A stretch of DNA of 64,000 nucleotides from Actinorugispora endophytica. GTDB lineage: Bacteria > Actinomycetota > Actinomycetes > Streptosporangiales > Streptosporangiaceae. Position numbers and translations under genes: made by a program. Of the stretch, positions 1 to 64,000 are shown piece after piece (positions within the stretch are counted from its first letter, which is position 1; each line of letters starts with the position of its first letter). Under the pieces are notes generated by a model. The model was not told the origin of the DNA. It searched no databases and saw only the letters and a list, made by a program, of their open reading frames with translations. The stretch spans positions 124,001 to 188,000 of the forward strand of contig NZ_SNYN01000004.1 of the NCBI RefSeq assembly GCF_004363075.1, written 5' to 3'.

Positions 1-812
1 CCCGCGCGCTTGGCCGAGAGGGCGGTGCGCCCCTCGAAGGCGTCCCGCGCGCCCATGCCCCAGTACAGGTCGATCATCAGGTCCGCGACCGCCTCGGGGG
101 GCAGCAGCGTCTCGTACCGGCCCGCGGGCAGCTCCACGCTGGTGCGGGCCCAGGCGATCCGGCGGCCCAACTCGGCCTCCAGCGCCTCGACGTCGATGTC
201 GGCGAAGTCCCGGGTGGCCCGCCCCACCCAGGTGGAGTGCCCCGGGTCCGCCGACTTCGCGTTGAGGTCCACCGTCCCGGTCGGCTGGTCGTGGCGCAGC
301 CGCACCCCCGTGGAGGAGCCGAAGAACGTCGAGTTCAGGGAGTGCTCGGCGTACCCGTACAGCTTCACCCCGGCCTTGGCCGAACGCTCGAAGGCGGTGC
401 CCAGGTCAGGCGCGAACGTGGAGAACACCCCGATGTCGGTCGCGGCGGGCGGCGCGTCCCAGTCGCCGCCGACCCCCTGGGCCGCGCCGGTGCCGGGGCC
501 CAGGAGCGGGTGCGCCCCCTCGGCCGGGGGCGCCTCGCGCGCGGCGGCCTCGGCCGAGCGCACCAGGTCCTCCAGCTGGTCGTCGCGCAGCCCGCTGCGC
601 GAGACCGTGCCCACCGACGTGCCTTCGGGCCCCTCGACCAGGGAGACCACGGTGACCTCGCGCCCCCGCGTGACCCCGTTGGTGGTCAGCGAGTTCCCGG
701 CCCAGCGGAGGTTGGCCGTGCTGTTCTCGGTCACCAGCACCATGCAGTCGTCGGCGCGGGACAGCTCCAGCACGCGCTCGGTGACGGCCTGGGCGGACAG
801 GGACTGGCTCAC
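1..812 (-). CDS. pmbA: PmbA/TldE-family metallopeptidase partner, C-terminus cut by window edge
   Basis: The reverse strand reads 270 residues without a stop from a GTG at 812 to the window edge. The N-terminal part (SQSLSAQAVTERVLEL, then an NSLTTNGV segment and a GTVSRSGL segment) has the pattern of TldE/PmbA proteins, the partner of TldD in a heterodimeric zinc peptidase that trims modified peptides. No HExxH is visible, as expected for TldE. It follows tldD by 35 bases on the same strand, so the two are probably co-transcribed. The start is chosen because it is the first GTG after the tldD stop. Family assignment rests on the pattern and on the neighbour. Confidence 0.85.
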   Translation of the reverse strand, partial: MSQSLSAQAVTERVLELSRADDCMVLVTENSTANLRWAGNSLTTNGVTRGREVTVVSLVEGPEGTSVGTVSRSGLRDDQLEDLVRSAEAAAREAPPAEGAHPLLGPGTGAAQGVGGDWDAPPAATDIGVFSTFAPDLGTAFERSAKAGVKLYGYAEHSLNSTFFGSSTGVRLRHDQPTGTVDLNAKSADPGHSTWVGRATRDFADIDVEALEAELGRRIAWARTSVELPAGRYETLLPPEAVADLMIDLYWGMGARDAFEGRTALSAKRA

Positions 813-847
813 AGTTGACCTCTTCGATTCGGGGGAGTGGACGCCGC

Positions 848-2335
848 TCACGCTCCGGCCTCCCGCACGGTGTTCAGCACCCGGACCTTCTCGAACAGCG
901 CGCTCGGGCAGCCGTGGCTGACCGGCGCGACCTGGCCGGGCTGTCCCTTGCCGCAGTTGAACGCCCCGCCCAGCACGTAGGTCTGCGGGCCGCCCAGCGC
1001 GGTCATCGAGTTCCAGAAGTCGGTGGTGGTCGCCTGGTAGGCCACGTCGCGCAGCTGCCCGGTGACGCGGCCGCCGCGGATCCGGTAGAAGCGCTGCCCG
1101 GTGAACTGGAAGTTGTAGCGCTGCATGTCGATCGACCAGCTGCGGTCGCCCACGACGTAGATCCCGTCGTCGACCCGGCGGATCAGCTCCTCGGTGGAGG
1201 GGCCGCGGGGGTCGGGCGCGAGCGAGACGTTGGCCATGCGCTGGATCGGCATGGTCGCGGGGGAGTCGGCGAACGCGCAGCCGTTGGAGCGCTCGTGCCC
1301 GGTCAGCCGCGAGATCCGCCGGTCGCGCTGGTAACCGGTGAGCACGCCGTCGGTCACCAGCTCGAACGAGGAGGTGGCCACGCCCTCGTCGTCGTAGCCG
1401 ATGGTGGACAGGCCGTGCTCGACGGTGCGGTCGCCGGTGACGTTCATGATCGGCGATCCGTACCGCAGCGATCCGAGCCCGTCGGGGGTGGCGAACGAGG
1501 TGCCCGCGTAGGCGGCCTCGTAGCCCAGGGCCCGGTCCAGCTCGGTGGCGTGCCCGATGGACTCGTGGATCGTCAGCCACAGGTTCGACGGGTCGATGAC
1601 CAGGTCGTACTCGCCGGGCTCGACGCTGGGCGCGGCGGCCTTGGCGGCCAGCAGCTCGGGCAGCTCGGCCAGTTCGGCCTCCACCGTCGGAAGGTACTCG
1701 TACCCCCGGCCGACCGGGGGGGAGATCGTCCGCATGCTCTCCAGCCGGCCGTCGGAGGTGGACACGGCCTCCACCACGGGCGCCAGGCGCACCCGCTGCT
1801 GGGTGGTCACGGTCCCGGCGGTGTCGGCGTAGAACTTCTGCTCCTTGGCCTGGAGCAGGCTCGCGTCCACGTGGTTCACCCGCGGGTCGGCCAGCAGGCG
1901 GCGGCTCCAGTCGGCGAGCAGTTCGGTCTTGTCGCGCACCGGGACGTCGAACGGGTCCACCTCGTAGGAGGAGACCCACACGGCGTCGTGGTGCGCGGGT
2001 TCGGGCGCCAGCTCGATGTGGTCGCTGCTGAGCACCGAGGCGACCTTGGCGACGTCGACGGCCCGGGCCGCCACCGAGGCGGCCGCGTCGGTGGTCAGCT
2101 CCGTTCCGGCGGCGAAGCCCCAGGTGCCGTTGTGCACGACCCGGACGGCGAAGCCGAGGGTGTCGGTCTCGCCGGACGACTCCACGGACCCGTCGGCCAG
2201 GACGAGGCGCTGGCCGCGGACGCGTTCGAGGCGGAAGTCGGCGTGGTCCGCGCCGAGGTCGCGGGCGCGCTGCAGCGCCGCGTCGGCGAGCACGCGCAGG
2301 GGCAGGGACAGGAATTCGTGGTCGATTTCACGCAC
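848..2335 (-). CDS. tldD: TldD-family zinc metallopeptidase
   Basis: A 495-residue protein, usual length for TldD. The catalytic HExxH is HESIGH near residue 254, followed by the conserved glutamate-containing ELDRALGYE segment. The C-terminus has the cysteine-bearing NCGKGQPGQ motif. TldD with TldE cleaves unfolded peptides and RiPP precursors in the cytoplasm. The reading frame stays open far upstream, but similarity to TldD begins at REIDHEFLSLP, so the GTG at 2335 is chosen; no strong ribosome binding site is seen there. pmbA follows 35 bases downstream. Confidence 0.92.
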   Translation of the reverse strand: MREIDHEFLSLPLRVLADAALQRARDLGADHADFRLERVRGQRLVLADGSVESSGETDTLGFAVRVVHNGTWGFAAGTELTTDAAASVAARAVDVAKVASVLSSDHIELAPEPAHHDAVWVSSYEVDPFDVPVRDKTELLADWSRRLLADPRVNHVDASLLQAKEQKFYADTAGTVTTQQRVRLAPVVEAVSTSDGRLESMRTISPPVGRGYEYLPTVEAELAELPELLAAKAAAPSVEPGEYDLVIDPSNLWLTIHESIGHATELDRALGYEAAYAGTSFATPDGLGSLRYGSPIMNVTGDRTVEHGLSTIGYDDEGVATSSFELVTDGVLTGYQRDRRISRLTGHERSNGCAFADSPATMPIQRMANVSLAPDPRGPSTEELIRRVDDGIYVVGDRSWSIDMQRYNFQFTGQRFYRIRGGRVTGQLRDVAYQATTTDFWNSMTALGGPQTYVLGGAFNCGKGQPGQVAPVSHGCPSALFEKVRVLNTVREAGA

Positions 2336-2457
2336 GTCTGGAAACGTAACGTGTCGGAGCCGCTTCTGCCAGGCGGCTTCCCCAAGGAACGGCCTGGTCT
2401 GCTCCGTCTCGCACGGGGCGGGGCCGCCGCGCGGCGGCCCGGAGCCCGCCGCCCGGC

Positions 2458-3198
2458 TCATCCCTCCCCGCGGAGCACGTCCACGTGGACGTGGTCCCGG
2501 TGCTGGAGGATGTCGTTGCCCGTGTCCGCGGACGTGTACCCGCGCCACCCCGCCGCGGCGAACCGGGTGCTCCAGATCCGGTCGTCGAAGATCACCACCG
2601 ACACCTCCAGCCGTTCGGCGTGCGCCACCAGCCACTGCGCCAGGACCCAGCCGGAGCGCCGGTTCCCCTCGTCGACCGGCCGGAAGAACACGTCGACGGC
2701 GCGGCCGTCGTAGTGCGCGGAGCCCTCGCCGTGCCCGTCGGTGACTCCGCCCGGTTGGAACCCGCCCAGGCTCAGCGGGCCGAAGTCCTCGTTCAGCGCG
2801 GCCAGCAGCGCCTCGGCGCGCGGGGTCAGCCCCGTCGCGGTCATCTCCTGCGCTTCGAGCGCGGGTCCCGGCTCCGACCGGCAGGTCAGCACCGGCCCGG
2901 GCGCGTCGGCCGGGCCCCGGGCGAGCGCCTCCAGGGCCTCGGTGGGCACGCCCTCGGGGTCGGCGGCCTCCTCGCCGCGCGAGCGCAGCGCGACCGCGGT
3001 GGTCGCGGCCATCGCCTGCTCCCGGGTCAGCTCCACCGGCCCGCCGTCCGCGGACACCACGCAGTCGGGCCCCCACGGCAGCGACGTCCCGTCCAGCCCC
3101 GCCCGCTCCAGCAGCCACGGGCCGCCCACCAGGACCCCCGCCGCGAGGAGCACCAGCACCCCGACCGTCGCCACCGCGCCCCGCCACCGCCTCGCCAT
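2458..3198 (-). CDS. Membrane-anchored M15-like (D-Ala-D-Ala carboxypeptidase fold) protein
   Basis: A 246-residue protein with one N-terminal membrane segment (about residues 7-30) and an extracellular remainder. The C-terminal half has SAHYDGRAVDV, resembling the SxHxxGxAxD zinc-binding box of VanY-type M15 peptidases, and a final HRDHVHVDV segment that would supply the last histidine. This suggests a wall-associated peptidase or a catalytically weak relative; no substrate can be read from the sequence. The ATG at 3198 is chosen because it directly precedes the basic MARRWRG and the membrane segment. It lies upstream of tldD with a 122-base gap and may be an independent unit. Confidence 0.7.
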   Translation of the reverse strand: MARRWRGAVATVGVLVLLAAGVLVGGPWLLERAGLDGTSLPWGPDCVVSADGGPVELTREQAMAATTAVALRSRGEEAADPEGVPTEALEALARGPADAPGPVLTCRSEPGPALEAQEMTATGLTPRAEALLAALNEDFGPLSLGGFQPGGVTDGHGEGSAHYDGRAVDVFFRPVDEGNRRSGWVLAQWLVAHAERLEVSVVIFDDRIWSTRFAAAGWRGYTSADTGNDILQHRDHVHVDVLRGEG

Positions 3199-3348
3199 GG
3201 CCCCGAAGATAGCCGCTCCCGGAGGGGCCGCCGACCACCGGACCGCCGACAGGGAACCGGAATCCGGCGGGACCGGGAGGAGCACCCGGCCGGTCCGCCG
3301 CGCCGCCCCCGCGCGGCCCGGGCGGGCCCGGCGCGGCCTCCGAGAAGC

Positions 3349-4050
3349 TCAGTGGCGGGCGCTCCACAGGACGAAGACGCCGCCGGCGATGAGGGAGAGG
3401 GCCCAGACGCGGTCCATGGTGGCCCAGCGCAGCCGAAGCGCGTGCACGGCGAAGAAGTCGTGCACCACCAGCGCCGCGACCCCCGTGGCGGCGACCATCG
3501 CCAGTGTGTGCACGCCCGCGGCGGCCAGCCCCAGCAGGGTCGCGTCGAACAGGTCGGGAAGGCCGGGGGCCGCCGGGGCAGGGGAGGGGGAGGGGGCCGG
3601 AACCGCCGCGACCCCGTGCGAGTGGCCTCCGGCGGCCGCCGCGCCGCCGTCGACCCGGCCCGCCAGCACGGGCAGCAGCATCAGCCCCGAGCCGTGCAGC
3701 AGGGACATCACGAAGGACCACGCGGCCAGCCGCCGCAGCGGCACCCGCACCGGGGGCCGGTGCGCGTGCGTCGGGCGCAGCAGCAGCCACGCCCCGGCCG
3801 CGCACACCACGAGCCCGCCCCCGACGGTGAACCAGCGCGCGGCCGGCGTCGTCCCGGTCGCCGTGACGGCCACCGCCACCAGCGCGACCGAGGCCGCGTG
3901 CCCCAGGGCCAGAGCGGGGAGGGCGCCCACGACGGCGGCCCGGCTGCGCTCCTGCAGGCCGCGCGAGACCGCGAACGGCCAGCCCATCCCGGGGTTGACC
4001 CCGTGGAACACCCCCAGCCCGATCAGGACCCACAGCTGTCCCGAGGTCAT
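3349..4050 (-). CDS. Polytopic membrane protein with histidine-containing motifs
   Basis: A 233-residue protein with about six hydrophobic segments. The first carries HGVNPGMGWP and a central one ends in SLLHGSGLMLLP. A loop rich in His, Gly, Ala and Pro (around residues 135-160) follows. Short His motifs in the first and fourth helices recall NicO/UreH-type metal or sulfur exporters, but the similarity is only of general design. No regulator is adjacent. The divergent gene is a flavin reductase. I do not assign a substrate. Confidence 0.6.
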   Translation of the reverse strand: MTSGQLWVLIGLGVFHGVNPGMGWPFAVSRGLQERSRAAVVGALPALALGHAASVALVAVAVTATGTTPAARWFTVGGGLVVCAAGAWLLLRPTHAHRPPVRVPLRRLAAWSFVMSLLHGSGLMLLPVLAGRVDGGAAAAGGHSHGVAAVPAPSPSPAPAAPGLPDLFDATLLGLAAAGVHTLAMVAATGVAALVVHDFFAVHALRLRWATMDRVWALSLIAGGVFVLWSARH

Positions 4051-4298
4051 GGGGCTCCGTCCGGGGCGTCGGGGGCGCGGCCGCCCAGATCGTCACACGC
4101 GGCGGCGGTTCCGGCAACGCCCGTGGCAGGAACCGGCCACCTCCGGAGGGGGAGCGGGATTCGTCACACCGGCGCGCGCGGAATACCGGACCACCCGATG
4201 GGAGCTGGTGCCCAGGGACGGCCGGAGAGAGGGCCGTGGCGAAGCGGGGAGCGGGAATGCGAACATCGGTCGAGAGCACACGAGCGGTGGAGGGGTTC

Positions 4299-4817
4299 AT
4301 GGGGAAGCGCGGTCCGCGCACTGACGGGACTCAGGTGAGCGCGGACCTGTTCCGTGCCACGCTCGGCACGCACGCCGCCGGGGTGGTCATCGTCACGGCG
4401 CCCTCCCCGGACGGACCGCCGGTCGGCATGACGGCGACCTCCTTCACCAGCGTGAGCCTCGCCCCGCCGCTGGTGTCCTTCTACGTCAACGCCGCCTCGG
4501 GCACCTGGCCGGGCATCCGGGACGCCCGCGGCTTCGCGGTGAACATCCTGGCCGAGCACCAGCACGACACCGCCGCGCGCTTCGCCACCCGGGGGGTGGA
4601 CAGGTTCGCCCCGCCCACCCGGTGGTCCGAGGGCCCCGACGGCCTGCCGCTGCTGGACGGGGTCGCGGCGCACGTGCTGTGCGAGCGCCACGACCTGCTC
4701 GCCGTCGGAGACCACTGGCTGGTGGTGGGCCGGGTGGTGGGCGCGGCCGTGGACGGCGGCACCGATCCGCTGCTCTACCACCGCGGCCGCTACGGCCGCT
4801 TCGACGGCAAGGGCTGA
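4299..4817 (+). CDS. Flavin reductase family protein (FMN-binding split barrel)
   Basis: A 172-residue protein. TLGTHAAGVVIVTA, GMTATSFTSVSLAPPLVSFYV and RGFAVNILAEHQ are the conserved strands of the flavin reductase-like domain that binds FMN and supplies reduced flavin to two-component monooxygenases. The frame is open to 4236, but the ATG at 4299 has a GGAGGGG box at 4288-4294 at good spacing. No monooxygenase gene is adjacent, so the partner is unknown. It converges on gdhA with a palindromic repeat between them. Confidence 0.88.
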   Translation: MGKRGPRTDGTQVSADLFRATLGTHAAGVVIVTAPSPDGPPVGMTATSFTSVSLAPPLVSFYVNAASGTWPGIRDARGFAVNILAEHQHDTAARFATRGVDRFAPPTRWSEGPDGLPLLDGVAAHVLCERHDLLAVGDHWLVVGRVVGAAVDGGTDPLLYHRGRYGRFDGKG

Positions 4818-4893
4818 CGGGCGCCGTGGTCCCCCGTCGCGGGGACCGGGCCGCGTGGAGGGACCGGTGCGCGGTCATCCCCAGGACCCCTGT

Positions 4894-4957
4894 CCGGTGA
4901 TCGTGCCGTCATCCCCCGAGATCCTCGGTTTCGAGGGGATGACAGCACGATCACCAA
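4894..4957. repeat. Palindromic repeat, divergent copy
   Basis: Arms 4896-4916 and 4935-4955 are inverted repeats of 21 bases with one mismatch around an 18-base centre. The outer part (CCGGTGATCGTG) matches the outer arm of three longer repeats elsewhere in the window, and the downstream flank (ATCGTGGGCGCGG near 4979) also resembles the flank of the copy at 37.1 kb. It sits between the convergent flavin reductase and gdhA genes and could act as a two-way terminator. It is less conserved than the other three copies. Confidence 0.6.
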
Positions 4958-5103
4958 CGGGAACCACGCGACACGGTCATCGTGGGCGCGGTCCCGCCCG
5001 GCGCCGCCATTGCCGCCCGCCCTGACCCCGCGATCCGCGTGGCGTGGGGCCGGACGACCCGCCCGAAGCACCGGTGCGCGGACCACCCCCGCGACGAGGC
5101 TCC

Positions 5104-6588
<1,485 letters not shown>

Positions 6589-6670
6589 TCATAGGTGGAC
6601 GTCCGACGAAAGCCCTCACCAGGCGGGCGGCCCGGCCCGTCCGGGCGCGCCGGGCCCGTCCCGCGCTCCG

Positions 6671-8182
6671 TCAGGGGCAGAGCGCGTCGAGCGAGGTGGC
6701 GTCCTCGCCGACCTGCCGCCCCGGCGAGGTCGGCGACGGCTCGTTCAGACCGGTGTAGTCCTGCCACTCGGTCGTGTCGGACGGGTCGGCCGCCGGATCG
6801 GACGGGCTGGCGGAGGGGGACGGTTCGGGGCCCGAGGCGGCCCCCGGGGTCGCCTGCGCGTCCACGGGCTCCCGGGCGTTCTCCTGGTCGCGCACCGCGT
6901 CGTCCACGAGCTCGTGAATCCGCTCCCAGTCCGGGTAGGCGGTGTCGACCTGCGGCGGGGACAGCTGGAGGGTCTCCATGTCACCCGAGGCGACCAGCTC
7001 GGCCAGGTCGACGAAGTGCGGGATCTTGGCCTGGGGGACGTCGGTGCGCAGGGTGCGCTTGGTGGCCCCGGCCAGGCCCTGGAAGCTGGTCAGGATGGTG
7101 GTGGGGTTGGCCTGCTGGGCCACGTACTTGATCAGGCAGCCCTGGCGGCCCATCCGGGAGTAGTCGTCGCTGTTGACCCGGGTGCGCCCGTACCACAGCG
7201 CCTCCTCGCCGTTGAGGGTCCGCAGGCCGGGTTCGAGCACCTCGCCCCGCTGGCCGTACTCCAGGGGCTCCTCGATCAGCACCTCGATGCCGCCGATGGC
7301 GTCGATCAGGTCTTCGAAGCCCTGCATGTCGACCAGCATGTAGTACTCGATGTCCAGGCCGACGGCCCCGCCGATCACCTGCTTGAGGGTGTCGGCGGCG
7401 GGGTCCTGCACGTCGGGGTTGATCGCCAGCGTCTCGTCCTCGACGACCGTCTGGTAGACCTCGTTGAGCAGGTCGTCGAAGCCGTAGGGCGCGGGGTAGC
7501 GCTCGGCGAGCGCGGTGCCCTCGGGGAAGGGCACGTTCTCCAGGTTGCGGGGCAGGCCGATCAGCATGACGTCGCCGTGTTCGACGTCGATGCTGGCCAC
7601 CATCATGGAGTCGGTGCGCATGCCGTACCGGTTGTCGCCCGAGTCCCCGCCCAGCAGCAGCACGTTCACCCGCTCCTGGCCGTTCCAGGGGTCGGAGGCG
7701 TCGTGGGGCTGCGCGAGGGCGTCGCCGAACACCGTCGAGAGCGTGTCGTAGGCGGTGTACGAGGTGTACACGACCGCGGCGGCCGGCGTGGCGACCACCA
7801 GGCAGAGCACGGTGACCATCGAGCCCGCGAGGAACCGGTGGAACCCGCGCGAGCCGGGCGGGCGGGTGATCAGGTAGGAGTGGATCACGACCGTCATCCA
7901 CAGCACCGCCAGGACGAAGGCGACGACCGACGCGGTCAGCAGCCAGCGGCCCTGGACCGCCATGCGCGCGCCCTGGAGGAGGTCGCCGCTGAGCAGGAGG
8001 GCGGCCGTGACGGCGCCGCCGACCAGCAGCAGGTAGCAGGCGAGGATGAGGCCGCCTGCCAGGCGGTGTCCGGTACGCAGGTGCGCTATGCCCGGAACCA
8101 CCAGTGATCCGGCTGTCCACAACAGCGCGCGGCCCATGCCCTTCGGACGGCTGTGCGCCTGCTCCGTTCGCCTCTCGGCCAT
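6671..8182 (-). CDS. LytR-CpsA-Psr (LCP) family glycopolymer ligase
   Basis: A 503-residue protein with an N-terminal block of several membrane helices (about residues 20-140) and an extracellular LCP domain. LCP hallmarks are visible: NVLLLGGDSGDNRYGMRTDSM, the arginine-bearing GLPRNLENVPFP, LDIEYYMLVDMQGFEDLIDAIGG, and the ALWYGRTR segment. LCP enzymes transfer undecaprenyl-linked polymers to peptidoglycan. The C-terminus is a Pro/Ser/Asp-rich tail. The ATG at 8182 has an AGGAGAAGGG box upstream, which decides against the longer frame beginning at 8266. Confidence 0.92.
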   Translation of the reverse strand: MAERRTEQAHSRPKGMGRALLWTAGSLVVPGIAHLRTGHRLAGGLILACYLLLVGGAVTAALLLSGDLLQGARMAVQGRWLLTASVVAFVLAVLWMTVVIHSYLITRPPGSRGFHRFLAGSMVTVLCLVVATPAAAVVYTSYTAYDTLSTVFGDALAQPHDASDPWNGQERVNVLLLGGDSGDNRYGMRTDSMMVASIDVEHGDVMLIGLPRNLENVPFPEGTALAERYPAPYGFDDLLNEVYQTVVEDETLAINPDVQDPAADTLKQVIGGAVGLDIEYYMLVDMQGFEDLIDAIGGIEVLIEEPLEYGQRGEVLEPGLRTLNGEEALWYGRTRVNSDDYSRMGRQGCLIKYVAQQANPTTILTSFQGLAGATKRTLRTDVPQAKIPHFVDLAELVASGDMETLQLSPPQVDTAYPDWERIHELVDDAVRDQENAREPVDAQATPGAASGPEPSPSASPSDPAADPSDTTEWQDYTGLNEPSPTSPGRQVGEDATSLDALCP

Positions 8183-8513
8183 CGGGCTTCCCTTCTCCTG
8201 CCGTCCCAGCGGGTACGCCCGGCGGTGGGGCGGGGCACCCGGGCCACGGGTCCCGCTTCTCGCCACCTACCGCTCAGGCGCGTCGTTATGCGTATACAGT
8301 GTCGCGCTTTGCCGGAGTTGTTGGCACACCGGCGTTCGACGGCGGCCCGTTTGCCCGCTGTCCGTTATGTCTGGTGGAATCGCCGCATGTCCGGTTCACA
8401 GGTTTTGGCTGGCCGAAGTCGGCCTTGTTTCTTTCGTGATCAGTAGTTAACCGCCGCCGCAGCTGCCATGATCTGGCCGCAGGAGGGGGCGATGCCCGGG
8501 GGGCAGAGGGGCG
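8183..8513. other. Divergent intergenic region between LCP gene and Lrp-type regulator
   Basis: These 331 bases separate two divergent genes and must hold both promoters. The stretch is less GC-rich than its surroundings near 8400-8455, consistent with promoter DNA. I see no convincing RNA gene, operator or open frame. Confidence 0.4.
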
Positions 8514-9467
8514 TTGCCACGGGAACGAAAGGCACTGATCGTGCTCGATGCGGTCGACGCGGCGCTCGTGAGGGCGCTGCAGGGGGACGGAAGAGCGACC
8601 TACCAGGCGCTGGCCGACGGGGTCGGGCTGTCGCGTACGGCGGTCCGCGCCCGGGTCAGGCACCTCATCGCGACCGGGGCGATCCGGATCGTCGGGGTCC
8701 TGCACGCCGGAGTCATGGGAATGGAGGTATTCGGACATATTTCACTTCGTGTTTTCGGGCCGGTAAGGCCGGTGATGGACGAACTGGCCCGCCGAGAGGC
8801 GGTGACGTTCGCCGCGCAGACCGCCGGGCGCTTCCCCGCGGTCGCGCACGTGCGGGTGCGCGACGACGGCGCGCTCGCGGCCGAGCTCACCCAGCTCCGC
8901 AAGATCCCCGGGGTCGCGGGGGCCGAGGTCTTCCGCGCCGACGAGATCGTCAAGGACTCCTATTCAAGCGTGCGGACGCTGCGCGAGGTGTCCGTCGACC
9001 CGCTGGACTGGCGGCTGGTGAGGCACCTCCAGGCCGACGGCAGGGCCTCCTACGCCGAGCTCGCCCGCGCGGTGGGGCTGTCCCAGGCGGCGGCGCGCTC
9101 GCGGGTGGTCCGGCTGATCGACGCGGGCGTGGTCCACGTCACGGCGCTGATCGAGGCGTCCGCGGTCGGCGCGACCGAGCACCTGGGGTTCGGCCTTTCG
9201 TGCCGGGGCGACGCCGGAGCGCTCGCCGCCCGGCTGGTCACCGTTCCGGGGGTGTCGTTCGCCGCCACCGGTTTCGGCCGCTACGACGTCGTCGGCGAGG
9301 CCACCGCCCCGGACCGGCCCACGCTCGTGGAGGCCCTGGAGACGATCCGGGGGTACCCCGACGTCACCTACGCCGAGACGTGGGAACATCTGTCGGTGGC
9401 CAAGGAGCGCCAGCAGATCGACGAGCCGCCGGCCTCGGCGGTCCAGCGGCCGAAGGGGGCCGGATGA
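8514..9467 (+). CDS. Lrp/AsnC-family transcriptional regulator with two HTH-RAM units
   Basis: A 317-residue protein, about twice the length of a standard Lrp. Two helix-turn-helix units are visible, DAVDAALVRALQGDGRATYQ near residue 12 and DPLDWRLVRHLQADGRASYA near residue 162, each followed by a ligand-sensing RAM-type region. The tandem arrangement is common in actinomycetes. The start is uncertain: TTG at 8514 follows a GAGGGG box closely, and a GTG at 8538 is the alternative. Its stop overlaps the start of the DHPS-like gene by four bases, so the two are translationally coupled. Confidence 0.88.
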   Translation: MPRERKALIVLDAVDAALVRALQGDGRATYQALADGVGLSRTAVRARVRHLIATGAIRIVGVLHAGVMGMEVFGHISLRVFGPVRPVMDELARREAVTFAAQTAGRFPAVAHVRVRDDGALAAELTQLRKIPGVAGAEVFRADEIVKDSYSSVRTLREVSVDPLDWRLVRHLQADGRASYAELARAVGLSQAAARSRVVRLIDAGVVHVTALIEASAVGATEHLGFGLSCRGDAGALAARLVTVPGVSFAATGFGRYDVVGEATAPDRPTLVEALETIRGYPDVTYAETWEHLSVAKERQQIDEPPASAVQRPKGAG

Positions 9468-10318
9468 GCAGTCCGTCGGGGGTGCTGCGCCTGGGCGGCG
9501 CGGAGTTCGGGCCGGGGCAGTACGCCGTCATGGCGGTGCTGAACCGGACCCCGGACTCCTTCTACGACAAGGGCGCCACCTTCGCCTTCGACGCCGCGCT
9601 GGCGGCGGCCGACGCGGCGGTGGCGGCGGGGGCCGACATCGTCGACGTGGGCGGGGTCAAGGCCGGGTACGGGGAGCACGTGTCCACGGAGGAGGAAATC
9701 CGGCGGACCGTGCCGTTCGTGGCCGAGCTGCGCCGCCGCCACCCGGGACTGGTCATCTCGGTGGACACCTGGCGGGCGCGGGTGGGGCGCGAGTGCGCCG
9801 AGGCCGGGGCGGACCTGATCAACGACACCTGGTCCGGGGCCGATCCGGACCTGGCCCGGGCGGCCGCCGAGTACGACGTGGGGCTGGTGTGCAGCCACAG
9901 CGGAGGGCTGGGGCCGCGCACCGACCCGCACCGGGTGTCCTACGCGGACGTGGTCGCCGACGTGGAGTCCACCGTGGTGGGCCTGGCCGAGAGGGCGGTG
10001 TCCCTGGGCGTGCGGCCGGACCGCCTGCTCATCGACCCCACCCACGACTTCGGCAAGAACACCTACCACTCCCTGGAGCTGACCCGGCGCCTGGGCGAGC
10101 TGGCGGCGACCGGCTGGCCGGTGCTGGTGGCGGTGTCCAACAAGGACTTCATCGGCGAGACCCTGGACCGGCCGGTCGCCGAGCGCGGACCGGGGACGCT
10201 GGCGGCCCTGGCGGTCTCGGCCTGGCTGGGCGCGCGCGTCTTCCGCGTCCACGACACCGCCGCGGCCCGCGGGGCGCTGGACGCGGTGGCGGGGCTGGCG
10301 GGCGCCGACGGGGTGTGA
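9464..10318 (+). CDS. folP2: Dihydropteroate synthase-like protein, FolP2 type
   Basis: A 284-residue TIM-barrel protein. MAVLNRTPDSFYDKG, ADIVDVGGVKAGYG, ISVDTWRA, LINDTWSG and the final FRVHDT are DHPS landmarks. Two features set it apart from folate-making FolP: the usual S-R-K loop reads SNKDFIG, and it lies outside any folate gene cluster, next to an Lrp regulator. FolP2-type proteins of mycobacteria are known that lack normal DHPS activity, so the real substrate may differ; that part is inference. ATG 9464 overlaps the upstream stop (ATGA). Confidence 0.85.
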   Translation: MSSPSGVLRLGGAEFGPGQYAVMAVLNRTPDSFYDKGATFAFDAALAAADAAVAAGADIVDVGGVKAGYGEHVSTEEEIRRTVPFVAELRRRHPGLVISVDTWRARVGRECAEAGADLINDTWSGADPDLARAAAEYDVGLVCSHSGGLGPRTDPHRVSYADVVADVESTVVGLAERAVSLGVRPDRLLIDPTHDFGKNTYHSLELTRRLGELAATGWPVLVAVSNKDFIGETLDRPVAERGPGTLAALAVSAWLGARVFRVHDTAAARGALDAVAGLAGADGV

Positions 10319-10448
10319 CCCGTCCCCCGACGGCCGGATACGGCCACGGCGCGGGATCTGTCGTTTCGAGGGGGAACGGGGCCGCTACGGTACGGGGGAG
10401 CGGCGTCACGCGCCGTGCCCCACCCCCGCTCCGATGACGAGGAGACCG

Positions 10449-11009
10449 ATGTATCCGCCGCAGCAGCCCCCCGCGCCCCCGCAGAAGCAAGGAAGGGGCC
10501 TCTGGCTGCTGTGGGGGTGCCTCGGCTGCGGCGGCCTCCTGGCGGCGCTGGTCGTCGTGGCCGTCGTCCTCGGGGCGCTCCGCAGCGTCGGCGAGAGCGT
10601 TGGCGAGGACCGGCCCGGGGGCGGCGACGTCGTGGCCTTCCCGACCCTGGAGGGGTACAGCCCGGAGCCGGCGGAGCCCCTCGACGTGGAGCTGACGGCC
10701 GAGGCCGCCGAGTTCACCCCGAACGCGCTGTACACCGAGGGCGACTACACCAGCGTCCTGGTCACGGTGGTCAACAACGGGGACGAGGCGGTCGACGTCA
10801 ACCCGTTCTACTTCACCATTACCGACACCGACGGCGCCGAGCACGGCGCGGGTGAGGGAATGGTCGTGGACGACACCAAGATCCCCTCCGACACCCTGGC
10901 CCCGGGCGAGAGCGCCACGGGCACGGTCACGGCCTCGGGGGCCTTCGAGGCGGCGAGCGTGGAGTTCAGCGAGATCCTCGGGGGAAGCGTCACGGCCGAG
11001 GTCCGGTGA
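10449..11009 (+). CDS. DUF4352-like exported membrane-anchored protein
   Basis: A 186-residue protein. A short Pro/Gln-rich cytoplasmic start is followed by one transmembrane segment (about residues 18-42). The outer domain (VLVTVVNNGDEAVDVNPFYFTITDTDG, then DTLAPGESATGTV) has the immunoglobulin-like pattern of DUF4352 proteins, which are cell-surface proteins of unknown role. The ATG at 10449 has a GAGGAGA box a few bases upstream; a second ATG at 10434 has none. A strong hairpin follows the stop, so this is likely a single-gene unit. Confidence 0.8.
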   Translation: MYPPQQPPAPPQKQGRGLWLLWGCLGCGGLLAALVVVAVVLGALRSVGESVGEDRPGGGDVVAFPTLEGYSPEPAEPLDVELTAEAAEFTPNALYTEGDYTSVLVTVVNNGDEAVDVNPFYFTITDTDGAEHGAGEGMVVDDTKIPSDTLAPGESATGTVTASGAFEAASVEFSEILGGSVTAEVR

Positions 11010-11014
11010 GGCCG

Positions 11015-11061
11015 GGCGGAGCGGGCGCCGCGGACCCGGGGTCCGCGGCGCCCGCTCCGCC
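11015..11061 (+). terminator. Perfect 23-base-pair hairpin after the DUF4352-like gene
   Basis: Arms 11015-11037 and 11039-11061 are perfectly complementary around a single centre base, starting five bases after the stop codon. No U-tract follows, as is usual for actinomycete terminators. Confidence 0.8.
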
Positions 11062-11218
11062 GTTCCGGATGTAACCAGCGGTAGCAGTTTTTTGGATTCC
11101 GGGCGGCCATGCCTTGCGTCGCGTTGAAGTTACCGGTGAGTATGAGGGATGTCGGGCCGGCCGGGCCTCCGTTTCCCCGGACGTCCCGCACCGGCGCGGT
11201 GGCAACGGGAGGAACGAC

Positions 11219-11887
11219 GTGGCGCTTGCGGACACTCTGACGGCGGCGGGAACCGCGGCACTCGCCAGGAGCGGCGCGCGGCCGCTGGGATCGCACCTGT
11301 TCCCGGTGTGGCCGGGGGCCGCCTTCGCGGCCTCGGCGTTCCCGGTGCGCTGCGCCCCCGGCGACAACCTCGCTCTGCACGTGGCCGTCGCCCAGGCCCC
11401 GCCCGGCAGCGCCCTGGTCGTGGACGTGGCGGGCGAGCCCGAGTACGGGTACGTCGACGAGATCCTCGCCGTGGCCGCGAGCGTGCGCGGACTGGCCGGG
11501 ATCATCGTGGACGGCTGCGTGCGCGACGTCGCCGCCATCGCCCGCTGCGGGCTCCCCGTCGTCAGCGCCGGGGTCTCGGTGCGCGCCCCCGGCCGCGACG
11601 CGGGCGGCTCGGTGGGCCGGGAGGTCCGACTGGGCGCGGACGCCTTCCCGGTGCGACGCGGCGACTGGATGGTCGTCGACGACGACGGCGCCGTCTGCCT
11701 GCCCCGGGGCCGGGCCGCCGCCATCGTCGCCGACACGGTGGAGTCGGTCTCGCGGGACCAGGAGGTGCTGGCCGCCCTGTGCTCGGGCCGCAGCACCCTG
11801 GACGTGCTCAACCTGGACCCCTCCCGCGTGGCGGGCTGGCAGGGCGCCGGAGCCGCCCCCGGAGGATCGGCCGAACGCGCGGTCTAG
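11219..11887 (+). CDS. RraA-like / HMG-aldolase family protein
   Basis: A 222-residue protein. GSHLFPVWPG, the PPGSALVVDVAGEPEYGYVDEI segment, LAGIIVDGCVRDV and RRGDWMVVDDDGAVCLP match the RraA/4-hydroxy-4-methyl-2-oxoglutarate aldolase fold; the DGCVRD motif supplies the Arg-Asp pair used in catalysis by aldolase members. Whether it is an aldolase or decarboxylase cannot be told from the sequence, and actinobacterial members are not RNase E regulators by default. GTG 11219 has a GGGAGGA box at 11207-11213, which decides against the longer frame from 11114. Confidence 0.85.
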   Translation: MALADTLTAAGTAALARSGARPLGSHLFPVWPGAAFAASAFPVRCAPGDNLALHVAVAQAPPGSALVVDVAGEPEYGYVDEILAVAASVRGLAGIIVDGCVRDVAAIARCGLPVVSAGVSVRAPGRDAGGSVGREVRLGADAFPVRRGDWMVVDDDGAVCLPRGRAAAIVADTVESVSRDQEVLAALCSGRSTLDVLNLDPSRVAGWQGAGAAPGGSAERAV

Positions 11888-11911
11888 GGAGTCCCCGGCA
11901 CGGGGGTGTTC

Positions 11912-12001
11912 GGCGCTCTCTCCGGTGATCTTGACCTTTTCGGGGTCTCAGAGACGGTTGAGGCCCCGAAAAGGTCAAGATCACCGGGAGGAACGGACAT
12001 C
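11912..12001 (+). repeat. Long palindromic repeat, copy A
   Basis: Arms 11922-11950 and 11959-11987 (29 bases, one mismatch) enclose an 8-base loop GAGACGGT. The flanks GGCGCTCTCT on the left and GAGGAACGGACATC on the right recur at the copies near 37.1 and 54.2 kb, so the repeated unit is about 90 bases. It lies 24 bases after the RraA-like gene. Confidence 0.9.
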
Positions 12002-12439
12002 ACGGAGGTCGTGGGCGCGGCCCCGACCGGCACCCGCCGTCGCCGCCTCGTCACCGTCCTCGCCGAGGCGGCGGACGGCCCCGGCGATCCCCACCGGACT
12101 CTGAACGGCTCGGTATTGAAGTTGGGGGCCCGGAGAGAAATCCCGTCAGTGAGTGCACGGCCGTTGCGAGAGTCCTTGCGTGGCAGTGGTTCCAGGGGCT
12201 CCTTCGGTGAATTCCTGTTCCGGTTCAGGTGAACGGCGACTCCGCGGAGTGGCCGGATCCGGCCACTTCGCGCGGGTTTGGAACACGCGGACACGGTGTC
12301 CGCGCAGCGTCCGCGAAGGAGCGTGATCGCTCTATGACTTTGTGTGAGCGACGTGTTCTCGGGTTTCCTTTACGGGTGATCATGGGTTCGTTACTTTTAC
12401 CCGGTCCTTAGGGGAACGGTCGGGTCTGCCCGGTCCGGT
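12002..12439. other. Non-coding stretch upstream of the LamG/RHS locus
   Basis: These 438 bases have no convincing gene; a frame open through the palindromic repeat looks accidental. The last 130 bases are less GC-rich and presumably contain the promoter of the secreted LamG gene. No clear box is visible. Confidence 0.4.
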
Positions 12440-15400
12440 GTGCTTTGTCGGCTTCTGCTGGATCGGGTGCTCGTGGTGTTCGGTGTGCGTTGGTGTGCTG
12501 GTGTGCTGGCCGGAGCGGTCGCGGCGGGTCTGCTGTGGACCGCCCCCGCGGCGGCGGACGACGGGGAGTCGCCCGACGGCGCGGCCCAGGAGCAGCAGGC
12601 CCTCGACCAGGCCGAGGAGACGGGCGAGCCGGTCGAGATCGTCTCGGCCACCGACGAGCGGTCGCAGGTCTTCGCCAACCCCGACGGCACGTTCACGCTC
12701 CAGACCCACCCCTCCCCGGTGCGGGTGCGCACGGGCGGCGGATGGCGGGACGTGGACACCACGCTGGTGCGCGCCGACGACGGGACCGTGCGGCCCCGGG
12801 CCACGGCCGCGGACCTGGTCTTCTCCGGCGGCGGCGACGACGCGCTGGCCCGGGTCTCACTCGGCGGCCGCTCGGTCGCGCTGGACTGGCTGGGAGCGCT
12901 CCCCGAACCGGTCCTGGAGGCCGACCGCGCCACCTACCCCGAAGTGCTCCCGGACGTGGACCTGGTGGTGAGCGCCGGGGTCGACGGGTTCACCCAGGTG
13001 CTCGTGGTGCGCACCGCCGAGGCCGCCGCCAACCCCGCCCTGGCCCAGCTGGACCTGCCGGTCCAGGGCACCGGAGTGACGATCGAGGCCGACGAGACCG
13101 GGAACCTGGACGCCGTCACCCCCGAGGGCGAGAGCGTGTTCGTGGCCTCGGCGCCCGCCATGTGGGACTCCTCCGGCCAGGACGGGCAAGGCGACACCGG
13201 CGCGGCCGCCCGCGCCCTGGCCCCCGCCACGGGAGCGCGGATGGAGCAGGTGCCCACCGAGGTCGTCGACGGCGCGCTGCGCCTGCGGCCCGACCAGGAG
13301 ATGCTCACCGACGAGGCCACCACCTACCCGGTGTTCATCGACCCCTCGGTCTCGGTCAAGCGCGAGGCGTGGGCCTACGTCGACAAGCGCTTCCCCACCA
13401 CCGCCTACTACAACAAGTCCGACGCCGACAGCGGCGTGGGATACGAACCCCAGTACGGCCACACCAAGCGCGTGTTCTGGCGGTTCAGCGTCTACGAGCG
13501 AACCCGCAACGCCACGATCCGGTCCGCCACCCTGCGCACCGAGGTCGCCCACGCCTTCGGCTGCACCGACGCGCGCGTCGAGCTCTAGCGCACCGGCGGC
13601 ATCAGCTCCGCCACCACCTGGAGCGACCAGCCCGACAAGCTGACCCGCCTCGACACCGAGACCGTGGACAAGGGCCGCGCCGGCTGCGAGGGCTCGGGCG
13701 TGGAGTTCGACGCCACCGCCGCCTACGAGTGGGGCCGCGCCAACGGCAAGGCCGACATCATCCTCGGCTTGTACGGCAACGAGACCGTGTCGGGCTCCAA
13801 CCACGACTGGCGGCGCTTCAAGAAGAACCCGTCCCTGGTCGTGGTCTACAACAACGCCCCCGCGACCCCGGCCACCTCCGCCATGCGCGACTCCCACGGC
13901 GGCGCCTGCGCCACCGACCCCGCCAGGCCGCGCCTGGTCAACTCGGCCACACCGCGCCTGTACGCCCAGGTGAGGGACACCGACTCCAAGTACGCCGCCC
14001 AGAAGGCCAAGGCCCAGTTCCAGATCCAGTCCGACGGAACCACGATCCAGACCAGGGACTCGACCTCGGCCGACGTCGCCAAGTGGCCCTCGGGCAGCGA
14101 AAGGTCGGTCACCGCGAGCGCGCTGCCCGAGGACACGCTGATCCGGTACCGGGCCCGCGCCCACGACGGGACCGTGTGGGGCTCCTGGTCCGGCTGGTGC
14201 CACCTGCGGGTCAACACCACCAACCCCGAGACCGGCCCCCAGGTGACCTCGACCGACTACCCCGAAGGCGATGCCGCTTCGGGAAGCGTCGGCAAACCGG
14301 GGGAGTTCACCTTCGCCAACAACGGCGTGACCACCGCCACGGCCTACCACTACGGCCTCAACGACGACACCTGCGCCACCGAGCTGACCCCCGCCAGCCA
14401 GGGCGGATCGGTCACCGCCACCCTCACCCCCCGCACCGACGGACCGAACCTGGTCTACGCGCGCACCACCGACGGCTTCGGCAACTCCTCGGCGTGCGCG
14501 CTGGCGTACACGTTCCTGGTCGCCCCGCCCAGCCACCCGGTCGCGCACTTCACCTTCGACGAGGGCACCGGCACGACCGCCGCCGACTCCCGCCAGGACG
14601 GGCGCGCGGCCACGGCCACGGCCGGGGTGGACTGGATCCGCGGCCGGGTCGGCGCGGTCGAGGACAACGCCCCCCGCCTCGAAGGCACCGCCGTCCACAC
14701 CCACGGCTACGTTCCCGCCGATCCGGCCTGGGACGAGATCACCGTCCCGGGCCCCGTCGTGGACACCGGCGAGACGTTCTCCGTGGCCGCCTGGGTGAAG
14801 ATGGACGACAAGAACGCCCACCACACCGCGATCGGCCAGGACGGCGCCCAGCAGAGCCCCTTCCACCTGGGCTACCAGAAGGACCAGGACGCCTGGGTGT
14901 TCAAGATGTCGCCCGCCGACGCCCCCGCCGACGGGACCGCCGGATGGGCCTACGCGCTGTCCGCCGAACCGGCGCGGACCGGGGTGTGGACCCACCTGCT
15001 GGGCACCTACGACGCCGTCACCGGCGAGGTCGCCCTGTACGTGGACGGCGTCAAGCAGGGGACCGCCACACAGGAGAGCGCCTGGTCCACCACCGGCCCC
15101 CTCACCCTGGGACGCGGCAAGTACCAGGGCGTGAAGAACTACTACTGGGCCGGCGGCATCGACGACGTCAAGATCTGGGACCGCCTCGTCACCGACACCG
15201 CGCTGGACGACGGCGCCTCGGAGGCGTGGACGCTCGCCAACCGACCTGTCACGTTGGAAGGACGGTGGAAGCTCGACGAGACGGAGGGCACCACTGCCGC
15301 GGACTCCAGCGACCACGGTCTGACCGGCACCCTCACCGGCGACCCCGCCACCGTGTGGAACACCGCGTTCAACGACGTCGTGTACATCCCCGGCGCCACC

Positions 15401-15934
15401 CTGAACGGCACCGACGAGCGCATCGCCACCACCGGCCCCGCGATCCGCACCGACTCCAGCTTCAGCGTCGCCGCGTGGGTCCGCCTGGACGCCACCACTA
15501 CCGACAACCCCACCGCCCTCAGCCAGAGCGGCACCGAGCACAGCGGCTTCTACCTCGGCCGGCAGAGCACCTACGGGATGAACAACTGGACGCTCAAGAT
15601 GCCGCCGTCGGACACCGTCGGAGCCTCGGGCTGGCCCAAGGCCCTGTCCGCCCAGCCTCCCGAACTCGGCGCCTGGACCCACCTGGCCGCCACCTTCGAC
15701 GCCACCACCGGCACCATGACCCTCTACGTCGACGGCGTCGAACAGGGCACCGCCACCCAGGCCACCCCCTGGCACGCCGACGGCCCCGTCGTCATCGGCG
15801 ACGCCCGGTTCGAGGGGGCACCGGCCGGCCTGTGGAACGGCGACCTCGCCGACGTCCACGTCTACCAGGGCGTCCTCAGCGAGGACGACATCGGCTACCT
15901 GAAATACGGATTCGGACCACCAGTGAATCGATAA
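12440..15934 (+). pseudogene. Secreted DNRLRE/LamG-domain protein interrupted by an in-frame TAG
   Basis: The frame would encode about 1164 residues but has a TAG at 13586-13588, at codon 383. It encodes an N-terminal signal peptide (hydrophobic run ending in TAPAAA at about residues 28-34), a long beta-rich region with YPVFIDPSVSV as in DNRLRE-type proteins, and two LamG folds (about residues 700-930 and 940-1164, each with GRWKLDE- or VAHFTFDEGTG-like starts and LYVDGV strands). The stop sits in a conserved-looking VEL*RTGGISSATTW stretch where TGG (Trp) would fit, so a single G-to-A change explains it. It lies 85 bases before the RHS toxin gene and was probably co-exported with it. A sequencing error or amber readthrough remains possible. 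The start may be any of several nearby GTGs. Confidence 0.8.
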
Positions 15935-16019
15935 CCGATTCACGGTTCTTCGCCTTCCTCTGCCATCCCCTGCTGAAACGACGGTCCGGCGATTGACGAC
16001 GCCGGACTGGAGGAGCCCA

Positions 16020-19000
16020 ATGTCCGAGCCCGGTTCGCCGTCCCACCCCCGCACCCCCGTGCGCAGCATCCTGTCGTTCCTTCTCTCCCTGGTGATGCTC
16101 ACCGGGCTGCTGGTTGCCATCCCGGCCTCGGCGATGGCCTACAACACCAGACCCGACGTCGAGGACGACGAGCCGATCCCGGGAACCGATGCCCCCGACG
16201 CCCGGATCGTCCGAGACGACACGATCGACGACGCCGCCGTCACCGACCTGGGCGACCCCGCGTGGCCGACGGAGGCCAGCACCGAGGACGACCTCGCCGC
16301 CCCCGAGTCCGCCGAGGCCGACACCCCACCGGTCCCCGGTGAGGAGGAGACGGTCGCGATCGCCCCGGTCAACACCGAGGTCTTCGACGGATGGACGTCC
16401 CCCCTTCCCGGTGATGCCCCCGGCACCGGGGAGAGCCAGGGCGGAGACTCCCAGAACACCCCCGAGCCGAGCCCCGCGCCCCAGGACCCGGAACCGTCGC
16501 CCTCGCAGCAGGAAGGTCCGCCCCCCGAGGCGCAGCCGTCCTCGGAACCGGAGCAGGCCCGGGACGAACCCGGGGCGGCGGAGCAGGAGGAGGCCGCCGA
16601 GGCCGCGCCGGCCGGGGTCGAACCGGTGCGCAGCGCGCGCGTGGAGGTTCTGGACCAGGCCACCGCCGAACAAGCCGGGGTCACCGGTGTGCTGCTGCGC
16701 CTGACCCGAACCGACGGCGCCCAGACCACCGGCCCGGTCCAGATCGGCCTCGACTACGCCGACTTCGCCCCCGCTTTCGGCGCCGACTACGCCTCCCGCC
16801 TCGAACTCGTCGCTCTGGACGACTGCGTCCTCGATGCCGACGCCGCCGAGTGCGCGCCCGCGATCGACCTCGCCTCGGACAACCAGCCGCAGGTGATGAG
16901 GCTCAACGCCGTCGCCCCCGCAGCGGCGGGGGAGGGAACCCTCCTGGCTGCGGTGGCCGACAGCGAGGGCGAGACCGGCGACTACAAGGCGACCGAGCTC
17001 AACGCCGCGTCCAGTTGGGACGTGGGACTGCAGACCGGTGACTTCAACTGGGCCTACCCGATCAACGTCCCGGGGACCGCGGCCGGCCTCAAGCCGACCG
17101 TCGGGCTCAGCTACTCCTCGGGGTCGGTCGACGGGCGCACCGCCTCCTCCAACAGCCAGACCTCCTGGATCGGAGAGGGGTTCAGCTACGCCGCCGGGTA
17201 CATCGAGCGCAGCTACAAGCCGTGCGCGGACGACGGCCAAGCCGAGGGCGAGAAGACCGGGGACCAGTGCTGGTCCCGGCACAACGCCACCCTGTCGCTC
17301 AACGGCAAGGGCGGCGAGCTGATCCTCGACGAGGACGGCACCTGGCGGATGCGCAGCGACGACGGCACCAGGATCGAGCGGCTGACCGGCGCGGACAACG
17401 GCGACAACGACGGCGAGCACTGGAAGGTCACCACCACCGACGGCACCCAGTACTTCTTCGGCCGCAACCGGCTGCCCGGCTGGGAGAGCGGCGACCCCGA
17501 GACCGACTCGGCGTGGACCGTGCCGGTGTACGGCAACGACTCGGGCGAGCCCTGCCACGAGTCGACGTTCGCCGCCTCTTGGTGCCAGCAGGCGTACAAG
17601 TGGAACCTCGACTACGTGGTCGACGTGCACGGAAACGTCGTCACCTACCACTACGCCGAGGAGCGGAACCACTACGGCCGCAACCTCAAGACCACGGCCA
17701 CCCCGTACGTCCGGGGCGGTTACCTCACCCACATCGACTACGGCCTGCGCTCCGACGACGTCTACGCCACCGCCCCGGCCCGGGTGAAGTTCACCGTCGG
17801 CGAGCGGTGCCTCCCCACCGACGGCTTCGACTGCGCGCCGTCCAAGTTCACCGAGGCCAACGCCTCCAAGTGGCCCGACGTCCCGTTCGACCAGCACTGC
17901 GCCGTCGGAACCCCGTGCACCAACCGCTTCTCGCCCACGTTCTGGACCCGTAAGAAACTCGACAAGGTCACCACCCAGGTCCACGACGGCACCGCGTACA
18001 CCGACGTGGACTCCTGGGCCCTGGAGCACAAGTACCCCGCTCCCGGTGACGGCACCACCCCGTCGTTGTGGCTGAACTCCGTCACCCACACCGGCCACGT
18101 CGGCGGCACCGCCACCTCGCCGAAGGTGACCTTCGCGGGAACGGCGCTGGAGAACCGGGTCGACGGGCTCTCCGACGGCCTGGCGCCGATGCTCAAGTAC
18201 CGGATCACCTCCGTCTACACCGAGACCGGAGGCCAGGTCGACATCACCTACTCCGGCGAGGACTGCGCCCGGGGCTCCACGCCCAAGCCCCACGACAACG
18301 GCAAGCGCTGCTACCCGGTCCGCTGGACACCGGAGGGCGACGCCGAGCTCACCGACTGGTTCCACAAGTACGTCGTCACACAGGTCGCCGAGATCGACCT
18401 GGTCACCGACCAGCCCGACATGGTCACCACGTACGAGTACCTGGGCGGGGGCGCGTGGCGGTACGAGGAGGCCGACGGCTTCACCAAGGACAAGTACCGG
18501 ACCTGGTCCGACTGGCGCGGATACGAACGCGTCAAGGTGATATCCGGGGCTCCCGGCGAACAGCAGTCCGAGACCGAGCACCTGTTCTTCCGCGGTATGC
18601 ACGGCGACAAGCAGCCTTCGGGCACTCGCTCGGTCACCGTCACCGACTCCGAGGGCGGCATCCACACCGACCACGACGAACTCAACGGCGCCACCCGCGA
18701 GGAGATCATCCGCAACGGCCCGGGCGGCGCGGTCGTCGAGAAGACCATCACCACTCCGTGGCGCAAGAAGACCGCCGAGCGCGACTACTCGTGGGGAACG
18801 GTCTCGGCTTACCTGATCGACACCGCCTCCAGCCGCACCTACACCGCCGTCGACGACGGCTGGCGTCAGACCCGGGTCGACACCGCCTTCGACGACTACG
18901 GGTTTCCCACACAGGTCCACGACTACGGCGACGCCGCTCTCGACACCGACGACGAGTGCACCCGCACCACGTACACGCGCGACACGAGCGCGTGGATCCT

Positions 19001-22000
19001 GGACACCACCTCGCGCGAGGAGGTCGTCGCAGCCTCCTGCGCGCAGGCCCCAGAACGCCCCGCCGACGTGATCAGCGACAGCCGGACCTTCTACGACGGG
19101 GGAGCCTTCGGCGCGGCTCCGACCAGGGGCCTGCCCACCACGACCGAGCGGCTGGCCTCCTACGACGGAACCACCCCCGTCTACGAGACGAGCGAGCAGA
19201 CCGCCTACGACGCCTACGGGCGCGAGACCTCCTCCACCAACGCCGCGGGCCACACCACCAGGACCGGCTACGAGTCCGCGGTCCCCGGCGGCGCGCCCAC
19301 GGTCGTCACCGACGAGAACGCGCTCGGGCACACCGCCACCCAGTACATGGACCCCGCACGGTCCATGCTCGTCGCCACGGTGGACGCCAACAAGAACCGC
19401 ACCGACCTGCAGTACGACCCTCTGGGCCGGCTCACCGCGGTGTGGCTGGCCGACCGCGACAAGAGCACGGCGACACCCAGCCTGAAGTTCGAGTACCGCG
19501 TCCGCAACGACGCGCCCACCACCGTCGTGGCCTCGGCGGTGCGCAACGACGGCGGTTACAACTCCACCTTCACCCTCTACGACGCGTTCCTGCGCGAGCG
19601 CCAGATCCAGTCTCCGGCCGTGGGAGGCGAGGGACGCCTGGTCGCCGACACCTTCCACGACTCGCGCGGCCTGGCCGTCAAGAGCCGCGAGGCCTACTTC
19701 AACGCCGCCGCCGAGCCCGGCGACACCCTTCTCGTCGTCAACAACGACGACGAGATTCCCCGCTACTCCGAGACCGTCTACGACGGAGCCGAACGCCCCA
19801 CCGTCGTGCGCCACGTCTCGCGCGGCGAGGAGCAGTGGAGCACCACCACCGAGTACAGGGGCGACCGGACCCTCGTCACCCCGCCGGACGGCGACACCGC
19901 GACCACCACCATCACCGACGCCCGCGACCGGGTGGTGGAACTGCGCCAGCACCACGCCCCCACACCGACCGGCGCCTTCGACGCCACCACCTACACCTAT
20001 GCCAAGAACGGCGAGCTGGCCACCGTCACCGACCCCGCGGGCAACGTGTGGGAGACCACCTACGACCTGCGCGGACGCAAGATCCAGGCCGTCGACCCCG
20101 ACGCCGGGACCAGCACCTACACCTACGACGCGCTCGACCAGCTGGCCACCTCCACCGACGGGCGGGGCGAGACCGTCGCCTACACCTACGATGTGCTCGG
20201 CCGCAAGACCGGCCTGTACGACGACTCCCCGCAAGGAACCCAACGCGCCGGCTGGGTGTACGACACCCGCGCGAAGGGGCAGCTGACCTCGTCGACCAGG
20301 TACACCGATGACGGCGACTACACCAACGCGGTCCTGAGCTACGACAAGATGTACCGGCCGCTCGCCGAGACGGTCACCATTCCCGCGTCAGAGGGGCCGC
20401 TCGCAGGGACCTACCGCTACATCCGCTCCTACAACCCCGACGGCACGGTCAAGGACATGGCCTTCCCTCGGGCGGGAGGGCTGAGCGCCGAGCCGGTCAC
20501 CTTCGGCTACAACGAACTGGGCATGCCCACCACGGTCAAGGGCATCAACACCTACGTCGCCGAGGCCATCTACTCCAGGACCGGCAACCTGCTGCAGCGA
20601 ACCTTTCTGCGCGGCAGCACGGCTGACGAGACCTGGATCACGCGTGTCTTCGACGAGGCCACCAACCGCATGTCGCTGACTAGCGTCGTGCCCGAAGTCG
20701 GATCAGGATCGCTCCTCACCCAGAGCTACGAGTACGACGACGCGGGCAACATCCTGCGCATCGCGGACAAGCCCACCGGGCTCGAGCTGCCCACCGACAC
20801 CCAGTGCTTCACCTACGACCACCTGCGCCGCCTCACCAACGCCTGGACACCGGAGAGCACCGAGACCGGCGGGTGCGAGGCGGCCCCGACCACCGCGGGC
20901 CTGGGCGGCGCGGCCCCGTACTGGCATTCCTACACCTACGACGCGGTCGGCAACCGCGAGACCGAGGTCCAGCACGCCGCGGGCGGCGACATCACCCGCA
21001 CCTACACCCAGCCCGAGCCGGGCCAGGACCAGCCGCACGCCGTCACCCGGGTCGAGCAGACCGGTCCCGGCGGCGACCAGCTGGAGCAGTACGGCTACGA
21101 CGACGCGGGAAACCTGACCAGCCGCGTCACCCCCGCCTACGACCAGACCCTGGAGTGGGACGCCGAGGGAAAGCTGGTCCGGGTCACCGACGGCGACGCC
21201 CAGACGGAGTTCCGCTACGGCGCGGACGGTTCCCGGCTGGTCCGCGAGACGCCCACCGACGCGACTCTGTACCTGCCCGGTATGGAGGTGCGGATGGACA
21301 AGGCCGCGTTCTCGCTGGAGGCCACCCGCTTCTACGACCACGGCGGTGAAGGGGTAGCAGTCCGAGAGAACGACAACAAGCTGAGCTGGCTGTTCGCCGA
21401 CCACCACGGCACCGGGGAGCTCTCCGTCGACTCCGAGACCGGCGAGAGCACCCGGCGCCGCTTCACGGCGTTCGGTACCGACCGGGGTTCGAGCGGTGAG
21501 TGGCCGAGCCAGCGGGGGTTCGTGGGCGGGACTCTGGACACGTCGGTCGGTCTGACCCAGTTGGGGGCCAGGGCCTACGACGCGGCGATCGGCCGGTTCG
21601 TCTCTCCGGACCCAGTCGTCGACTTCACCGACCCCCAGCAGATCCACGGCTACGCCTACTCGGGCAACAACCCCGTCACCTTCACCGACCCCACCGGGCT
21701 GCTGACCAAGAAGTTCGGCGGGCGGCCCACCAAGATGGGGGGCGGAAGGTTCAAGACCAAGAACCGTGGGCGGGGACCCAAATCCGCCGCGGGCGGTGGC
21801 GGTGGTGGCGGCTATTCGGGTGGGGGTGGTTCGGGGGGCGGTTCCTATCGGCCCAGTGCGGGAAACGCGGTCTACCAGGGGATCCAGGGTGCGAACGCGG
21901 CGTTCAACCGGGTTCCGTTCGCCTCCCAGTACCGGGACTCCCAGGCGGGTGCCGTCGTGGCGCTCATGGAGATGAGCCCGATGGGGTGGGCCGGCAACTA

Positions 22001-23123
22001 CGCGCTCCAGCACACGACCGGGATGGGTTTCGCCGACAGCCTGCGCCTCTTCGGCGTCAACCAGGACTCGGGCTGGTACACCAGCGGCTACGTCGGCGCC
22101 TACATCGCCTCGATGATCACTCCCGGCGGCTGGGGCGCCGGCGGGATTCGCGCGGCCGTTCTGGGCGGGAAAGCGGCGCTGAAGCTGGGCGGTCTGAAGG
22201 GCTTGGGCGCCTTCGCCGCGAACGGAGCCAGAAGCGCCGGGTCCTACGCGGCCAACGCGGTGAGGAACGGGTGGCAGTCGGCCGGAAACGCCATCCGGGG
22301 ATGTGCGGGAAACAGCTTCGTTCCCGGGACCCGGGTGGTGATGGCCAACGGCGGCAGCAAGGCCATCGAGGACGTCGAGGTCGGCGACACGGTCCTGGCC
22401 ACCGACCCCGACACCGGGAACTCCGAGGCCAAGCCGGTGCTGGCCACCATCACCGGCTCGGGAAACAAGCACCTGGTCGAGATCACCGTCGACACCACCA
22501 CCGAGAAACCCGCCGGAGAAGATGGTAATGGAGAAGGCGCGCCGGGCCCTGTTGTATTTGGTGATGAAATTGTCGCTACTGGAGGGCATCCATTTTGGGT
22601 TCCTGAAAAAAATGAATGGGTAGATGCAAGTGATCTGACTCCTGGGATGTGGCTTCTCACTATTTCGAATAGTTGGGTTCAGGTCACTGCGGTTCGCATA
22701 TGGAGTCAGAATTCTACGGTCCATAACCTTACAGTCGATGACATAAATACTTATAATATTCGACTGAATGATTCCTCTGTTCTTGTTCATAATAGGAATA
22801 AGGTATGTGGCCTTAGGCTTTCTGATCCGAACCCGATTCCAAGAGTGATCCGTGAGCAGTATGAGGAGATAAGAGCGGGCCGTGGGACCCCCAGGCCTGA
22901 TGGTGTCGGAGGGCAACAGGTATACCAGGGAAGGGAACTCTTGAGCAGGCAGAGAGCGCAGTGGTCTGGGTCTTTGGAGTGGGATGTTCCCGGAACCAGT
23001 CATCGAATTTTGCAGCGTCTTGATGGTAATTTGGGGTATGTTCTAAACCATGATTACAGTAGTCCTTTTCTTTTTCCTGCGCCGTGGTATCCGGAAGGTG
23101 GGGCTATCCCCAGAAGACTTTAA
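16020..23123 (+). CDS. Secreted RHS-repeat polymorphic toxin with HINT domain and barnase-like tip
   Basis: A 2367-residue protein. Order: signal peptide (about 1-43, SFLLSLVMLTGLLVAIPASA), acidic Pro/Glu/Ser-rich linker (45-200), a beta-rich shell region, YD/RHS repeats (about 1050-1850), and the RHS core end FVSPDP..YAYSGNNPVTFTDPTGL (about 1860-1895). A HINT self-processing domain follows at about 2098-2258 (NSFVPGTRVVMANGG, TGGHPFWVP, NTYNIRLNDSSVLVHN). The last ~109 residues carry GRELL, LEWDV, HRILQR and LNHDY; Arg and His are 15 residues apart as in barnase (R87, H102), with the Glu in LEWDV as the likely third catalytic residue. The role is therefore an RNase delivered to competitors. 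The ATG at 16020 has GGAGGAG upstream. From about 22520 the base composition and codon use change abruptly to AT-rich, marking an acquired tip. Immunity is encoded next. Confidence 0.9.
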   Translation: MSEPGSPSHPRTPVRSILSFLLSLVMLTGLLVAIPASAMAYNTRPDVEDDEPIPGTDAPDARIVRDDTIDDAAVTDLGDPAWPTEASTEDDLAAPESAEADTPPVPGEEETVAIAPVNTEVFDGWTSPLPGDAPGTGESQGGDSQNTPEPSPAPQDPEPSPSQQEGPPPEAQPSSEPEQARDEPGAAEQEEAAEAAPAGVEPVRSARVEVLDQATAEQAGVTGVLLRLTRTDGAQTTGPVQIGLDYADFAPAFGADYASRLELVALDDCVLDADAAECAPAIDLASDNQPQVMRLNAVAPAAAGEGTLLAAVADSEGETGDYKATELNAASSWDVGLQTGDFNWAYPINVPGTAAGLKPTVGLSYSSGSVDGRTASSNSQTSWIGEGFSYAAGYIERSYKPCADDGQAEGEKTGDQCWSRHNATLSLNGKGGELILDEDGTWRMRSDDGTRIERLTGADNGDNDGEHWKVTTTDGTQYFFGRNRLPGWESGDPETDSAWTVPVYGNDSGEPCHESTFAASWCQQAYKWNLDYVVDVHGNVVTYHYAEERNHYGRNLKTTATPYVRGGYLTHIDYGLRSDDVYATAPARVKFTVGERCLPTDGFDCAPSKFTEANASKWPDVPFDQHCAVGTPCTNRFSPTFWTRKKLDKVTTQVHDGTAYTDVDSWALEHKYPAPGDGTTPSLWLNSVTHTGHVGGTATSPKVTFAGTALENRVDGLSDGLAPMLKYRITSVYTETGGQVDITYSGEDCARGSTPKPHDNGKRCYPVRWTPEGDAELTDWFHKYVVTQVAEIDLVTDQPDMVTTYEYLGGGAWRYEEADGFTKDKYRTWSDWRGYERVKVISGAPGEQQSETEHLFFRGMHGDKQPSGTRSVTVTDSEGGIHTDHDELNGATREEIIRNGPGGAVVEKTITTPWRKKTAERDYSWGTVSAYLIDTASSRTYTAVDDGWRQTRVDTAFDDYGFPTQVHDYGDAALDTDDECTRTTYTRDTSAWILDTTSREEVVAASCAQAPERPADVISDSRTFYDGGAFGAAPTRGLPTTTERLASYDGTTPVYETSEQTAYDAYGRETSSTNAAGHTTRTGYESAVPGGAPTVVTDENALGHTATQYMDPARSMLVATVDANKNRTDLQYDPLGRLTAVWLADRDKSTATPSLKFEYRVRNDAPTTVVASAVRNDGGYNSTFTLYDAFLRERQIQSPAVGGEGRLVADTFHDSRGLAVKSREAYFNAAAEPGDTLLVVNNDDEIPRYSETVYDGAERPTVVRHVSRGEEQWSTTTEYRGDRTLVTPPDGDTATTTITDARDRVVELRQHHAPTPTGAFDATTYTYAKNGELATVTDPAGNVWETTYDLRGRKIQAVDPDAGTSTYTYDALDQLATSTDGRGETVAYTYDVLGRKTGLYDDSPQGTQRAGWVYDTRAKGQLTSSTRYTDDGDYTNAVLSYDKMYRPLAETVTIPASEGPLAGTYRYIRSYNPDGTVKDMAFPRAGGLSAEPVTFGYNELGMPTTVKGINTYVAEAIYSRTGNLLQRTFLRGSTADETWITRVFDEATNRMSLTSVVPEVGSGSLLTQSYEYDDAGNILRIADKPTGLELPTDTQCFTYDHLRRLTNAWTPESTETGGCEAAPTTAGLGGAAPYWHSYTYDAVGNRETEVQHAAGGDITRTYTQPEPGQDQPHAVTRVEQTGPGGDQLEQYGYDDAGNLTSRVTPAYDQTLEWDAEGKLVRVTDGDAQTEFRYGADGSRLVRETPTDATLYLPGMEVRMDKAAFSLEATRFYDHGGEGVAVRENDNKLSWLFADHHGTGELSVDSETGESTRRRFTAFGTDRGSSGEWPSQRGFVGGTLDTSVGLTQLGARAYDAAIGRFVSPDPVVDFTDPQQIHGYAYSGNNPVTFTDPTGLLTKKFGGRPTKMGGGRFKTKNRGRGPKSAAGGGGGGGYSGGGGSGGGSYRPSAGNAVYQGIQGANAAFNRVPFASQYRDSQAGAVVALMEMSPMGWAGNYALQHTTGMGFADSLRLFGVNQDSGWYTSGYVGAYIASMITPGGWGAGGIRAAVLGGKAALKLGGLKGLGAFAANGARSAGSYAANAVRNGWQSAGNAIRGCAGNSFVPGTRVVMANGGSKAIEDVEVGDTVLATDPDTGNSEAKPVLATITGSGNKHLVEITVDTTTEKPAGEDGNGEGAPGPVVFGDEIVATGGHPFWVPEKNEWVDASDLTPGMWLLTISNSWVQVTAVRIWSQNSTVHNLTVDDINTYNIRLNDSSVLVHNRNKVCGLRLSDPNPIPRVIREQYEEIRAGRGTPRPDGVGGQQVYQGRELLSRQRAQWSGSLEWDVPGTSHRILQRLDGNLGYVLNHDYSSPFLFPAPWYPEGGAIPRRL

Positions 23124-23174
23124 GGGAAAATTCCCGATTTGTTGTGCTAGGTTTCTGTGAGCTTGGAGGCTGTG

Positions 23175-23954
23175 GTGAGAGAGTATTGGTTTTCGTTGAC
23201 AGGGGAAGAGGATTTGGCTTCAATTGCCAAAGCAAGAGAGATTGGTGGCCTTGTTTCTAACTGGGAAGAACCTCTTCCGAGTCGGATAATATTTTGGATG
23301 CTTGAATGCAGTTTGGGGGCGTCTTTGTTTGAAAAACTAGCAGCCCGAAAAAATGGAGATAAGACCGGTAGTTTAAATTTGGGTAATGCAAATATTCATA
23401 TTCTTGGAATGAATGGAGATATTATTGGTTCCTATTTCCTAGGGGATGTAACGATTGAAGGATTTTATAAAAAGGGCATACTTTTCGATCTGAAAATTTC
23501 AGGAATTTTATTTGATCGGCTGACCAATGATTCATGGAAGATTTGGGATTTTTGCAAAAGGGGAAAAATTGATTCTCGAAATATTTGGATTAACTTTTCT
23601 CGTGAAATGAAAACTGCTTGGCTTGAAGTGGCTAGAGTCAGAATGGTTGAGAATTTTGGAAAACTAAAAAATCTGGAGTCGGGATCTATGTTTTATTTTG
23701 ATGGAAGACATGTCGTAGATGAACTCAGCTTCTACTGTGCATTGGGTGAGGCAATCAATGGACCAGGAGGGTATTTCGGGAAAGGAGTGGATTCTTTTAA
23801 TGACTGCCTGAATGGTGGATTTGGCGCAATCCGCCCATTTAAACTTAACTGGAAAATTAATAAATACTCAAATGATCTACAGTGGGATCCATTTTGTGGT
23901 GAAATTGGGAAAATTTTTAAAGAAAAGGGAATTGAAGTCAATTATTACTACTGA
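23175..23954 (+). CDS. Immunity protein with C-terminal barstar-like domain
   Basis: About 259 residues, strongly AT-rich compared with the core genome. The last ~90 residues follow the barstar pattern: a strand ending FDGRHVVDELSFY, then GGYFGKGVDSFNDCLNGGFG (compare the YYGENLDALWDCL helix of barstar), FKLNWKI, and a final helix-strand GKIFKEKGIEVNYYY. The N-terminal ~170 residues are a separate region I do not recognise. It starts 51 bases after the toxin stop. GTG 23175 follows GGAGG (23165-23169); GTG 23157 is an alternative. Barstar blocks barnase-type RNases, matching the toxin tip upstream. Confidence 0.8.
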   Translation: MREYWFSLTGEEDLASIAKAREIGGLVSNWEEPLPSRIIFWMLECSLGASLFEKLAARKNGDKTGSLNLGNANIHILGMNGDIIGSYFLGDVTIEGFYKKGILFDLKISGILFDRLTNDSWKIWDFCKRGKIDSRNIWINFSREMKTAWLEVARVRMVENFGKLKNLESGSMFYFDGRHVVDELSFYCALGEAINGPGGYFGKGVDSFNDCLNGGFGAIRPFKLNWKINKYSNDLQWDPFCGEIGKIFKEKGIEVNYYY

Positions 23955-24013
23955 ACTTTAATTTGCGGGGTTACTGTTCTTGACAGGCCATCCCGCCGGA
24001 GTATGCCGAAGGT

Positions 24014-24627
24014 ATGAGGTACTCCACCGGCGGCGGGCTGACCGCCGCAGAACGCCAGCGACGCGAGGCGGTACGCATGGCCGCCGCGGACGACTTCGAC
24101 TCCGGAGCCACCGATACCCGGGTCGCCCGCGTCTACCAGGTCACCCACATGTCGGCCTGGCGATGGCACCACGCCTACGAAACCGGCGGCAGGCAGGCCT
24201 TGGAAACCAAGGGAGCCGCCTCGCACCGCCCCCTGAGCGAGGGGGAACTGGACCTACTGCAACAGCTCTTGGACCTGGGCCCGGCCGCGCACGGCTTCGC
24301 CGACCAGCGCTGGACCCTGGCCCGGATCAGAGCGGTGGCAGCCGAGCACTTCGATGTGACCTACTCACTCGCGGGCATGTCCCTGCTCCTGCACCGGCTC
24401 GGGGGGAGCGTGCAGGTCCCCACGCGACGCGCCGCCGAACGCGACGACGAGACCATCCGGGAGCGGGCCAGAGCGGCAGGCCGCTCATCACGCGTACCTG
24501 GGGCAGACGGGGCCTCACCCCGGTGATCACCGTCACCGGAGCGGGTCGGGGCCGGGGCAGCGTGGCCGCCCTGTGCTGCTACAAACCCGGACACAGGCCC
24601 CGGTTGCTGTACCGGCTGCACTCCTAG
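24014..24627 (+). pseudogene. IS630-family transposase remnant
   Basis: The first part (24014 to about 24470) encodes the N-terminal HTH region, with LTAAERQRREAVRMAA, RVARVYQVTHMSAWRW and the HRLGGSVQVP end of the winged-helix part. After about 24480 similarity resumes in another frame (ITRTWGRRGLTPVITVTG, CCYKPGHRPRL), so the catalytic DDE segment between them has been deleted and the frame is shifted. It stops at a TAG that abuts a second copy of RHS sequence. Confidence 0.85.
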
Positions 24628-25411
24628 ACTCGGGCTGGTACACCAGCGGCTACGTCGGCGCCTACATCGCCTCGATGATCACTCCCGGTAGTTGGGGTGC
24701 CGGCGGGATTCGCGCGGCTGTTCTGGGCGGGAAAGCGGCGCTGAAGCTGGGCGGTCTGAAGGGCTTGGGCGCCTTCGCCGAGAACGGAGCCAGAAGCGCT
24801 GTTAGATCCGGGTGGCAGTCAGCAAGAAATACAGTTAGTAGTTGCCTTACAGGTAGGTCTAATAGCTTTATTCCGGGCACCCGAGTGTTGATGGCCAACG
24901 GCGGCAGCCAGGCTATCGAGGACATCGAGGTCGGCGACACGGTCCTGGCCACCGACCCCGAAAGCGGAGAACAGGAAGCCAAGACGGTCCAGGCCACCAT
25001 CACCGGCTCGGGAATGAAGAACCTCGTCGAGATCACCGTCGATCCCGTTACCGAGAAACCCGCTGGCGAAAACGGTGACACAGACCCCGCCCCTGGCCCG
25101 GTGGTGGTCGGCGACACCATCACCGCCACCGACGGCCACCCCTTTTGGGTTCCCGAATTGGGTGAGTGGGTCGACGCCGAGAACCTGACCCCGGCACCTG
25201 GTTGCACACCTCCGCAGGCACCTGGATCCAGATCACCGCAGTCCGGGAGTGGACCCAGAGTGTCACCGTCCATAACCTCACCGTTAAGGACATCCACACC
25301 TACCACGTGCAAGCTGATTCTGGGGTCTGCCCCACTGACGCCCAGATGCGTGCCCGCGCGCCGGTCAGCGAGGTCCCGGCCTCGTCTTCGAACACCGCAC
25401 TAGCTGTATGA
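24628..25411 (+). pseudogene. Displaced RHS/HINT tail, frameshifted
   Basis: From 24628 this repeats, nearly base for base, the RHS toxin from about 22069 (SGWYTSGYVGAYIASMITPG) and continues into a HINT domain (SFIPGTRVLMANGGSQAIEDIEVGDTV, TDGHPFWVPELGEWVDAENL). At about 25190 one C is missing relative to the copy at 26.2 kb, and HINT sequence continues in another frame (GTWLHTSAGTWIQITAVREW to IHTYHVQADSG). It has no RHS shell and no start of its own. Its tip is cut by an IS481 remnant near 25400. Confidence 0.85.
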
Positions 25412-26136
25412 GGCCATCACGTTGGTGACACCGGTTGGGAGCCGCGAGGCTGGCGGTTGGCCGTCGGCAGTGCCGTGAGGGCGATGGTAGTTGTAGTGGA
25501 CGTTCCACATGCCGAGCGCGGCTACGCGTTCGTCTTCGGAGGTCCATTCGCGGGCGTAGAGGAACTCTTCGGTCAGGATCCGTTTGTGGCGCTCTACCTT
25601 GCCGTTGTGTCGAGGTATGCAGGGCGTGATGCGCTGGTGACGTGACCCGAGTAGTGCTCGGGCGAACGCGTCTGCGCGGTAGCGCGCGCCGTTGTCGGTG
25701 ACGATCCGCTCGATACGGGTGATGCCGTGGGCGGCGAACCAGGCGCGCCCGGTGCATGAACCCGATGGCGGTGCTGACCTTCTCCTTGGGCAGAGCTTCT
25801 GTGTAGGCGAGCCGGCTGAAGCCGTCGATGGCGGAGTGGAGGTAGACGTAGCCGCCGCGCTTGTTCTTCCTCTTCAGACGCTCGGTCGCCTTGGCCTGTG
25901 CGCTCCCACAGCCGTGGGCTCTCCGGCCACCGCCGTCTGGGATTCGACTGACCTTCTTCACATCGACGTGGACCATGTGCCCCGGTCGACGCGCCGTGAT
26001 CTTCCGCGGCTCCCAGTTCGGTTCGCCGATCGGGTCGATGAATTTCCGGTGGTTCAGCCCCAGTGCGAGCAGGTGCCGCGAAACCGTGCGCCGACTGATC
26101 GACATCCCCTCTGACTGGAACTCGAACGGGATCCGC
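25400..26136 (-). pseudogene. IS481-family transposase remnant
   Basis: The reverse strand carries the DDE part of an IS481 transposase: SISRRTVSRHLLALGL, RRPGHMVHVDVKKVSRIPDGGG, GYVYLHSAIDGFSRLAYTEALP, and, after a frameshift near 25755, VTDNGARYRADAF and the C-terminal TNVMASYS stop at 25400. The N-terminal third is missing. Both ends abut displaced HINT sequence. It is not functional. Confidence 0.85.
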
Positions 26137-26700
26137 GATGCTGACCCCTTCTGGGTCCCCGAAGCAGGCCAGTGGATCGACGCCGGGGACCTGACCCCCG
26201 GTACCTGGCTGCACACCTCCGCAGGCACCTGGGTGCAGGTCACCGCGGTCCGGAAGTGGACCCAGACCACCACCGCCCACAACCTCACTGTTGAAAACCT
26301 GCACACGTACCATGTGCTGGCCGGGCAGACACCGGTCCTCGTCCACAATTCCGGTGGATGTCCGACGGTGGGCCTCCTCAGCCCATCGCACCAGGCCGTC
26401 GGTGATTCCAATGCTAGGGGCGGCATCTATGCGTTGGTTTCGGAGAACGGAACGGTGATGCGAACGGGTATGGCCACGGATCTGCAGTCTCGTCTCGCCA
26501 CGCACCGACGGAACTATCCTGGTCTGACGGGCGTGGTCCTCTATCGGACGGATAATCGGGCTGCGAGGCGAGGTCTGGAGGAAATGGTCGAGAATTGGTA
26601 CACGCCAATCCTGGCTAATCAAAGGGCGATCCGTCTCGACAATCCGCGACGCCAAGGATACTTGCAAGCTACGCGTGATTTTCTGGATCAGTGGAGGTGA
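26137..26700 (+). pseudogene. Displaced HINT tail with GIY-YIG nuclease-like toxin tip
   Basis: In-frame HINT C-terminal half (PFWVPEAGQWIDAGDLTPGT, TYHVLAGQTPVLVHN to about 26350) is followed by a ~115-residue tip. The tip has GGIYALVSENGTVMRTGMATDLQSRLATH, the layout of a GIY-YIG nuclease with the second motif written RTG, and a later LEEMVENW that could hold the catalytic Glu. The 5-prime half of the HINT domain has been replaced by the IS481 remnant, so there is no shell, export signal or natural start. The cassette may serve as a donor for recombination. Its immunity gene is intact next door. Confidence 0.8.
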
Positions 26701-26709
26701 GTGGACGGT

Positions 26710-27138
26710 ATGAGTGCTTCAGGTGTAGGGCCATTCGAGAACGACTCGGCGATGGATCTGCTCGATGAGCTGCGAGGACTTGATGAGGGCGAGGTGATCG
26801 ACGCGCTGCGTGAGGCGTTGTCGTCCGCTACTGAAGTCGAGCCCGGAGACTATCTTGATCGCGACTTGGGCGAGCCGGCGGTAGCTGCTTCGGCTGTTGC
26901 TTTGGCGAAGATCAAGGGAAGAGATAGTGTCCTCGAAGCGGTCGAACTTTTGGATGCGGTCCCCGAGATTCCGTCCTCCTTCTTCTCGCTGGTTGTTTCG
27001 GCTCTTTCCAGGGTGCTGCAAGAGGATTCCGAGGCTTATGGCCTGTGGGTCGATGAAGGCCTCGGGGACGAGTGGAAAGCTGAAGTGGAACGTCTGCTGA
27101 ACGAAGCCAGCGAGGTTGCCCAAGGGGCATCAGGCTGA
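26710..27138 (+). CDS. DUF4259-family protein, probable immunity to the GIY-YIG tip
   Basis: A 142-residue acidic protein whose start (GVGPFENDSAMDLLDEL) is the signature of DUF4259, a family common beside polymorphic toxin tips. The rest is helical with VDEGLGDEWKAEVERLLNEA near the end. It begins 9 bases after the toxin-tip stop; ATG 26710 is chosen because GGAGGTGA lies at 26693-26700, although GTG 26701 is possible. The immunity role is inferred from position. It appears intact although the toxin has lost its carrier. Confidence 0.8.
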   Translation: MSASGVGPFENDSAMDLLDELRGLDEGEVIDALREALSSATEVEPGDYLDRDLGEPAVAASAVALAKIKGRDSVLEAVELLDAVPEIPSSFFSLVVSALSRVLQEDSEAYGLWVDEGLGDEWKAEVERLLNEASEVAQGASG

Positions 27139-27189
27139 CGCCGTCTAGGTTTTTCCACTGCCTCGTCTCGGCATGATTGGCGCAGAAAG

Positions 27190-27226
27190 CCAGAAGCCCC
27201 ACCGGAGAATCAGGTGGGGCTTCTGG
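27190..27226. terminator. 14-base-pair hairpin between immunity gene and integrase
   Basis: Arms 27190-27203 and 27213-27226 are perfectly complementary around a 9-base loop. It lies between the stops of the convergent DUF4259 gene and the integrase relic, so it can serve both. Confidence 0.75.
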
Positions 27227-27255
27227 CGCGTCTGACGGCAACGCTGACGGCAACG

Positions 27256-28539
27256 TCAGCGGACGACGGCTACGGCAGGTGGATGGTCAGGAGGTTCCTC
27301 GGTGCCGTTCAGGGCGTTGTTGAGGCAGTCGATGGCTTGGCGTTGGAGGCGGAGCCGGACGTGGGCGTAGACGCCGGCCGTCACGCCGATGTGGGCGCGC
27401 CCCAGAAGTTCCTTGATCACGACGAGGTCGACGCCTTGTTCCAGGAGCAGGGTGGCCGTCGAGTGGCGCAGGTCGTGGAAGCGGATACGGCGGAGCCCGA
27501 CCCGGTCGAGGAGTCGGCCGAAGCGCCGGGTCATGTTGGCCGGGTCGATCGGTCCGCTGGTCGGCGTGGTGAAGACGAGCCCGCTGTCCTTCCAGCCCAC
27601 CCCGGCTACCTTGCGTTCTGCTTCCTGACGTTCCCGTTGGCCCTTCAGCGAGTGGACACACTCGGTCGGTAGGGCGGATGCGGCGTTCGGATGCGCGGGT
27701 CTTGGTGGGCAGGGCCGTCAGGCCGCCGCTCTGGGTTCGTTGGAGTGAGCGGCGGATGCTTGCGGTGCCGCCGTCGAGATCGAGGTCTTCCCAGTGCAGC
27801 CCGAGGAGCTCACCCTTGCGGAGGCCCGTGGCAGGGCGAGTTCGTGTAGCGCGTGGAGTCGGTCGCTGCTGGTGGTGTGGAGGAACTGCCGGGCTTCGGC
27901 GGCTGTGAGGGGCTTGAAGCGCCGGGGGCGGGGCGCTGCGGTCTTGATGTTCCGGGCGACGTTGCGGGGCAGTTCGTCTTCGCGGACGGCGTGCTCCAGG
28001 GCGGACTTGAGGACCGAGTGGACGTAGGCCACGGTCAGCGGTGACAGGCGCTTGTCACAGGACTGGCCGATGGCGCAGCACTGCCGCCGGGCCGTGTCCC
28101 TTCCCTGGGGGCAGCACTGGCAGGCGACGCGGAGGCGGTCGAGGAAGGCGCGGACGTCGTGGGCGGTGAGCCGGGCGAGCTTCTTGGCCCCGAGGCCGGG
28201 GATGAGATGGAGGCGGACACAGGTGGCGTAGCGGGTGTGCGTGTTCTCTCGCACCTGGTGGACGGCGACGCCGTTCAGCCAGTACGTCAGGTACGTGCCG
28301 ACGGTGCTGTCAGCCGCCGCGACGGGCAGGCCAAGGTTGCCGGCGGCGATCTTCGCGGTGAGCTTGGCGAGGGCTTCCTTGCGGGTGGTGCCGTAGACGC
28401 GGATGCGCTTGCGCGTGTTGCCGGGGGCGAGGACGCATCCGGCAGCCTCCCAGCGGCCGTCCTTGCGCTGGTAGACGGTTCCGTCGCCGTTGGCACGGGA
28501 GCGGATGCGGCGGGATGCGGCGGGGCGCGGAGAGGTCAT
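27256..28539 (-). pseudogene. Tyrosine recombinase (integrase) of a decayed integrative element
   Basis: The N-terminus (ANGDGTVYQRKDGRWEAAGCVL) is the AP2-like arm-binding region. It is followed by the SAM-like core-binding domain (TVGTYLTYWLNGV, LTAHDVRAFLDRL) and, in another frame, the catalytic domain with FHDLRHSTATLLLEQG, LLGRAHIG and the tyrosine in GVYAHV. A base is missing near 27836 and an extra base is present near 27680, so the middle of the catalytic domain is read out of frame. ATG 28539 overlaps the xis relic stop. Members of this type integrate actinomycete conjugative elements, usually at tRNA genes; none is visible here. Confidence 0.85.
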
Positions 28540-28764
28540 CAGGCGGCGGCTTCCTGTTCGAGGCGGGCACGAATGAAGTCGGTGAGGGCGTGGGGGGATG
28601 CGTCGGGCGCGGCCGAGGGTGATTGAGGCGAGCTGGCCGCTGCGGAGCAGGTCGTAGACGGCGGGGCGGCCGAGCTGGAGGCGGGCCATGACCTAGGGGA
28701 CCGTCAGCAGGTCTAGCGCTGGACTTGTCTCCGCGTGGAGGACGGTGGGCGTGGCCGAGGCCAT
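28539..28764 (-). pseudogene. Excisionase (Xis) relic
   Basis: The frame from the ATG at 28764 reads LDLLTVP, then a TAG in place of a likely CAG, then VMARLQLGRPAVYDLLRSGQ, a MerR-like HTH typical of excisionases of these elements. A deletion in a run of Cs near 28600 shifts the rest; the original end (DFIRARLEQEAAA) is still visible in another frame. It sits in the rep-xis-int order, with overlaps at both ends. Confidence 0.8.
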
Positions 28765-30185
28765 CAGCAGCCCCCTTCGGCCGTGAACTGCCGTTCCAGT
28801 TCTCTGCGGTGCCAGACAGCGGCGGCGAGGAGCGCGCCGCCGGGGCTGTAGCCCGAGCCCTGGTAGGCCCAGTGGCCGACGACGAGGGTGCTGTCCGGGG
28901 TGGGCTCGGGCAGGCTGGCGTGGACGCGGGCCTGTTCGGTGCGCCAGGCGCGGCGGGCGGCGCGCAGCGCGCCCAGGGTGGTCGAGTAGGCGCGGACTTG
29001 GTGGAGAAGTGGCCCCGGAAGCCGAGCATGTGCGCCCACTTCCAGAGCTTCAGGTGGGCGAACTCCGGCAGCTTTCCCAGCTCCCAGCAGGTGCGGATCA
29101 TCTGCCGCACGTGCCGGGCGACGGCGAGCCGGGACAGCGGCAGAGCCTGCCCGGTGCCGTCGCACGCGGTGCACGGGAGCGGCGTTCCGTGGGGCAGCAC
29201 GGTGGCGCCGCGTCCCTCGCAGGGGCGGCAGAACAGGGCACGGTCGAGGGCGCCGGAGGCGTCGGCGGACTTGGTGGCGTACTTCGCCACGTAGGCGGCC
29301 ACGGCCTGATCGGTGAATTCGGCGTCGGTGTCGAAGGAGGCGATCTCGCGCACGTCGAACTGTTCGCCCCAGCCGAGTTCGCGTTCCCCGACCGCATCCG
29401 AGGCGACCGTGACGCGGACCCGCGCGGCAGCGGCGCGGGCGGCCTTGGTGAGTACGGCGGCAGTGGCGTACGGCGGCAGTGGCGTACGGCGGCGGGGGCT
29501 GGCTGCTGCCGTCCGGGCCGTCGAGCCGGATGACGGCGTGGAAATGGACCAGACCACGCTGCTGGTACTCGGCGACCTTGGCGAAGGACACCCGCAGGAC
29601 CGCGTGGGCGGCTTTCTGAGTCTTGCCGAGCCCGGCGGCGAGCTCGCGGCGCAGGTAGGTGGTGAAGCGGGCCCACAGCGCGGAGGCATGGGCGTTGAAC
29701 AGGATCGCGCCCTCGTAGTCGTACGTCGCGGGGTTCAGCGGCGTCCCGATCAGAGCGTCGTCAAGTCCGTGGAGCTTGCGGCAGCGACAGAGACGGACAT
29801 CGCCACCGGGGATGATGAGGCGGTTGTGGACAGGGTCGAAGGACGGTGGAGTGAGAGTGACGAAGACGCGGGGGTGGGTGCGGGCGGTATCAGGTACGGT
29901 CTTGCCGCCGGAGAGGCCGGCGCGGACGAGGTGGTAGGTGTCGGCGGCGTAGAGGCGGGAGCAGGCCGGGCAGCGCGATGCGCGGCGGTTGCCGCACGCG
30001 GTGAGCAGGCTGCCGGTGGGCTCCTCGGAGGTGGTGTAGGAGCGCAGTACCTCGCCGGTCGTGGTGTCGGCGGTGGTGGTGTGGCCGGTCAGGCGGATGG
30101 GTTCGGTGCAGCCGCCGAGGTGTTCGATCTGTTGCTGTGCGCGGTCGAAGTCGGGGTGGTTGACGAGGTGGAGCAGGTCCCGCAC
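28764..30185 (-). pseudogene. RepSA-type replication initiator relic
   Basis: The reading includes CGNRRASRCPACSRLYAADTYHLVRAGL, HPRVFVTLTPPSFDPVH, LCRC, and LVHFHAVIRLDGPDG, which match rolling-circle initiators of pSAM2-like elements. A 16-base tandem duplication at 29461-29492 throws the middle out of frame; there the reading resumes as VAAYVAKYATKSAD and LWKWAHMLGFRGHFSTKS in a second frame. Another shift near 29000 returns to the first frame (YSTTLGALRAARRAWRTEQ). The upstream end abuts an IS3 remnant, so the N-terminus may also be shortened. Confidence 0.85.
29461..29492. repeat. 16-base tandem duplication inside rep
   Basis: Two identical 16-base units (CAGTGGCGTACGGCGG) lie back to back; 16 is not a multiple of three, so the duplication breaks the rep frame. 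A partial third copy precedes it. Confidence 0.85.
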
Positions 30186-30284
30186 GGTGTTCCGTGCCGG
30201 GTTTTTTTAGAGGTGGTGTGTCCTGCGTTTTTCGGAGTCGGTTTTCTGGATCCTGGGACCACGTGACCCTTGAAGGAGGGCATC

Positions 30285-30780
30285 GTGGGACGTCGTGGAT
30301 ACCCCGTCGAGTTCCGTCGCAAGGTCCTGGACCTGGTCCAGGCCGGACGCGGCGTCGCGGACGTGGCCCATGATCTGGACATCGGCACCGAGAAGACCGA
30401 GCCGGCCGCGGCCAACAAGCGCATCGCCGAACTGGAGGCCGAGCCGGCCATCCACTGCCGCGCCAGTGAGCCGCTGGGCAAGGTGGTGTCCCCGAAAGAC
30501 GGTTCGAGGCGATCGCGGTGATGGCCACCGAGGGACATCCCGTCCAGGTCGCCGTCCGGGTCCTGGGGGTGTCGGAGTCCAGGTTCCACGCCTGGCGCGA
30601 CCACGCCCCCTTCGGCCCGCTCCATCCGGCATGTGCCGCTCACCGACACCATCCGCCAGATCCACGCCGCCACAGGCGGCGTCTACGGGGTGCGGCGGGT
30701 ACACGCCGAGCCCACCCTCGGCCGCGGACTACGTGTGTGGCACGGAACCGTGGCCATGCTGTGGGCCGAGTGGTTCGGGA
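30285..30780 (+). pseudogene. IS3-family transposase remnant (orfA and start of orfB)
   Basis: GTG 30285, with GAAGGAGGG upstream, begins GRRGYPVEFRRKVLDLVQAG, the orfA HTH. An internal deletion removes the part between DIGTEK and AAANKRIAELEAE. The orfB start (EGHPVQVAVRVLGVSESRFHAW) follows near 30525, then frameshifts; DTIRQIHAATGGVYGVRRVHAE is still readable. Similarity ends near 30780, where a toxin tip begins. Confidence 0.8.
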
Positions 30781-31056
30781 ATATCTGCGCGTCACGAAAA
30801 TGCTGGTGATCTCGGCCAGTACGCCGATGGGGAGAGCGCCCGGGATCCGGCTTCGCAGTGGTATCACGAGGGGCTGAGTAATGATGAACTCCTGGACGGC
30901 ATCAACAATGCTGATGAAGGAGATGGAGTTCTCGTCTCGCGCGATGGCATCATTCTTGGAGGTCATCACCGAAAGGATGAGATCCTCAGAAGGATCGAGG
31001 ATGGGCGTATTGACCCGGATGCGCAGATCCGTATCGACGTCTACGATGGGTATTAG
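30781..31056 (+). pseudogene. Displaced toxin tip with ParB-like GGHHR motif
   Basis: An open frame without its own start joins the IS3 remnant to about 75 residues, SQWYHEGLSNDELLDGINN and GVLVSRDGIILGGHHRKDEI, then RRIEDGRIDPDAQIRIDVYDG. The I-L-x-G-H-H-R pattern is that of ParB/sulfiredoxin-fold domains, which occur as polymorphic toxin tips. It has no HINT or RHS part left. The next gene starts 6 bases later, the usual toxin-immunity spacing. Confidence 0.65.
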
Positions 31057-31062
31057 TTTCTG

Positions 31063-31452
31063 ATGTCACTCATCCGTTCGACGGACCCCGACTTCCGCGT
31101 GTGCGAGATCAGCTTCGACGCGTTGCTGGTGATCCAGGCGGAGGCGGAGGGCCGAGGCTGGGCAACTCGGTGGTCCTCTGTGGAAGCGCTTCGGGGCCAG
31201 GTCAAGGAAGGCGCCGTCTTGCTCCGGCCGTTGATGCGGGAGGAACGCGGAGGGGTTGTGCAGGCGTACCGATGTCTACTGCTGTTCGCGATGGCTGGTG
31301 AACAGAATGCTGGCGGAATTGCCACTGTCGACCTCGATCCGGTAATGCTGGAATCGCTGGAGCGAATCGATCGAGATCTTGATGTTCGCAGAGCTCTTGT
31401 GCGGATGTTCTCTCTAGCTGCAGGTGGGATTTCGATGATCTCGAAGGAGTAA
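31063..31452 (+). CDS. Probable immunity protein for the GGHHR tip
   Basis: A 129-residue protein I do not recognise. It starts 6 bases after the tip, has alternating strands and helices (FRVCEISFDALLVIQAEAEG, VVQAYRCLLLFAM) and ends SLAAGGISMISKE. Position alone suggests immunity. No clear ribosome binding site is seen before ATG 31063, consistent with coupled translation from the lost toxin frame. Confidence 0.6.
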   Translation: MSLIRSTDPDFRVCEISFDALLVIQAEAEGRGWATRWSSVEALRGQVKEGAVLLRPLMREERGGVVQAYRCLLLFAMAGEQNAGGIATVDLDPVMLESLERIDRDLDVRRALVRMFSLAAGGISMISKE

Positions 31453-31628
31453 CCGTTCTTGATTGTAGGGGAATTGTATGGAAAAATTTGCGCGATTTCT
31501 AGATCTCGCCTCGTATGGTGATGGCTCAATTTGGAGACGATTCGGCCATGCTCCCGTTGGCCAGATGCGATGAGTCATCAATCGTCTCGAGATCTTCTTA
31601 TTGCAAAATTCACGAAGGTTGCTAAATT

Positions 31629-32258
31629 TTGACAGAAGAAGAAATTGGGCGTATCAGATCCGCTTGCGAGAGGCTTTCCTGGGCTAGAGTTTTTGTCTTC
31701 TCCGTGGCATCTGCCCATCGAACTCTTCCTATCTATCATGTGTATGGCTGGGCTTGCGATGAGGTTCGAGGGAGTGACGAGGTGCATGCCGCTGCAGTGG
31801 GAATTTGGAGAGTTTTGAGAGGTAAGTCGGGAGCGTCTTGGGCGGAGCTCGGGCCAAGGATTGAAGCTGCGATCAGGGAAGGGGAGTCAGACCTCGATCG
31901 AATTAATAATCGTGAGGAGTTTGGTCTTTTGGAATCATTGGCATCGGAATCGATTTCTTCTGCCATGTTCGCCCTTAATGGATGCATGAATTATTCTCGG
32001 AGTGACCTATTTAATGCGGCGATGAGTGCACTGGAGATTGATTCAATTCAAGCGGAGGAGGAAGTTGAGAGAGAAGGTTCTGTGGAGGTGATTTCTTGGA
32101 ATGGACCAAGAGGCCACTATCGTCAACAGGTACGTGATCTTGAAGAGCTGTCCAGTTTCGATGAAAGTGACGAGATTCAGATATTCGATAGGATTTGGAA
32201 TCGAGTTGAATTCGAGGGTCTGCCTTTCATGGAAAAGATGAGAAGTCTTATTGCTTAA
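31629..32258 (+). CDS. DUF416-like protein, orphan immunity candidate
   Basis: A 209-residue acidic, AT-rich gene. ERLSWARVFVFSVASAHRTLPIYHVYGW, VGIWRVLRGKSG, ISSAMFALNGCMN align loosely with the DUF416 layout (helical protein with an E/R-rich L-P-x-Y motif), a family found in polymorphic-toxin immunity loci. No toxin tip directly precedes it; the 176 bases upstream hold nothing recognisable. The TTG at 31629 is the first start after a GAAGG box; the frame could begin later. Confidence 0.55.
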   Translation: MTEEEIGRIRSACERLSWARVFVFSVASAHRTLPIYHVYGWACDEVRGSDEVHAAAVGIWRVLRGKSGASWAELGPRIEAAIREGESDLDRINNREEFGLLESLASESISSAMFALNGCMNYSRSDLFNAAMSALEIDSIQAEEEVEREGSVEVISWNGPRGHYRQQVRDLEELSSFDESDEIQIFDRIWNRVEFEGLPFMEKMRSLIA

Positions 32259-32432
32259 TTCTATTAGGGTGTATCTCGATGGCCTCGGAAAAGTAGTGGG
32301 GTCTACTGAAGCTCTGTGGGGGTGCTGAATTGGTTTCACGGAGTTGAAGCCAGCACGGCTTGGGTGATCTATTCGACCCGGTGCAGGTGGTACCGCAACC
32401 CAGCGTAGGACGTTTCGGTTCCTGAGCTGGGG

Positions 32433-32875
32433 GTGTTCTCCGAGCATCAGGCCACGGGCCAGTTGGCGGTGGACGGGTTCGTGGACGGGACTCTGGACGC
32501 CTCGATCGGCCGGTTCGTCTCTCCGGACCCGGTCATCGACTTCACCGACCCCCAGCAGATCCACGGCTACGCCTACTCGGGCAACAACCCCGTCACCTTC
32601 ATCGACCCCACCGGACTGCTGGCCAAGAAAGCTTCTGCAAGTCGACACTCTCGGGGACTGCTTGCGGGGCCCTGGGGCACGGTTATTGTTTCAATGTTTT
32701 GTCCACTCCGGAGGGCGAAGTCGGTGGCGGTGCGCACTACACGTTTGGCATTGGGGGGCAACTTGGCCCCATGGTCGACTTTTATCAATTCGATCTGGCC
32801 AACTGGCAGAGGTTGAAAGTGGCGGATTCAAAACTCCCTCCACAGCTATGCCTTCCCGGAATTCCATTCTGTTGA
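32433..32875 (+). pseudogene. RHS core fragment with frameshifted tip
   Basis: DGTLDASIGRFVSPDPVIDF and YAYSGNNPVTFIDPTGLLAKK repeat the end of the RHS core of the main toxin (about 21530-21710). After about 32640 the frame is lost, but another frame continues as GHGYCFNVLSTPEGEVGGGA and ANWQRLKVADSKLPPQL to a TGA at 32875, which looks like a real toxin C-terminus I cannot identify. There is no HINT domain here; the tip was joined directly to the core. Confidence 0.75.
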
Positions 32876-32954
32876 TTTGGGAAAAATTTGCATTCGGGAA
32901 GAGAATTTATGTTTGGAATTGAAGCTCTTCTGTCTATCACGTCGGGATGAATGA

Positions 32955-33182
32955 ATGATAATAATCATTGCCGCATTTCTTTCTGTGATCGGATTATCCT
33001 TTTGGATTCTTTTTGAAAAAATATTCGACTTTCTCGCGGGAGGGGATTGGTGGAGGGATGGGAAGAGGGCTGTCATCAGTCCTGAGTCTCTGGTCTTCGG
33101 AAGAATTTTCGTCGGCTTGATTCCTTTTTCCATGTCCCTGATCATATTTTTTAGTTTTTTTCGGAACATGCTCGGCGAGTAG
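32955..33182 (+). CDS. Small membrane protein
   Basis: A 75-residue AT-rich gene. Two hydrophobic segments (about residues 1-22 and 48-68) flank a short polar loop GGDWWRDGKRAVISPES. ATG 32955 follows GGGATGAATG. It lies behind the displaced tip at 32.9 kb, the position of an immunity gene, but function is unknown. Confidence 0.55.
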   Translation: MIIIIAAFLSVIGLSFWILFEKIFDFLAGGDWWRDGKRAVISPESLVFGRIFVGLIPFSMSLIIFFSFFRNMLGE

Positions 33183-33355
33183 AGTTATTGAGGGTGTTTC
33201 TAAAAAATTAGATGCGTTTTTGATGGATTTCGACCCTCGCCGTCGTCCGCGCCGACGAACGCACACCGACCCACATTGGATCGCGCGGGTGGCCTCGCGA
33301 TATTGCCAAATTACGTATGAAGATCGCTCGTTCGGGAAGTTGCTAAAGGATTTTG

Positions 33356-33736
33356 ATGGACAATGCGCTAATTTCGTTTCGAGTAAAAGTAGAGCACGGT
33401 TGTTTTATAGTTCGTGATGCGCAAGGAGAGGAGGATGTTTCGGAGTGGGATCCGACTTCGGAGAACTGGTACAGGTCTGGTAGTAGTGTCATTTTTGGTG
33501 TGCTTCCGGGTTCGGAAGGCTGGGTTGAATGCGAAATTTGGAATAAGCGTCCGGCGGTGCCGCTGCCGATTAATTTAATCTCAGAAGAAATTTTGCCAAA
33601 TTCTGGATGGATGGTTGTTCATGATCCGAGTGAGCATGTTTGGATGAAATTTCGTGGGGCGCCTGATTCTGTTAGGATCTCCGTGCTTGTTAATGATTTT
33701 AATTTTGCTTCAAAAATTCAAATCATCGTCGAATGA
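33356..33736 (+). CDS. Unrecognised AT-rich protein, possible orphan immunity gene
   Basis: A 126-residue acidic, mostly beta-patterned protein (NALISFRVKVEHGCFIVRDA, GSSVIFGVLPGSEGWVECEI, PNSGWMVVHDPSEHVWMKF). ATG 33356 has AAAGG upstream. I find no family. Its AT-rich codon use and place at the end of the cassette array fit an immunity gene that lost its toxin. The 170 bases before it hold a short GC-rich scrap of unknown origin near 33225-33300. Confidence 0.5.
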   Translation: MDNALISFRVKVEHGCFIVRDAQGEEDVSEWDPTSENWYRSGSSVIFGVLPGSEGWVECEIWNKRPAVPLPINLISEEILPNSGWMVVHDPSEHVWMKFRGAPDSVRISVLVNDFNFASKIQIIVE

Positions 33737-33764
33737 AAGGATTAGGAGACTGGCTGAGGTTTGA

Positions 33765-34094
33765 TTATTGGGTTCTGAGCTGGAGTCCGGTGTTGGCGAG
33801 GAAGGCGTCCACCAGGGCGGGGCGGTGCTGGACGTGTCGTGGTCCCGCGCGGGTGGCGGTGGCGCGGCGGATCCGGTGGCCGCGGTGTCCGGAGAGGTCG
33901 TCCCAGACGAGGATGACCGGGGCGTCGGGGTCCTTGGAGTCGCGAAGGTCGGCACCGGTGGGGAGGCCGGCGACCCCGACGCAGGCGGTGTGGGTTTCGC
34001 TGTGACTGCTTTTCCGGAAGAAAGGGGTGTGGGGTTTACTCCCGGGGGCCTGGCTTTGTCCGCTGTGACTGCTCTCGCTGGATCTGTGTCTCAC
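33765..34094 (-). pseudogene. DUF397 protein fused to an IS630 transposase scrap
   Basis: The N-terminal ~58 residues (FFRKSSHSETHTACVGVAGL, LRDSKDPDAPV) are a DUF397 protein. The usual ending is replaced by VILVWDDLSGHRGHRIR and ARHVQHRPALVDAFLANTG-like text, the catalytic-Asp region of an IS630 DDE transposase. The junction is at D-P-D-A-P-V, near 33925. The 109-codon frame is open and could be translated, but the DUF397 domain is incomplete. It overlaps the DUF5753 relic stop by four bases. Confidence 0.75.
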
Positions 34095-34400
34095 TTCGTG
34101 GTCTCTTCACGTAGTTGTTCGATCAGTCTGATCGCGGCTGTCTCCGACAGTGCGGAGCGCTGGATCGAACCGAAGGCTTCACGGAACGCCTCCACCTGGT
34201 GGGGCTCTTCGAGGAAGGTGGAGGAGCCCCGGCCCTCCAGGGAGACGAGCGAGGGGTCCTGTTCGGGGTTTTCGTAGTCCAGCAGGACGAATCCGTTGGA
34301 CATGCTCGCCTGGAAGCCCGAGTCCAGGGGCAGTGCCTGGATGGTGATGGCGTTGAGGTCGGAGGCGAGTTCCTGAAGCCGCGGAGAGCCGTGGTGAGGG
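34091..34400 (-). pseudogene. C-terminal fragment of a DUF5753/Scr1-type HTH regulator
   Basis: The frame ELASDLNAITIQALPLDSGF, SNGFVLLDYENPEQDPSLV, STFLEEPHQVEAFREAF matches the ligand-like C-terminal domain of DUF5753 regulators, which pair with DUF397 proteins. The HTH half is absent; the fragment runs into the end of the GntR gene. ATG 34303 could start a 70-residue product but lacks a DNA-binding domain. Confidence 0.75.
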
Positions 34401-34410
34401 CGCCCTCGAC

Positions 34411-35169
34411 TTATTCCTTCTGGCTGGTGTCGACCGGGATCGTGTACGCGAGTTCGTACCGGTCAGGGGGGACCACGATGTCGGCGGTTTCCACAGGACG
34501 GTCTCGGGTGGAGTAGGTCCGACGGATCACGATCACCACCGCTCCGCGTCCGATCCCGAGAGTGTCGGCCTCCCGGTCGGTCGAGGGGCGCGCGGTCACG
34601 ACCTCGGTGGCCTGGACGACCTCCTGTCCGATCGCGGCCATCCGCTCGACCACGCCCCGGCCCGCGTGCGCGCCGTCCTCGGGCAGTACCACGGGTGTGC
34701 CGCGCGTGATCTCCAGCGGCTCGTAGGAGGTCGAGAGCATCACCGGTTCGTCGTCGCCGGTGAACACGTACTCGGTGCGCATCACCGGTGCGCCGGGGAC
34801 GATCGCCAGGCGTTCGGCGGTCTCGGTCGGAGCGGCGGTCTCCTCCGAGGAAGATGACCAACCGGATCGGACCTGGTGGGCGGCCATGTCCGCGCGGAAC
34901 GGGCTGCCGTCTCGGCTTTCGCGGTACCAGGAACGGGTGAGGCGCCGAACGGGCGGGCGTGATCGCACGTAGGTGCCGGAGCCGGTGCGAGTGACGGTGT
35001 AGCCGTCGGAGACCAGCTGGGCGACCGCGTCGGCGGCGACGCGCGGTCCTACCTCGAACTCCTCGGCGATCGCAGCGCGGGAGGGAAGTCGGTCGCCCGG
35101 CCGGTAGACGCCCGTGATGATGCGCTGGCGCAGCTCGTCGGCGATGCGCTGGTATGTCGGGCGGTTCAA
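34411..35169 (-). CDS. GntR-family regulator with UTRA ligand domain
   Basis: A 252-residue protein. The winged HTH is TYQRIADELRQRIITGVYRPG with LPSRAAIAEEFEV and SDGYTVTRTGSGTYV; the rest is a UTRA-type sensor (MRTEYVFTGDDEPVMLSTSY, RTYSTRDRPVETADIV). The frame extends to 35244, but similarity starts at LNRPTYQRI, and TTG 35169 has GGAGACCAC upstream. Two identical palindromes lie in the divergent promoter, so autoregulation and control of the neighbouring ATP-binding protein operon are likely. Confidence 0.88.
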   Translation of the reverse strand: MNRPTYQRIADELRQRIITGVYRPGDRLPSRAAIAEEFEVGPRVAADAVAQLVSDGYTVTRTGSGTYVRSRPPVRRLTRSWYRESRDGSPFRADMAAHQVRSGWSSSSEETAAPTETAERLAIVPGAPVMRTEYVFTGDDEPVMLSTSYEPLEITRGTPVVLPEDGAHAGRGVVERMAAIGQEVVQATEVVTARPSTDREADTLGIGRGAVVIVIRRTYSTRDRPVETADIVVPPDRYELAYTIPVDTSQKE

Positions 35170-35248
35170 GTGGTCTCCGGGGAATCGGTGTGGGCTGGTT
35201 CCGGTGGGTTTTCGCGAACAGCTTGACAAACCTGCACGTGCCAAACAA

Positions 35249-35282
35249 GCTGTACGTACAGATTCTCAATCTGTACGTACAG
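35249..35282. promoter_or_regulatory. Double palindromic operator, probable GntR sites
   Basis: CTGTACGTACAG occurs twice, at 35249-35260 and 35271-35282, 22 bases apart (two helical turns), between the divergent GntR and ATP-binding protein genes. The spacing would place two dimers on one face. Confidence 0.75.
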
Positions 35283-35295
35283 TTTTGGAGGGGAT

Positions 35296-35727
35296 GTGGA
35301 CCGGGTGATCACCGTGGGGGCCACCGGGGCCGCACCCCAGGCGGTGCGCGCCGTTGTCCGGCGCGTCCTCACCGGACATCGGCGGCACGACGAGGCCCTG
35401 CTGGTGGCATCCGAACTGGCCGCCTCGGCGGTGCGCGCCGCTGGCGGTGAGATCACCGTGCGGATCGTCGGTCCGGAGCCGATCCGCATCGAGGTCACCG
35501 ACCAGCGGGGCGGCTGCCCACGTCCTTTCAACACTCGGATCGAGCGAGACGCCGTCGATCCGCTCGGCTTGGTGTCCCTGCTCGCTTCTGTCGGCTCCCA
35601 CCGGTATGCGAACGGGGACTGCGTCACCTGGGCCGTTCTCGGCCCGGCCGTTCCTGTTCCCACGCGGCTTTCCCTGTCGCGCCCCTGCCTGAAGGACACG
35701 TCATGCTGCGTCTGTTCCTGCCCCTGA
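35296..35727 (+). CDS. RsbW-like ATP-binding protein
   Basis: A 143-residue protein. Residues about 28-70 (RRHDEALLVASELAASAVRAAGG, then IRIEVTDQRGG) are the N and G1 boxes of a HATPase_c_2 fold as in anti-sigma kinases. The usual N-box asparagine is replaced (SELAASAVRA), and no clear G2 box is seen, so ATP binding may be weak. GTG 35296 follows GGAGGGG very closely; GTG 35305 has better spacing. Its end overlaps the next gene by 25 bases. Confidence 0.75.
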   Translation: MDRVITVGATGAAPQAVRAVVRRVLTGHRRHDEALLVASELAASAVRAAGGEITVRIVGPEPIRIEVTDQRGGCPRPFNTRIERDAVDPLGLVSLLASVGSHRYANGDCVTWAVLGPAVPVPTRLSLSRPCLKDTSCCVCSCP

Positions 35728-36131
35728 TCATCCTGGTGCCGGTGCTCCTCCGGGCGGTTTTCTCGCCCTCCCGTCAGGTCGGGCCGTCGTATCCGGTGGT
35801 GCGGCGGCCCCGGCACGCCTCTCCGCCCCGGCACGCCTCTCCGCCCCGGCGGCAGGCGCGCGCGGTCCCCTCCGCCTCGGCGCGGATCCCCGACTACGCG
35901 CGGTTCGCCGAGGTCTCCCAGGAGCACGGCGGACGCTGGGAGGTCGCCTACGCGCACGGCGACGAGTGCCCCTACCACGCCCGGCACCGCGTCAGCGGCG
36001 ACTTCGTGGCCACCCGCGACCTGGCCCTGCTCGACCGGGCGCTGCGCTGCTACGTCGTGCCCCCGGCCGACCGCTCGGTGGCGCGCTGCCGCCGGGGCCA
36101 GGCCCGCTTCGCCGCGCTCACCTGGTCCTGA
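35703..36131 (+). CDS. Small exported or membrane-anchored protein of unknown function
   Basis: A 142-residue protein with an N-terminal hydrophobic segment (LRLFLPLIILVPVLLRAVF). A basic linker follows with a short tandem repeat (RHASPPRHASPPR), then a compact domain with three Cys (DECPYHARHRV, ALRCYVVPP, VARCRRGQARFAAL). I do not recognise it. It is coupled to the ATP-binding gene before it. A near copy of its last 46 bases lies at 38.1 kb. Confidence 0.65.
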   Translation: MLRLFLPLIILVPVLLRAVFSPSRQVGPSYPVVRRPRHASPPRHASPPRRQARAVPSASARIPDYARFAEVSQEHGGRWEVAYAHGDECPYHARHRVSGDFVATRDLALLDRALRCYVVPPADRSVARCRRGQARFAALTWS

Positions 36132-36216
36132 CCGCCACACCCGCGCCGCCCCCGCCCCGAAGTGGGAGCCGCGCGGCGGCCGTTCCCAACGCCCGACCCG
36201 GTTCAAGGAGCCTGCG

Positions 36217-36810
36217 ATGTCCACCACCCCCCGACCGCCTTTCGCCCCCGCCGCCTCGCCGCTGTCCCGGTTTCCGGCGGTCACCGTGCCCATGGCCGCG
36301 TTCGTTCCCGCCACCCGCGCCCACTACTTCTGCGGGCACCCCACCGGCCGCTTCACCAAACGGGCCTTCACCTTCCCCGGAGAGGCCGCCCTCGCCCCGC
36401 TGATCCGCGCCTTCCTGACCACCGCCGTCGCGGACCTGCCCGAAGACTTCCGGTTCGTGTTCACCCTCCTGGGCGGTGAACTCGCCGCCAACGCCATCGA
36501 GCACACCCGCTCCAGCCGGCCGGGCGGCTCCTTGCGCCTGCTCGTTCACCGCACCAGGACCGGCGTCACCCTCACCTGCAGCGACGACGGGGGTTTCGAT
36601 GACTACCAGGGCTTCCCCAGCGGCGAGTACCTCGCCCCGCGCTCCTTCACCACCGACCCGGCCGCCGAGACCACTACCGAGAAGGGCCGCGGCCTCGCGC
36701 TCGTCGACGCGTTGTCCACCGCCTGGGGCGACAGCGGACGGCCGCGCTTCCGCGACGTGTGGTTCCGCCTCGACCACGACATGAGAAACAGCGCCTGGCC
36801 CACCACCTGA
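36217..36810 (+). CDS. RsbW-like ATP-binding protein (HATPase_c_2)
   Basis: A 197-residue protein with an intact GHKL set: N box LLGGELAANAIEHTRSS, G1 box LTCSDDGG, and G2 box EKGRGLALVDALSTAWG. Members act as anti-sigma or regulatory kinases. ATG 36217 has AAGGAG just upstream. It shares direction with the two preceding genes, and the set could form one regulon under the GntR protein. No sigma factor is adjacent. Confidence 0.85.
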   Translation: MSTTPRPPFAPAASPLSRFPAVTVPMAAFVPATRAHYFCGHPTGRFTKRAFTFPGEAALAPLIRAFLTTAVADLPEDFRFVFTLLGGELAANAIEHTRSSRPGGSLRLLVHRTRTGVTLTCSDDGGFDDYQGFPSGEYLAPRSFTTDPAAETTTEKGRGLALVDALSTAWGDSGRPRFRDVWFRLDHDMRNSAWPTT

Positions 36811-37095
36811 CCACCCCCGAGCCCGACCAGACCGGCCACGCGGCCGCTCCCGCACCACCCCGGACCGTCGGCCTTCCGTGCCTCGGGGTGCCAAGAACCG
36901 GCGTCCAAAGCCGAGAAAGCCCGCACAGCCTGCGCAGAGCTCGGTGGATGACGGCGGTGACCATCGGGGCGAGCACGTCTTCCGATGCCGTGTTGTCGCC
37001 CGTGAAGCTCTTGACGGACGCCTCCTCGCTGGGGCGGGGGTCCGGGGCCGCCCAGGACGGGCGGTATCCCGGCTGCGGGAAGGTGTCCGTTTCCT
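36811..37095. other. Unassigned intergenic stretch
   Basis: Between the ATP-binding gene and the palindromic repeat, a reverse-strand frame is open (DVLAPMVTAVIHRALRRL and following) and may be a gene scrap, but I cannot identify it. No other signal is seen. Confidence 0.3.
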
Positions 37096-37185
37096 GGCGC
37101 TCTCTCCGGTGATCTTGACCTTTTCGGGGTCTCAGAGACGGTTGAGACCCCGAAAAGGTCAAGATCACCGGGAGGAACGGACATC
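37096..37185 (+). repeat. Long palindromic repeat, copy B
   Basis: Arms 37106-37134 and 37143-37171 are perfectly complementary over 29 bases around the 8-base loop GAGACGGT. Both flanks match copies A and C. It lies between convergent genes. Confidence 0.92.
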
Positions 37186-37291
37186 GTGGGCGCGGCCTCG
37201 CCCCGTGCCCGCTCGCACCACTCCGCTCCCTCGCCGGGAAAACCCCGGCAGTCACCGGATGGTCCTCCGGGAACGGCGCCTTCGGCGCCCT

Positions 37292-37732
37292 TCAGTCGAG
37301 CTGCTCGGCCAGTGCGACGATGACGCCTTCGGGGCCGCGGACGGAACAGAGCCGGTAGCTGTCCCCGTACTGCTCCAGCCCGCCGATGAGTTCGGCGCCG
37401 TGGGTGCGCAGGCGGGCGAGGACGTCCTCGATGTCTTCGACGGCGAACATGATGCGACGCAGGCCCAGCGCGTTCGCCGGCGCGTTTTCCGGCTCGGCGC
37501 CGACCGCCGCGGGCGTGTGGAACTTCGTCAGCTCGAGCCGACCGTGGCCGTCCGGGGTCCGCATCATCGCGATGTCGGCTCGGACGCCGTCGAGCCCGAC
37601 GACACGGTCCACCCAACGCCCCTCGAGCAGTGCCTCGCCCTCCAGCTCCATGCCGAGTGCGACAAAGAACGCGATAGCGGCCTCAAGGTCATCGACGACG
37701 ACGCCGACGTGGTCCATCCGCTGGATCGTCAT
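37292..37732 (-). CDS. VOC (glyoxalase-fold) family protein
   Basis: A 146-residue protein. MDHVGVVVDDLEAAIAFFVALGM, VRADIAMMRTPDGHGRLELTKF, LRRIMFAVEDIEDVLARL and DSYRLCSVRGPEGVIVALAEQ are the paired beta-alpha-beta-beta-beta modules with metal-ligand positions (His in MDH, Glu in RLELT, Glu in the last strand). Substrate unknown. ATG 37732 is chosen as the start of the module; the open frame upstream is rejected. It converges on the ATP-binding genes. Confidence 0.88.
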   Translation of the reverse strand: MTIQRMDHVGVVVDDLEAAIAFFVALGMELEGEALLEGRWVDRVVGLDGVRADIAMMRTPDGHGRLELTKFHTPAAVGAEPENAPANALGLRRIMFAVEDIEDVLARLRTHGAELIGGLEQYGDSYRLCSVRGPEGVIVALAEQLD

Positions 37733-38162
37733 ACCCCGAGCATAGGGACGGATGCCGGCTGCGCCGCTGAGGGACGGCGCCGCCTGCCCGCGGATTCCGG
37801 TGTCGGTGGAGCGCCTGAGGCATGACCGGCGTTCGTGGAGCGTGCCGTCCGTTGGAACGGGCCCAGGCGGTGAGGGCGCGGGAGGGGCGGCAGGAGTCGG
37901 TGCCGACCCCGATGGCGCCGCCACCGAAGGCGGCCCGATCGGCGACGGCGCAGAAGCTCTACGCCGGAACGTTCCCCTCCACCAGTACAGGACCTCTCAC
38001 CGTCACCGCCGCTCTCCGCGGCCGGTCCCCGGCGGGTCGGCCCCCTGGTCGGCCGAAGGGCGCGGTCACGACCCCGGTGGCCCGGCGGTGCGGCGGCCTC
38101 CGCCGCGCTCACCTGGGCCTGACCGCCACACCCGCCCCGCCCCCGCCCGCCGTTCCCGGCCG
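37733..38162. other. Intergenic stretch with a duplicated gene end
   Basis: The last part (about 38102-38148) repeats, with two mismatches, the end of the gene at 35703-36131 and its stop region (36111-36156). The remainder shows no gene; open frames here are GC-driven. It looks like a recombination scar. Confidence 0.4.
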
Positions 38163-39170
38163 TCAGCCGCTGACCGGGTCCTCCCGCCGGGGTGCCCCGG
38201 CGGCCGCGCGGCCCGACGAGTACAGCCGGGCCACCACGTCCTCGATGTCGGGTTCGCGCAGGGTCAGGTCCGCGACGGAGTGCGCGCCCGCGACGGCCGC
38301 GATCACCTCGGCCGGGTTGGCGGACAGCTCCAGCCACTGGCGCGGGCCCTCCACCCGGACCGTGCGCGCCCCCGCCACCTCGATCGGGTCGGCGGGCCCG
38401 GCCAGGTCCACGACCAGGGTGCGCGGCGTGGGCGCGGTGGCGCGCAGCCGGGCCAGGTCGCCGTCGAACGCCAGGCTCCCGTGGTCGATCACCACGACCC
38501 GGCGGCACAGCCGCTCCACGTCGCCGAGGTCATGCGTGGTGAGCAGGATGGTGGTGCCCTGCTCGGTGTTCAGCCGCAGCAGGAACTCCCGGATGGCGGA
38601 CTTGCTGACCACGTCCAGCCCGATGGTCGGCTCGTCCAGCACCAGCAGTTCGGGGGCGTGCAGCAGCGCGGCCGTGAGGTCGCCGCGCATGCGCTGGCCC
38701 AGGCTGAGCTGGCGCACCGGGGTGGCCAGGAACGGCCCCAGCTCCAGCAGCTCGGTGAGCTCGGCCAGCCGCGCCGCGTGGTCGGCGGCCGGGACCCGGT
38801 ACAGGTGCCGGGTCAGCGCCAGGCTGTCGCGCAGCGGCAGGTCCCACCAGAGCGTGGTGCGCTGGCCGAAGACCACCCCGATCCTGCCCGCCAGCAGGGT
38901 CCGCTGCCGGGACGGCTCCAGGCCGCACACCCGGACCCGGCCGTGGCTGGGCGACAGGATGCCGGTGAGCATCTTCATCGTGGTGGACTTGCCCGCGCCG
39001 TTGGGCCCCAGGTATCCGATGATCTCGCCGGGGGCGACGGAGAACGTCACGTCGTGCACCGCGTTCACCCGTTCGCGCCTCCGCCGCAGCAGGGGCCCGC
39101 TCACGCGGGTGAAGTCCCGGCCGAGGCCGCGCGCGTCGATGACGGGGGTCGTGAGGGGGACGGAGGTCAT
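38163..39170 (-). CDS. ABC transporter ATP-binding protein of an ABC-2 exporter
   Basis: A 335-residue protein. Walker A GPNGAGKST, Q-loop VFGQRTTLWWDLP, signature LSLGQRMR, Walker B LLVLDEPTIGLD, and switch TTHDLGDVE are all present. A C-terminal ~80-residue extension follows the nucleotide-binding domain, as in antibiotic or polysaccharide exporters. ATG 39170 lies 3 bases after the permease stop, so the three genes form one operon in the order permease, permease, ATPase. Substrate unknown. Confidence 0.94.
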   Translation of the reverse strand: MTSVPLTTPVIDARGLGRDFTRVSGPLLRRRRERVNAVHDVTFSVAPGEIIGYLGPNGAGKSTTMKMLTGILSPSHGRVRVCGLEPSRQRTLLAGRIGVVFGQRTTLWWDLPLRDSLALTRHLYRVPAADHAARLAELTELLELGPFLATPVRQLSLGQRMRGDLTAALLHAPELLVLDEPTIGLDVVSKSAIREFLLRLNTEQGTTILLTTHDLGDVERLCRRVVVIDHGSLAFDGDLARLRATAPTPRTLVVDLAGPADPIEVAGARTVRVEGPRQWLELSANPAEVIAAVAGAHSVADLTLREPDIEDVVARLYSSGRAAAGAPRREDPVSG

Positions 39171-39173
39171 GGG

Positions 39174-39980
39174 TCAGCTCCCGGTCGATCGGTAGTGGCG
39201 CAGCCCGGTGCGCCAGGCCGCGGCGGCCAGGGCGCACAGCAGCACGGCCACGACCGGGGAGGCGTACCGCAGGTGCGGCCACATGCCCAGGGGGTCGGGC
39301 CGGTCCAGCAGGTACAGCGCGGGCTGGTAGCTGATGAACGCCAGCGGCACGAGGAAGGTCGCCGCGCGCGCCACGCCGTGGCCGTAGATGGCCAGCGGGT
39401 ACTCGCTCAGCGCGGACCCGCCGTAGGTCAGCGCGTTGGCGAGTTCGCGCGCCTCGGTGACGAAGAACTGCACGCACGCGCCCAGCACCCACAGCGCGCA
39501 GCAGATGGCGGTGCCCGAGACGACCAGCACGACCAGCATGGCCGCGCGCCCCGGCGTCCAGTCGATGTCGAGGGCGCCCAGAGCCGTGGCCAGCGCGACC
39601 GCGCTGGGGACGTTCTTGCCCAGGCGGCGGGGGGAGAACTCGTCGGTGGCCAGCTGCACCAGCGGGGAGACCGGGCGCACCAGCATGGTGTCGAAGCTCC
39701 CGGTGCGGATGTGCTCGCCGAGGCGCTCGACGGAGCCCATGAGCAGGTCGGCCAGCCAGAAGGCCGTCCCGGTGAGCCCGTAGACCAGCAGCGCCTCGTG
39801 CAGGGTGAACCCGGCGAGCGCGTCGACGTGCCCGAACACGAAGAGCAGGGCGAGCAGTTCCACGCCCGTGGCGCCCAGCTGGGCGAGCGTGAGCAGCACC
39901 AGGGACACCGGGTACTGCGCGAGCGCGCGGCACCACGCCCAGGCCAGCCGCGCGTAGGGGACCAGCGCGCGCTCAACCAC
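39174..39980 (-). CDS. ABC-2 family permease
   Basis: A 268-residue protein with six hydrophobic segments and the RTGSFDTMLVRPVSPLVQLAT motif of the DUF990-type ABC-2 permeases. GTG 39980 overlaps the upstream permease gene by 8 bases. It likely pairs with the second permease to form the membrane part of the exporter. No regulator on this strand. Confidence 0.9.
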   Translation of the reverse strand: MVERALVPYARLAWAWCRALAQYPVSLVLLTLAQLGATGVELLALLFVFGHVDALAGFTLHEALLVYGLTGTAFWLADLLMGSVERLGEHIRTGSFDTMLVRPVSPLVQLATDEFSPRRLGKNVPSAVALATALGALDIDWTPGRAAMLVVLVVSGTAICCALWVLGACVQFFVTEARELANALTYGGSALSEYPLAIYGHGVARAATFLVPLAFISYQPALYLLDRPDPLGMWPHLRYASPVVAVLLCALAAAAWRTGLRHYRSTGS

Positions 39981-40770
39981 CCTGGACCACCACCCGGCGG
40001 GTGGCCCGCGCGGTCAGCGCCGCGCCGAGCGCCAGCAGCAGCGCCGCCCACACCGCCTGGTAGGCCAGGCCGCCCGCCGCGCCGCCCGGCAGCACGGTCC
40101 TGCCCAGGAGGATCTCGGCCGGGACCTGGACCAGCGCCGCCCACGGCAGCGTCCGCAGCACCGCGGCCACGGGGTCGGGGAACAGCACCAGCGGCAGCAC
40201 CATCCCCGAGCAGAACGGTCCGGCCAGCCACGCGACCGCGTTCACCCCGCGGGTGTCCATCAGCCAGAACCCGGCCAGCGCGTACAGGTACCGCAGGCCG
40301 AAGCCGACCAGCACGGCCAGGGCGACCGCCGCCGCCAGCGCGGCCCAGCGCAGCGGGTCGGCCGGCAGCGCCAGGTCGAACAGCGCGAGGCCCACCGCGA
40401 AGGTCGGGGCGGTGCGCGAGAGCAGGGCGAACGCGGCCCGGCCCAGGTCCTGGGCGAGCCACCAGCGCACGAACCCGACGGGGCGCAGCAGGTCCATGGC
40501 GACCTGGCCGTCGCGGATGCGCCCGCCCAGGTCCAGAGGGGGTCCGAAGATCGCGGTGATCCCGATGAGGGACTGGGCGAGGAACACCTGGGTGACGGCG
40601 TCCTCGGCGGTGTAGCCGTTGATCCGGGGGCGCGCGTCGAAGACCGCCAGCAGGACCATCGCGTTGACGGCGCCGAAGACGCCGTTGACGACGATGCTGG
40701 AGAGTGTCGCCACGCGGTAGGTGGAATAGCGGCGCAGCCCGCAGGCGAACACCGCGAGAAGAACCCGCAC
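39973..40770 (-). CDS. ABC-2 family permease, first gene of the exporter operon
   Basis: A 265-residue protein with six hydrophobic segments. FGPPLDLGGRIRDGQVAMDLLRP is the cytoplasmic loop motif shared with the second permease. GTG 40770 follows AAGGAG on the reverse strand. The promoter region of about 217 bases is shared with the divergent TetR gene, which is the likely repressor. Confidence 0.9.
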   Translation of the reverse strand: MRVLLAVFACGLRRYSTYRVATLSSIVVNGVFGAVNAMVLLAVFDARPRINGYTAEDAVTQVFLAQSLIGITAIFGPPLDLGGRIRDGQVAMDLLRPVGFVRWWLAQDLGRAAFALLSRTAPTFAVGLALFDLALPADPLRWAALAAAVALAVLVGFGLRYLYALAGFWLMDTRGVNAVAWLAGPFCSGMVLPLVLFPDPVAAVLRTLPWAALVQVPAEILLGRTVLPGGAAGGLAYQAVWAALLLALGAALTARATRRVVVQGG

Positions 40771-40987
40771 CGTGCCAGAACTCCTTGAAAGCCAAGGGAC
40801 AGGGAAAAGGCACGTCCCTGTGGGAGCAGGTCCGGGGCGCCGCGGACAGAGACGCTAGCACACCCCGGGAGGCGGGGTGGGGGATTCGGGAAGGGGGTGG
40901 CGCCCTGGCGCATTCCGGCCAACCGCCGGACAGCGGCCCCGGGCGGGGGCAGACTTGGGCGGGACGGAGCGTGAGCGGGGAGGGACC

Positions 40988-41644
40988 ATGGGAGGCGGCT
41001 CAGGGCGGCCGGCGCAGGCCGCGCGGCCGCTCTCGGCGCGGGGCGAGGCCACCCGCCGCAGGCTGCTCGGAGCCGCGCGCGAGGTGATCCTGTCGGGGAC
41101 GGGCGGCCTGGAGGTCGCCGAGGTCTCCGCGCGCACCGGGTTCTCGGCCGGCCTGCTGTACCGCTACTTCGGGAACAAGGACGGCCTCGTCGCGGCGGTC
41201 GTGCACGAGTTCTACGACCGCTACGACGCGGCCGTCTTCACCGCCCGGATCGGCGCGGACGGGGGCTGGATGGCGACCGAGCGCGACCGGGTCCGGCGCG
41301 AGATCGACTTCCTGTGCGACGACCCGCTCGGCCGGGTCATCGTGGGGCGCAGGCTGCGCGAGCCCGCGGCCGCCCAGGTCGACGCCGAGCGGCTCGCGCG
41401 CCAGGTGGACATCGCCGCCCGGGGGATCTCCCGCGGGCAGCGCGCCGGCGAGCTCAGCGGGCGGGTGTCGGCCCCGCTGGCGGCCGCCGCCATCCTGGGG
41501 GCCTTCCGCGAGCTGATGGCCCGGGCGCTCCGGCCCGAGGGCGAGCCGCCCCGGGAGGAGCTGCTGCGCATGATGTGGTCGGTCGGCGCGGGCCTGCTGC
41601 TGCCGGGTCACTCCTCGGCGGAGGTGACCAGCTCGTCCAGGTAG
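40988..41644 (+). CDS. TetR-family regulator
   Basis: A 218-residue protein. The HTH (RRLLGAAREVILSGTGGLEVAEVSARTGFS, with LLYRYFGNKDGLVAAVV) is typical TetR; the C-terminal ligand domain is unremarkable. ATG 40988 has GGGGAGGG upstream and is preferred over the open frame from 40877. It is divergent from the ABC exporter, so it probably controls it. Its 3-prime end overlaps the convergent GntR gene by 37 bases. Confidence 0.88.
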   Translation: MGGGSGRPAQAARPLSARGEATRRRLLGAAREVILSGTGGLEVAEVSARTGFSAGLLYRYFGNKDGLVAAVVHEFYDRYDAAVFTARIGADGGWMATERDRVRREIDFLCDDPLGRVIVGRRLREPAAAQVDAERLARQVDIAARGISRGQRAGELSGRVSAPLAAAAILGAFRELMARALRPEGEPPREELLRMMWSVGAGLLLPGHSSAEVTSSSR

Positions 41645-42294
41645 CAGGCGGCCTCGCGCAGGGCGCGCTCGGCGTCGCCGTCGTGGATGGCGTCGGCCAG
41701 GCGCTGGTGGTCCAGGGTCGGGTCGTCGTCGCTCTTCTCGGGCGTCTCGTGCACGGTGTGCGCGATGCTCTCGTACACCACCTGCGAGATGTCGTCGTAC
41801 AGCTCGATGAGCAGGGAGTTGTGGGTGGCCGCCACGACCGTCTTGTGGAAGGTGAAGTCGGCCTCGACGAACGCGTGCATGTCGCGCCCGCGCCAGGCGG
41901 CGAGGCGCTCGCCGATCGCGTTGTCGATGGCGGCGAGGTCGTCGTCGGTGTGCCGCAGCGCGGCGAGGCGCGCGGCCTCCAGCTCCAGGGCGCGTCTGAC
42001 CTCGAGGTTCTCCCGCAGGCGTGAGCGCTTGAGGCGGCGGCGCAGCGCGCCGCCCAGCTCGCTCGAGGCCCGCACGAAGGTCCCGGCGCCCTGGCGGATC
42101 TCCAGCAGACCGGCGTGGGCGAGGGCGCGCACGGCCTCGCGCACGGTGTTGCGCCCGACCTCGAGCTGGTCGGACAGTTCGGACTCGGTGGGGATCCGGT
42201 CGCCGATCGACCACTCGCCCGAGTCGATCTGTGCCTTCAGCTGGGTGATGACCTGATCGACAAGGCCGGTGCGACGCGTCGAGGCGAGGGGCAC
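41608..42294 (-). CDS. FadR/FCD-type GntR-family regulator
   Basis: A 228-residue protein. The HTH is LVDQVITQLKAQIDSG, IPTESELSDQLEVGRNTVREAV and LLEIRQGAGTFV. The C-terminal FCD domain has ARRALELE-like VRRALELEAARLAAL, EADFTFHKTVVAATHNSLL and a late HQRLADAIHDGD carrying metal-type histidines. GTG 42294 has AGGAGGT upstream. It is divergent from the MFS transporter and likely regulates it. Ligand probably a carboxylate, by family only. Confidence 0.9.
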   Translation of the reverse strand: MPLASTRRTGLVDQVITQLKAQIDSGEWSIGDRIPTESELSDQLEVGRNTVREAVRALAHAGLLEIRQGAGTFVRASSELGGALRRRLKRSRLRENLEVRRALELEAARLAALRHTDDDLAAIDNAIGERLAAWRGRDMHAFVEADFTFHKTVVAATHNSLLIELYDDISQVVYESIAHTVHETPEKSDDDPTLDHQRLADAIHDGDAERALREAACYLDELVTSAEE

Positions 42295-42578
42295 GGGCTA
42301 CCTCCTGGGGCGTGGTTGAGGGATCGTTCCGGACTCCCGGCCACCAGGGCGGCGCCCGCTGCGCCGACGGAGTTCGAACAGCCGACCGGGATGACCGCCG
42401 GAGAACGGCACGCGGCCCTGGGGGCCGTCGGCCGGTCCGGAGGCATTCATCGGGCACGCCCTGGGGGTTCCGTTAAACCGGGAGCTTAGACCAAGTCGCC
42501 CGTGGTTAGCGGTTCCCGGCGACGAATGCGTTACTCTCGAAAGTCCACATCGGGTCATCCTATGAATTGGAGTCGGCC

Positions 42579-43802
42579 GTGTCGACAGGTCGGGGAACGC
42601 CGCGCCGGGCACTGTGGCTGCTGGTCGCCGGGGTCGGCCTGGCCGCGCTCAACCTGCGCACCGCGGTCACCAGCGTGGGGCCGCTGCTGAGCGAGATCAC
42701 CACGGACCTGGACATGTCCACGGCCGTCGCCGGGGTGCTCACCACGCTTCCGGTCCTGTGCTTCGCGGCGTTCGGCGCGCTCACCCCGGCGCTGATCCGC
42801 CGCCTCGGCGAGCAGCGCGTCCTGCTCGTGGCGCTGGTCGTCCTCACCGCGGGGCTGGGGATCCGCGTCCTGGTGTCCGACCAGTGGCTGTTCCTGGTGT
42901 TCAGCACGCTCGCGCTGTCCGGCGGCGCGATGGGCAACGTGCTGCTGCCCACCCTGATCAAGCAGCACTTCCCCGCGCACGTGGGGCCGATGACCGCCGT
43001 CTACACCACCGCGCTGGCGCTGGGCAGCACCGTCGCGGCCGCCGGGACCGTTCCGATCGCCGAGGCCGCGGGCGGCGACTGGCGCCTCGCCCTGGGCGTG
43101 TACGCGCTCCTGGGCCTGGCCGCGGTCGTGCCGTGGGCGGTGGCGCTGCGCCGCGCGCCGGGGGGCGGCCGGGGCGCGGCGCAGCTGAGCGTGCGCGCGG
43201 TCCTGCGCACCGGCCTGGGCTGGCAGAGCGTCGTCTTCTTCGGCACCCAGTCCGCCATCGCCTACATCATGTTCGGCTGGTTCGCCCAGCTGATGCGCGA
43301 CAGCGGGATGGACGCCGCGGGGGCGGGTCTGGCGCTGTCCTACCTGGCGGCGCTGTCCGTCCCCACCTCGCTGCTGCTGCCCGCCCTGATGGCCCGGGCA
43401 CGCGACCAGCGGCCCTTCATCGTCGCGTTCACCGCCTGCTACCTCGTCGGCTTCACCGGGCTGCTGCTGGCCCCGCTCCAGGGCGTGTGGGTGTGGGCCA
43501 CCCTCATCGGGGTCGGCATGGCCACCTTCCCGCTGGCGCTGACCTTCTTCGGGCTGCGCACCCGCACCGCGCAGGCCACCGCGGCGCTGTCGGCGGCCAC
43601 CCAGAGCGTCGGCTACCTGCTGGCGGGCGCCGGGCCGTTCCTGTTCGGGCTGCTGCACGATCTCAGCGGCGGCTGGCGGGTGCCCGTCCTGATGCTGTTC
43701 GCGCTCGCCCTGGCCAACGCGGGGGTGGGCATGCTGCTGAGCCGCCCCCGGGACCTGGAGGACTCCCTCGCCCTCCCTGAGACGGCCGCGGCGGGCCGGT
43801 AG
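42579..43802 (+). CDS. CynX/NimT-family MFS transporter
   Basis: A 407-residue protein with twelve hydrophobic segments and the family feature NLRTAVTSVGPLLSEI near the start. Motif-A-like GALTPALIRRLGEQRVLL follows helix 2. The family includes cyanate and nitroimidazole transporters, but no substrate can be read. GTG 42579 has GGAG upstream; TTG 42567 is possible. It is divergent from the FCD-GntR gene across 284 bases. Confidence 0.88.
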   Translation: MSTGRGTPRRALWLLVAGVGLAALNLRTAVTSVGPLLSEITTDLDMSTAVAGVLTTLPVLCFAAFGALTPALIRRLGEQRVLLVALVVLTAGLGIRVLVSDQWLFLVFSTLALSGGAMGNVLLPTLIKQHFPAHVGPMTAVYTTALALGSTVAAAGTVPIAEAAGGDWRLALGVYALLGLAAVVPWAVALRRAPGGGRGAAQLSVRAVLRTGLGWQSVVFFGTQSAIAYIMFGWFAQLMRDSGMDAAGAGLALSYLAALSVPTSLLLPALMARARDQRPFIVAFTACYLVGFTGLLLAPLQGVWVWATLIGVGMATFPLALTFFGLRTRTAQATAALSAATQSVGYLLAGAGPFLFGLLHDLSGGWRVPVLMLFALALANAGVGMLLSRPRDLEDSLALPETAAAGR

Positions 43803-43859
43803 CCCCGTCACCGGTGGCGACCCCGTCCACCGGCCCGTTCGCGGCACCCCTTCCGGCGC

Positions 43860-44690
43860 TCACGCCCCCGGCAGCCAGTCCAGCCGCCCGATGAGGTGGA
43901 CCGAGCCCACGAACGCCACGATGTCGATCAGCGAGTGCGCCACCACCAGCGGCGTCACCCGGCCGTAGCGCCGGTAGAACCAGCAGAACACCAGCCCCAT
44001 CACAAGGTTGCCGAAGAACATCCCCACCCCCTGGTAGAGGTGGTAGAGGGCGCGCAGCGCGGAGGAGGCCAGCGCCGCGCGGACCGGCGACCAGCCCAGC
44101 CGGTCCAGCCGCAGCATCAGGTAGCCGACGACGATGACCTCTTCGAGCACGCCGTTCTTGACCGCCTGCAGGACCAGGACGGCGGCCTGCCACCAGTGCC
44201 CGTTCAGCGCGCTCGGCGCGATCGGGCGGTTGATCCCCGCCTGCACCGAGACCAGGTAGACCCCCAGCCCGCCGATCCCGATGAGCGCGGCCAGCAGCGC
44301 CCCCCGCGACAGGTCGAACACGGGGCGGTCCAGGTCGAAGCCGATCGTGCGCGCGGACTCGCGGGAGCGGCGCAGCAGGTACAGCACCAGCGCCACCGGG
44401 GCCAGCGCGAACACCAGCCGGTACAGCTGCCAGGACAGGTCCAGCCAGGGGCGCTCGGCCGCGGCGGCCGACCCCACCAGGCTCGCGGTCTGCTCCGACA
44501 GGGCCTGGGGCGCGGTCAGCGCGCCGGTGAAGGAGATCGTCGCGGAGACGGCCGCGGCTCCGAGCGACAGCGCCAGCACGCACCAGATCTCGCCTCGGAT
44601 CATCCCCGGGGTCAACGGGGCGGGCGACAGCGGGGGACGGGACGCGGACGGGGTCGTGCCGTCGGCGTCGTCCAGGGTCGATTCGGCCAT
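43860..44690 (-). CDS. CPBP-family intramembrane metalloprotease
   Basis: A 276-residue protein with about eight hydrophobic segments. Catalytic motifs are EEVIVVGYLMLRL (motif 1, EE), ALYHLYQG (motif 2 His) and HSLIDIVAF (motif 3 His/Asp), the CAAX-protease/bacteriocin-processing pattern. ATG 44690 precedes the Ser/Pro-rich cytoplasmic start; the open frame upstream is rejected. Substrate unknown. Single gene. Confidence 0.88.
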   Translation of the reverse strand: MAESTLDDADGTTPSASRPPLSPAPLTPGMIRGEIWCVLALSLGAAAVSATISFTGALTAPQALSEQTASLVGSAAAAERPWLDLSWQLYRLVFALAPVALVLYLLRRSRESARTIGFDLDRPVFDLSRGALLAALIGIGGLGVYLVSVQAGINRPIAPSALNGHWWQAAVLVLQAVKNGVLEEVIVVGYLMLRLDRLGWSPVRAALASSALRALYHLYQGVGMFFGNLVMGLVFCWFYRRYGRVTPLVVAHSLIDIVAFVGSVHLIGRLDWLPGA

Positions 44691-45083
44691 ACCGGGAATT
44701 GTGCCAGCGGCCCGCGCGCGGGGAGGCCGCCGGTCCCGGGGGTGACACGGGGCCACGGGACCGGCGGCGGGGCGGCGTCCGCCCCGCCCGCGCCCCAGCC
44801 ACGAAAGCGGGGACGGGGCGGACGCCCGGGGGTGAAGACCACGGTGTCCGGTGAGCCGCCGGACACCGGTCTTCTCGGGATGGTCGGGGGGTGGGGCGCG
44901 GCGGGCGGCGGAAGGGGCGGCCGTCCGCCGCGCCCCGGTCGGATGTCCGTGACGCGGGGGTTCGAGGGCCGGTCCCGCCCTCGCTCGGGGGGATCACGGG
45001 CTTTCCGCCCTTCCAGGACCCGGAACGGGCAGAAAGCTCACGACCGTCGACGAACGCGCGAACCACCCCCGCGCCGGAGGCTC
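44691..45083. other. Intergenic region between isocitrate lyase and CPBP gene
   Basis: These 393 bases carry the CPBP promoter and the hairpin at 44834-44874. No gene is visible. Confidence 0.4.
44834..44874 (-). terminator. Hairpin downstream of aceA
   Basis: GAAGACC-A-CGGTGTCCGG (from 44834) pairs with CCGGACACCGGTCTTC (to 44874) with one bulged base. It lies about 210 bases past the aceA stop, so it may end that transcript. Confidence 0.5.
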
Positions 45084-46376
<1,293 letters not shown>

Positions 46377-46488
46377 GGTCTGTTCCCGCCTTCGAAATCT
46401 CGTCCCCTGGAAGGTGCGCCGGCTGGAGAGCCCCCGCGGCTCGGGCGGTTAGCCCGGACCGAGGTTCGTTCCCCGCCGGTAACAATGA

Positions 46489-46535
46489 TTCTTCGCAAAC
46501 TTCCAAGCTTTTTCGAGCAGAATCCGTGCGAAGAA
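46489..46535. promoter_or_regulatory. Inverted repeat between aceA and ramB, possible operator
   Basis: TTCTTCGCA at 46489-46497 is repeated inverted as TGCGAAGAA at 46527-46535, in the 186-base region shared by the two divergent genes. It lies close to the ramB start. Binding by RamB is inference. Confidence 0.5.
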
Positions 46536-46562
46536 CCGCGATTCTTTCCGTATTATCAACGC

Positions 46563-48032
46563 ATGGCGTACTTCGGAACTGAAGAAATATCGACTTTGCC
46601 CGGGGAGCTGGACCTCGTCACCTTCGGGCAGCGGCTCCGGCACCTGCGCCGATCCCGTGGTATGACCCTCTCCGACCTGGGGGAACGGGTCGGCCGGGCG
46701 CCGTCGCAGCTGTCGCTGCTGGAGAACGGCAAACGCGAGCCGAAGCTCTCGCTGCTCACCTCGCTGGCCAAGGCGCTGGAGGTCTCGGTCGAGGAGCTCC
46801 TGTCCCGGCAGCCGCCCAGCCGCCGCGCGCAACTGGAGATCGCGGTCGAGGAGGCCCAGCGCGACCCGGTGTACCAGACGCTGAACCTGCCGCACCTGAA
46901 GGTGGGCAAGCGGGTCCCCAACGACGTGCTGGAGCACATCGTCGGCCTCTACGACGAGCTCAGGCGGCGCAGCGTCAAGCCGACGGCCACCCCCGAGGAG
47001 GCCCGGCGCGCCAACGCCGACCTGCGTCGCCAGATGCGCGAGCGCGACAACTACTTCCCCGCCATCGAGAAGGCCGCCCAGGAGACCCTGGACGCGGTGG
47101 GCTACCGGGGGGGAGCGCTGTCGCAGGGACTGATCCTGGCGATGGTCAGCCACTACGGGTTCACCCTGCGCTACGTCCAGGACCTGCCCCGGTCGGTCCG
47201 CTCCCTCACCGACACCCGCAACCGGCGGCTCTACCTCAAGCGCGAGTCCCTGGGCATGCACACCCCCCGCACCATCCTGCTGCAGACGCTGGGGCACTTC
47301 GTGCTCGGCCACGCCCAGCCCCGCGACTTCGCCGACTTCCTCCGCCAGCGGGTGGAGGCCAACTACTTCGCCGCGGCGGTGCTGATCCCCGAGGCCGCCG
47401 CGGTGCCGTTCCTGACCGACGCCAAGCAGGCGCGCGACCTGTCGGTGGAGGACCTGCGCGACGTCTACGCCGTCTCCTACGAGATGGCCGCGCACCGCTT
47501 CACGAACCTGGCCACCCGGCACCTGGACCTGGTCTGCCACTTCATCCGCAACGACGAGACCGGCATCATCTACAAGGCGTACCAGAACGACGGCCTGGTC
47601 TTCCCGACCGACGACACCGGCGCGATCGAGGGGCAGCGGATGTGCCGCTACTGGTCGGGCCGGCAGGTCTTCGCCTCGCCGGACCGCTACTCCATCTACT
47701 ACCAGTACACCGACAAGCCCAACGGCACCCACTGGTGCGTGGCGCACGTGGACCCCAGCCGCGAGCGCAACTTCGCGATCACCCTGGGCGTGCCCTACAA
47801 GGAGTCGCGCTGGTTCCGCGGGCGCGAGACCACGCACCGCACCAAGTCCCAGTGCCCGGGCGGCGAGTGCTGCGTGCGACCGCCCTCGGATCTGGCCTCG
47901 CGCTGGGAGGGCAACGTCTGGCCCTCGGCCCGCGCGCACTCCCACGTCCTGGCCGCCCTGCCCGCCGGCCCGTTCCCCGGCGTGGACGAGACCGACGTGT
48001 ACACCTTCCTGGAGAGGCATGAGATGCGGTGA
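46563..48032 (+). CDS. ramB: ScfR/RamB-family transcriptional regulator
   Basis: A 489-residue protein. The N-terminal Xre-type HTH is FGQRLRHLRRSRGMTLSDLG with APSQLSLLENGKREPKLSLL. A peptidase-like region follows with ILLQTLGHFVLGHAQ (compare HExxH of ImmA-type), then VEANYFAAAVLIPE, and a C-terminal Cys-containing part (HRTKSQCPGGECC). Family members sense short-chain acyl-CoA status and control acetate and propionate genes. Divergence from aceA supports that role. ATG 46563; no clear ribosome binding site, so the transcript may be leaderless. Confidence 0.88.
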   Translation: MAYFGTEEISTLPGELDLVTFGQRLRHLRRSRGMTLSDLGERVGRAPSQLSLLENGKREPKLSLLTSLAKALEVSVEELLSRQPPSRRAQLEIAVEEAQRDPVYQTLNLPHLKVGKRVPNDVLEHIVGLYDELRRRSVKPTATPEEARRANADLRRQMRERDNYFPAIEKAAQETLDAVGYRGGALSQGLILAMVSHYGFTLRYVQDLPRSVRSLTDTRNRRLYLKRESLGMHTPRTILLQTLGHFVLGHAQPRDFADFLRQRVEANYFAAAVLIPEAAAVPFLTDAKQARDLSVEDLRDVYAVSYEMAAHRFTNLATRHLDLVCHFIRNDETGIIYKAYQNDGLVFPTDDTGAIEGQRMCRYWSGRQVFASPDRYSIYYQYTDKPNGTHWCVAHVDPSRERNFAITLGVPYKESRWFRGRETTHRTKSQCPGGECCVRPPSDLASRWEGNVWPSARAHSHVLAALPAGPFPGVDETDVYTFLERHEMR

Positions 48033-48068
48033 GCCGCGAGGACGCCCCGCCCGGCCGCCGGGCGGGGG

Positions 48069-48722
48069 TCAGCGGCAGGGGTCGCGCAGGGGCTCGCGGC
48101 GGCGCTCGAAGTCGGCGCGGATCTCCGTCATCAGCGGCCCCGGCGCGTAGAAGCGGCCCTTGGTCTCGCCGTAGGGGGACAGGACGCCGCCACGGGCCAG
48201 CACCAGGGTGTGCGGCGCGCGGGAGGAACGTCCGTTGCCGTCGCGCCAGGGGTGGATCTTCACCAGGTTCAGGTGGGCCGTGGCCGCGCGGGCGCAGGCG
48301 TGCGCGTCCGGGTCCCCCTCGTTGATCCAGGCCGCGAACTCGTCCGGCAGGGCGGGAACCCTGTCGGGGTCGGGGCCCTCGTAGACGGTCTCGCCGGTGG
48401 CGTCGTTCCGGATGTGGACGGCGCACGAGCGGGGCACGCCGCCGCCCTTGTTGACGTGGTGCCCGATCATCATGAAGTCGAGGGCGTGGACCAGGCCCAG
48501 GTCGTAGCGGAAGCGCTCGGCCCGGCCCAGTGTCCGGATACAGCTCAGCGCCATCCGGTGCCCGGCCGGTTCGCGGGTGACGGCCGTGCCGGCCTCGAGA
48601 GGCTCCTCGCCGAGGACAACCGGCTCCGCGTCCTCCAGGGCGGCCCGGTACCCCCTCGACCGAGTTGGACCCGTCGCGTAGAGCACACCGGCCGTTACGG
48701 CATGACGAGATGATTCAATCAT
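48069..48722 (-). CDS. Fic/DOC-family protein
   Basis: A 217-residue protein. The Fic motif is complete: HPWRDGNGRSSR, in NLVKIHPWRDGNGRSSRAPH (about residues 155-175). The catalytic His and nucleotide-binding GNGR suggest AMP transfer to a protein. VYEGPDPDRVPALPDEFAAWI upstream is the usual beta-flap region. No inhibitory S/T-x-x-x-E-G/N helix is obvious, and no antitoxin gene is adjacent. ATG 48722 is the likely start, although no ribosome binding site is seen. Confidence 0.85.
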   Translation of the reverse strand: MIESSRHAVTAGVLYATGPTRSRGYRAALEDAEPVVLGEEPLEAGTAVTREPAGHRMALSCIRTLGRAERFRYDLGLVHALDFMMIGHHVNKGGGVPRSCAVHIRNDATGETVYEGPDPDRVPALPDEFAAWINEGDPDAHACARAATAHLNLVKIHPWRDGNGRSSRAPHTLVLARGGVLSPYGETKGRFYAPGPLMTEIRADFERRREPLRDPCR

Positions 48723-48818
48723 CCGTTTTCGCTGAGGTGAAACGGTGCCGGTCCGTTGTCCCGGACTGCTGTTACCGTTGGTAGCACCTGATGTCCCCCC
48801 TCCGAAGGGCACACCGAC

Positions 48819-50051
48819 ATGACCGAAGCCGCCGCGCCCGCGCCCTTCAGCCTGGACCTCGGCGAGGACCTGGTCGAGATCCGCGACTGGGTGCACGGGT
48901 TCGCCCGCGACGTCGTCCGCCCCGCCGCGGCCGAGTGGGACGAGCGCGAGGAGACGCCCTGGCCGATCCTGGAGGAGGCCGCCAGGATCGGGCTCTACTC
49001 CCTGGACTTCTTCGCCAACCAGTCGTTCGAGCCCAGCGGGGTGGCGATCCCCGTCGTCTACGAGGAGCTGTTCTGGGGCGACCCCGGGATCGGGCTGGCG
49101 CTGACCGGGACCACTCTGGCGGCCGTGGCGGTCAGCGCCAACGGCACCCAGGAGCAGCTGTTCGAGTGGGTCCCGCAGATGTTCGGCACCCCCGACGACG
49201 TGCGCCTGGGCGCGTTCTGCTCCTCCGAGCCCGACGCCGGCAGCGACGTGGGGGCGATCCGCACCCGCGCGGTGTACGACGGGGCCACCGACGAGTGGGT
49301 GCTCAACGGGACCAAGACCTGGGCCACCAACGGAGGCATCGCCGACGTGCACGTGGTCGTGGCCTCGGTCGACCCGGAGCTGGGCTCGCGCGGCCAGGCG
49401 AGCTTCGTCGTCCCGCCCCGGACCAGGGGCCTGTCCCAGGGGCAGAAGTTCAGCAAGCACGGCATCCGCGCCTCGCACACCGCCGAGGTGGTCCTGGACG
49501 ACGTGCGGGTGCCCGGCCGCTGCCTGCTCGGCGGGCGGGAGAAGCTCGACGAGCGGCTGGCCCGCGCCCGGGAGGGCCGGAGCTCGGGCGGGCAGGCGGC
49601 CATGAAGACGTTCGAGGCGTCGCGCCCCGCGGTCGGCGCGATGGCGGTGGGCTGCGCCCGCGCGTCCTTCGAGTACGCCCGCGACTACGCCCGCGAGCGC
49701 GAGCAGTTCGGCAGGCCGATCGGCGACAACCAGGCGGTCGCGTTCACCCTCGCCGACATGGCCACCCGCATCGACGCGGCCCGCCTGCTGGTGTGGCGGG
49801 CCGCGTGGATGGCCCGCCAGGGCAGGGACTTCGCCCAGGCCGAGGGGTCCATGAGCAAGCTGTTCGCCAGCGAGACCGCCACCTGGGTCACCCAGAACGC
49901 CATCAGGGTGCTCGGCGGGAACGGCTACACCCGCGACTACCCCGTCGAGCGCTGGCACCGCGACGCCACCATCTTCACCATCTTCGAGGGTGCCAGCGAG
50001 ATCCAGCGCCTCATCATCGGCCGCAGCGTCACCGGCCTGCCGGTCCGCTGA
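48819..50051 (+). CDS. Acyl-CoA dehydrogenase
   Basis: A 410-residue flavoprotein. [22 protein letters not shown] and [11 protein letters not shown] are the substrate and FAD motifs; [25 protein letters not shown] follows. The C-terminal helical part has [20 protein letters not shown] and [22 protein letters not shown], with catalytic Glu in [14 protein letters not shown]. It oxidises acyl-CoA thioesters; chain length unknown. ATG 48819 follows GAAGGGC. Confidence 0.95.
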
Positions 50052-50100
50052 GGGCCTCCCGGGACTCCCGCCGCCGGGGCGCGAGTCCTACCCTGGGCCC

Positions 50101-50823
50101 ATGCCCGAGGAACTGACCCAGGACGCCCTGGCCCCGCTCACCGTCGCCGCCCGGTTCAACGGCCCGCCCGGATCCGCCAACGGCGGCTACGTCTCCGGGC
50201 GGCTCGCCGCGTACGTCGGCGCGCCCGCGGTCCGCGTCCGGCTGCGCACGCCCCCGCCGCTGGAGACCCCCATGGCGGTGCGCCGGGAGCCCGACGGCGG
50301 CGTCCGCCTGGAGCTGGGGGACACGCAGGTCGCCGAGGCCGGGCCCGCCCCGGGGCCGGGGGAGCGCGTCGAACCGGTCGCGCCGGGTCTCGCCGAACGC
50401 GCCCAGGCGGGTTTCCGCGGCCGCGCCGGGCACCCCTTCCCGGCCTGCTTCGTGTGCGGGCCCGACCGGGTCGCCGGCGACGGGCTGCGGCTGTTCGCCG
50501 GACCGGTGGCGACCGACCCGACGGGCGCCACGGTGGCGTGCTCGTGGACCCCGGCCCCGGGGGACACGGGACCCGAGACGGTGTGGGCGGCGCTGGACTG
50601 CCCCGGCGGCTGGTCCAGCGACATCACCGGCCGCCCGATGCTGCTGGGGCAGATGACCGCGGCCGTGCGCGCGCTGCCCGAGGCCGACCACCGGTACGTC
50701 GTGGTGGGCCGCCTGCTGGGCGCGCAGGGTCGCAAGGTCTTCACGGCCAGTACTCTCTACGACGCGGACGGAACCGAGCTCGCCCGGGCCGAAGCCGTCT
50801 GGATCACGATCGCGACAGGGTGA
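50101..50823 (+). CDS. Hotdog-fold thioesterase-like protein
   Basis: A 240-residue protein. FNGPPGSANGGYVSGRLAAYV is the hotdog central helix with the N-G-G pattern; PFPACFVCGPDR and CPGGWSSDI continue. It looks like a thioesterase or PaaI-like protein of the actinobacterial type, near an acyl-CoA dehydrogenase. The frame extends upstream, but ATG 50101 matches the start of similarity. Activity unproven. Confidence 0.7.
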   Translation: MPEELTQDALAPLTVAARFNGPPGSANGGYVSGRLAAYVGAPAVRVRLRTPPPLETPMAVRREPDGGVRLELGDTQVAEAGPAPGPGERVEPVAPGLAERAQAGFRGRAGHPFPACFVCGPDRVAGDGLRLFAGPVATDPTGATVACSWTPAPGDTGPETVWAALDCPGGWSSDITGRPMLLGQMTAAVRALPEADHRYVVVGRLLGAQGRKVFTASTLYDADGTELARAEAVWITIATG

Positions 50824-50913
50824 ATCTTCGCCGTTTCTCTGGGAAGAACATGGGAATCCGGTAACGGTAAGATCTCAGAGAGCCTGTCGTCGACGATTGG
50901 ACTGGGTCCCCCC

Positions 50914-52035
50914 ATGGCTGTGAACTCCCCCGCCCGTTACGAGCAGCGGAGTGAAACCCCCAGGTCGGCCACTGGCACACCGGTGGCGACCGTCTGGCTC
51001 GACATCGCCCGGGTCGCCGCCATGGTGGCCGTGGTCCTCCTGCACGCCGTAGCCCCCGTGGTCACCTGGGACTACACCGAACTGGGCTCGGTGACCTGGT
51101 GGACCGGCAACGTCGTGGACTCGCTGGTGCGCTGGTGCGTGCCGGTCTTCATCATGATCAGCGGAGCGCTGCTGCTGGCCCCCCGGCGCGAGGGGCTGCG
51201 CTCCTTCTACCAGCGGCGCTTCTCCCGCATCGGCCTCCCCCTGCTCGCGTGGAGCGCCTTCTACCTCGCCGTCGACCTGTTCCACGAGCGGTCCATCGAC
51301 TGGCCCGAAGCGCTCAGCCGGGTCCTCTCCGGCAGTCCCGCCACGCACCTGTACTTCCTGTTCGTGCTCGCCGGGCTCTACGCCCTCACGCCGTTCCTGC
51401 GCGTCATCACCCAGCACGCCACCACCAGGACCCTGTGGTGGTTCGCCGCCCTCATGTCCGCGCTCGGCATGGCCGACCAGCTGATCAGCGACTTCGACGG
51501 CGCGGGCTCCCCCAACGCGGTGACCCGGTTCCTGCCGTTCGTCGGCTACTACGTCCTGGGCTACCTGCTGCGCGAGACCACCCTCTCCCGGCGCGGCACC
51601 TGGGCCGTGGCGGGGCTCTTCGCCGCGAGTACCGCCGCCACCGTCGCCCTGGTCGGCGCCGTCGCGATCAGCCACCAGGAGTGGAACACCCAGGCCGCCT
51701 ACACCTACGACTACCTCTCGCCGACCGTCATGGCCATGTCCGTCGCGGTGTTCCTGCTGTTCCAGCAGCTCGGCTCGCGCTGGCCGCGCTTCACCGCCGG
51801 GGACCGGGACACCGGCCCGGCCCGCCGCCGCCTCAAGGCGGTGTCGGACCTGAGCTTCGGCGTCTTCCTCGTGCACCTGATCGTCCTGCGCGAACTGCGC
51901 TCGCTCACGGGAATCCCCGACCACCCGGTCGCCATGGTCGCCACCGTGCTCGGCCAGACGCTCGCGGTCCTGGTGGTCAGCTTCGCCGTCACCGCGCTCC
52001 TGCGCCGGATACCCGGGCTGCGCGCTACCGTTTGA
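50914..52035 (+). CDS. Membrane acyltransferase (Acyltransferase 3 family)
   Basis: A 373-residue protein with ten or so hydrophobic segments. LDIARVAAMVAVVLLHAVAPV has the family's helix-1 pattern with His, followed by RRFSRIGLPLLAWSAFYL (R-R-x-x-R box) and YYVLGYLLRETTL. Members O-acetylate surface polysaccharides. A short N-terminal tail precedes. ATG 50914. The next gene, a TetR regulator, starts 5 bases later. Confidence 0.9.
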   Translation: MAVNSPARYEQRSETPRSATGTPVATVWLDIARVAAMVAVVLLHAVAPVVTWDYTELGSVTWWTGNVVDSLVRWCVPVFIMISGALLLAPRREGLRSFYQRRFSRIGLPLLAWSAFYLAVDLFHERSIDWPEALSRVLSGSPATHLYFLFVLAGLYALTPFLRVITQHATTRTLWWFAALMSALGMADQLISDFDGAGSPNAVTRFLPFVGYYVLGYLLRETTLSRRGTWAVAGLFAASTAATVALVGAVAISHQEWNTQAAYTYDYLSPTVMAMSVAVFLLFQQLGSRWPRFTAGDRDTGPARRRLKAVSDLSFGVFLVHLIVLRELRSLTGIPDHPVAMVATVLGQTLAVLVVSFAVTALLRRIPGLRATV

Positions 52036-52039
52036 CGGT

Positions 52040-52702
52040 GTGAGCCCTGATCCCGCACCGCCCTCCCCGTCGGCGGCGGGCGGACGGGCCGTCCGCGGGC
52101 GCGACCCCCGGCGCCGCCGCGCCATCCTGGACGCGGCCGACGAGGTCATCCAGCGCGACGGCCCCGACGCCCCCATGACCGCGATCGCCGCCCGGGCGGG
52201 GATCAGCAAGCCGATCCTGTACCGCCACTTCGGCGACAAGAGCGGGCTCTACCGGGCGCTGGCCGAGCGGCACGTCGACCCGCTCATGGAGCGCGTGCGC
52301 GCCGAGCTGCACGGCCGCGCCGGCCTGCGGGCGCGCGCCCGCGCCACGGTGGGCGCCTACCTCGGGATGATCAGCGGGAACCTCAACCTCTACCGCTTCC
52401 TGATGCACCGCGCCACCGCCGAGGACCCGCGCACCCGGGGCGACGTCGGCATGATGGTGCGCCGCCTCTGCGAGGAGCTCGCCGAGATGCTCGTCGTCGA
52501 AGGCCACGTCACCGACCCCGTGCGCGCCCAGGTCGTGGCGCACGCCGTCGTCGGCATGGTCCGGGCCGCGGGGGAGTGGTGGCTGGACCACCCCGAGGTC
52601 GAGGCCGAGGACGTCGTCGGGGACCTGACCGGAGCGGTCGTGGGCGCGATCTCCGGGAAGGCCGGCCCGTCCGGGGGGAACGGTTCGTCCGGCAGGACTT
52701 GA
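52040..52702 (+). CDS. TetR-family regulator
   Basis: A 220-residue protein with the TetR HTH: RRAILDAADEVIQRDGPDAPMTAIAARAGIS and PILYRHFGDKSGLYRALA. The C-terminal domain has YLGMISGNLNLYRFLMHRA and EWWLDHPEVEAEDV, a layout shared with fatty-acid-type regulators. GTG 52040 is close behind the acyltransferase stop, so the two are likely in one operon. Confidence 0.88.
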   Translation: MSPDPAPPSPSAAGGRAVRGRDPRRRRAILDAADEVIQRDGPDAPMTAIAARAGISKPILYRHFGDKSGLYRALAERHVDPLMERVRAELHGRAGLRARARATVGAYLGMISGNLNLYRFLMHRATAEDPRTRGDVGMMVRRLCEELAEMLVVEGHVTDPVRAQVVAHAVVGMVRAAGEWWLDHPEVEAEDVVGDLTGAVVGAISGKAGPSGGNGSSGRT

Positions 52703-52729
52703 CCTGGAGCGCACTCCAGGTCCCATCCT
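52699..52729 (+). promoter_or_regulatory. MerR-type promoter with 19-base spacer and palindromic operator
   Basis: TTGACC (52699-52704) and CATCCT (52724-52729) are separated by 19 bases, longer than a standard 17. The perfect palindrome CCTGGAGCGCACTCCAGG (52703-52720) fills the spacer. This is the hallmark of MerR-family control. Start of transcription would fall near 52736, making the mRNA leaderless at ATG 52737. Confidence 0.85.
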
Positions 52730-52736
52730 TTGGGGC

Positions 52737-53132
52737 ATGGCCGACTACTACACACCCGGCGAGGTGTCCGAGCGGTTCGGGATGAGCCTGGACACCCTGC
52801 GGTACTACGAGCGCGAGGGGCTGCTCACCGAAGTGGAGCGCGGCCCCTCGGGGCACCGCCGCTACCGCGGGGGCGACGTCGAACTCCTGGACCTCGTGCG
52901 CTGCCTGCGCGACACCGACATGCCCATCGCGCGGCTGCGCGAGTTCGCCGAACTCGTCCGCGACGGCGACCACACCGTCCCGACCCGCGTCGACGTCCTC
53001 GAGGAGCACGACGCCCGGCTTACCGAGCGCATCGGCGAGCTGCGCCGGCGCCAGGACGCCATCCGGCACAAGATCGAGTACTACAAGGGGGTCCTCGCCG
53101 AGCGCGGGGCCGAACTGGAGGAGACACGCTGA
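52737..53132 (+). CDS. MerR-family regulator
   Basis: A 131-residue protein. The HTH is YTPGEVSERFGMSLDTLRYYEREGLL with GHRRYRGGDVELLDLVRCLRDTDMPI, and a C-terminal dimerisation helix follows (DAIRHKIEYYKGVL). No metal-binding Cys is seen, so it belongs to the non-metal group that senses reactive or aromatic compounds. It sits on its own palindromic operator and directly before an aldo/keto reductase, which it likely induces. Confidence 0.9.
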   Translation: MADYYTPGEVSERFGMSLDTLRYYEREGLLTEVERGPSGHRRYRGGDVELLDLVRCLRDTDMPIARLREFAELVRDGDHTVPTRVDVLEEHDARLTERIGELRRRQDAIRHKIEYYKGVLAERGAELEETR

Positions 53133-54121
53133 TGCGGTACACCACCATCGGAGACGGGGACCGGAGCCTGCGGGTCAGCGCGATCTGCCTGGGCGCGATG
53201 AAACTCGGCAGCCAGGTCGGGGAGGCGGAGTCCTTCGCCGTCCTGGACCGCTTCGTGGAGCTGGGCGCCAACTTCGTCGACACCGCCAACAACTACCAGT
53301 TCTGGGTCGAGGGCTTCGACGGAGGCGAGAGCGAGGCCGTGATCGGCCGCTGGCGGGCCGCCCGGGGCATCACCGACGAGGTCGTCGTCGCCACCAAGTT
53401 CGGCGCCCAGCCGCGCACCTCCGGCGCGGGGCTGGAGGACGCCGAGGGCCTGTCCGCGGACGCGGTGCGCGCCGCCGTCGAGGGCAGCCGCAAGCGGCTC
53501 GGCGTGGACCGCCTCGACCTGGTCTACCCGCACATCGAGGACCGGTCGGTGCCGCTGGAGGAGACCCTGGGCGTCCTGGACGGGCTCGTCCGCGAGGGCG
53601 AGGTCGGCCTCCTCGGAGCGAGCAACCACCGGCCCTGGCGCCTGGAGCGGGCCCGCGCCCTCAGCGACGCCCGCGGCTGGCCCCGCTACGAGGTGGCCCA
53701 GCACCGGTACAGCTACCTGCAGCCCCGGTTCGACATCCCGCTCCCCGAGGCGGGCCACACGCACGCCTCCTCCGAGCACCTGGACTACGTCGCCCAGGAG
53801 AACCGCGACGGGCGTCCGCTGGCGCTGGTGGTCTACACGTCCCTGCTGTACGGCGCCTACACGCGCGCGGACCGCGAGGCCGAGCTCTCCCGGCCCTACG
53901 ACCACCCGGGGACCCCGGCCCGGATGGCGGCCCTGCGCGAGGTCGCCGCGGCCACCGGGGCCACCGCCAACCAGGTGGTGCTGTCCTGGCTGATGGGCGG
54001 GGAGACGCCGATCATCCCGCTGGTCGGGGTCAGCGCCGTCGCCCAGGTCGACGAGGCGCTGGCCGCGGTCGACCTGGACCTGACCGCCGAGCAGCGCGAG
54101 CTCCTCGACGCCGCGGGCTGA
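53132..54121 (+). CDS. Aldo/keto reductase
   Basis: A 329-residue TIM-barrel enzyme. The catalytic tetrad is visible: Asp and Tyr in FVDTANNYQF, Lys in VVVATKFG, His in DLVYPHIED. The NADPH pocket (IIPLVGVSAVAQVDEAL) is near the C-terminus. ATG 53132 overlaps the MerR stop by one base, so it is translated together with its likely regulator. Substrate unknown, probably a reactive aldehyde. Confidence 0.92.
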   Translation: MRYTTIGDGDRSLRVSAICLGAMKLGSQVGEAESFAVLDRFVELGANFVDTANNYQFWVEGFDGGESEAVIGRWRAARGITDEVVVATKFGAQPRTSGAGLEDAEGLSADAVRAAVEGSRKRLGVDRLDLVYPHIEDRSVPLEETLGVLDGLVREGEVGLLGASNHRPWRLERARALSDARGWPRYEVAQHRYSYLQPRFDIPLPEAGHTHASSEHLDYVAQENRDGRPLALVVYTSLLYGAYTRADREAELSRPYDHPGTPARMAALREVAAATGATANQVVLSWLMGGETPIIPLVGVSAVAQVDEALAAVDLDLTAEQRELLDAAG

Positions 54122-54148
54122 GGCCGCCGGAACCGGTCCGTCGCCGGC

Positions 54149-54238
54149 GATGTCCGTTCCTCCCGGTGATCGTGACCTTTCCGGGGTCTCAACCGTCTCT
54201 GAGACCCCGGAAAGGTCACGATCACCGGAGAGAGCGCC
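54149..54238 (-). repeat. Long palindromic repeat, copy C (inverted)
   Basis: Arms 54163-54191 and 54200-54228 are perfectly complementary over 29 bases around an 8-base loop. Relative to copies A and B, both arms changed together at two positions, keeping the pairing. It lies between the convergent aldo/keto reductase and HelD genes. Confidence 0.92.
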
Positions 54239-54262
54239 GAACACCCCCGCGACGGAGTTTCC

Positions 54263-56548
54263 CTAGGCCCGCAGCCGTTCCAGCATTCGGGGGAGCGGGC
54301 CCTCGTGGACCACGGTCAGCCGCCGCGTCGCCCTCGTGACCGCGACGTACAGGTCGTGGCCGCCCTGGGGGGACTGGGCGATGACGCCCGAGGGGGCGAC
54401 CACCACGACCGCGTCGAACTCCAGCCCCTTGGCCTGGGTGGTGGTCAGCACCGCCACGGGCGACTCCAGGGTCCCGGGCCCCGCGCCCACCGCAGCGTCG
54501 GGGAGGGCGCGGCGGATCTCGGCCAGGCGGACGGTCGGGGCGATCACGGCGAGGCGGCCCTCGCCGGCCGCCGCGAGTTCGCCCGCCACCAGCGCGGGCA
54601 GCTCCGCCTCCAGGCGGCCCTCGCCCACCCGCACCGCGCGCGGCGGCGCCTCGCCGTCGCGGACCGACTCCGGCGGTTCCTGTTCCGGGGCGACCTCCGC
54701 CAGGACGTCCGCGGCCACCTCCATGATCTCCGCCGGGGTCCGGTAGTTGACCAGCAGCCGCTCCTCGCGCCAGCGGCCCTTGACGTACGGGTCCAGCATC
54801 TGCCCCCACGAGCGAGCGCCCGCCGGGTCGCCGGTCTGGGCGACGTCGCCGACCACCGTCATGGACCGGGTGGGCACCCGGCGCATCACCATGCGCCAGG
54901 CCATCGCCGACAGCTCCTGGGCCTCGTCCACGATCACGTGCCCGTACGCCCACGCGCGGTCCTCGCCCGCGCGCTCGGCGGTGGTCAGCAGGGGCCCCGC
55001 GTCGCGGTTGCGCTCGGCGAGGGTGCGGGCGTCGACGAAGCCCTGCCCGGACAGCCCGGTGATCTCCAGAACGCCCTGGGCGTACCGCTCCTCCGCGCGC
55101 CGCTCCCGCTCGGCCGCGCGCTCCATCGCCCGCGCCGCGGAGTCGTCCTCGCCCAGCAGTTCGGCGGCCTCGTCCAGCAGCGGCACGTCCGCGACCGTCC
55201 ACTCGGCGGCCGGGTCGCGCAGCAGCGCCCGCTGCTCGGCCTCGGACAGTCCCGCCTTGCCCGAAGCGGCCGAGCGCAGCGCGTCGGGGGAGGCGAACAG
55301 CTCGCGCAGCAGCCGCTGCGGGGTCAGGAACGGCCACACCTCGTCGATCGCCGCGCGGACCGCGTCCTCCTCCCACAGCGCGGACCGGGCGTAGGCGAGG
55401 TCCTCGTCGTCCAGCGGCCGCGAGAGCTGGCGGGCCTGGTCCCGGGCCAGGGCGTTCAGCAGGTCCCTGGCCACGGCGCGGCGCGCCAGGTTGTGCGGCC
55501 GGCGGCCGGACCGCCCCCGGTCGCGGGCCTTGAGGCAGGCCGCGCCGCCGACCCGCAGCACCATGCCGTCGGTCTCCACCCGGACGCCCCGGCGCGGCGC
55601 GCGCTGGCGGCCGCGCACGGCGGCGCGGATCAGTTCGGCCATGCGGGTGTCGCCCTTGACGCGCGCGGTCTGGTGCGACGGCTCGGCCGCTGTGGCCGAC
55701 ACGCCGGGGAACAGCCCGCCCAGGGTGGACAGCACCACGTCGGTCTCGCCGAGCGAGGGCAGCACCTGTCCGATGTACCGCAGGAAGGTGGGGTTGGGGC
55801 CGACCACCAGCACGCCGCGGCGCTCCAGGGCGCGGCGGTGCGTGTAGAGCAGGTAGGCCGCGCGGTGCAGCGCGGCCACCGTCTTGCCGGTGCCGGGGCC
55901 GCCCTGGACCACCAGCACCCCGGCCAGGCCCGAGCGGATGACGCGGTCCTGCTCGGTCTGGATGGTGGCCACCACGTCGCTCATCCGCCCGGTCCGGCCC
56001 CGCCGCAGCGTCGCCAGCAGCGCGGCCTCGCCGACCAGGGTGCGCCGGTCGGACTCGGTGAGCCCGTCCAGGTCGAACACCTCGTCGTCGATGTCGAGGA
56101 CCCGGCGGTCGCGGGTGTGCAGGTGCCTGCGGCGGACCAGGGGGCCGGGGGTGTTGGGGGTGGCCGCGTAGAACGGCCCGGCCGCGGGGGCGCGCCAGTC
56201 GACCAGCAGCGGCTCGTAGTCGGCGTCCCGCAGCCCGATCCGCCCGATGTAGAGGGTCTCGCCCGCGGCCCCGTCGATTCCCCGATGGTCGATGCGGCCG
56301 AAGCACAGCCCCCGCTCCACGCCGGAGAGCCGGGCCAGGCGCCGCGCCTGCTCGTCCGCTGTCACCTCGCGTTCGATGCGGGCCTGGCGGGTCCCCGTCC
56401 CGCCTCTGCCGTGCGCCTCGCGCAGCGCCTGCTCGGCCTCGGCGCGCACCACGTCCAGCCGCGCGTACAGCGTGGAGACGTAGCCCTGCTCGGCGGCCAG
56501 AGCGGCGGACCGGGCACTCCCGGGCTGCTCAGTTTGACGGAGCTCCAT
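54263..56548 (-). CDS. helD: HelD-like RNA polymerase-associated helicase (UvrD/Rep superfamily 1)
   Basis: A 761-residue protein. The order is HelD-like: long N-terminal arm and a GRIDHRGIDG, LLVDWRAPAAGPFYAATP region, Walker A VVQGGPGTGKTVAALHRAAY, a large insertion, HVIVDEAQELSAM (motif II), VVGDVAQTGDPAG, LLVNYRTPAEIM, TTTQAKGLEFDAVVVV (motif V) and YVAVTRATRRL (motif VI). Actinobacterial HelD proteins free stalled RNA polymerase, and some protect against rifampicin. ATG 56548 is chosen because the insertion upstream is not conserved-looking. It is divergent from the trp leader. Confidence 0.93.
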   Translation of the reverse strand: MELRQTEQPGSARSAALAAEQGYVSTLYARLDVVRAEAEQALREAHGRGGTGTRQARIEREVTADEQARRLARLSGVERGLCFGRIDHRGIDGAAGETLYIGRIGLRDADYEPLLVDWRAPAAGPFYAATPNTPGPLVRRRHLHTRDRRVLDIDDEVFDLDGLTESDRRTLVGEAALLATLRRGRTGRMSDVVATIQTEQDRVIRSGLAGVLVVQGGPGTGKTVAALHRAAYLLYTHRRALERRGVLVVGPNPTFLRYIGQVLPSLGETDVVLSTLGGLFPGVSATAAEPSHQTARVKGDTRMAELIRAAVRGRQRAPRRGVRVETDGMVLRVGGAACLKARDRGRSGRRPHNLARRAVARDLLNALARDQARQLSRPLDDEDLAYARSALWEEDAVRAAIDEVWPFLTPQRLLRELFASPDALRSAASGKAGLSEAEQRALLRDPAAEWTVADVPLLDEAAELLGEDDSAARAMERAAERERRAEERYAQGVLEITGLSGQGFVDARTLAERNRDAGPLLTTAERAGEDRAWAYGHVIVDEAQELSAMAWRMVMRRVPTRSMTVVGDVAQTGDPAGARSWGQMLDPYVKGRWREERLLVNYRTPAEIMEVAADVLAEVAPEQEPPESVRDGEAPPRAVRVGEGRLEAELPALVAGELAAAGEGRLAVIAPTVRLAEIRRALPDAAVGAGPGTLESPVAVLTTTQAKGLEFDAVVVVAPSGVIAQSPQGGHDLYVAVTRATRRLTVVHEGPLPRMLERLRA

Positions 56549-56669
56549 GGTCTTTGATAGACTCCTATTATCAGGCTTTTTATGGCCTGTTTCTTTTTCT
56601 CGGATGTCGTAGCCTAACAGTGCTCCCAGAGGTCCATGAACCCGCGAGGCACGCGCTACACTCCTTCTC

Positions 56670-56714
56670 ATGCGACCTGCCCTGACCCGGAATCAGTGGT
56701 GGCGCCGCCCCTAG
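56670..56714 (+). CDS. trpL: trp leader peptide (MRPALTRNQWWRRP)
   Basis: A 14-codon frame, ATG 56670 to TAG 56712-56714, has two adjacent Trp codons (56697-56702). It lies 115 bases before trpEG and overlaps the first hairpin of the leader, so stalling at the Trp codons can choose between RNA structures. Too short for gene callers. This is the classical attenuation layout. Confidence 0.88.
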   Translation: MRPALTRNQWWRRP

Positions 56715-56721
56715 GCGGCGC
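56702..56721 (+). promoter_or_regulatory. First leader hairpin
   Basis: GCGCCGCC (56702-56709) pairs with GGCGGCGC (56714-56721) in the trp leader, starting at the second Trp codon. Confidence 0.6.
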
Positions 56722-56749
56722 TTCTGGTTCGCATTCCCCAACTGACCAG

Positions 56750-56771
56750 CGACCGCCCGCACCGGCGGTCG
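56750..56771 (+). terminator. trp attenuator terminator hairpin
   Basis: CGACCGCC (56750-56757) pairs with GGCGGTCG (56764-56771) and is followed by TTCGCGTTTG, a weak U-rich run. It lies between the leader peptide and the trpEG start at 56829. Confidence 0.7.
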
Positions 56772-56828
56772 TTCGCGTTTGTCCGCGGGTTCGGGGTTCG
56801 CGCCGCTCAGCCACCCGAAGGACGGCCC

Positions 56829-59021
56829 GTGGACGAGACCTCATACTCCTATCCGACCGGCGGCGGTGTCACCGTGCACCGCACCGCGGCCCCCTGCCAC
56901 CCCGACGTGCTCACCGAACTCGTCAAGAGCGTGGAGCACCGGCGCGGCGGCGTCCTCTCCTCGGGTATGGAGTACCCGGGCCGGTACAGCCGCTGGCACC
57001 TGGGGTACGTCGACCCGTGCCTGGAGGTCGCCGCGCGGGGCCGCCGGATCAGCGCCACCGCGCTCAACGACCGGGGGCGGGTGCTGTTCGACCTGGTGGC
57101 CGGGGTTCTGGCCGGGCACGGCGAGCGCGTGGCCGAGCGCGACGGCTTCGTCGAGGTGGCCGTTCCCGAGCCCGCCGAGGACGAGTTCTTCACCGAGGAG
57201 CAGCGCAGCCGCCGCCCCAGCGTGTTCTCGGCACTGCGCTCGCTGGTCGCGCTGTTCTTCCACGAGGGGGACCCGCACCTGGGCCTGTACGGCGCCTTCG
57301 GCTACGACCTGGCCTTCCAGTTCGAGCCGATCGAGCAGGTGCTGGACCGCGACCCCGAGGACCGCGACCTCGTCCTCCAGCTGCCCGACGAGATCATCGT
57401 GCGCGACCGCAAGCGCGAGACCTGCGTGCGCTACTCCTACGACTTCACCGTCCCCGCCGCCCTGACCGGCGGAGACGAGGCCGCCACCCGCGGCCTGCCC
57501 CGCACCACCGCGCCCACCCCGGCCGTGGTCGACGCCGAGGTCCCCGCGCCGCCCGAGCCCGGCTCCTACGCCGAGGTGGTGGCCGAGGCCAAGAAGAGGT
57601 TCGTCCGAGGCGACCTGTTCGAGGTCGTGCCCAGCCACCGGATCTACGGGAGGTGCGCTTCCCCGGCGCGCTTCTACGAGCGGCTGCGCGAGCGCAACCC
57701 CGCCCCCTACGAGTTCTTCTTCAACCTCGGCGAGGGCGAGTACCTGGTCGGCGCGTCCCCCGAGATGTTCGTGCGCGTCTCGGGCCGCCCCGGCCGGGGG
57801 CAGCGGGTGGAGACCTGCCCGATCGCCGGGACCATCAAGCGCGGGACCGACGCCGTGGGCGACGCCGACAACATCAAGGAGCTGCTGTCCTCCCCCAAGG
57901 AGGAGTCCGAACTCACCATGTGCACCGACGTCGACCGCAACGACAAGTCGCGGGTGTGCGAGCCCGGCAGCGTCAGGGTCATCGGCCGCCGCCAGATCGA
58001 GATGTACAGCCGCCTCATCCACACCGTGGACCACATCGAGGGCACGCTGCGCGCCGAGTTCGACGCGCTCGACGCCTTCCTCACCCACATGTGGGCGGTC
58101 ACCATCACCGGCGCCCCCAAGACCTGGGCGATGCGCTTCATCGAGCAGCACGAGAGCGCCCCCCGGCGCTGGTACGGCGGCGCCGTGGGCGTCGTCTCCT
58201 TCGACGGCTCGATGAACACCGGTCTGACCCTGCGCACCGCGCACATCCGCGACGGCGTGGCCGCGGTGCGCGCGGGCGCGACCCTGCTGTACGACTCCGA
58301 CCCCGACGCGGAGGAGCGCGAGACCTTCCTCAAGGCCCGCGCGCTGCTGGAGACCCTCGCCGAGGACACGGGGGAGGAGGGGGAGGCCGCGGGAGCGGAG
58401 GACGCCGCCGCGCCCGAGCCCGTCGGCGCGGGGATGCGGGTGCTGCTCGTGGACCACGAGGACTCCTTCGTCAACACCCTGGCCGACTACGTGCGCAGGC
58501 ACGGCGCCGAGGTCACCACGGTGCGCCACGGCTTCGACCCGGCCCTGCTGGACCGGATGGCGCCGGACCTGGTGGTGCTCTCGCCCGGCCCCGGCCTGCC
58601 CGGGGACTTCGCGATGAGCGCGCTGCTGGACGAGCTGGACGCCCGCTCCCTGCCGGTCTTCGGCGTGTGCCTGGGCCTGCAGGCGATGGTCGAGCACGCG
58701 GGCGGCGAACTGCTCACCCTGGCCGAGCCCGTGCACGGCAAGCCCGGCCGGGTCCGTGTCGAGGGCGGCGAGCTGCTGGCCGGGGCGGGCCGGGACGGCG
58801 TCTTCACCGCGGCCCGCTACCACTCCACCTACACCACCCCGGACCGGGTGAAGGGCTTCGCGGTCACCGCCGTGGTGGAGGACGGGGGCGAACCGGTCGT
58901 GATGGCGATCGAGGACCCCTCCGCCAGGCGCTGGGCGGTGCAGTTCCACCCCGAGTCGATCCTGACGGCCCCGGTGGGAGAGGGGATCGTGGCCACCGTG
59001 CTGCGCCTGGCGCGCGGCTGA
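56829..59021 (+). CDS. trpEG: Fused anthranilate synthase (TrpE plus TrpG)
   Basis: A 730-residue fusion. The TrpE part (about 1-510) has CPIAGTIKRGTDAVGDADNI, MCTDVDRNDKSRVC and TITGAPKTWAM, the chorismate-binding signature. A Glu/Ala-rich linker (about 515-535) leads to the class-I glutamine amidotransferase: VLLVDHEDSFVNTLADYV, SPGPGLP, nucleophile Cys in FGVCLGLQAM, and His-Glu in VQFHPESIL. It makes anthranilate from chorismate. GTG 56829 has GAAGGA upstream. It is controlled by a leader-peptide attenuator. Other trp genes are absent. Confidence 0.96.
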   Translation: MDETSYSYPTGGGVTVHRTAAPCHPDVLTELVKSVEHRRGGVLSSGMEYPGRYSRWHLGYVDPCLEVAARGRRISATALNDRGRVLFDLVAGVLAGHGERVAERDGFVEVAVPEPAEDEFFTEEQRSRRPSVFSALRSLVALFFHEGDPHLGLYGAFGYDLAFQFEPIEQVLDRDPEDRDLVLQLPDEIIVRDRKRETCVRYSYDFTVPAALTGGDEAATRGLPRTTAPTPAVVDAEVPAPPEPGSYAEVVAEAKKRFVRGDLFEVVPSHRIYGRCASPARFYERLRERNPAPYEFFFNLGEGEYLVGASPEMFVRVSGRPGRGQRVETCPIAGTIKRGTDAVGDADNIKELLSSPKEESELTMCTDVDRNDKSRVCEPGSVRVIGRRQIEMYSRLIHTVDHIEGTLRAEFDALDAFLTHMWAVTITGAPKTWAMRFIEQHESAPRRWYGGAVGVVSFDGSMNTGLTLRTAHIRDGVAAVRAGATLLYDSDPDAEERETFLKARALLETLAEDTGEEGEAAGAEDAAAPEPVGAGMRVLLVDHEDSFVNTLADYVRRHGAEVTTVRHGFDPALLDRMAPDLVVLSPGPGLPGDFAMSALLDELDARSLPVFGVCLGLQAMVEHAGGELLTLAEPVHGKPGRVRVEGGELLAGAGRDGVFTAARYHSTYTTPDRVKGFAVTAVVEDGGEPVVMAIEDPSARRWAVQFHPESILTAPVGEGIVATVLRLARG

Positions 59022-59037
59022 CCCGCGCCGGAGGCGG

Positions 59038-59066
59038 ACGGGCGCCTGTCAATGGCCGGCGCCCGT
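59038..59066 (+). terminator. Terminator after trpEG
   Basis: ACGGGCGC (59038-59045) pairs with GCGCCCGT (59059-59066), followed by TCTTTC. It starts 17 bases past the trpEG stop. Confidence 0.75.
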
Positions 59067-59150
59067 TCTTTCGGCCCTTTTGACCTGCTGTTTCCCAGGA
59101 CATCGAACGTGGTCCGTTTTCCCCCCGGACTCCAGGGCAGTCGCAAGGCC

Positions 59151-59300
59151 ATGAGTATACTGAGCGTTCTTCTTCTGATCCTTGGAATCGTGCTGATCGT
59201 GGCCGGTGTCATGGCCTTGCTCCGCAAGCAGATGCTGTGGGGGATCGTCCTCATCGTCGTGGGTGTCATCCTGGCCCCCAGCAGCTTCGTGGGATTCTGA
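59151..59300 (+). CDS. Small two-segment membrane protein, GPGG-motif-like
   Basis: A 49-residue hydrophobic protein (SILSVLLLILGIVLIVAG, then MLWGIVLIVVGVILAPS, end SFVGF) with one Arg-Lys turn. It resembles actinobacterial GPGG-motif small membrane proteins, but the motif here is LAPSS. ATG 59151 is preferred over the longer frame from 59052, whose upstream part overlaps the trpEG terminator. Function unknown. Confidence 0.65.
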   Translation: MSILSVLLLILGIVLIVAGVMALLRKQMLWGIVLIVVGVILAPSSFVGF

Positions 59301-59429
59301 CCCCCCGGCCCGCTCCCCGGCCCCGCCTCCGAGAGGCTCCCGCCGGGTGCTAGGTTCGACGACGGCCCTGGCGCGCCCCCGTGCGCGCCGGGGCCGCAAG
59401 CATCGGACCGAGCAGGGAGAACAGAACCG

Positions 59430-60227
59430 GTGAAGAGCGTCGAGCCCGAGGTCCACCTGGTCGCGCGGCCGCAGCTGGACTACGACGAGATCGCCCGCTA
59501 CCTCGCCGACGTCGGCGGGACCAGCTGGTTGGAGCGCCTGGACCGCGGCGACCTCGACAACACCCTCAACGACCCGCAGAACCTGGCCGAGTTCGCGGGG
59601 CGGCTGTGCTACCGCTCGTGGGAGCCCGGGCTGAACCCCAACGTCTCCCGGGTCCGCACCGACCAGGACGCCTACCTGTCGAACATCCTGGCGAGCCTGC
59701 ACGGTTCGGTGCTCGAGCACGTCAGCTTCAGCTTCGTGCTGCACAACGTCTCCCGGGTCCTCACCCACGAGCTGATCCGGCACCGGCCCGGTGTGGCGGT
59801 CTCGCAGGAGTCGCTGCGGTTCGTGCGGCTGACCGACCTGCCGTTCTGGTTCCCCGAGTGGGCCCAGGAGGACCCCGAGCTGATGGGGCGCGCCACCGAG
59901 CTGCTGGAGCAGATGGAGCAGTTCCAGTACTGGATGGCCGACCACTTCGGCCTCGACGAGGAAGGCGTGCCCTTCGCGGTCAAGAAGCACCGCACCTCCT
60001 TCATGCGCCGCTTCGCGCCCGAGGGCGTGGCCACCGGCCTGGTGTGGACGGCGAACGTGCGCACCCTGCGGCACACCCTGGAGGCGCGCACCGCCCCGGG
60101 CGCCGAGGAGGAGATCCGCCTGCTGTTCAACAGGATCGGCGAGGTGATGGTCAAGGAGGCGCCCGCGCTGTTCGGCGACTACGAGGTCGTCGACGGCGCC
60201 TGGGAGCCCAAGTGGCGCAAGGTCTGA
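59430..60227 (+). CDS. thyX: Flavin-dependent thymidylate synthase
   Basis: A 265-residue protein. ThyX features: RLCYRSW near residue 60, SVLEHVSFSFVLHNVSRVLTH and the FAD/dUMP motif LIRHRPGVAVSQESLRF, which ends in the S-x-R variant. ARTAPGAEEEIRLLF continues the fold. It makes dTMP from dUMP using FADH2 and methylene-tetrahydrofolate. GTG 59430 follows GCAGGGAGA. A 20-base-pair hairpin follows the stop. Confidence 0.96.
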   Translation: MKSVEPEVHLVARPQLDYDEIARYLADVGGTSWLERLDRGDLDNTLNDPQNLAEFAGRLCYRSWEPGLNPNVSRVRTDQDAYLSNILASLHGSVLEHVSFSFVLHNVSRVLTHELIRHRPGVAVSQESLRFVRLTDLPFWFPEWAQEDPELMGRATELLEQMEQFQYWMADHFGLDEEGVPFAVKKHRTSFMRRFAPEGVATGLVWTANVRTLRHTLEARTAPGAEEEIRLLFNRIGEVMVKEAPALFGDYEVVDGAWEPKWRKV

Positions 60228-60233
60228 CCGCGG

Positions 60234-60276
60234 GACGAGGCGCGGGCCCCGGGTCACCCGGGGCCCGCGCCTCGTC
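60234..60276. terminator. Perfect 20-base-pair hairpin shared by thyX and ybdD
   Basis: Arms 60234-60253 and 60257-60276 match perfectly around a 3-base loop TCA. It lies between convergent stops, so it can terminate both directions. Confidence 0.85.
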
Positions 60277-60288
60277 CGTTCGAAGAGC

Positions 60289-60516
60289 TCAGCAGCACCG
60301 GCTGCCCGGCTCGGTGTCGCCCCGGTCGACGTGCCGGCGCCAGAACTCGCGCTCGCCCATCGGGGGGACCCCCGGATGGGTGCGGGCGTGGTGCTCCAGG
60401 TAGATCTCGTACGCGTGCTCGCCCGCCACGCCGCGCGCGATGTGCCACGCCTGGGCCAGCGCCGCGGCCACGGTGGCGCGGGCCCGCCGGACCCGCCCGG
60501 TCCGCGTGTCCGTCAT
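60289..60516 (-). CDS. YbdD/YjiX-family small protein
   Basis: A 75-residue basic protein. WHIARGVAGEHAYEIYLEHH and HPGVPPMGEREFWRRHVDR are the DUF466 (YbdD/YjiX) signature. Family members are always next to CstA/BtsT carbon-starvation transporters and are needed for their function. ATG 60516 overlaps the cstA stop by four bases, so it is coupled to it. Confidence 0.9.
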   Translation of the reverse strand: MTDTRTGRVRRARATVAAALAQAWHIARGVAGEHAYEIYLEHHARTHPGVPPMGEREFWRRHVDRGDTEPGSRCC

Positions 60517-62705
60517 GAGGCCGCCGCCCCCTCTCCGGAACGGGCCGCCGCGATCTCGCGCTCCTCCTTCGTGGGGATCAGCCCCGAGGGCGCCCACAGC
60601 GTCGAGCGCTGGTAGGGCTCCTCGCTGGTGGGCAGCGAGCCGCCCGCCCGCAGGGCCTTGACCCACACGCGGCAGGCGTCCGCCAGGACCACGATGATGA
60701 GCAGGGCGAACAGTATGCTCAGGACGCCGTCGACCGTGGTGTTGACCACCACCTTCTCCATCTGCTCCACCGTCTGCGCGGTGCCCAGGGAGGTCTCGCC
60801 CGCGGCGAGGGCCTCGGCGTACCGGGCGCGCTGGGCGAAGAAGCCGATCGCGGGGTCGGTGGAGAACACCTTCTGGTAGCTGGCGGTCAGGGTGACGACG
60901 GCGTCCCAGACCAGCGGGATGAGCGTGATCCAGGCGTACCGGGCCCGCCCCGACTTGATCAGCAGCGTCGTGCACACGGCCAGGGCGATGGCGGCCAGCA
61001 GCTGGTTGGCGATCCCGAACAGCGGGAAGAGCTGGTTGATGCCGCCGAGAGGGTCGTTCACCCCGGCCCACAGGAAGTACCCCCACCCGGCCACGACCAG
61101 CGCGCTGGTGAGGTAGAGCCCGGGCTTCCAGGTGATGTCGCGCATCGGCTTGTAGACGTTGCCCAGGGTGTCCTGGAGCATGAAGCGGCCGACCCGGGTG
61201 CCCGCGTCCACCGTGGTGAGGATGAACAGGGCCTCGAACATGACGGCGAAGTGGTACCAGAAGGCCATCATGGCCTGCCCGCCGAACAGGGAGGAGAAGA
61301 TCTGCGCGGCGCCGAGAGCGAAGGTCGGCGCGCCGCCGGTGCGCGCCAGGACGCTGCTCTCCTCGATGGAGTCGGCGGTCGACTGCAGGGTCTCGGGGGA
61401 CACGGTGAAGCCCAGCTGGTTGACCGCCGCGGCCGCGCTGGTCACGGAGTCGCCCAGCGCGCCGGCCGGCATGTTCATCGCGAAGTAGACGCCCGGGTCG
61501 ATGACGCAGGCGGTGATCAGCGCCATCACGGCGACGAACGACTCGGTCAGCATGCTGCCGTAGCCGATCATCCGGACCTGGGACTCCTTCTCGATCAGCT
61601 TGGGCGTGGTGCCCGAGGAGATCAGCGCGTGGAAGCCCGACAGCGCGCCGCAGGCGATCGTGATGAAGACGAACGGGAAGAGCGCGCCCGCGAACACCGG
61701 CCCCTCGCCGTTGAAGGCGAAGTCGGTGAAGGCGGGCAGCCGCAGGACCGGCATCGACACGATGATGGATACCGCCAGGAGCGCCACCACCCCGACCTTC
61801 ATGAAGGTCGACAGGTAGTCGCGGGGGGCCAGCAGCAGCCAGACCGGGAGCACCGACGCCACGAAGCCGTAGACGACCAGGCCGATGGTCAGCTCGTTGT
61901 GGGTGAAGAGGAAGACCTCGGACCAGAACGGGTCGGCGGCCACCCACCCGCCGGCCACGATGGCGGCGAGCAGCAGGACCACGCCGATCAGGGAGGTCTC
62001 GATGACCCGTCCCGGCCGCAGGTAGCGCAGGTAGCAACCCATGAACAGCGCGATCGGGATCGTCATGATCAGGGAGAACGATCCCCAGGGGGAGTCGGCC
62101 AGCGCGTTGACCACCACCATGGCCAGGACCGCCAGCAGGATGATCATGATGGCCAGGACGGCGACCAGCGCGGCCACGCCGCCGACGGGGCCGATCTCCT
62201 CGCGCGCCATCTGGCCCAGGCTCCTGCCGTTGCGGCGCATGGAGAAGAACAGCACCACCATGTCCTGCACGGCCCCGGCGAAGATCACGCCGATGATGAT
62301 CCACAGGGTCCCGGGGAGGTAGCCCATCTGGGCGGCCAGCACCGGGCCCACGAGCGGTCCGGCCCCGGCGATGGCCGCGAAGTGGTGGCCGTAGAGCACG
62401 CGGCGGTCGGTGGGGTGGAAGTCGGTGCCGTTGTTGATCCGTTCGGCCGGCGTGGCCCGGGTGTCGTCCACGCGCAGGACGCGGTAGCTGATGAAGCGCG
62501 CGTAGAAGCGGTACCCGATCGCGTACGAGGCGAGCGCGGCGAAGATCAGCCACGCCGCCGAGATCTCCTCGCCCCTGGACAGGGCCACGACGCCCCACGC
62601 GGCGGCCCCGACCACGGCCACGGCCGCCCAGACGGCGATGCGTGCGGGAGTCCAGCGCGGTGGCGGCGCCGCTTCCCGTTCGACCGTGCGGTTGGTACTC
62701 GACAC
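60513..62705 (-). CDS. cstA: CstA-family carbon starvation transporter
   Basis: A 730-residue protein with about sixteen hydrophobic segments. TNFHPTDRRVLYGHHFAAIAG-like GTDFHPTDRRVLYGHHFA, GPLVGPVLAAQMGYLPG, MREEIGPVGG and CGALSGFHALISSGTTPKLI are CstA landmarks. Family members import pyruvate or peptides under starvation. GTG 62705 follows GAGGGGGA; the frame from 62744 is rejected. It forms an operon with the ybdD gene. Confidence 0.95.
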   Translation of the reverse strand: MSSTNRTVEREAAPPPRWTPARIAVWAAVAVVGAAAWGVVALSRGEEISAAWLIFAALASYAIGYRFYARFISYRVLRVDDTRATPAERINNGTDFHPTDRRVLYGHHFAAIAGAGPLVGPVLAAQMGYLPGTLWIIIGVIFAGAVQDMVVLFFSMRRNGRSLGQMAREEIGPVGGVAALVAVLAIMIILLAVLAMVVVNALADSPWGSFSLIMTIPIALFMGCYLRYLRPGRVIETSLIGVVLLLAAIVAGGWVAADPFWSEVFLFTHNELTIGLVVYGFVASVLPVWLLLAPRDYLSTFMKVGVVALLAVSIIVSMPVLRLPAFTDFAFNGEGPVFAGALFPFVFITIACGALSGFHALISSGTTPKLIEKESQVRMIGYGSMLTESFVAVMALITACVIDPGVYFAMNMPAGALGDSVTSAAAAVNQLGFTVSPETLQSTADSIEESSVLARTGGAPTFALGAAQIFSSLFGGQAMMAFWYHFAVMFEALFILTTVDAGTRVGRFMLQDTLGNVYKPMRDITWKPGLYLTSALVVAGWGYFLWAGVNDPLGGINQLFPLFGIANQLLAAIALAVCTTLLIKSGRARYAWITLIPLVWDAVVTLTASYQKVFSTDPAIGFFAQRARYAEALAAGETSLGTAQTVEQMEKVVVNTTVDGVLSILFALLIIVVLADACRVWVKALRAGGSLPTSEEPYQRSTLWAPSGLIPTKEEREIAAARSGEGAAAS

Positions 62706-63065
62706 GTTGGTCCCCCTCTGTCTTCTGGGAGCGTCTGTGATCAACCGGGTGATTGAAACATATTCTCACTCGGCGTGTCACCGATCACTACTGGAAGTGA
62801 TTGCATTCGGGGGGGTTGGAGACAGAGAGTAGACCGTTTCGGAGCCGCGTACGGTCCGCGCCGCCGGAGGGCCCCGGCCCCTGGCCGGCGGGTCCGCTCC
62901 GGGACGCGAACCGGCGGAAACCCCCGCGCGGGCGCGGACGGGATCGTAGGATCGCGGCAAACCGATAAACCGGTGCCAACAGTGCTATTGGTTCAATCGG
63001 GACGGATCCGGCAATAGGATTCTGGCGCCGTCACCACCCCCACCTCAGGAGCCTCAGGAGGACGC
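62706..63065. other. Divergent intergenic region before cstA and the amidotransferase-like gene
   Basis: These 360 bases hold the promoters of both. A short inverted repeat CTATTG...CAATAG (62983-62988 and 63012-63017) brackets the centre of the right-hand promoter region. No gene or RNA is seen. Confidence 0.35.
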
Positions 63066-63740
63066 ATGGCCCGTCCGCTCATCGGGATCACGAGTCACCT
63101 CGAACCGGCGCGCTGGGGGGACTGGGTCAGGGAGGCCTCGATCGTGGCAACCCCGTTCCTGCGAGAGGTCGACCGCGCCGGGGGCCTGCCCGTCGTGCTG
63201 GCCCCCGTCCACCCGCGCGGGATCGCCGACCTCGCCGAGCGCTTCGACGGGTTCGTGTTCACCACCGGCGCGCCCGTGGGCGCCGGGGCGGGCGGCCCCG
63301 AGTCCCCCTCCGGCGACCCCGACCCGGACCCGCGGCGCGACCGGTTCGAGATCGCGCTGGTCCGCGCGGCCATGGCCGCGGGACGGCCGTTCCTGGCGAT
63401 CGAGCGCGGAGTCCAGGTCCTGAACATCGCGGCGGGCGGCACCCTGCTGCCCGACCAGGAGCACGGCGCCCCCTCCCGCCTGGCCGACACGGACGTGACG
63501 ATCAGCGCGACCAGCGCCCTGGGCCGGGTCCTGGGCGACCACGCCTCGGTGCGCCGCGCGCACGGCCCCGGTGTCAACCGGGTCGGCGCCGGACTGGCGC
63601 CGGTCGCCTGGGACGGGTCCCAGGCGGTGGAGGCGCTGGAGGTGGCGGGCCACCCCTTCGGAGTCGGGGTGCGCTGGCGGCCCGAGGAGGGCGGCGACCG
63701 CCGCCTGTTCGAGACGCTGGTGGCCCGGGCCGGGTCCTGA
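63066..63740 (+). CDS. Class-I glutamine amidotransferase-like protein, catalytically degenerate
   Basis: A 224-residue protein with the PuuD/peptidase C26 layout: ITSHLEPARWG start, DGFVFTTGAPVG, ERGVQVLNIAAGG, GVRWRPEEGGD. The nucleophile Cys of the usual G-x-C-R-G-x-Q is Glu (AIERGVQ) and the catalytic His of H-P-E is Arg (RPE), so gamma-glutamyl hydrolysis is not expected. It may be a binding or regulatory protein. ATG 63066 has CAGGAGGA just upstream. Downstream is a phospholipid-synthesis gene. Confidence 0.8.
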   Translation: MARPLIGITSHLEPARWGDWVREASIVATPFLREVDRAGGLPVVLAPVHPRGIADLAERFDGFVFTTGAPVGAGAGGPESPSGDPDPDPRRDRFEIALVRAAMAAGRPFLAIERGVQVLNIAAGGTLLPDQEHGAPSRLADTDVTISATSALGRVLGDHASVRRAHGPGVNRVGAGLAPVAWDGSQAVEALEVAGHPFGVGVRWRPEEGGDRRLFETLVARAGS

Positions 63741-63826
63741 GCCGCGGGACGGCGTCCGGGCAGGCAGCGGCCTCTCCCGTATCGTTGCCCCGGTAGGCTC
63801 GGGACAGGGGAAACGGGGAGGTGAAC

Positions 63827-64000
63827 ATGGCGGTCTCGACGGACGTCGGGGACTCCGCGGCGGACCGGGTATGGACGGTCCCGAACGTGATCAGCATGGT
63901 GCGGCTGCTCGGAGTACCGCTGTTCCTGTGGTTGGTCCTCGGCCCCCGGGCCGACCTGTGGGCTCTGGCGGTACTCGCCCTGGCCGGGCTGTCGGACTGG
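63827..64000 (+). CDS. CDP-alcohol phosphatidyltransferase, N-terminal part
   Basis: 58 residues to the window edge. PNVISMVRLLGVPLFLWLVLG is the first membrane helix of this family, and LAGLSDW begins the catalytic D-G-x-x-A-R motif. These enzymes make phosphatidylglycerol-phosphate or related lipids. ATG 63827 follows GGGGAGGTG at 63815-63823. Exact member unknown because the motif is cut. Confidence 0.85.
   Translation, partial: MAVSTDVGDSAADRVWTVPNVISMVRLLGVPLFLWLVLGPRADLWALAVLALAGLSDW

What the first reader, a model, noticed from the sequence alone, without database searches (positions are those of the whole stretch)
13586..13588. Single amber codon splitting the secreted LamG protein
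A TAG at codon 383 separates a signal-peptide half from two LamG domains in the same frame, with continuous similarity on both sides. TGG would fit the context. It is either a recent loss in the gene preceding the toxin, an amber readthrough, or an error.
Basis: seen in the sequence. Interest (0 to 1): 0.5.

Follow-up and report, generated by a model that had tools for sequence, protein, structure and literature searches.

The report
Recent nonsense mutation in toxin-partner gene
A single stop codon cuts in two a gene for a secreted surface protein that sits just before an intact bacterial competition toxin; relatives carry a sense codon there, so this looks like an ordinary recent gene loss (or, less likely, a sequencing error), not a special way of reading the stop.

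Summary
The TAG at 13586-13588 is real in this assembly: codon 383 of one frame (start GTG 12440, end 15934). It lies inside a DNRLRE/CBM96-type domain, upstream of two Laminin_G_3 domains. Of 127 alignable copies of the gene from the same bacterial family, this window's is the only one with a stop there; 105 have Trp, 16 His, 5 Gln. A codon model finds similar constraint before and after the stop on this lineage (omega 0.176 and 0.175; background 0.151 and 0.140; neutrality rejected), so the stop arose late or is an error. Programmed readthrough has no support: release factor 1 is present, none of 53 detected tRNAs reads UAG, other genes end in TAG, and no unusual RNA structure follows. The RHS-HINT toxin gene downstream is open, constrained, and followed by a Barstar-domain gene. 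Some relatives have breaks elsewhere in the same gene (G344 by TAA, G149 by TAG, others by frameshift) with the RHS gene open, so such loss recurs. A sequencing error cannot be excluded without reads or a second strain; no second genome of the genus is held. Interest is low.

The parts
12440..13585 (+). N-terminal part of the DNRLRE-LamG gene (signal peptide-like start, first half of the DNRLRE/CBM96-type domain), open, 382 codons
   Evidence: domain assigned from intact relatives, (G347 segment: NF033679 E 6.1e-10 and CBM96 E 1.7e-7, both over their cut-offs); the own N part alone has no match
13586..13588 (+). in-frame TAG (codon 383)
   Evidence: only stop at this column among 127 alignable copies
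13589..15934 (+). remainder of the gene in the same frame: rest of the DNRLRE-type domain, linker, two Laminin_G_3 domains, ordinary stop
   Evidence: omega 0.175 on this lineage, neutrality rejected p 7e-4
15993..23123 (+). RHS gene with RHS repeats, RHS core and PT-HINT domain, open over 2376 codons from TTG (a likelier start is ATG 16020, preceded by AGGAG)
   Evidence: omega 0.146 on this lineage
23157..23954 (+). likely immunity gene with a Barstar domain
   Evidence: PF01337 E 1e-5, over its cut-off

Best explanation
The gene upstream of the RHS toxin encodes a secreted surface protein with a DNRLRE/CBM96-type domain and two LamG domains, probably a wall- or glycan-binding partner of the toxin. 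In this strain a recent point mutation created a premature TAG inside the DNRLRE-type domain. Translation should end there and give a 382-residue fragment with half a domain; the LamG part lacks a signal peptide and has no good internal start (one weak GAGG-preceded GTG at 13700), so it is probably not made or not exported. The toxin gene and its Barstar-domain neighbour stay open. Shown: the stop, its uniqueness at this column among the copies examined, conservation of the gene and of the gene order, constraint on both sides, no UAG-reading tRNA among those found. Inferred: that the mutation is real rather than a sequencing error, that the protein is lost, and that the partner's job is surface binding.
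For: Sense codon in 126 of 127 alignable copies, Trp in 105 (1 of the 128 fetched copies gave no hit). Own-lineage omega 0.176 (N) and 0.175 (C) against background 0.151 and 0.140, likelihood-ratio p 0.63 and 0.47; omega = 1 rejected at p 2.9e-5 and 7e-4. For the C part 2dlnL is 3.96 at omega 0.1, 2.37 at 0.3 and 4.70 at 0.4, so roughly a quarter of the branch at most could have been neutral (my arithmetic). RF1 over its cut-off; 53 tRNAs found, no CTA anticodon. TAG ends 8 of 34 coding-like ORFs in the window, this stop among them and one an antisense ORF at 13848 that is probably no gene, so 6 others. RNA after the stop: z 0.72. In-frame stops in G344 (TAA) and G149 (TAG) and frameshifts in G171, G147, G150, G162, G212: with this one 8 of 88 copies by strict count, none of the 8 with a flagged RHS break.
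Against: No reads and no second strain: the genus is represented by this genome only, so a base error in a 44-contig draft cannot be excluded. Constraint on both sides would also be seen if the full protein were still made. The breaks in relatives may include sequencing errors, frameshifts above all, and the next 40 copies had only one broken copy, already seen. The tRNA search may miss unusual tRNAs.
Confidence: 0.8

Rival explanations
1. Sequencing or assembly error: the genome has a sense codon there and the gene is intact.
For: No other stop or frameshift found in the gene; constraint undiminished on both sides; a conserved column in relatives; draft assembly in 44 contigs.
Against: Single-base errors are rare in a finished consensus (general knowledge, not tested here); breaks of this gene occur in relatives, including a TAA in the close relative G344, whose genome is listed as one contig.
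Confidence: 0.14
2. Amber readthrough or recoding: ribosomes pass the TAG and make the full protein, or make both forms.
For: The frame stays open and constrained after the stop.
Against: RF1 present; no CTA anticodon among 53 tRNAs found; other window ORFs end in TAG; no TAG at this column in the 126 other alignable copies; no excess structure after the stop; breaks in relatives lie at other places and are of several types.
Confidence: 0.04
3. Functional truncation: the 382-residue fragment is secreted and has a role of its own.
For: Signal peptide-like start is intact; in G149, G150, G162 and G212 the break lies in a linker just after the DNRLRE-type domain, which would leave that domain whole.
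Against: Here the stop lies inside the domain, not after it; the linker cluster was not seen again in the next 40 copies.
Confidence: 0.02

Closest known systems
Nonsense-mutation pseudogene (single premature stop) in bacteria
   Same: One in-frame stop, frame otherwise open, relatives with sense codons, constraint for most of the branch
   Different: No difference seen; loss of function itself was not tested
WapA-type RHS toxins with DNRLRE domain (Streptococcus suis WapA-CT1, PMC12704120, passages seen)
   Same: DNRLRE domain linked to an RHS polymorphic toxin with a signal sequence; the paper places DNRLRE in the N-terminal wall-binding part
   Different: Here DNRLRE and LamG lie on a separate gene in front of the RHS gene
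Polymorphic toxins with Laminin-G adhesion domains (PMC3482391, passages seen)
   Same: That paper says laminin-G domains of such toxins are likely to help anchor the toxin to the producer's wall
   Different: There the domain sits on the toxin itself; here on a separate protein

Membership tests
Pseudogene by nonsense mutation | premature in-frame stop where relatives have sense codons | tested here: met
   126 of 127 alignable copies sense, own TAG
Pseudogene by nonsense mutation | no full-length product | not testable with these tools
   needs proteomics
Pseudogene by nonsense mutation | relaxed selection on the broken part (seen in old pseudogenes, not expected in a recent one) | tested here: not met
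   omega 0.175 after the stop against background 0.140, p 0.47
Programmed amber readthrough or UAG recoding | suppressor tRNA or missing RF1 | tested here: not met
   unusual tRNAs could be missed
Programmed amber readthrough or UAG recoding | stop conserved at the same place in relatives | tested here: not met
   0 of 126 other alignable copies
DNRLRE / CBM96 domain protein | match to NF033679 or PF24517 over cut-off | tested here: met
   in the intact relative G347; at E up to 1, DNRLRE in 5 of 8 and CBM96 in 4 of 8 relatives scanned; the own N part alone gives no match, nor does the whole own frame with X
RHS polymorphic toxin locus | RHS repeats and core, HINT, C-terminal cassette, immunity gene next to it | tested here: met
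   that the C-terminal end is a nuclease is inferred from the Barstar-domain neighbour only

The most novel reading that the evidence does not exclude
The DNRLRE-LamG partner of this family's RHS toxins is conditionally dispensable and is lost again and again while toxin and immunity are kept: of the three copies in the closest clade (this one, G344, G347) two carry different premature stops and all three RHS genes are open. The partner would then be a display or anchoring module whose loss changes how the toxin is presented rather than whether it works.
Probability: 0.12. Interest if true: 0.4.

Novelty: new member of a known kind. Interest (0 to 1): 0.18.

Why it matters
It resolves an apparent oddity into an ordinary event and warns against counting this TAG as recoding. 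The side result, breaks of the DNRLRE-LamG partner in several relatives beside an open RHS gene, gives natural variants with which the partner's unknown role could be studied.

Tried and rejected
Readthrough: tested by tRNAs, RF1, TAG use, conservation and RNA structure; no support. Reinitiation giving an exported C part: in-frame starts from the TAG to 14400 have at best a 4-base purine match, at 13700, and no signal peptide by eye; judged unlikely.

Hotspot idea: in the first 88 copies 4 of 8 strictly counted LamG-gene breaks (G149, G150, G162, G212) fell in one linker, at about residues 470-505 in this copy's numbering (my estimate), and broken copies were more frequent per kb in the LamG gene than in the RHS gene (8 in 300 kb against 4 in 464 kb, two-sided binomial p 0.073). 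I wrote the prediction down and fetched 40 more copies: only G245 was broken, already seen, and not in the linker. Neither idea is supported.

Rows dropped: one search flagged 17 of 88 LamG and 7 of 85 RHS copies; the strict count drops breaks up to reference residue 70, within 30 residues of the LamG end, or beyond RHS residue 1820, leaving 8 and 4. References are stop-to-stop, so their ends may be non-coding; G164 (a frame change at reference residue 44) was dropped so and is unresolved. With more references flags 10 of the same 88 LamG copies; the two extra (G151, G217) lie near the start of a reference and have open frames of 1216 and 1139, so I treat them as boundary artefacts. One search also flags RHS breaks in 8 of 88 and 4 of 40 loci; one search shows that six of its RHS matches (L201, L215, L218, L224, L235, L250) begin more than 300 bases before the end of the LamG match, four of them about 1.8 kb before, so its RHS counts are not reliable and I use. 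In one search G245 shows both a LamG and an RHS flag, against the pattern that the two do not coincide.

In the four-ratio codon model the intact copy G347 has the highest C-part omega (0.238; own 0.186, G344 0.165), so omega does not mark the broken copies.

Structure prediction: not run. The tool names the sources it accepts and the fetch from genomes is not among them; I expected a single-sequence model of this domain to be weak. The nearest relevant solved sequence match is weak (8wab, a DNRLRE protein, E 0.31, below two antibody chains). Named relatives by genome contigs: none confirmed. Papers: in the listings I saw no title or abstract start naming this gene pair; that speaks for those searches only.

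Full report
What is there. The window lies in contig 4 of a 5.25-Mb, 44-contig genome, the only one of its genus in the collection. The frame 12440-15934 holds one internal stop, TAG at 13586-13588, codon 383. The part after it has two Laminin_G_3 stretches. The part before gives no family match alone, but the same region of the close relative G347 matches DNRLRE (NF033679, E 6.1e-10) and CBM96 (PF24517, E 1.7e-7), both over their cut-offs. The stop column lies inside that match, so the stop cuts a domain.

Neighbours. The gene is followed by an RHS gene with RHS repeats, RHS core and PT-HINT, open for 2376 codons, and by a gene with a Barstar domain. That the toxin end is a barnase-like nuclease is inferred from this neighbour only. 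The order DNRLRE-LamG then RHS is widespread: of 128 fetched copies from 103 genomes, 116 have an RHS match starting between 300 bases before and 600 bases after the end of the LamG match; of the rest, 4 have one further on, 6 have a match that starts earlier (partly inside the LamG gene and doubtful), and 2 have none.

Uniqueness. In 341 genomes of the family, 141 have a match to the 198 residues around the site at E up to 1e-20; of the listed matches (150 rows by my count; the list is cut) only this window's has a stop inside. Of the 128 fetched copies (this one, 87 relatives, then 40 more, all from that list), 127 align at the site: 105 Trp, 16 His, 5 Gln, 1 stop. In the 30 rows with loci, aligned, the 29 others also have a residue there, Trp in 10; that set is more distant.

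Age. With eight copies and a codon model, the lineage of this window has omega 0.176 before and 0.175 after the stop, close to the background (0.151, 0.140; p 0.63 and 0.47); omega 1 is rejected for both parts (p 2.9e-5 and 7e-4). The C-part interval runs from about 0.1 to between 0.3 and 0.4. The own branch is long (0.8 to 1.5 neutral substitutions per codon site in the model's units), so this bounds a share of the branch, not years. The RHS gene on the same lineage has omega 0.146. In the four-ratio model the intact G347 has a higher C-part omega (0.238) than the two broken copies.

Decoding. RF1 is found over its cut-off. The tRNA family search found 53 genes; ARAGORN named their anticodons and none is CTA. 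TAG ends 8, TGA 25 and TAA 1 of 34 coding-like ORFs in the window; the eight include this stop and an antisense ORF that is probably no gene. RNA after the stop folds no better than shuffles (z 0.72; four other stretches of the gene -1.43 to -0.07). Readthrough has no support beyond the open frame.

Other breaks. In the first 88 copies (76 genomes) 8 have an internal break by strict count: stops here, in G344 (TAA) and in G149 (TAG); frameshifts in G171, G147, G150, G162 and G212. By the same rule 4 of 85 RHS genes are broken, none beside a broken partner. Among the next 40 copies only G245, already seen broken, has a broken LamG gene, and its RHS gene is flagged too. A LamG excess over RHS is not significant (p 0.073), and a linker hotspot suggested by four of the breaks did not recur. 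Frameshifts in drafts may be errors. Of the three copies in the closest clade two carry different stops, which is suggestive but small.

Literature. PMC3482391 (passages) says laminin-G domains of polymorphic toxins are likely to help anchor the toxin to the producer's wall. PMC12704120 (passages) places a DNRLRE domain in the N-terminal wall-binding part of an RHS/WapA toxin. PMC9971899 (one passage) links DNRLRE to the CBM96 module. From these I infer, without test, that the broken protein is a surface-binding partner of the RHS toxin.

Verdict. An ordinary recent nonsense mutation (0.8) or a sequencing error (0.14); readthrough 0.04; functional truncation 0.02.

Noticed in passing
window 24014-27138: Behind the toxin and Barstar-domain genes lie two further HINT-bearing pieces (24573-25403 and 25861-26700), a helix-turn-helix piece that looks transposase-derived (24014-24526) and a DUF4259 gene (26701-27138): looks like displaced toxin cassettes with mobile-element remains.
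   Followed up: partly
L134 (G344), position 2382 on the reverse-complemented locus: The close relative G344 has a different premature stop (TAA) in the same gene, with its RHS gene open.
   Followed up: partly
L137/L174 (G150), L138/L176 (G149), L139/L178 (G162), L140/L190 (G212): Four breaks in relatives' LamG genes fall in one linker just after the DNRLRE-type domain; not repeated in 40 further copies.
   Followed up: yes
window 15993-23123 against L133 and L134: The RHS gene is closer to that of G344 (74.5% identity) than to that of G347 (64.2%), while the LamG tree joins G347 with G344: parts of the locus may have been exchanged.
   Followed up: no
window 39176 (minus strand): A TGA with coding signature on both sides is the end of one gene whose neighbour starts a few bases on; by my reading of the sequences these are ABC-transporter parts, no family search was run. 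Similar signals at 3351 (minus) and 50821 (plus) were not examined.
   Followed up: partly

What the first reader, a model, noticed from the sequence alone, without database searches (positions are those of the whole stretch)
22480..22560. Recombination junction inside the HINT domain
Codon use and GC content change abruptly at about 22515-22525, just after EKPAGE, inside the HINT domain. The same KPAGE stretch occurs in the displaced copy at about 25060. This suggests that new tips are spliced in by homologous exchange within HINT rather than between domains.
Basis: seen in the sequence. Interest (0 to 1): 0.6.

Follow-up and report, generated by a model that had tools for sequence, protein, structure and literature searches.

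The report
Chimeric HINT domain in Rhs toxin
A bacterial competition-toxin gene has a real splice-like seam in the middle of its self-processing (HINT) domain, where host-like DNA meets foreign-looking AT-rich DNA carrying the toxin tip and its antidote; the seam is genuine and unusual, but 147 related genes show that tips are normally exchanged about 230 bases further on, at the end of that domain.

Summary
In the Rhs-HINT toxin gene (15993-23123, +) third-codon GC falls from 0.92 to 0.31 at 22503-22518, inside the KPAGE codons. Identity to the displaced copy independently breaks at 22514 (86% to 63%). The AT-rich island runs from 22515 to about 23960: HINT C-half, tip and Barstar-type immunity gene. 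Recombination is the best account of this locus, though the donor was not found.

The generalisation fails. Among 147 HINT copies with tips, the window has by far the largest HINT N-to-C drop (0.62; mean -0.01, sd 0.10; next 0.20). Of 101 copies with a significant GC3 drop, 87 drop at the HINT end or the first ten tip codons, and only this one in the mid-HINT loop. Tips shared between lineages bring only about the last 20 HINT codons with them. The nearest relatives of this tip follow the Rhs core DPxGL motif with no HINT at all. So exchange is normally at the HINT-tip border, not at KPAGE, and the displaced copy was not shown to be the partner. In the DNA trees c1 stays with the window's own copies on both sides of the seam; only its branch lengthens, from 0.05 to 0.67.

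The parts
15993..23123 (+). Rhs-repeat polymorphic toxin gene (2376 aa), unbroken reading frame across the junction
   Evidence: Pfam RHS_repeat E 3e-18, PT-HINT E 4.5e-13; translation
22302..22514 (+). HINT N-half, host-like composition (GC3 0.92); holds the first Cys
22503..22518 (+). Junction, placed inside the EKPAGE codons, at the end of a long beta strand and the start of the only disordered loop of HINT
   Evidence: GC3 break; identity break 22514; triplet test with c1 puts breaks at 22491-22506; model m484b7b9b194d: strand to residue 74, mean pLDDT 62 and 54 for residues 71-80 and 81-90
22515..22793 (+). HINT C-half, AT-rich (GC3 0.31); keeps TxxH and terminal HN
22719..22793 (+). VHNLTV..LVHN block: equivalent of the place where relatives normally exchange tips (edge at residue 151, nt 22743)
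22812..23120 (+). C-terminal toxin tip (103 aa); relatives in other genera of the family; no Pfam, NCBIfam or credible PDB match
23157..23954 (+). Immunity gene with C-terminal Barstar-like part, GC3 0.33; relatives found beside the relatives of the tip
   Evidence: Barstar E 1e-5
22515..23960 (+). AT-rich island: HINT C-half + tip + immunity gene in a 70% GC window
24014..24526 (+). IS630-family transposase remnant (N-terminal part)
   Evidence: NCBIfam E 1.9e-17
24627..25345 (+). Displaced copy c2: pre-HINT segment and HINT, GC-rich across the KPAGE point (25056-25070), HINT split over two frames near 25195, own tip lost
25365..26426 (-). IS481-family transposase ORF between c2 and c3 (partial match)
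   Evidence: NCBIfam E 6.5e-21; Pfam rve
26144..26352 (+). Orphan copy c3: HINT C-half only, 82% identical to c2
26359..26700 (+). Tip of c3, weak GIY-YIG resemblance (below cut-off)
   Evidence: Pfam E 0.033
26701..27138 (+). DUF4259 protein, probable immunity gene of c3
   Evidence: Pfam E 4e-21
32475..32629 (+). Rhs core-end remnant (95% to 21579-21712) ending at DPTGL

Best explanation
The gene is a mosaic. Its Rhs core and HINT N-half are host-like. A cassette holding the HINT C-half, the toxin tip and the immunity gene (22515 to about 23960) was joined to it by homologous exchange inside HINT, within the EKPAGE codons just before the disordered loop between the two HINT halves. The chimeric HINT keeps its Cys, TxxH and terminal HN and should still cut off the tip. 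This mid-HINT seam is visible only because the incoming HINT C-half is unusually AT-rich. Normal exchange in this family has its edge in the last 20 or so HINT codons. Shown: the junction, its position and its rarity. Inferred: homologous exchange as the mechanism, arrival of C-half, tip and immunity gene in one event, and a working chimeric HINT.
For: Composition and identity breaks coincide at 22503-22518. All of 22515-23960 is AT-rich in a 70% GC window. The window is the extreme of 147 HINT copies. Triplet tests with c1 place breaks at 22491-22506. The reading frame and catalytic positions are kept, and the junction falls at the start of the only disordered loop in a confident HINT model. 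Barstar-type immunity genes accompany homologous tips elsewhere, so tip and immunity gene move together. Copies with near-identical HINTs and unrelated tips in one genome show HINT acting as the shared arm. Precedent: tip displacement by recombination in conserved sequence (PMC2935791, PMC3967940, PMC3150448).
Against: No donor was found in the own genome, 341 family genomes, 395 genomes of the class (some of them shared with the family set) or the plasmid collection. In the C-half DNA tree c1 still groups with the window's own c2 and c3 (100/98), so topology does not change across the seam; rival placements are not rejected either (AU p 0.08 and 0.14), and the protein tree is unresolved. Tip relatives lack this HINT C-half, so the cassette itself has a second, older seam at the HINT-tip border. 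Only one genome of the genus is held.
Confidence: 0.68

Rival explanations
1. Reverse order: a whole AT-rich HINT-tip-immunity cassette came in, with its exchange point at or before the HINT start, and the HINT N-half was later overwritten by gene conversion from a GC-rich copy such as c2.
For: Copies c1 and c2 also have an earlier identity break, at 22259 before HINT. c2 has an AT-rich patch at 24797-24880 just before and into HINT, as if it were a leftover of an AT-rich HINT start. Near-identical HINT copies within single genomes suggest homogenisation.
Against: c1 and c2 are only 86% identical over the N-half, so c2 is not a recent conversion donor. No AT-rich HINT N-half is left in the genome.
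Confidence: 0.2
2. No exchange inside HINT: the C-half, tip and immunity gene drifted to AT under relaxed selection, for example as a silent orphan, and the seam marks where selection resumed.
For: The C-half keeps its relationship to c2/c3 (100/98) with a long branch. Tips have lower GC3 than their HINT C-half in 141 of 147 copies.
Against: A step from GC3 0.92 to 0.31 within about five codons is not gradual, and no other copy comes near it. The orphan idea would still need a recombination at the seam to join it to the main gene.
Confidence: 0.07
3. Assembly chimera at the repeated HINT segment in a draft genome of 44 contigs.
For: The repeat c1/c2 ends within a few bases of the junction; the genome is a draft.
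Against: The repeat is short (173 and 210 bases) and only 97% and 85% identical. The frame, HINT alignment and catalytic positions run through without error, and the island continues 1.4 kb to a matching immunity gene.
Confidence: 0.04

Closest known systems
Rhs C-terminal tip displacement (Jackson 2009, PMC2935791; Koskiniemi 2014, PMC3967940)
   Same: Constant Rhs core, exchangeable tip with immunity gene, displaced fragments and insertion-element remnants downstream, exchange through conserved sequence upstream of the tip
   Different: Here a HINT domain lies between core and tip, and the seam is in the middle of HINT rather than in the core or at DPxGL
Polymorphic toxins with pretoxin HINT (Zhang 2012, PMC3482391; Pfam PF07591)
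   Same: RHS - HINT - toxin - immunity order; HINT directly before the tip; toxin-immunity pairs replaced as cassettes
   Different: HINT itself is a composite of two halves of different composition; measured here, the normal exchange edge lies in the last 20 or so HINT codons
CDI VENN-motif exchange of CdiA-CT/CdiI modules (Poole 2011, PMC3150448)
   Same: A short conserved motif before the toxin marks the exchange edge; orphan modules downstream
   Different: The edge motif here is the HINT end, HTYxVxAG..LVHN, and the window departs even from that

Membership tests
Rhs polymorphic toxin locus with displaced tips | RHS repeats and core followed by a variable tip | tested here: met
   Pfam RHS_repeat; tip unrelated among copies with near-identical HINT
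Rhs polymorphic toxin locus with displaced tips | Cognate immunity gene directly after the tip | tested here: met
   Barstar match; relatives of the immunity gene beside tip relatives; protection itself not tested
Rhs polymorphic toxin locus with displaced tips | Downstream displaced fragments with homology to the main gene | tested here: met
   c2, c3 and a core-end remnant
PT-HINT (PF07591) | Profile match above the gathering score | tested here: met
   50.1 bits against a 27.7 cut-off
PT-HINT (PF07591) | Catalytic Cys, TxxH and terminal HN retained | tested here: met
   T97, H100, H167, N168 invariant and C5 nearly invariant in 12 sequences
PT-HINT (PF07591) | Self-cleavage that releases the tip | not testable with these tools
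   needs an experiment
Tip exchange by recombination inside HINT | Breakpoints in relatives cluster at the KPAGE position | tested here: not met
   1 of 101 GC3 drops in the mid-HINT loop; tip-linked identity begins at residue 151; triplet breaks without c1 are few and elsewhere
Tip exchange by recombination inside HINT | Change of tree topology across the junction for the window gene | tested here: inconclusive
   c1 with c2 (98/93) in the N-half and with c2, c3 (100/98) in the C-half; end branch 0.05 against 0.67; AU tests do not reject alternatives
Barnase/BECR-type ribonuclease toxin | Sequence or fold match of the tip to barnase-like RNases | tested here: inconclusive
   No Pfam, NCBIfam or credible PDB match; single-sequence model poor, pLDDT 45.6; only the immunity gene points that way

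The most novel reading that the evidence does not exclude
The loop between the two halves of the pretoxin HINT fold is a second, rarely used crossover site. HINT halves from different sources can be joined there and still work, so a toxin gene can take in a cassette whose HINT end is too diverged to recombine at the usual place.
Probability: 0.25. Interest if true: 0.5.

Novelty: new member of a known kind. Interest (0 to 1): 0.36.

Why it matters
It turns a general statement (toxin tips are swapped by recombination) into measured positions for HINT-bearing Rhs toxins: the usual edge is the last 20 or so codons of HINT, and the window shows a rare exception in the middle of the fold. That makes it testable whether HINT serves as a recombination arm as well as a protease, and whether split HINT halves are interchangeable.

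Tried and rejected
Displaced copy c2 as the exchange partner: rejected as unproven, because it is only 86% identical before the junction and stays GC-rich after it. Clustering of breakpoints at KPAGE: rejected. First triplet scan was spoiled by two truncated copies with non-homologous starts (L080_7181, L082_3438) and was redone without them. Apparent nearest neighbour L018 was an alignment artefact of free end gaps. PDB hit 2i13 for the tip is a zinc-finger chain matched over 47 residues and was disregarded. Single-sequence fold of the tip was too poor to use. Donor searches in plasmids gave only weak HINT relatives, nearly all in Streptomyces. Literature search for recombination within HINT found nothing specific.

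Full report
What is there. The window holds a 2376-residue Rhs toxin gene (15993-23123, +) with RHS repeats, a pretoxin HINT domain and a 103-residue tip, followed by an immunity gene whose end matches Barstar. Downstream are an IS630 remnant, a displaced copy c2 (pre-HINT and HINT, split over two frames), an IS481-type element, an orphan copy c3 (HINT C-half with its own tip and a DUF4259 gene) and, 9 kb on, a remnant of the Rhs core end. G113, a genome of group g34, carries a contig of the same length as a Nocardiopsis record with the same HINT sequence, so g34 is probably Nocardiopsis; the window's own genus has no other genome in the held set.

The observation. Third-codon GC breaks at 22515 (interval 22503-22518; dlnL 78.8 against a maximum of 10.9 in 5000 shuffles). 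It is 0.92 before, 0.31 in the HINT C-half, 0.48 in the tip and 0.33 in the immunity gene. Independently of composition, identity between c1 and c2 falls from 86% to 63% at 22514. KPAGE is 22506-22520 in c1 and 25056-25070 in c2, so the first AT-ending codons start inside the motif (sequence). GC returns to about 70% by 24000. The island is therefore HINT C-half, tip and immunity gene.

How unusual it is. I collected 148 distinct full HINT copies, mostly from the same GTDB family; 147 have a tip of 30 residues or more. The difference in GC3 between HINT N- and C-halves averages -0.008 (sd 0.10); the window has 0.62 and the next highest 0.20. Of 101 copies with a significant GC3 drop, 77 drop at residues 140-172, 10 in the first ten tip codons, 8 further into the tip, 5 at residues 93-139, and one, the window, in the mid-HINT loop. 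The copies are not independent, and they were found by similarity to this HINT.

Where tips are normally exchanged. Composition cannot see crossovers between HINTs of like GC, so I used shared tips. Tips 91-97% identical sit behind HINT C-halves of 44-92% protein identity, and across tip-sharing pairs the C-half is no more alike, relative to the N-half, than in the background (C minus N -0.010, se 0.014, against -0.014). In 14 tip-sharing pairs, compared with unrelated pairs of equal N-half identity, excess DNA identity is near zero through residue 151 and then 0.15, 0.19, 0.17 and 0.44. Six of these pairs come from one tip cluster. Conversely, all five pairs with HINTs at least 95% identical have unrelated tips; four are two copies from one array and the fifth (L080/L083) two loci of one genome. 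In these and two further pairs, identity falls at residues 149-169. The exchange edge is thus the last 20 or so codons of HINT. The nearest relatives of this tip (64% and 53%, in G009 and G278) follow the Rhs core DPLGL motif with no HINT, while those of G025, G268, G267 and G233 follow HINT domains.

Phylogeny across the seam. In DNA trees c1 pairs with c2 in the N-half (98/93) and with c2 and c3 in the C-half (100/98), but its end branch grows from 0.05 to 0.67. Forcing c1's C-half to join other AT-rich copies is not rejected (p 0.08 and 0.14), and the protein tree is unresolved. Triplet tests involving c1 put breaks at 22491-22506; without c1 only two other rows give a signal, at other places. 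So there is a seam, but its donor could be a close relative, an unknown lineage or an old AT-drifted copy of the same locus.

Mechanism. The likeliest course is homologous exchange inside HINT at the end of the strand before the loop between the halves (model mean pLDDT 86.5, loop blocks 62 and 54), which brought in C-half, tip and immunity gene together. That one event did this, and that the chimeric HINT works, is inferred. The catalytic Cys, TxxH and HN are kept. The cassette itself carries an older seam at the HINT-tip border, since its tip relatives lack this C-half. The reverse order, with later conversion of the N-half, cannot be excluded with one genome.

Known context. Tip displacement with orphan arrays is established for Rhs (PMC2935791, PMC3967940) and CDI (PMC3150448), and HINT-bearing polymorphic toxins are described (PMC3482391). 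This is a further case of that kind, with an unusual seam.

Noticed in passing
24797-24880: Short AT-rich patch in the otherwise GC-rich displaced copy c2, just before and into the HINT start; it could be a leftover of an AT-rich HINT start matching the AT-rich C-half of the main gene.
   Followed up: partly
L080 (G320:C1:1258000-1276000): Array of five HINT copies with differing tips, C-halves mostly 89-99% identical: a good natural record of tip exchange.
   Followed up: partly
L141 (G009:C33), L142 (G278:C1): Same tip family fused directly after the Rhs core DPLGL motif, without HINT, with Barstar-like immunity relatives; L142 has two such immunity copies.
   Followed up: partly
22782-22799: The residue after the terminal HN of the window HINT is Arg, whereas many relatives have Cys, Ser or Thr there; it may affect how the tip is released.
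   Followed up: no
26359-27138: Second toxin-immunity cassette: weak GIY-YIG-like tip and a DUF4259 protein.
   Followed up: partly
32475-33200: Rhs core-end remnant followed by AT-rich DNA (47% GC): probably another displaced tip joined at DPTGL instead of HINT.
   Followed up: no
27718-28689 (-): Part of a phage-type integrase with an N-terminal SAM-like domain, close downstream of the toxin array.
   Followed up: no
L089_12385, L209_700: Two other HINT copies with a milder GC3 drop inside the C-half at about residue 105; possible weaker analogues of the window seam.
   Followed up: no
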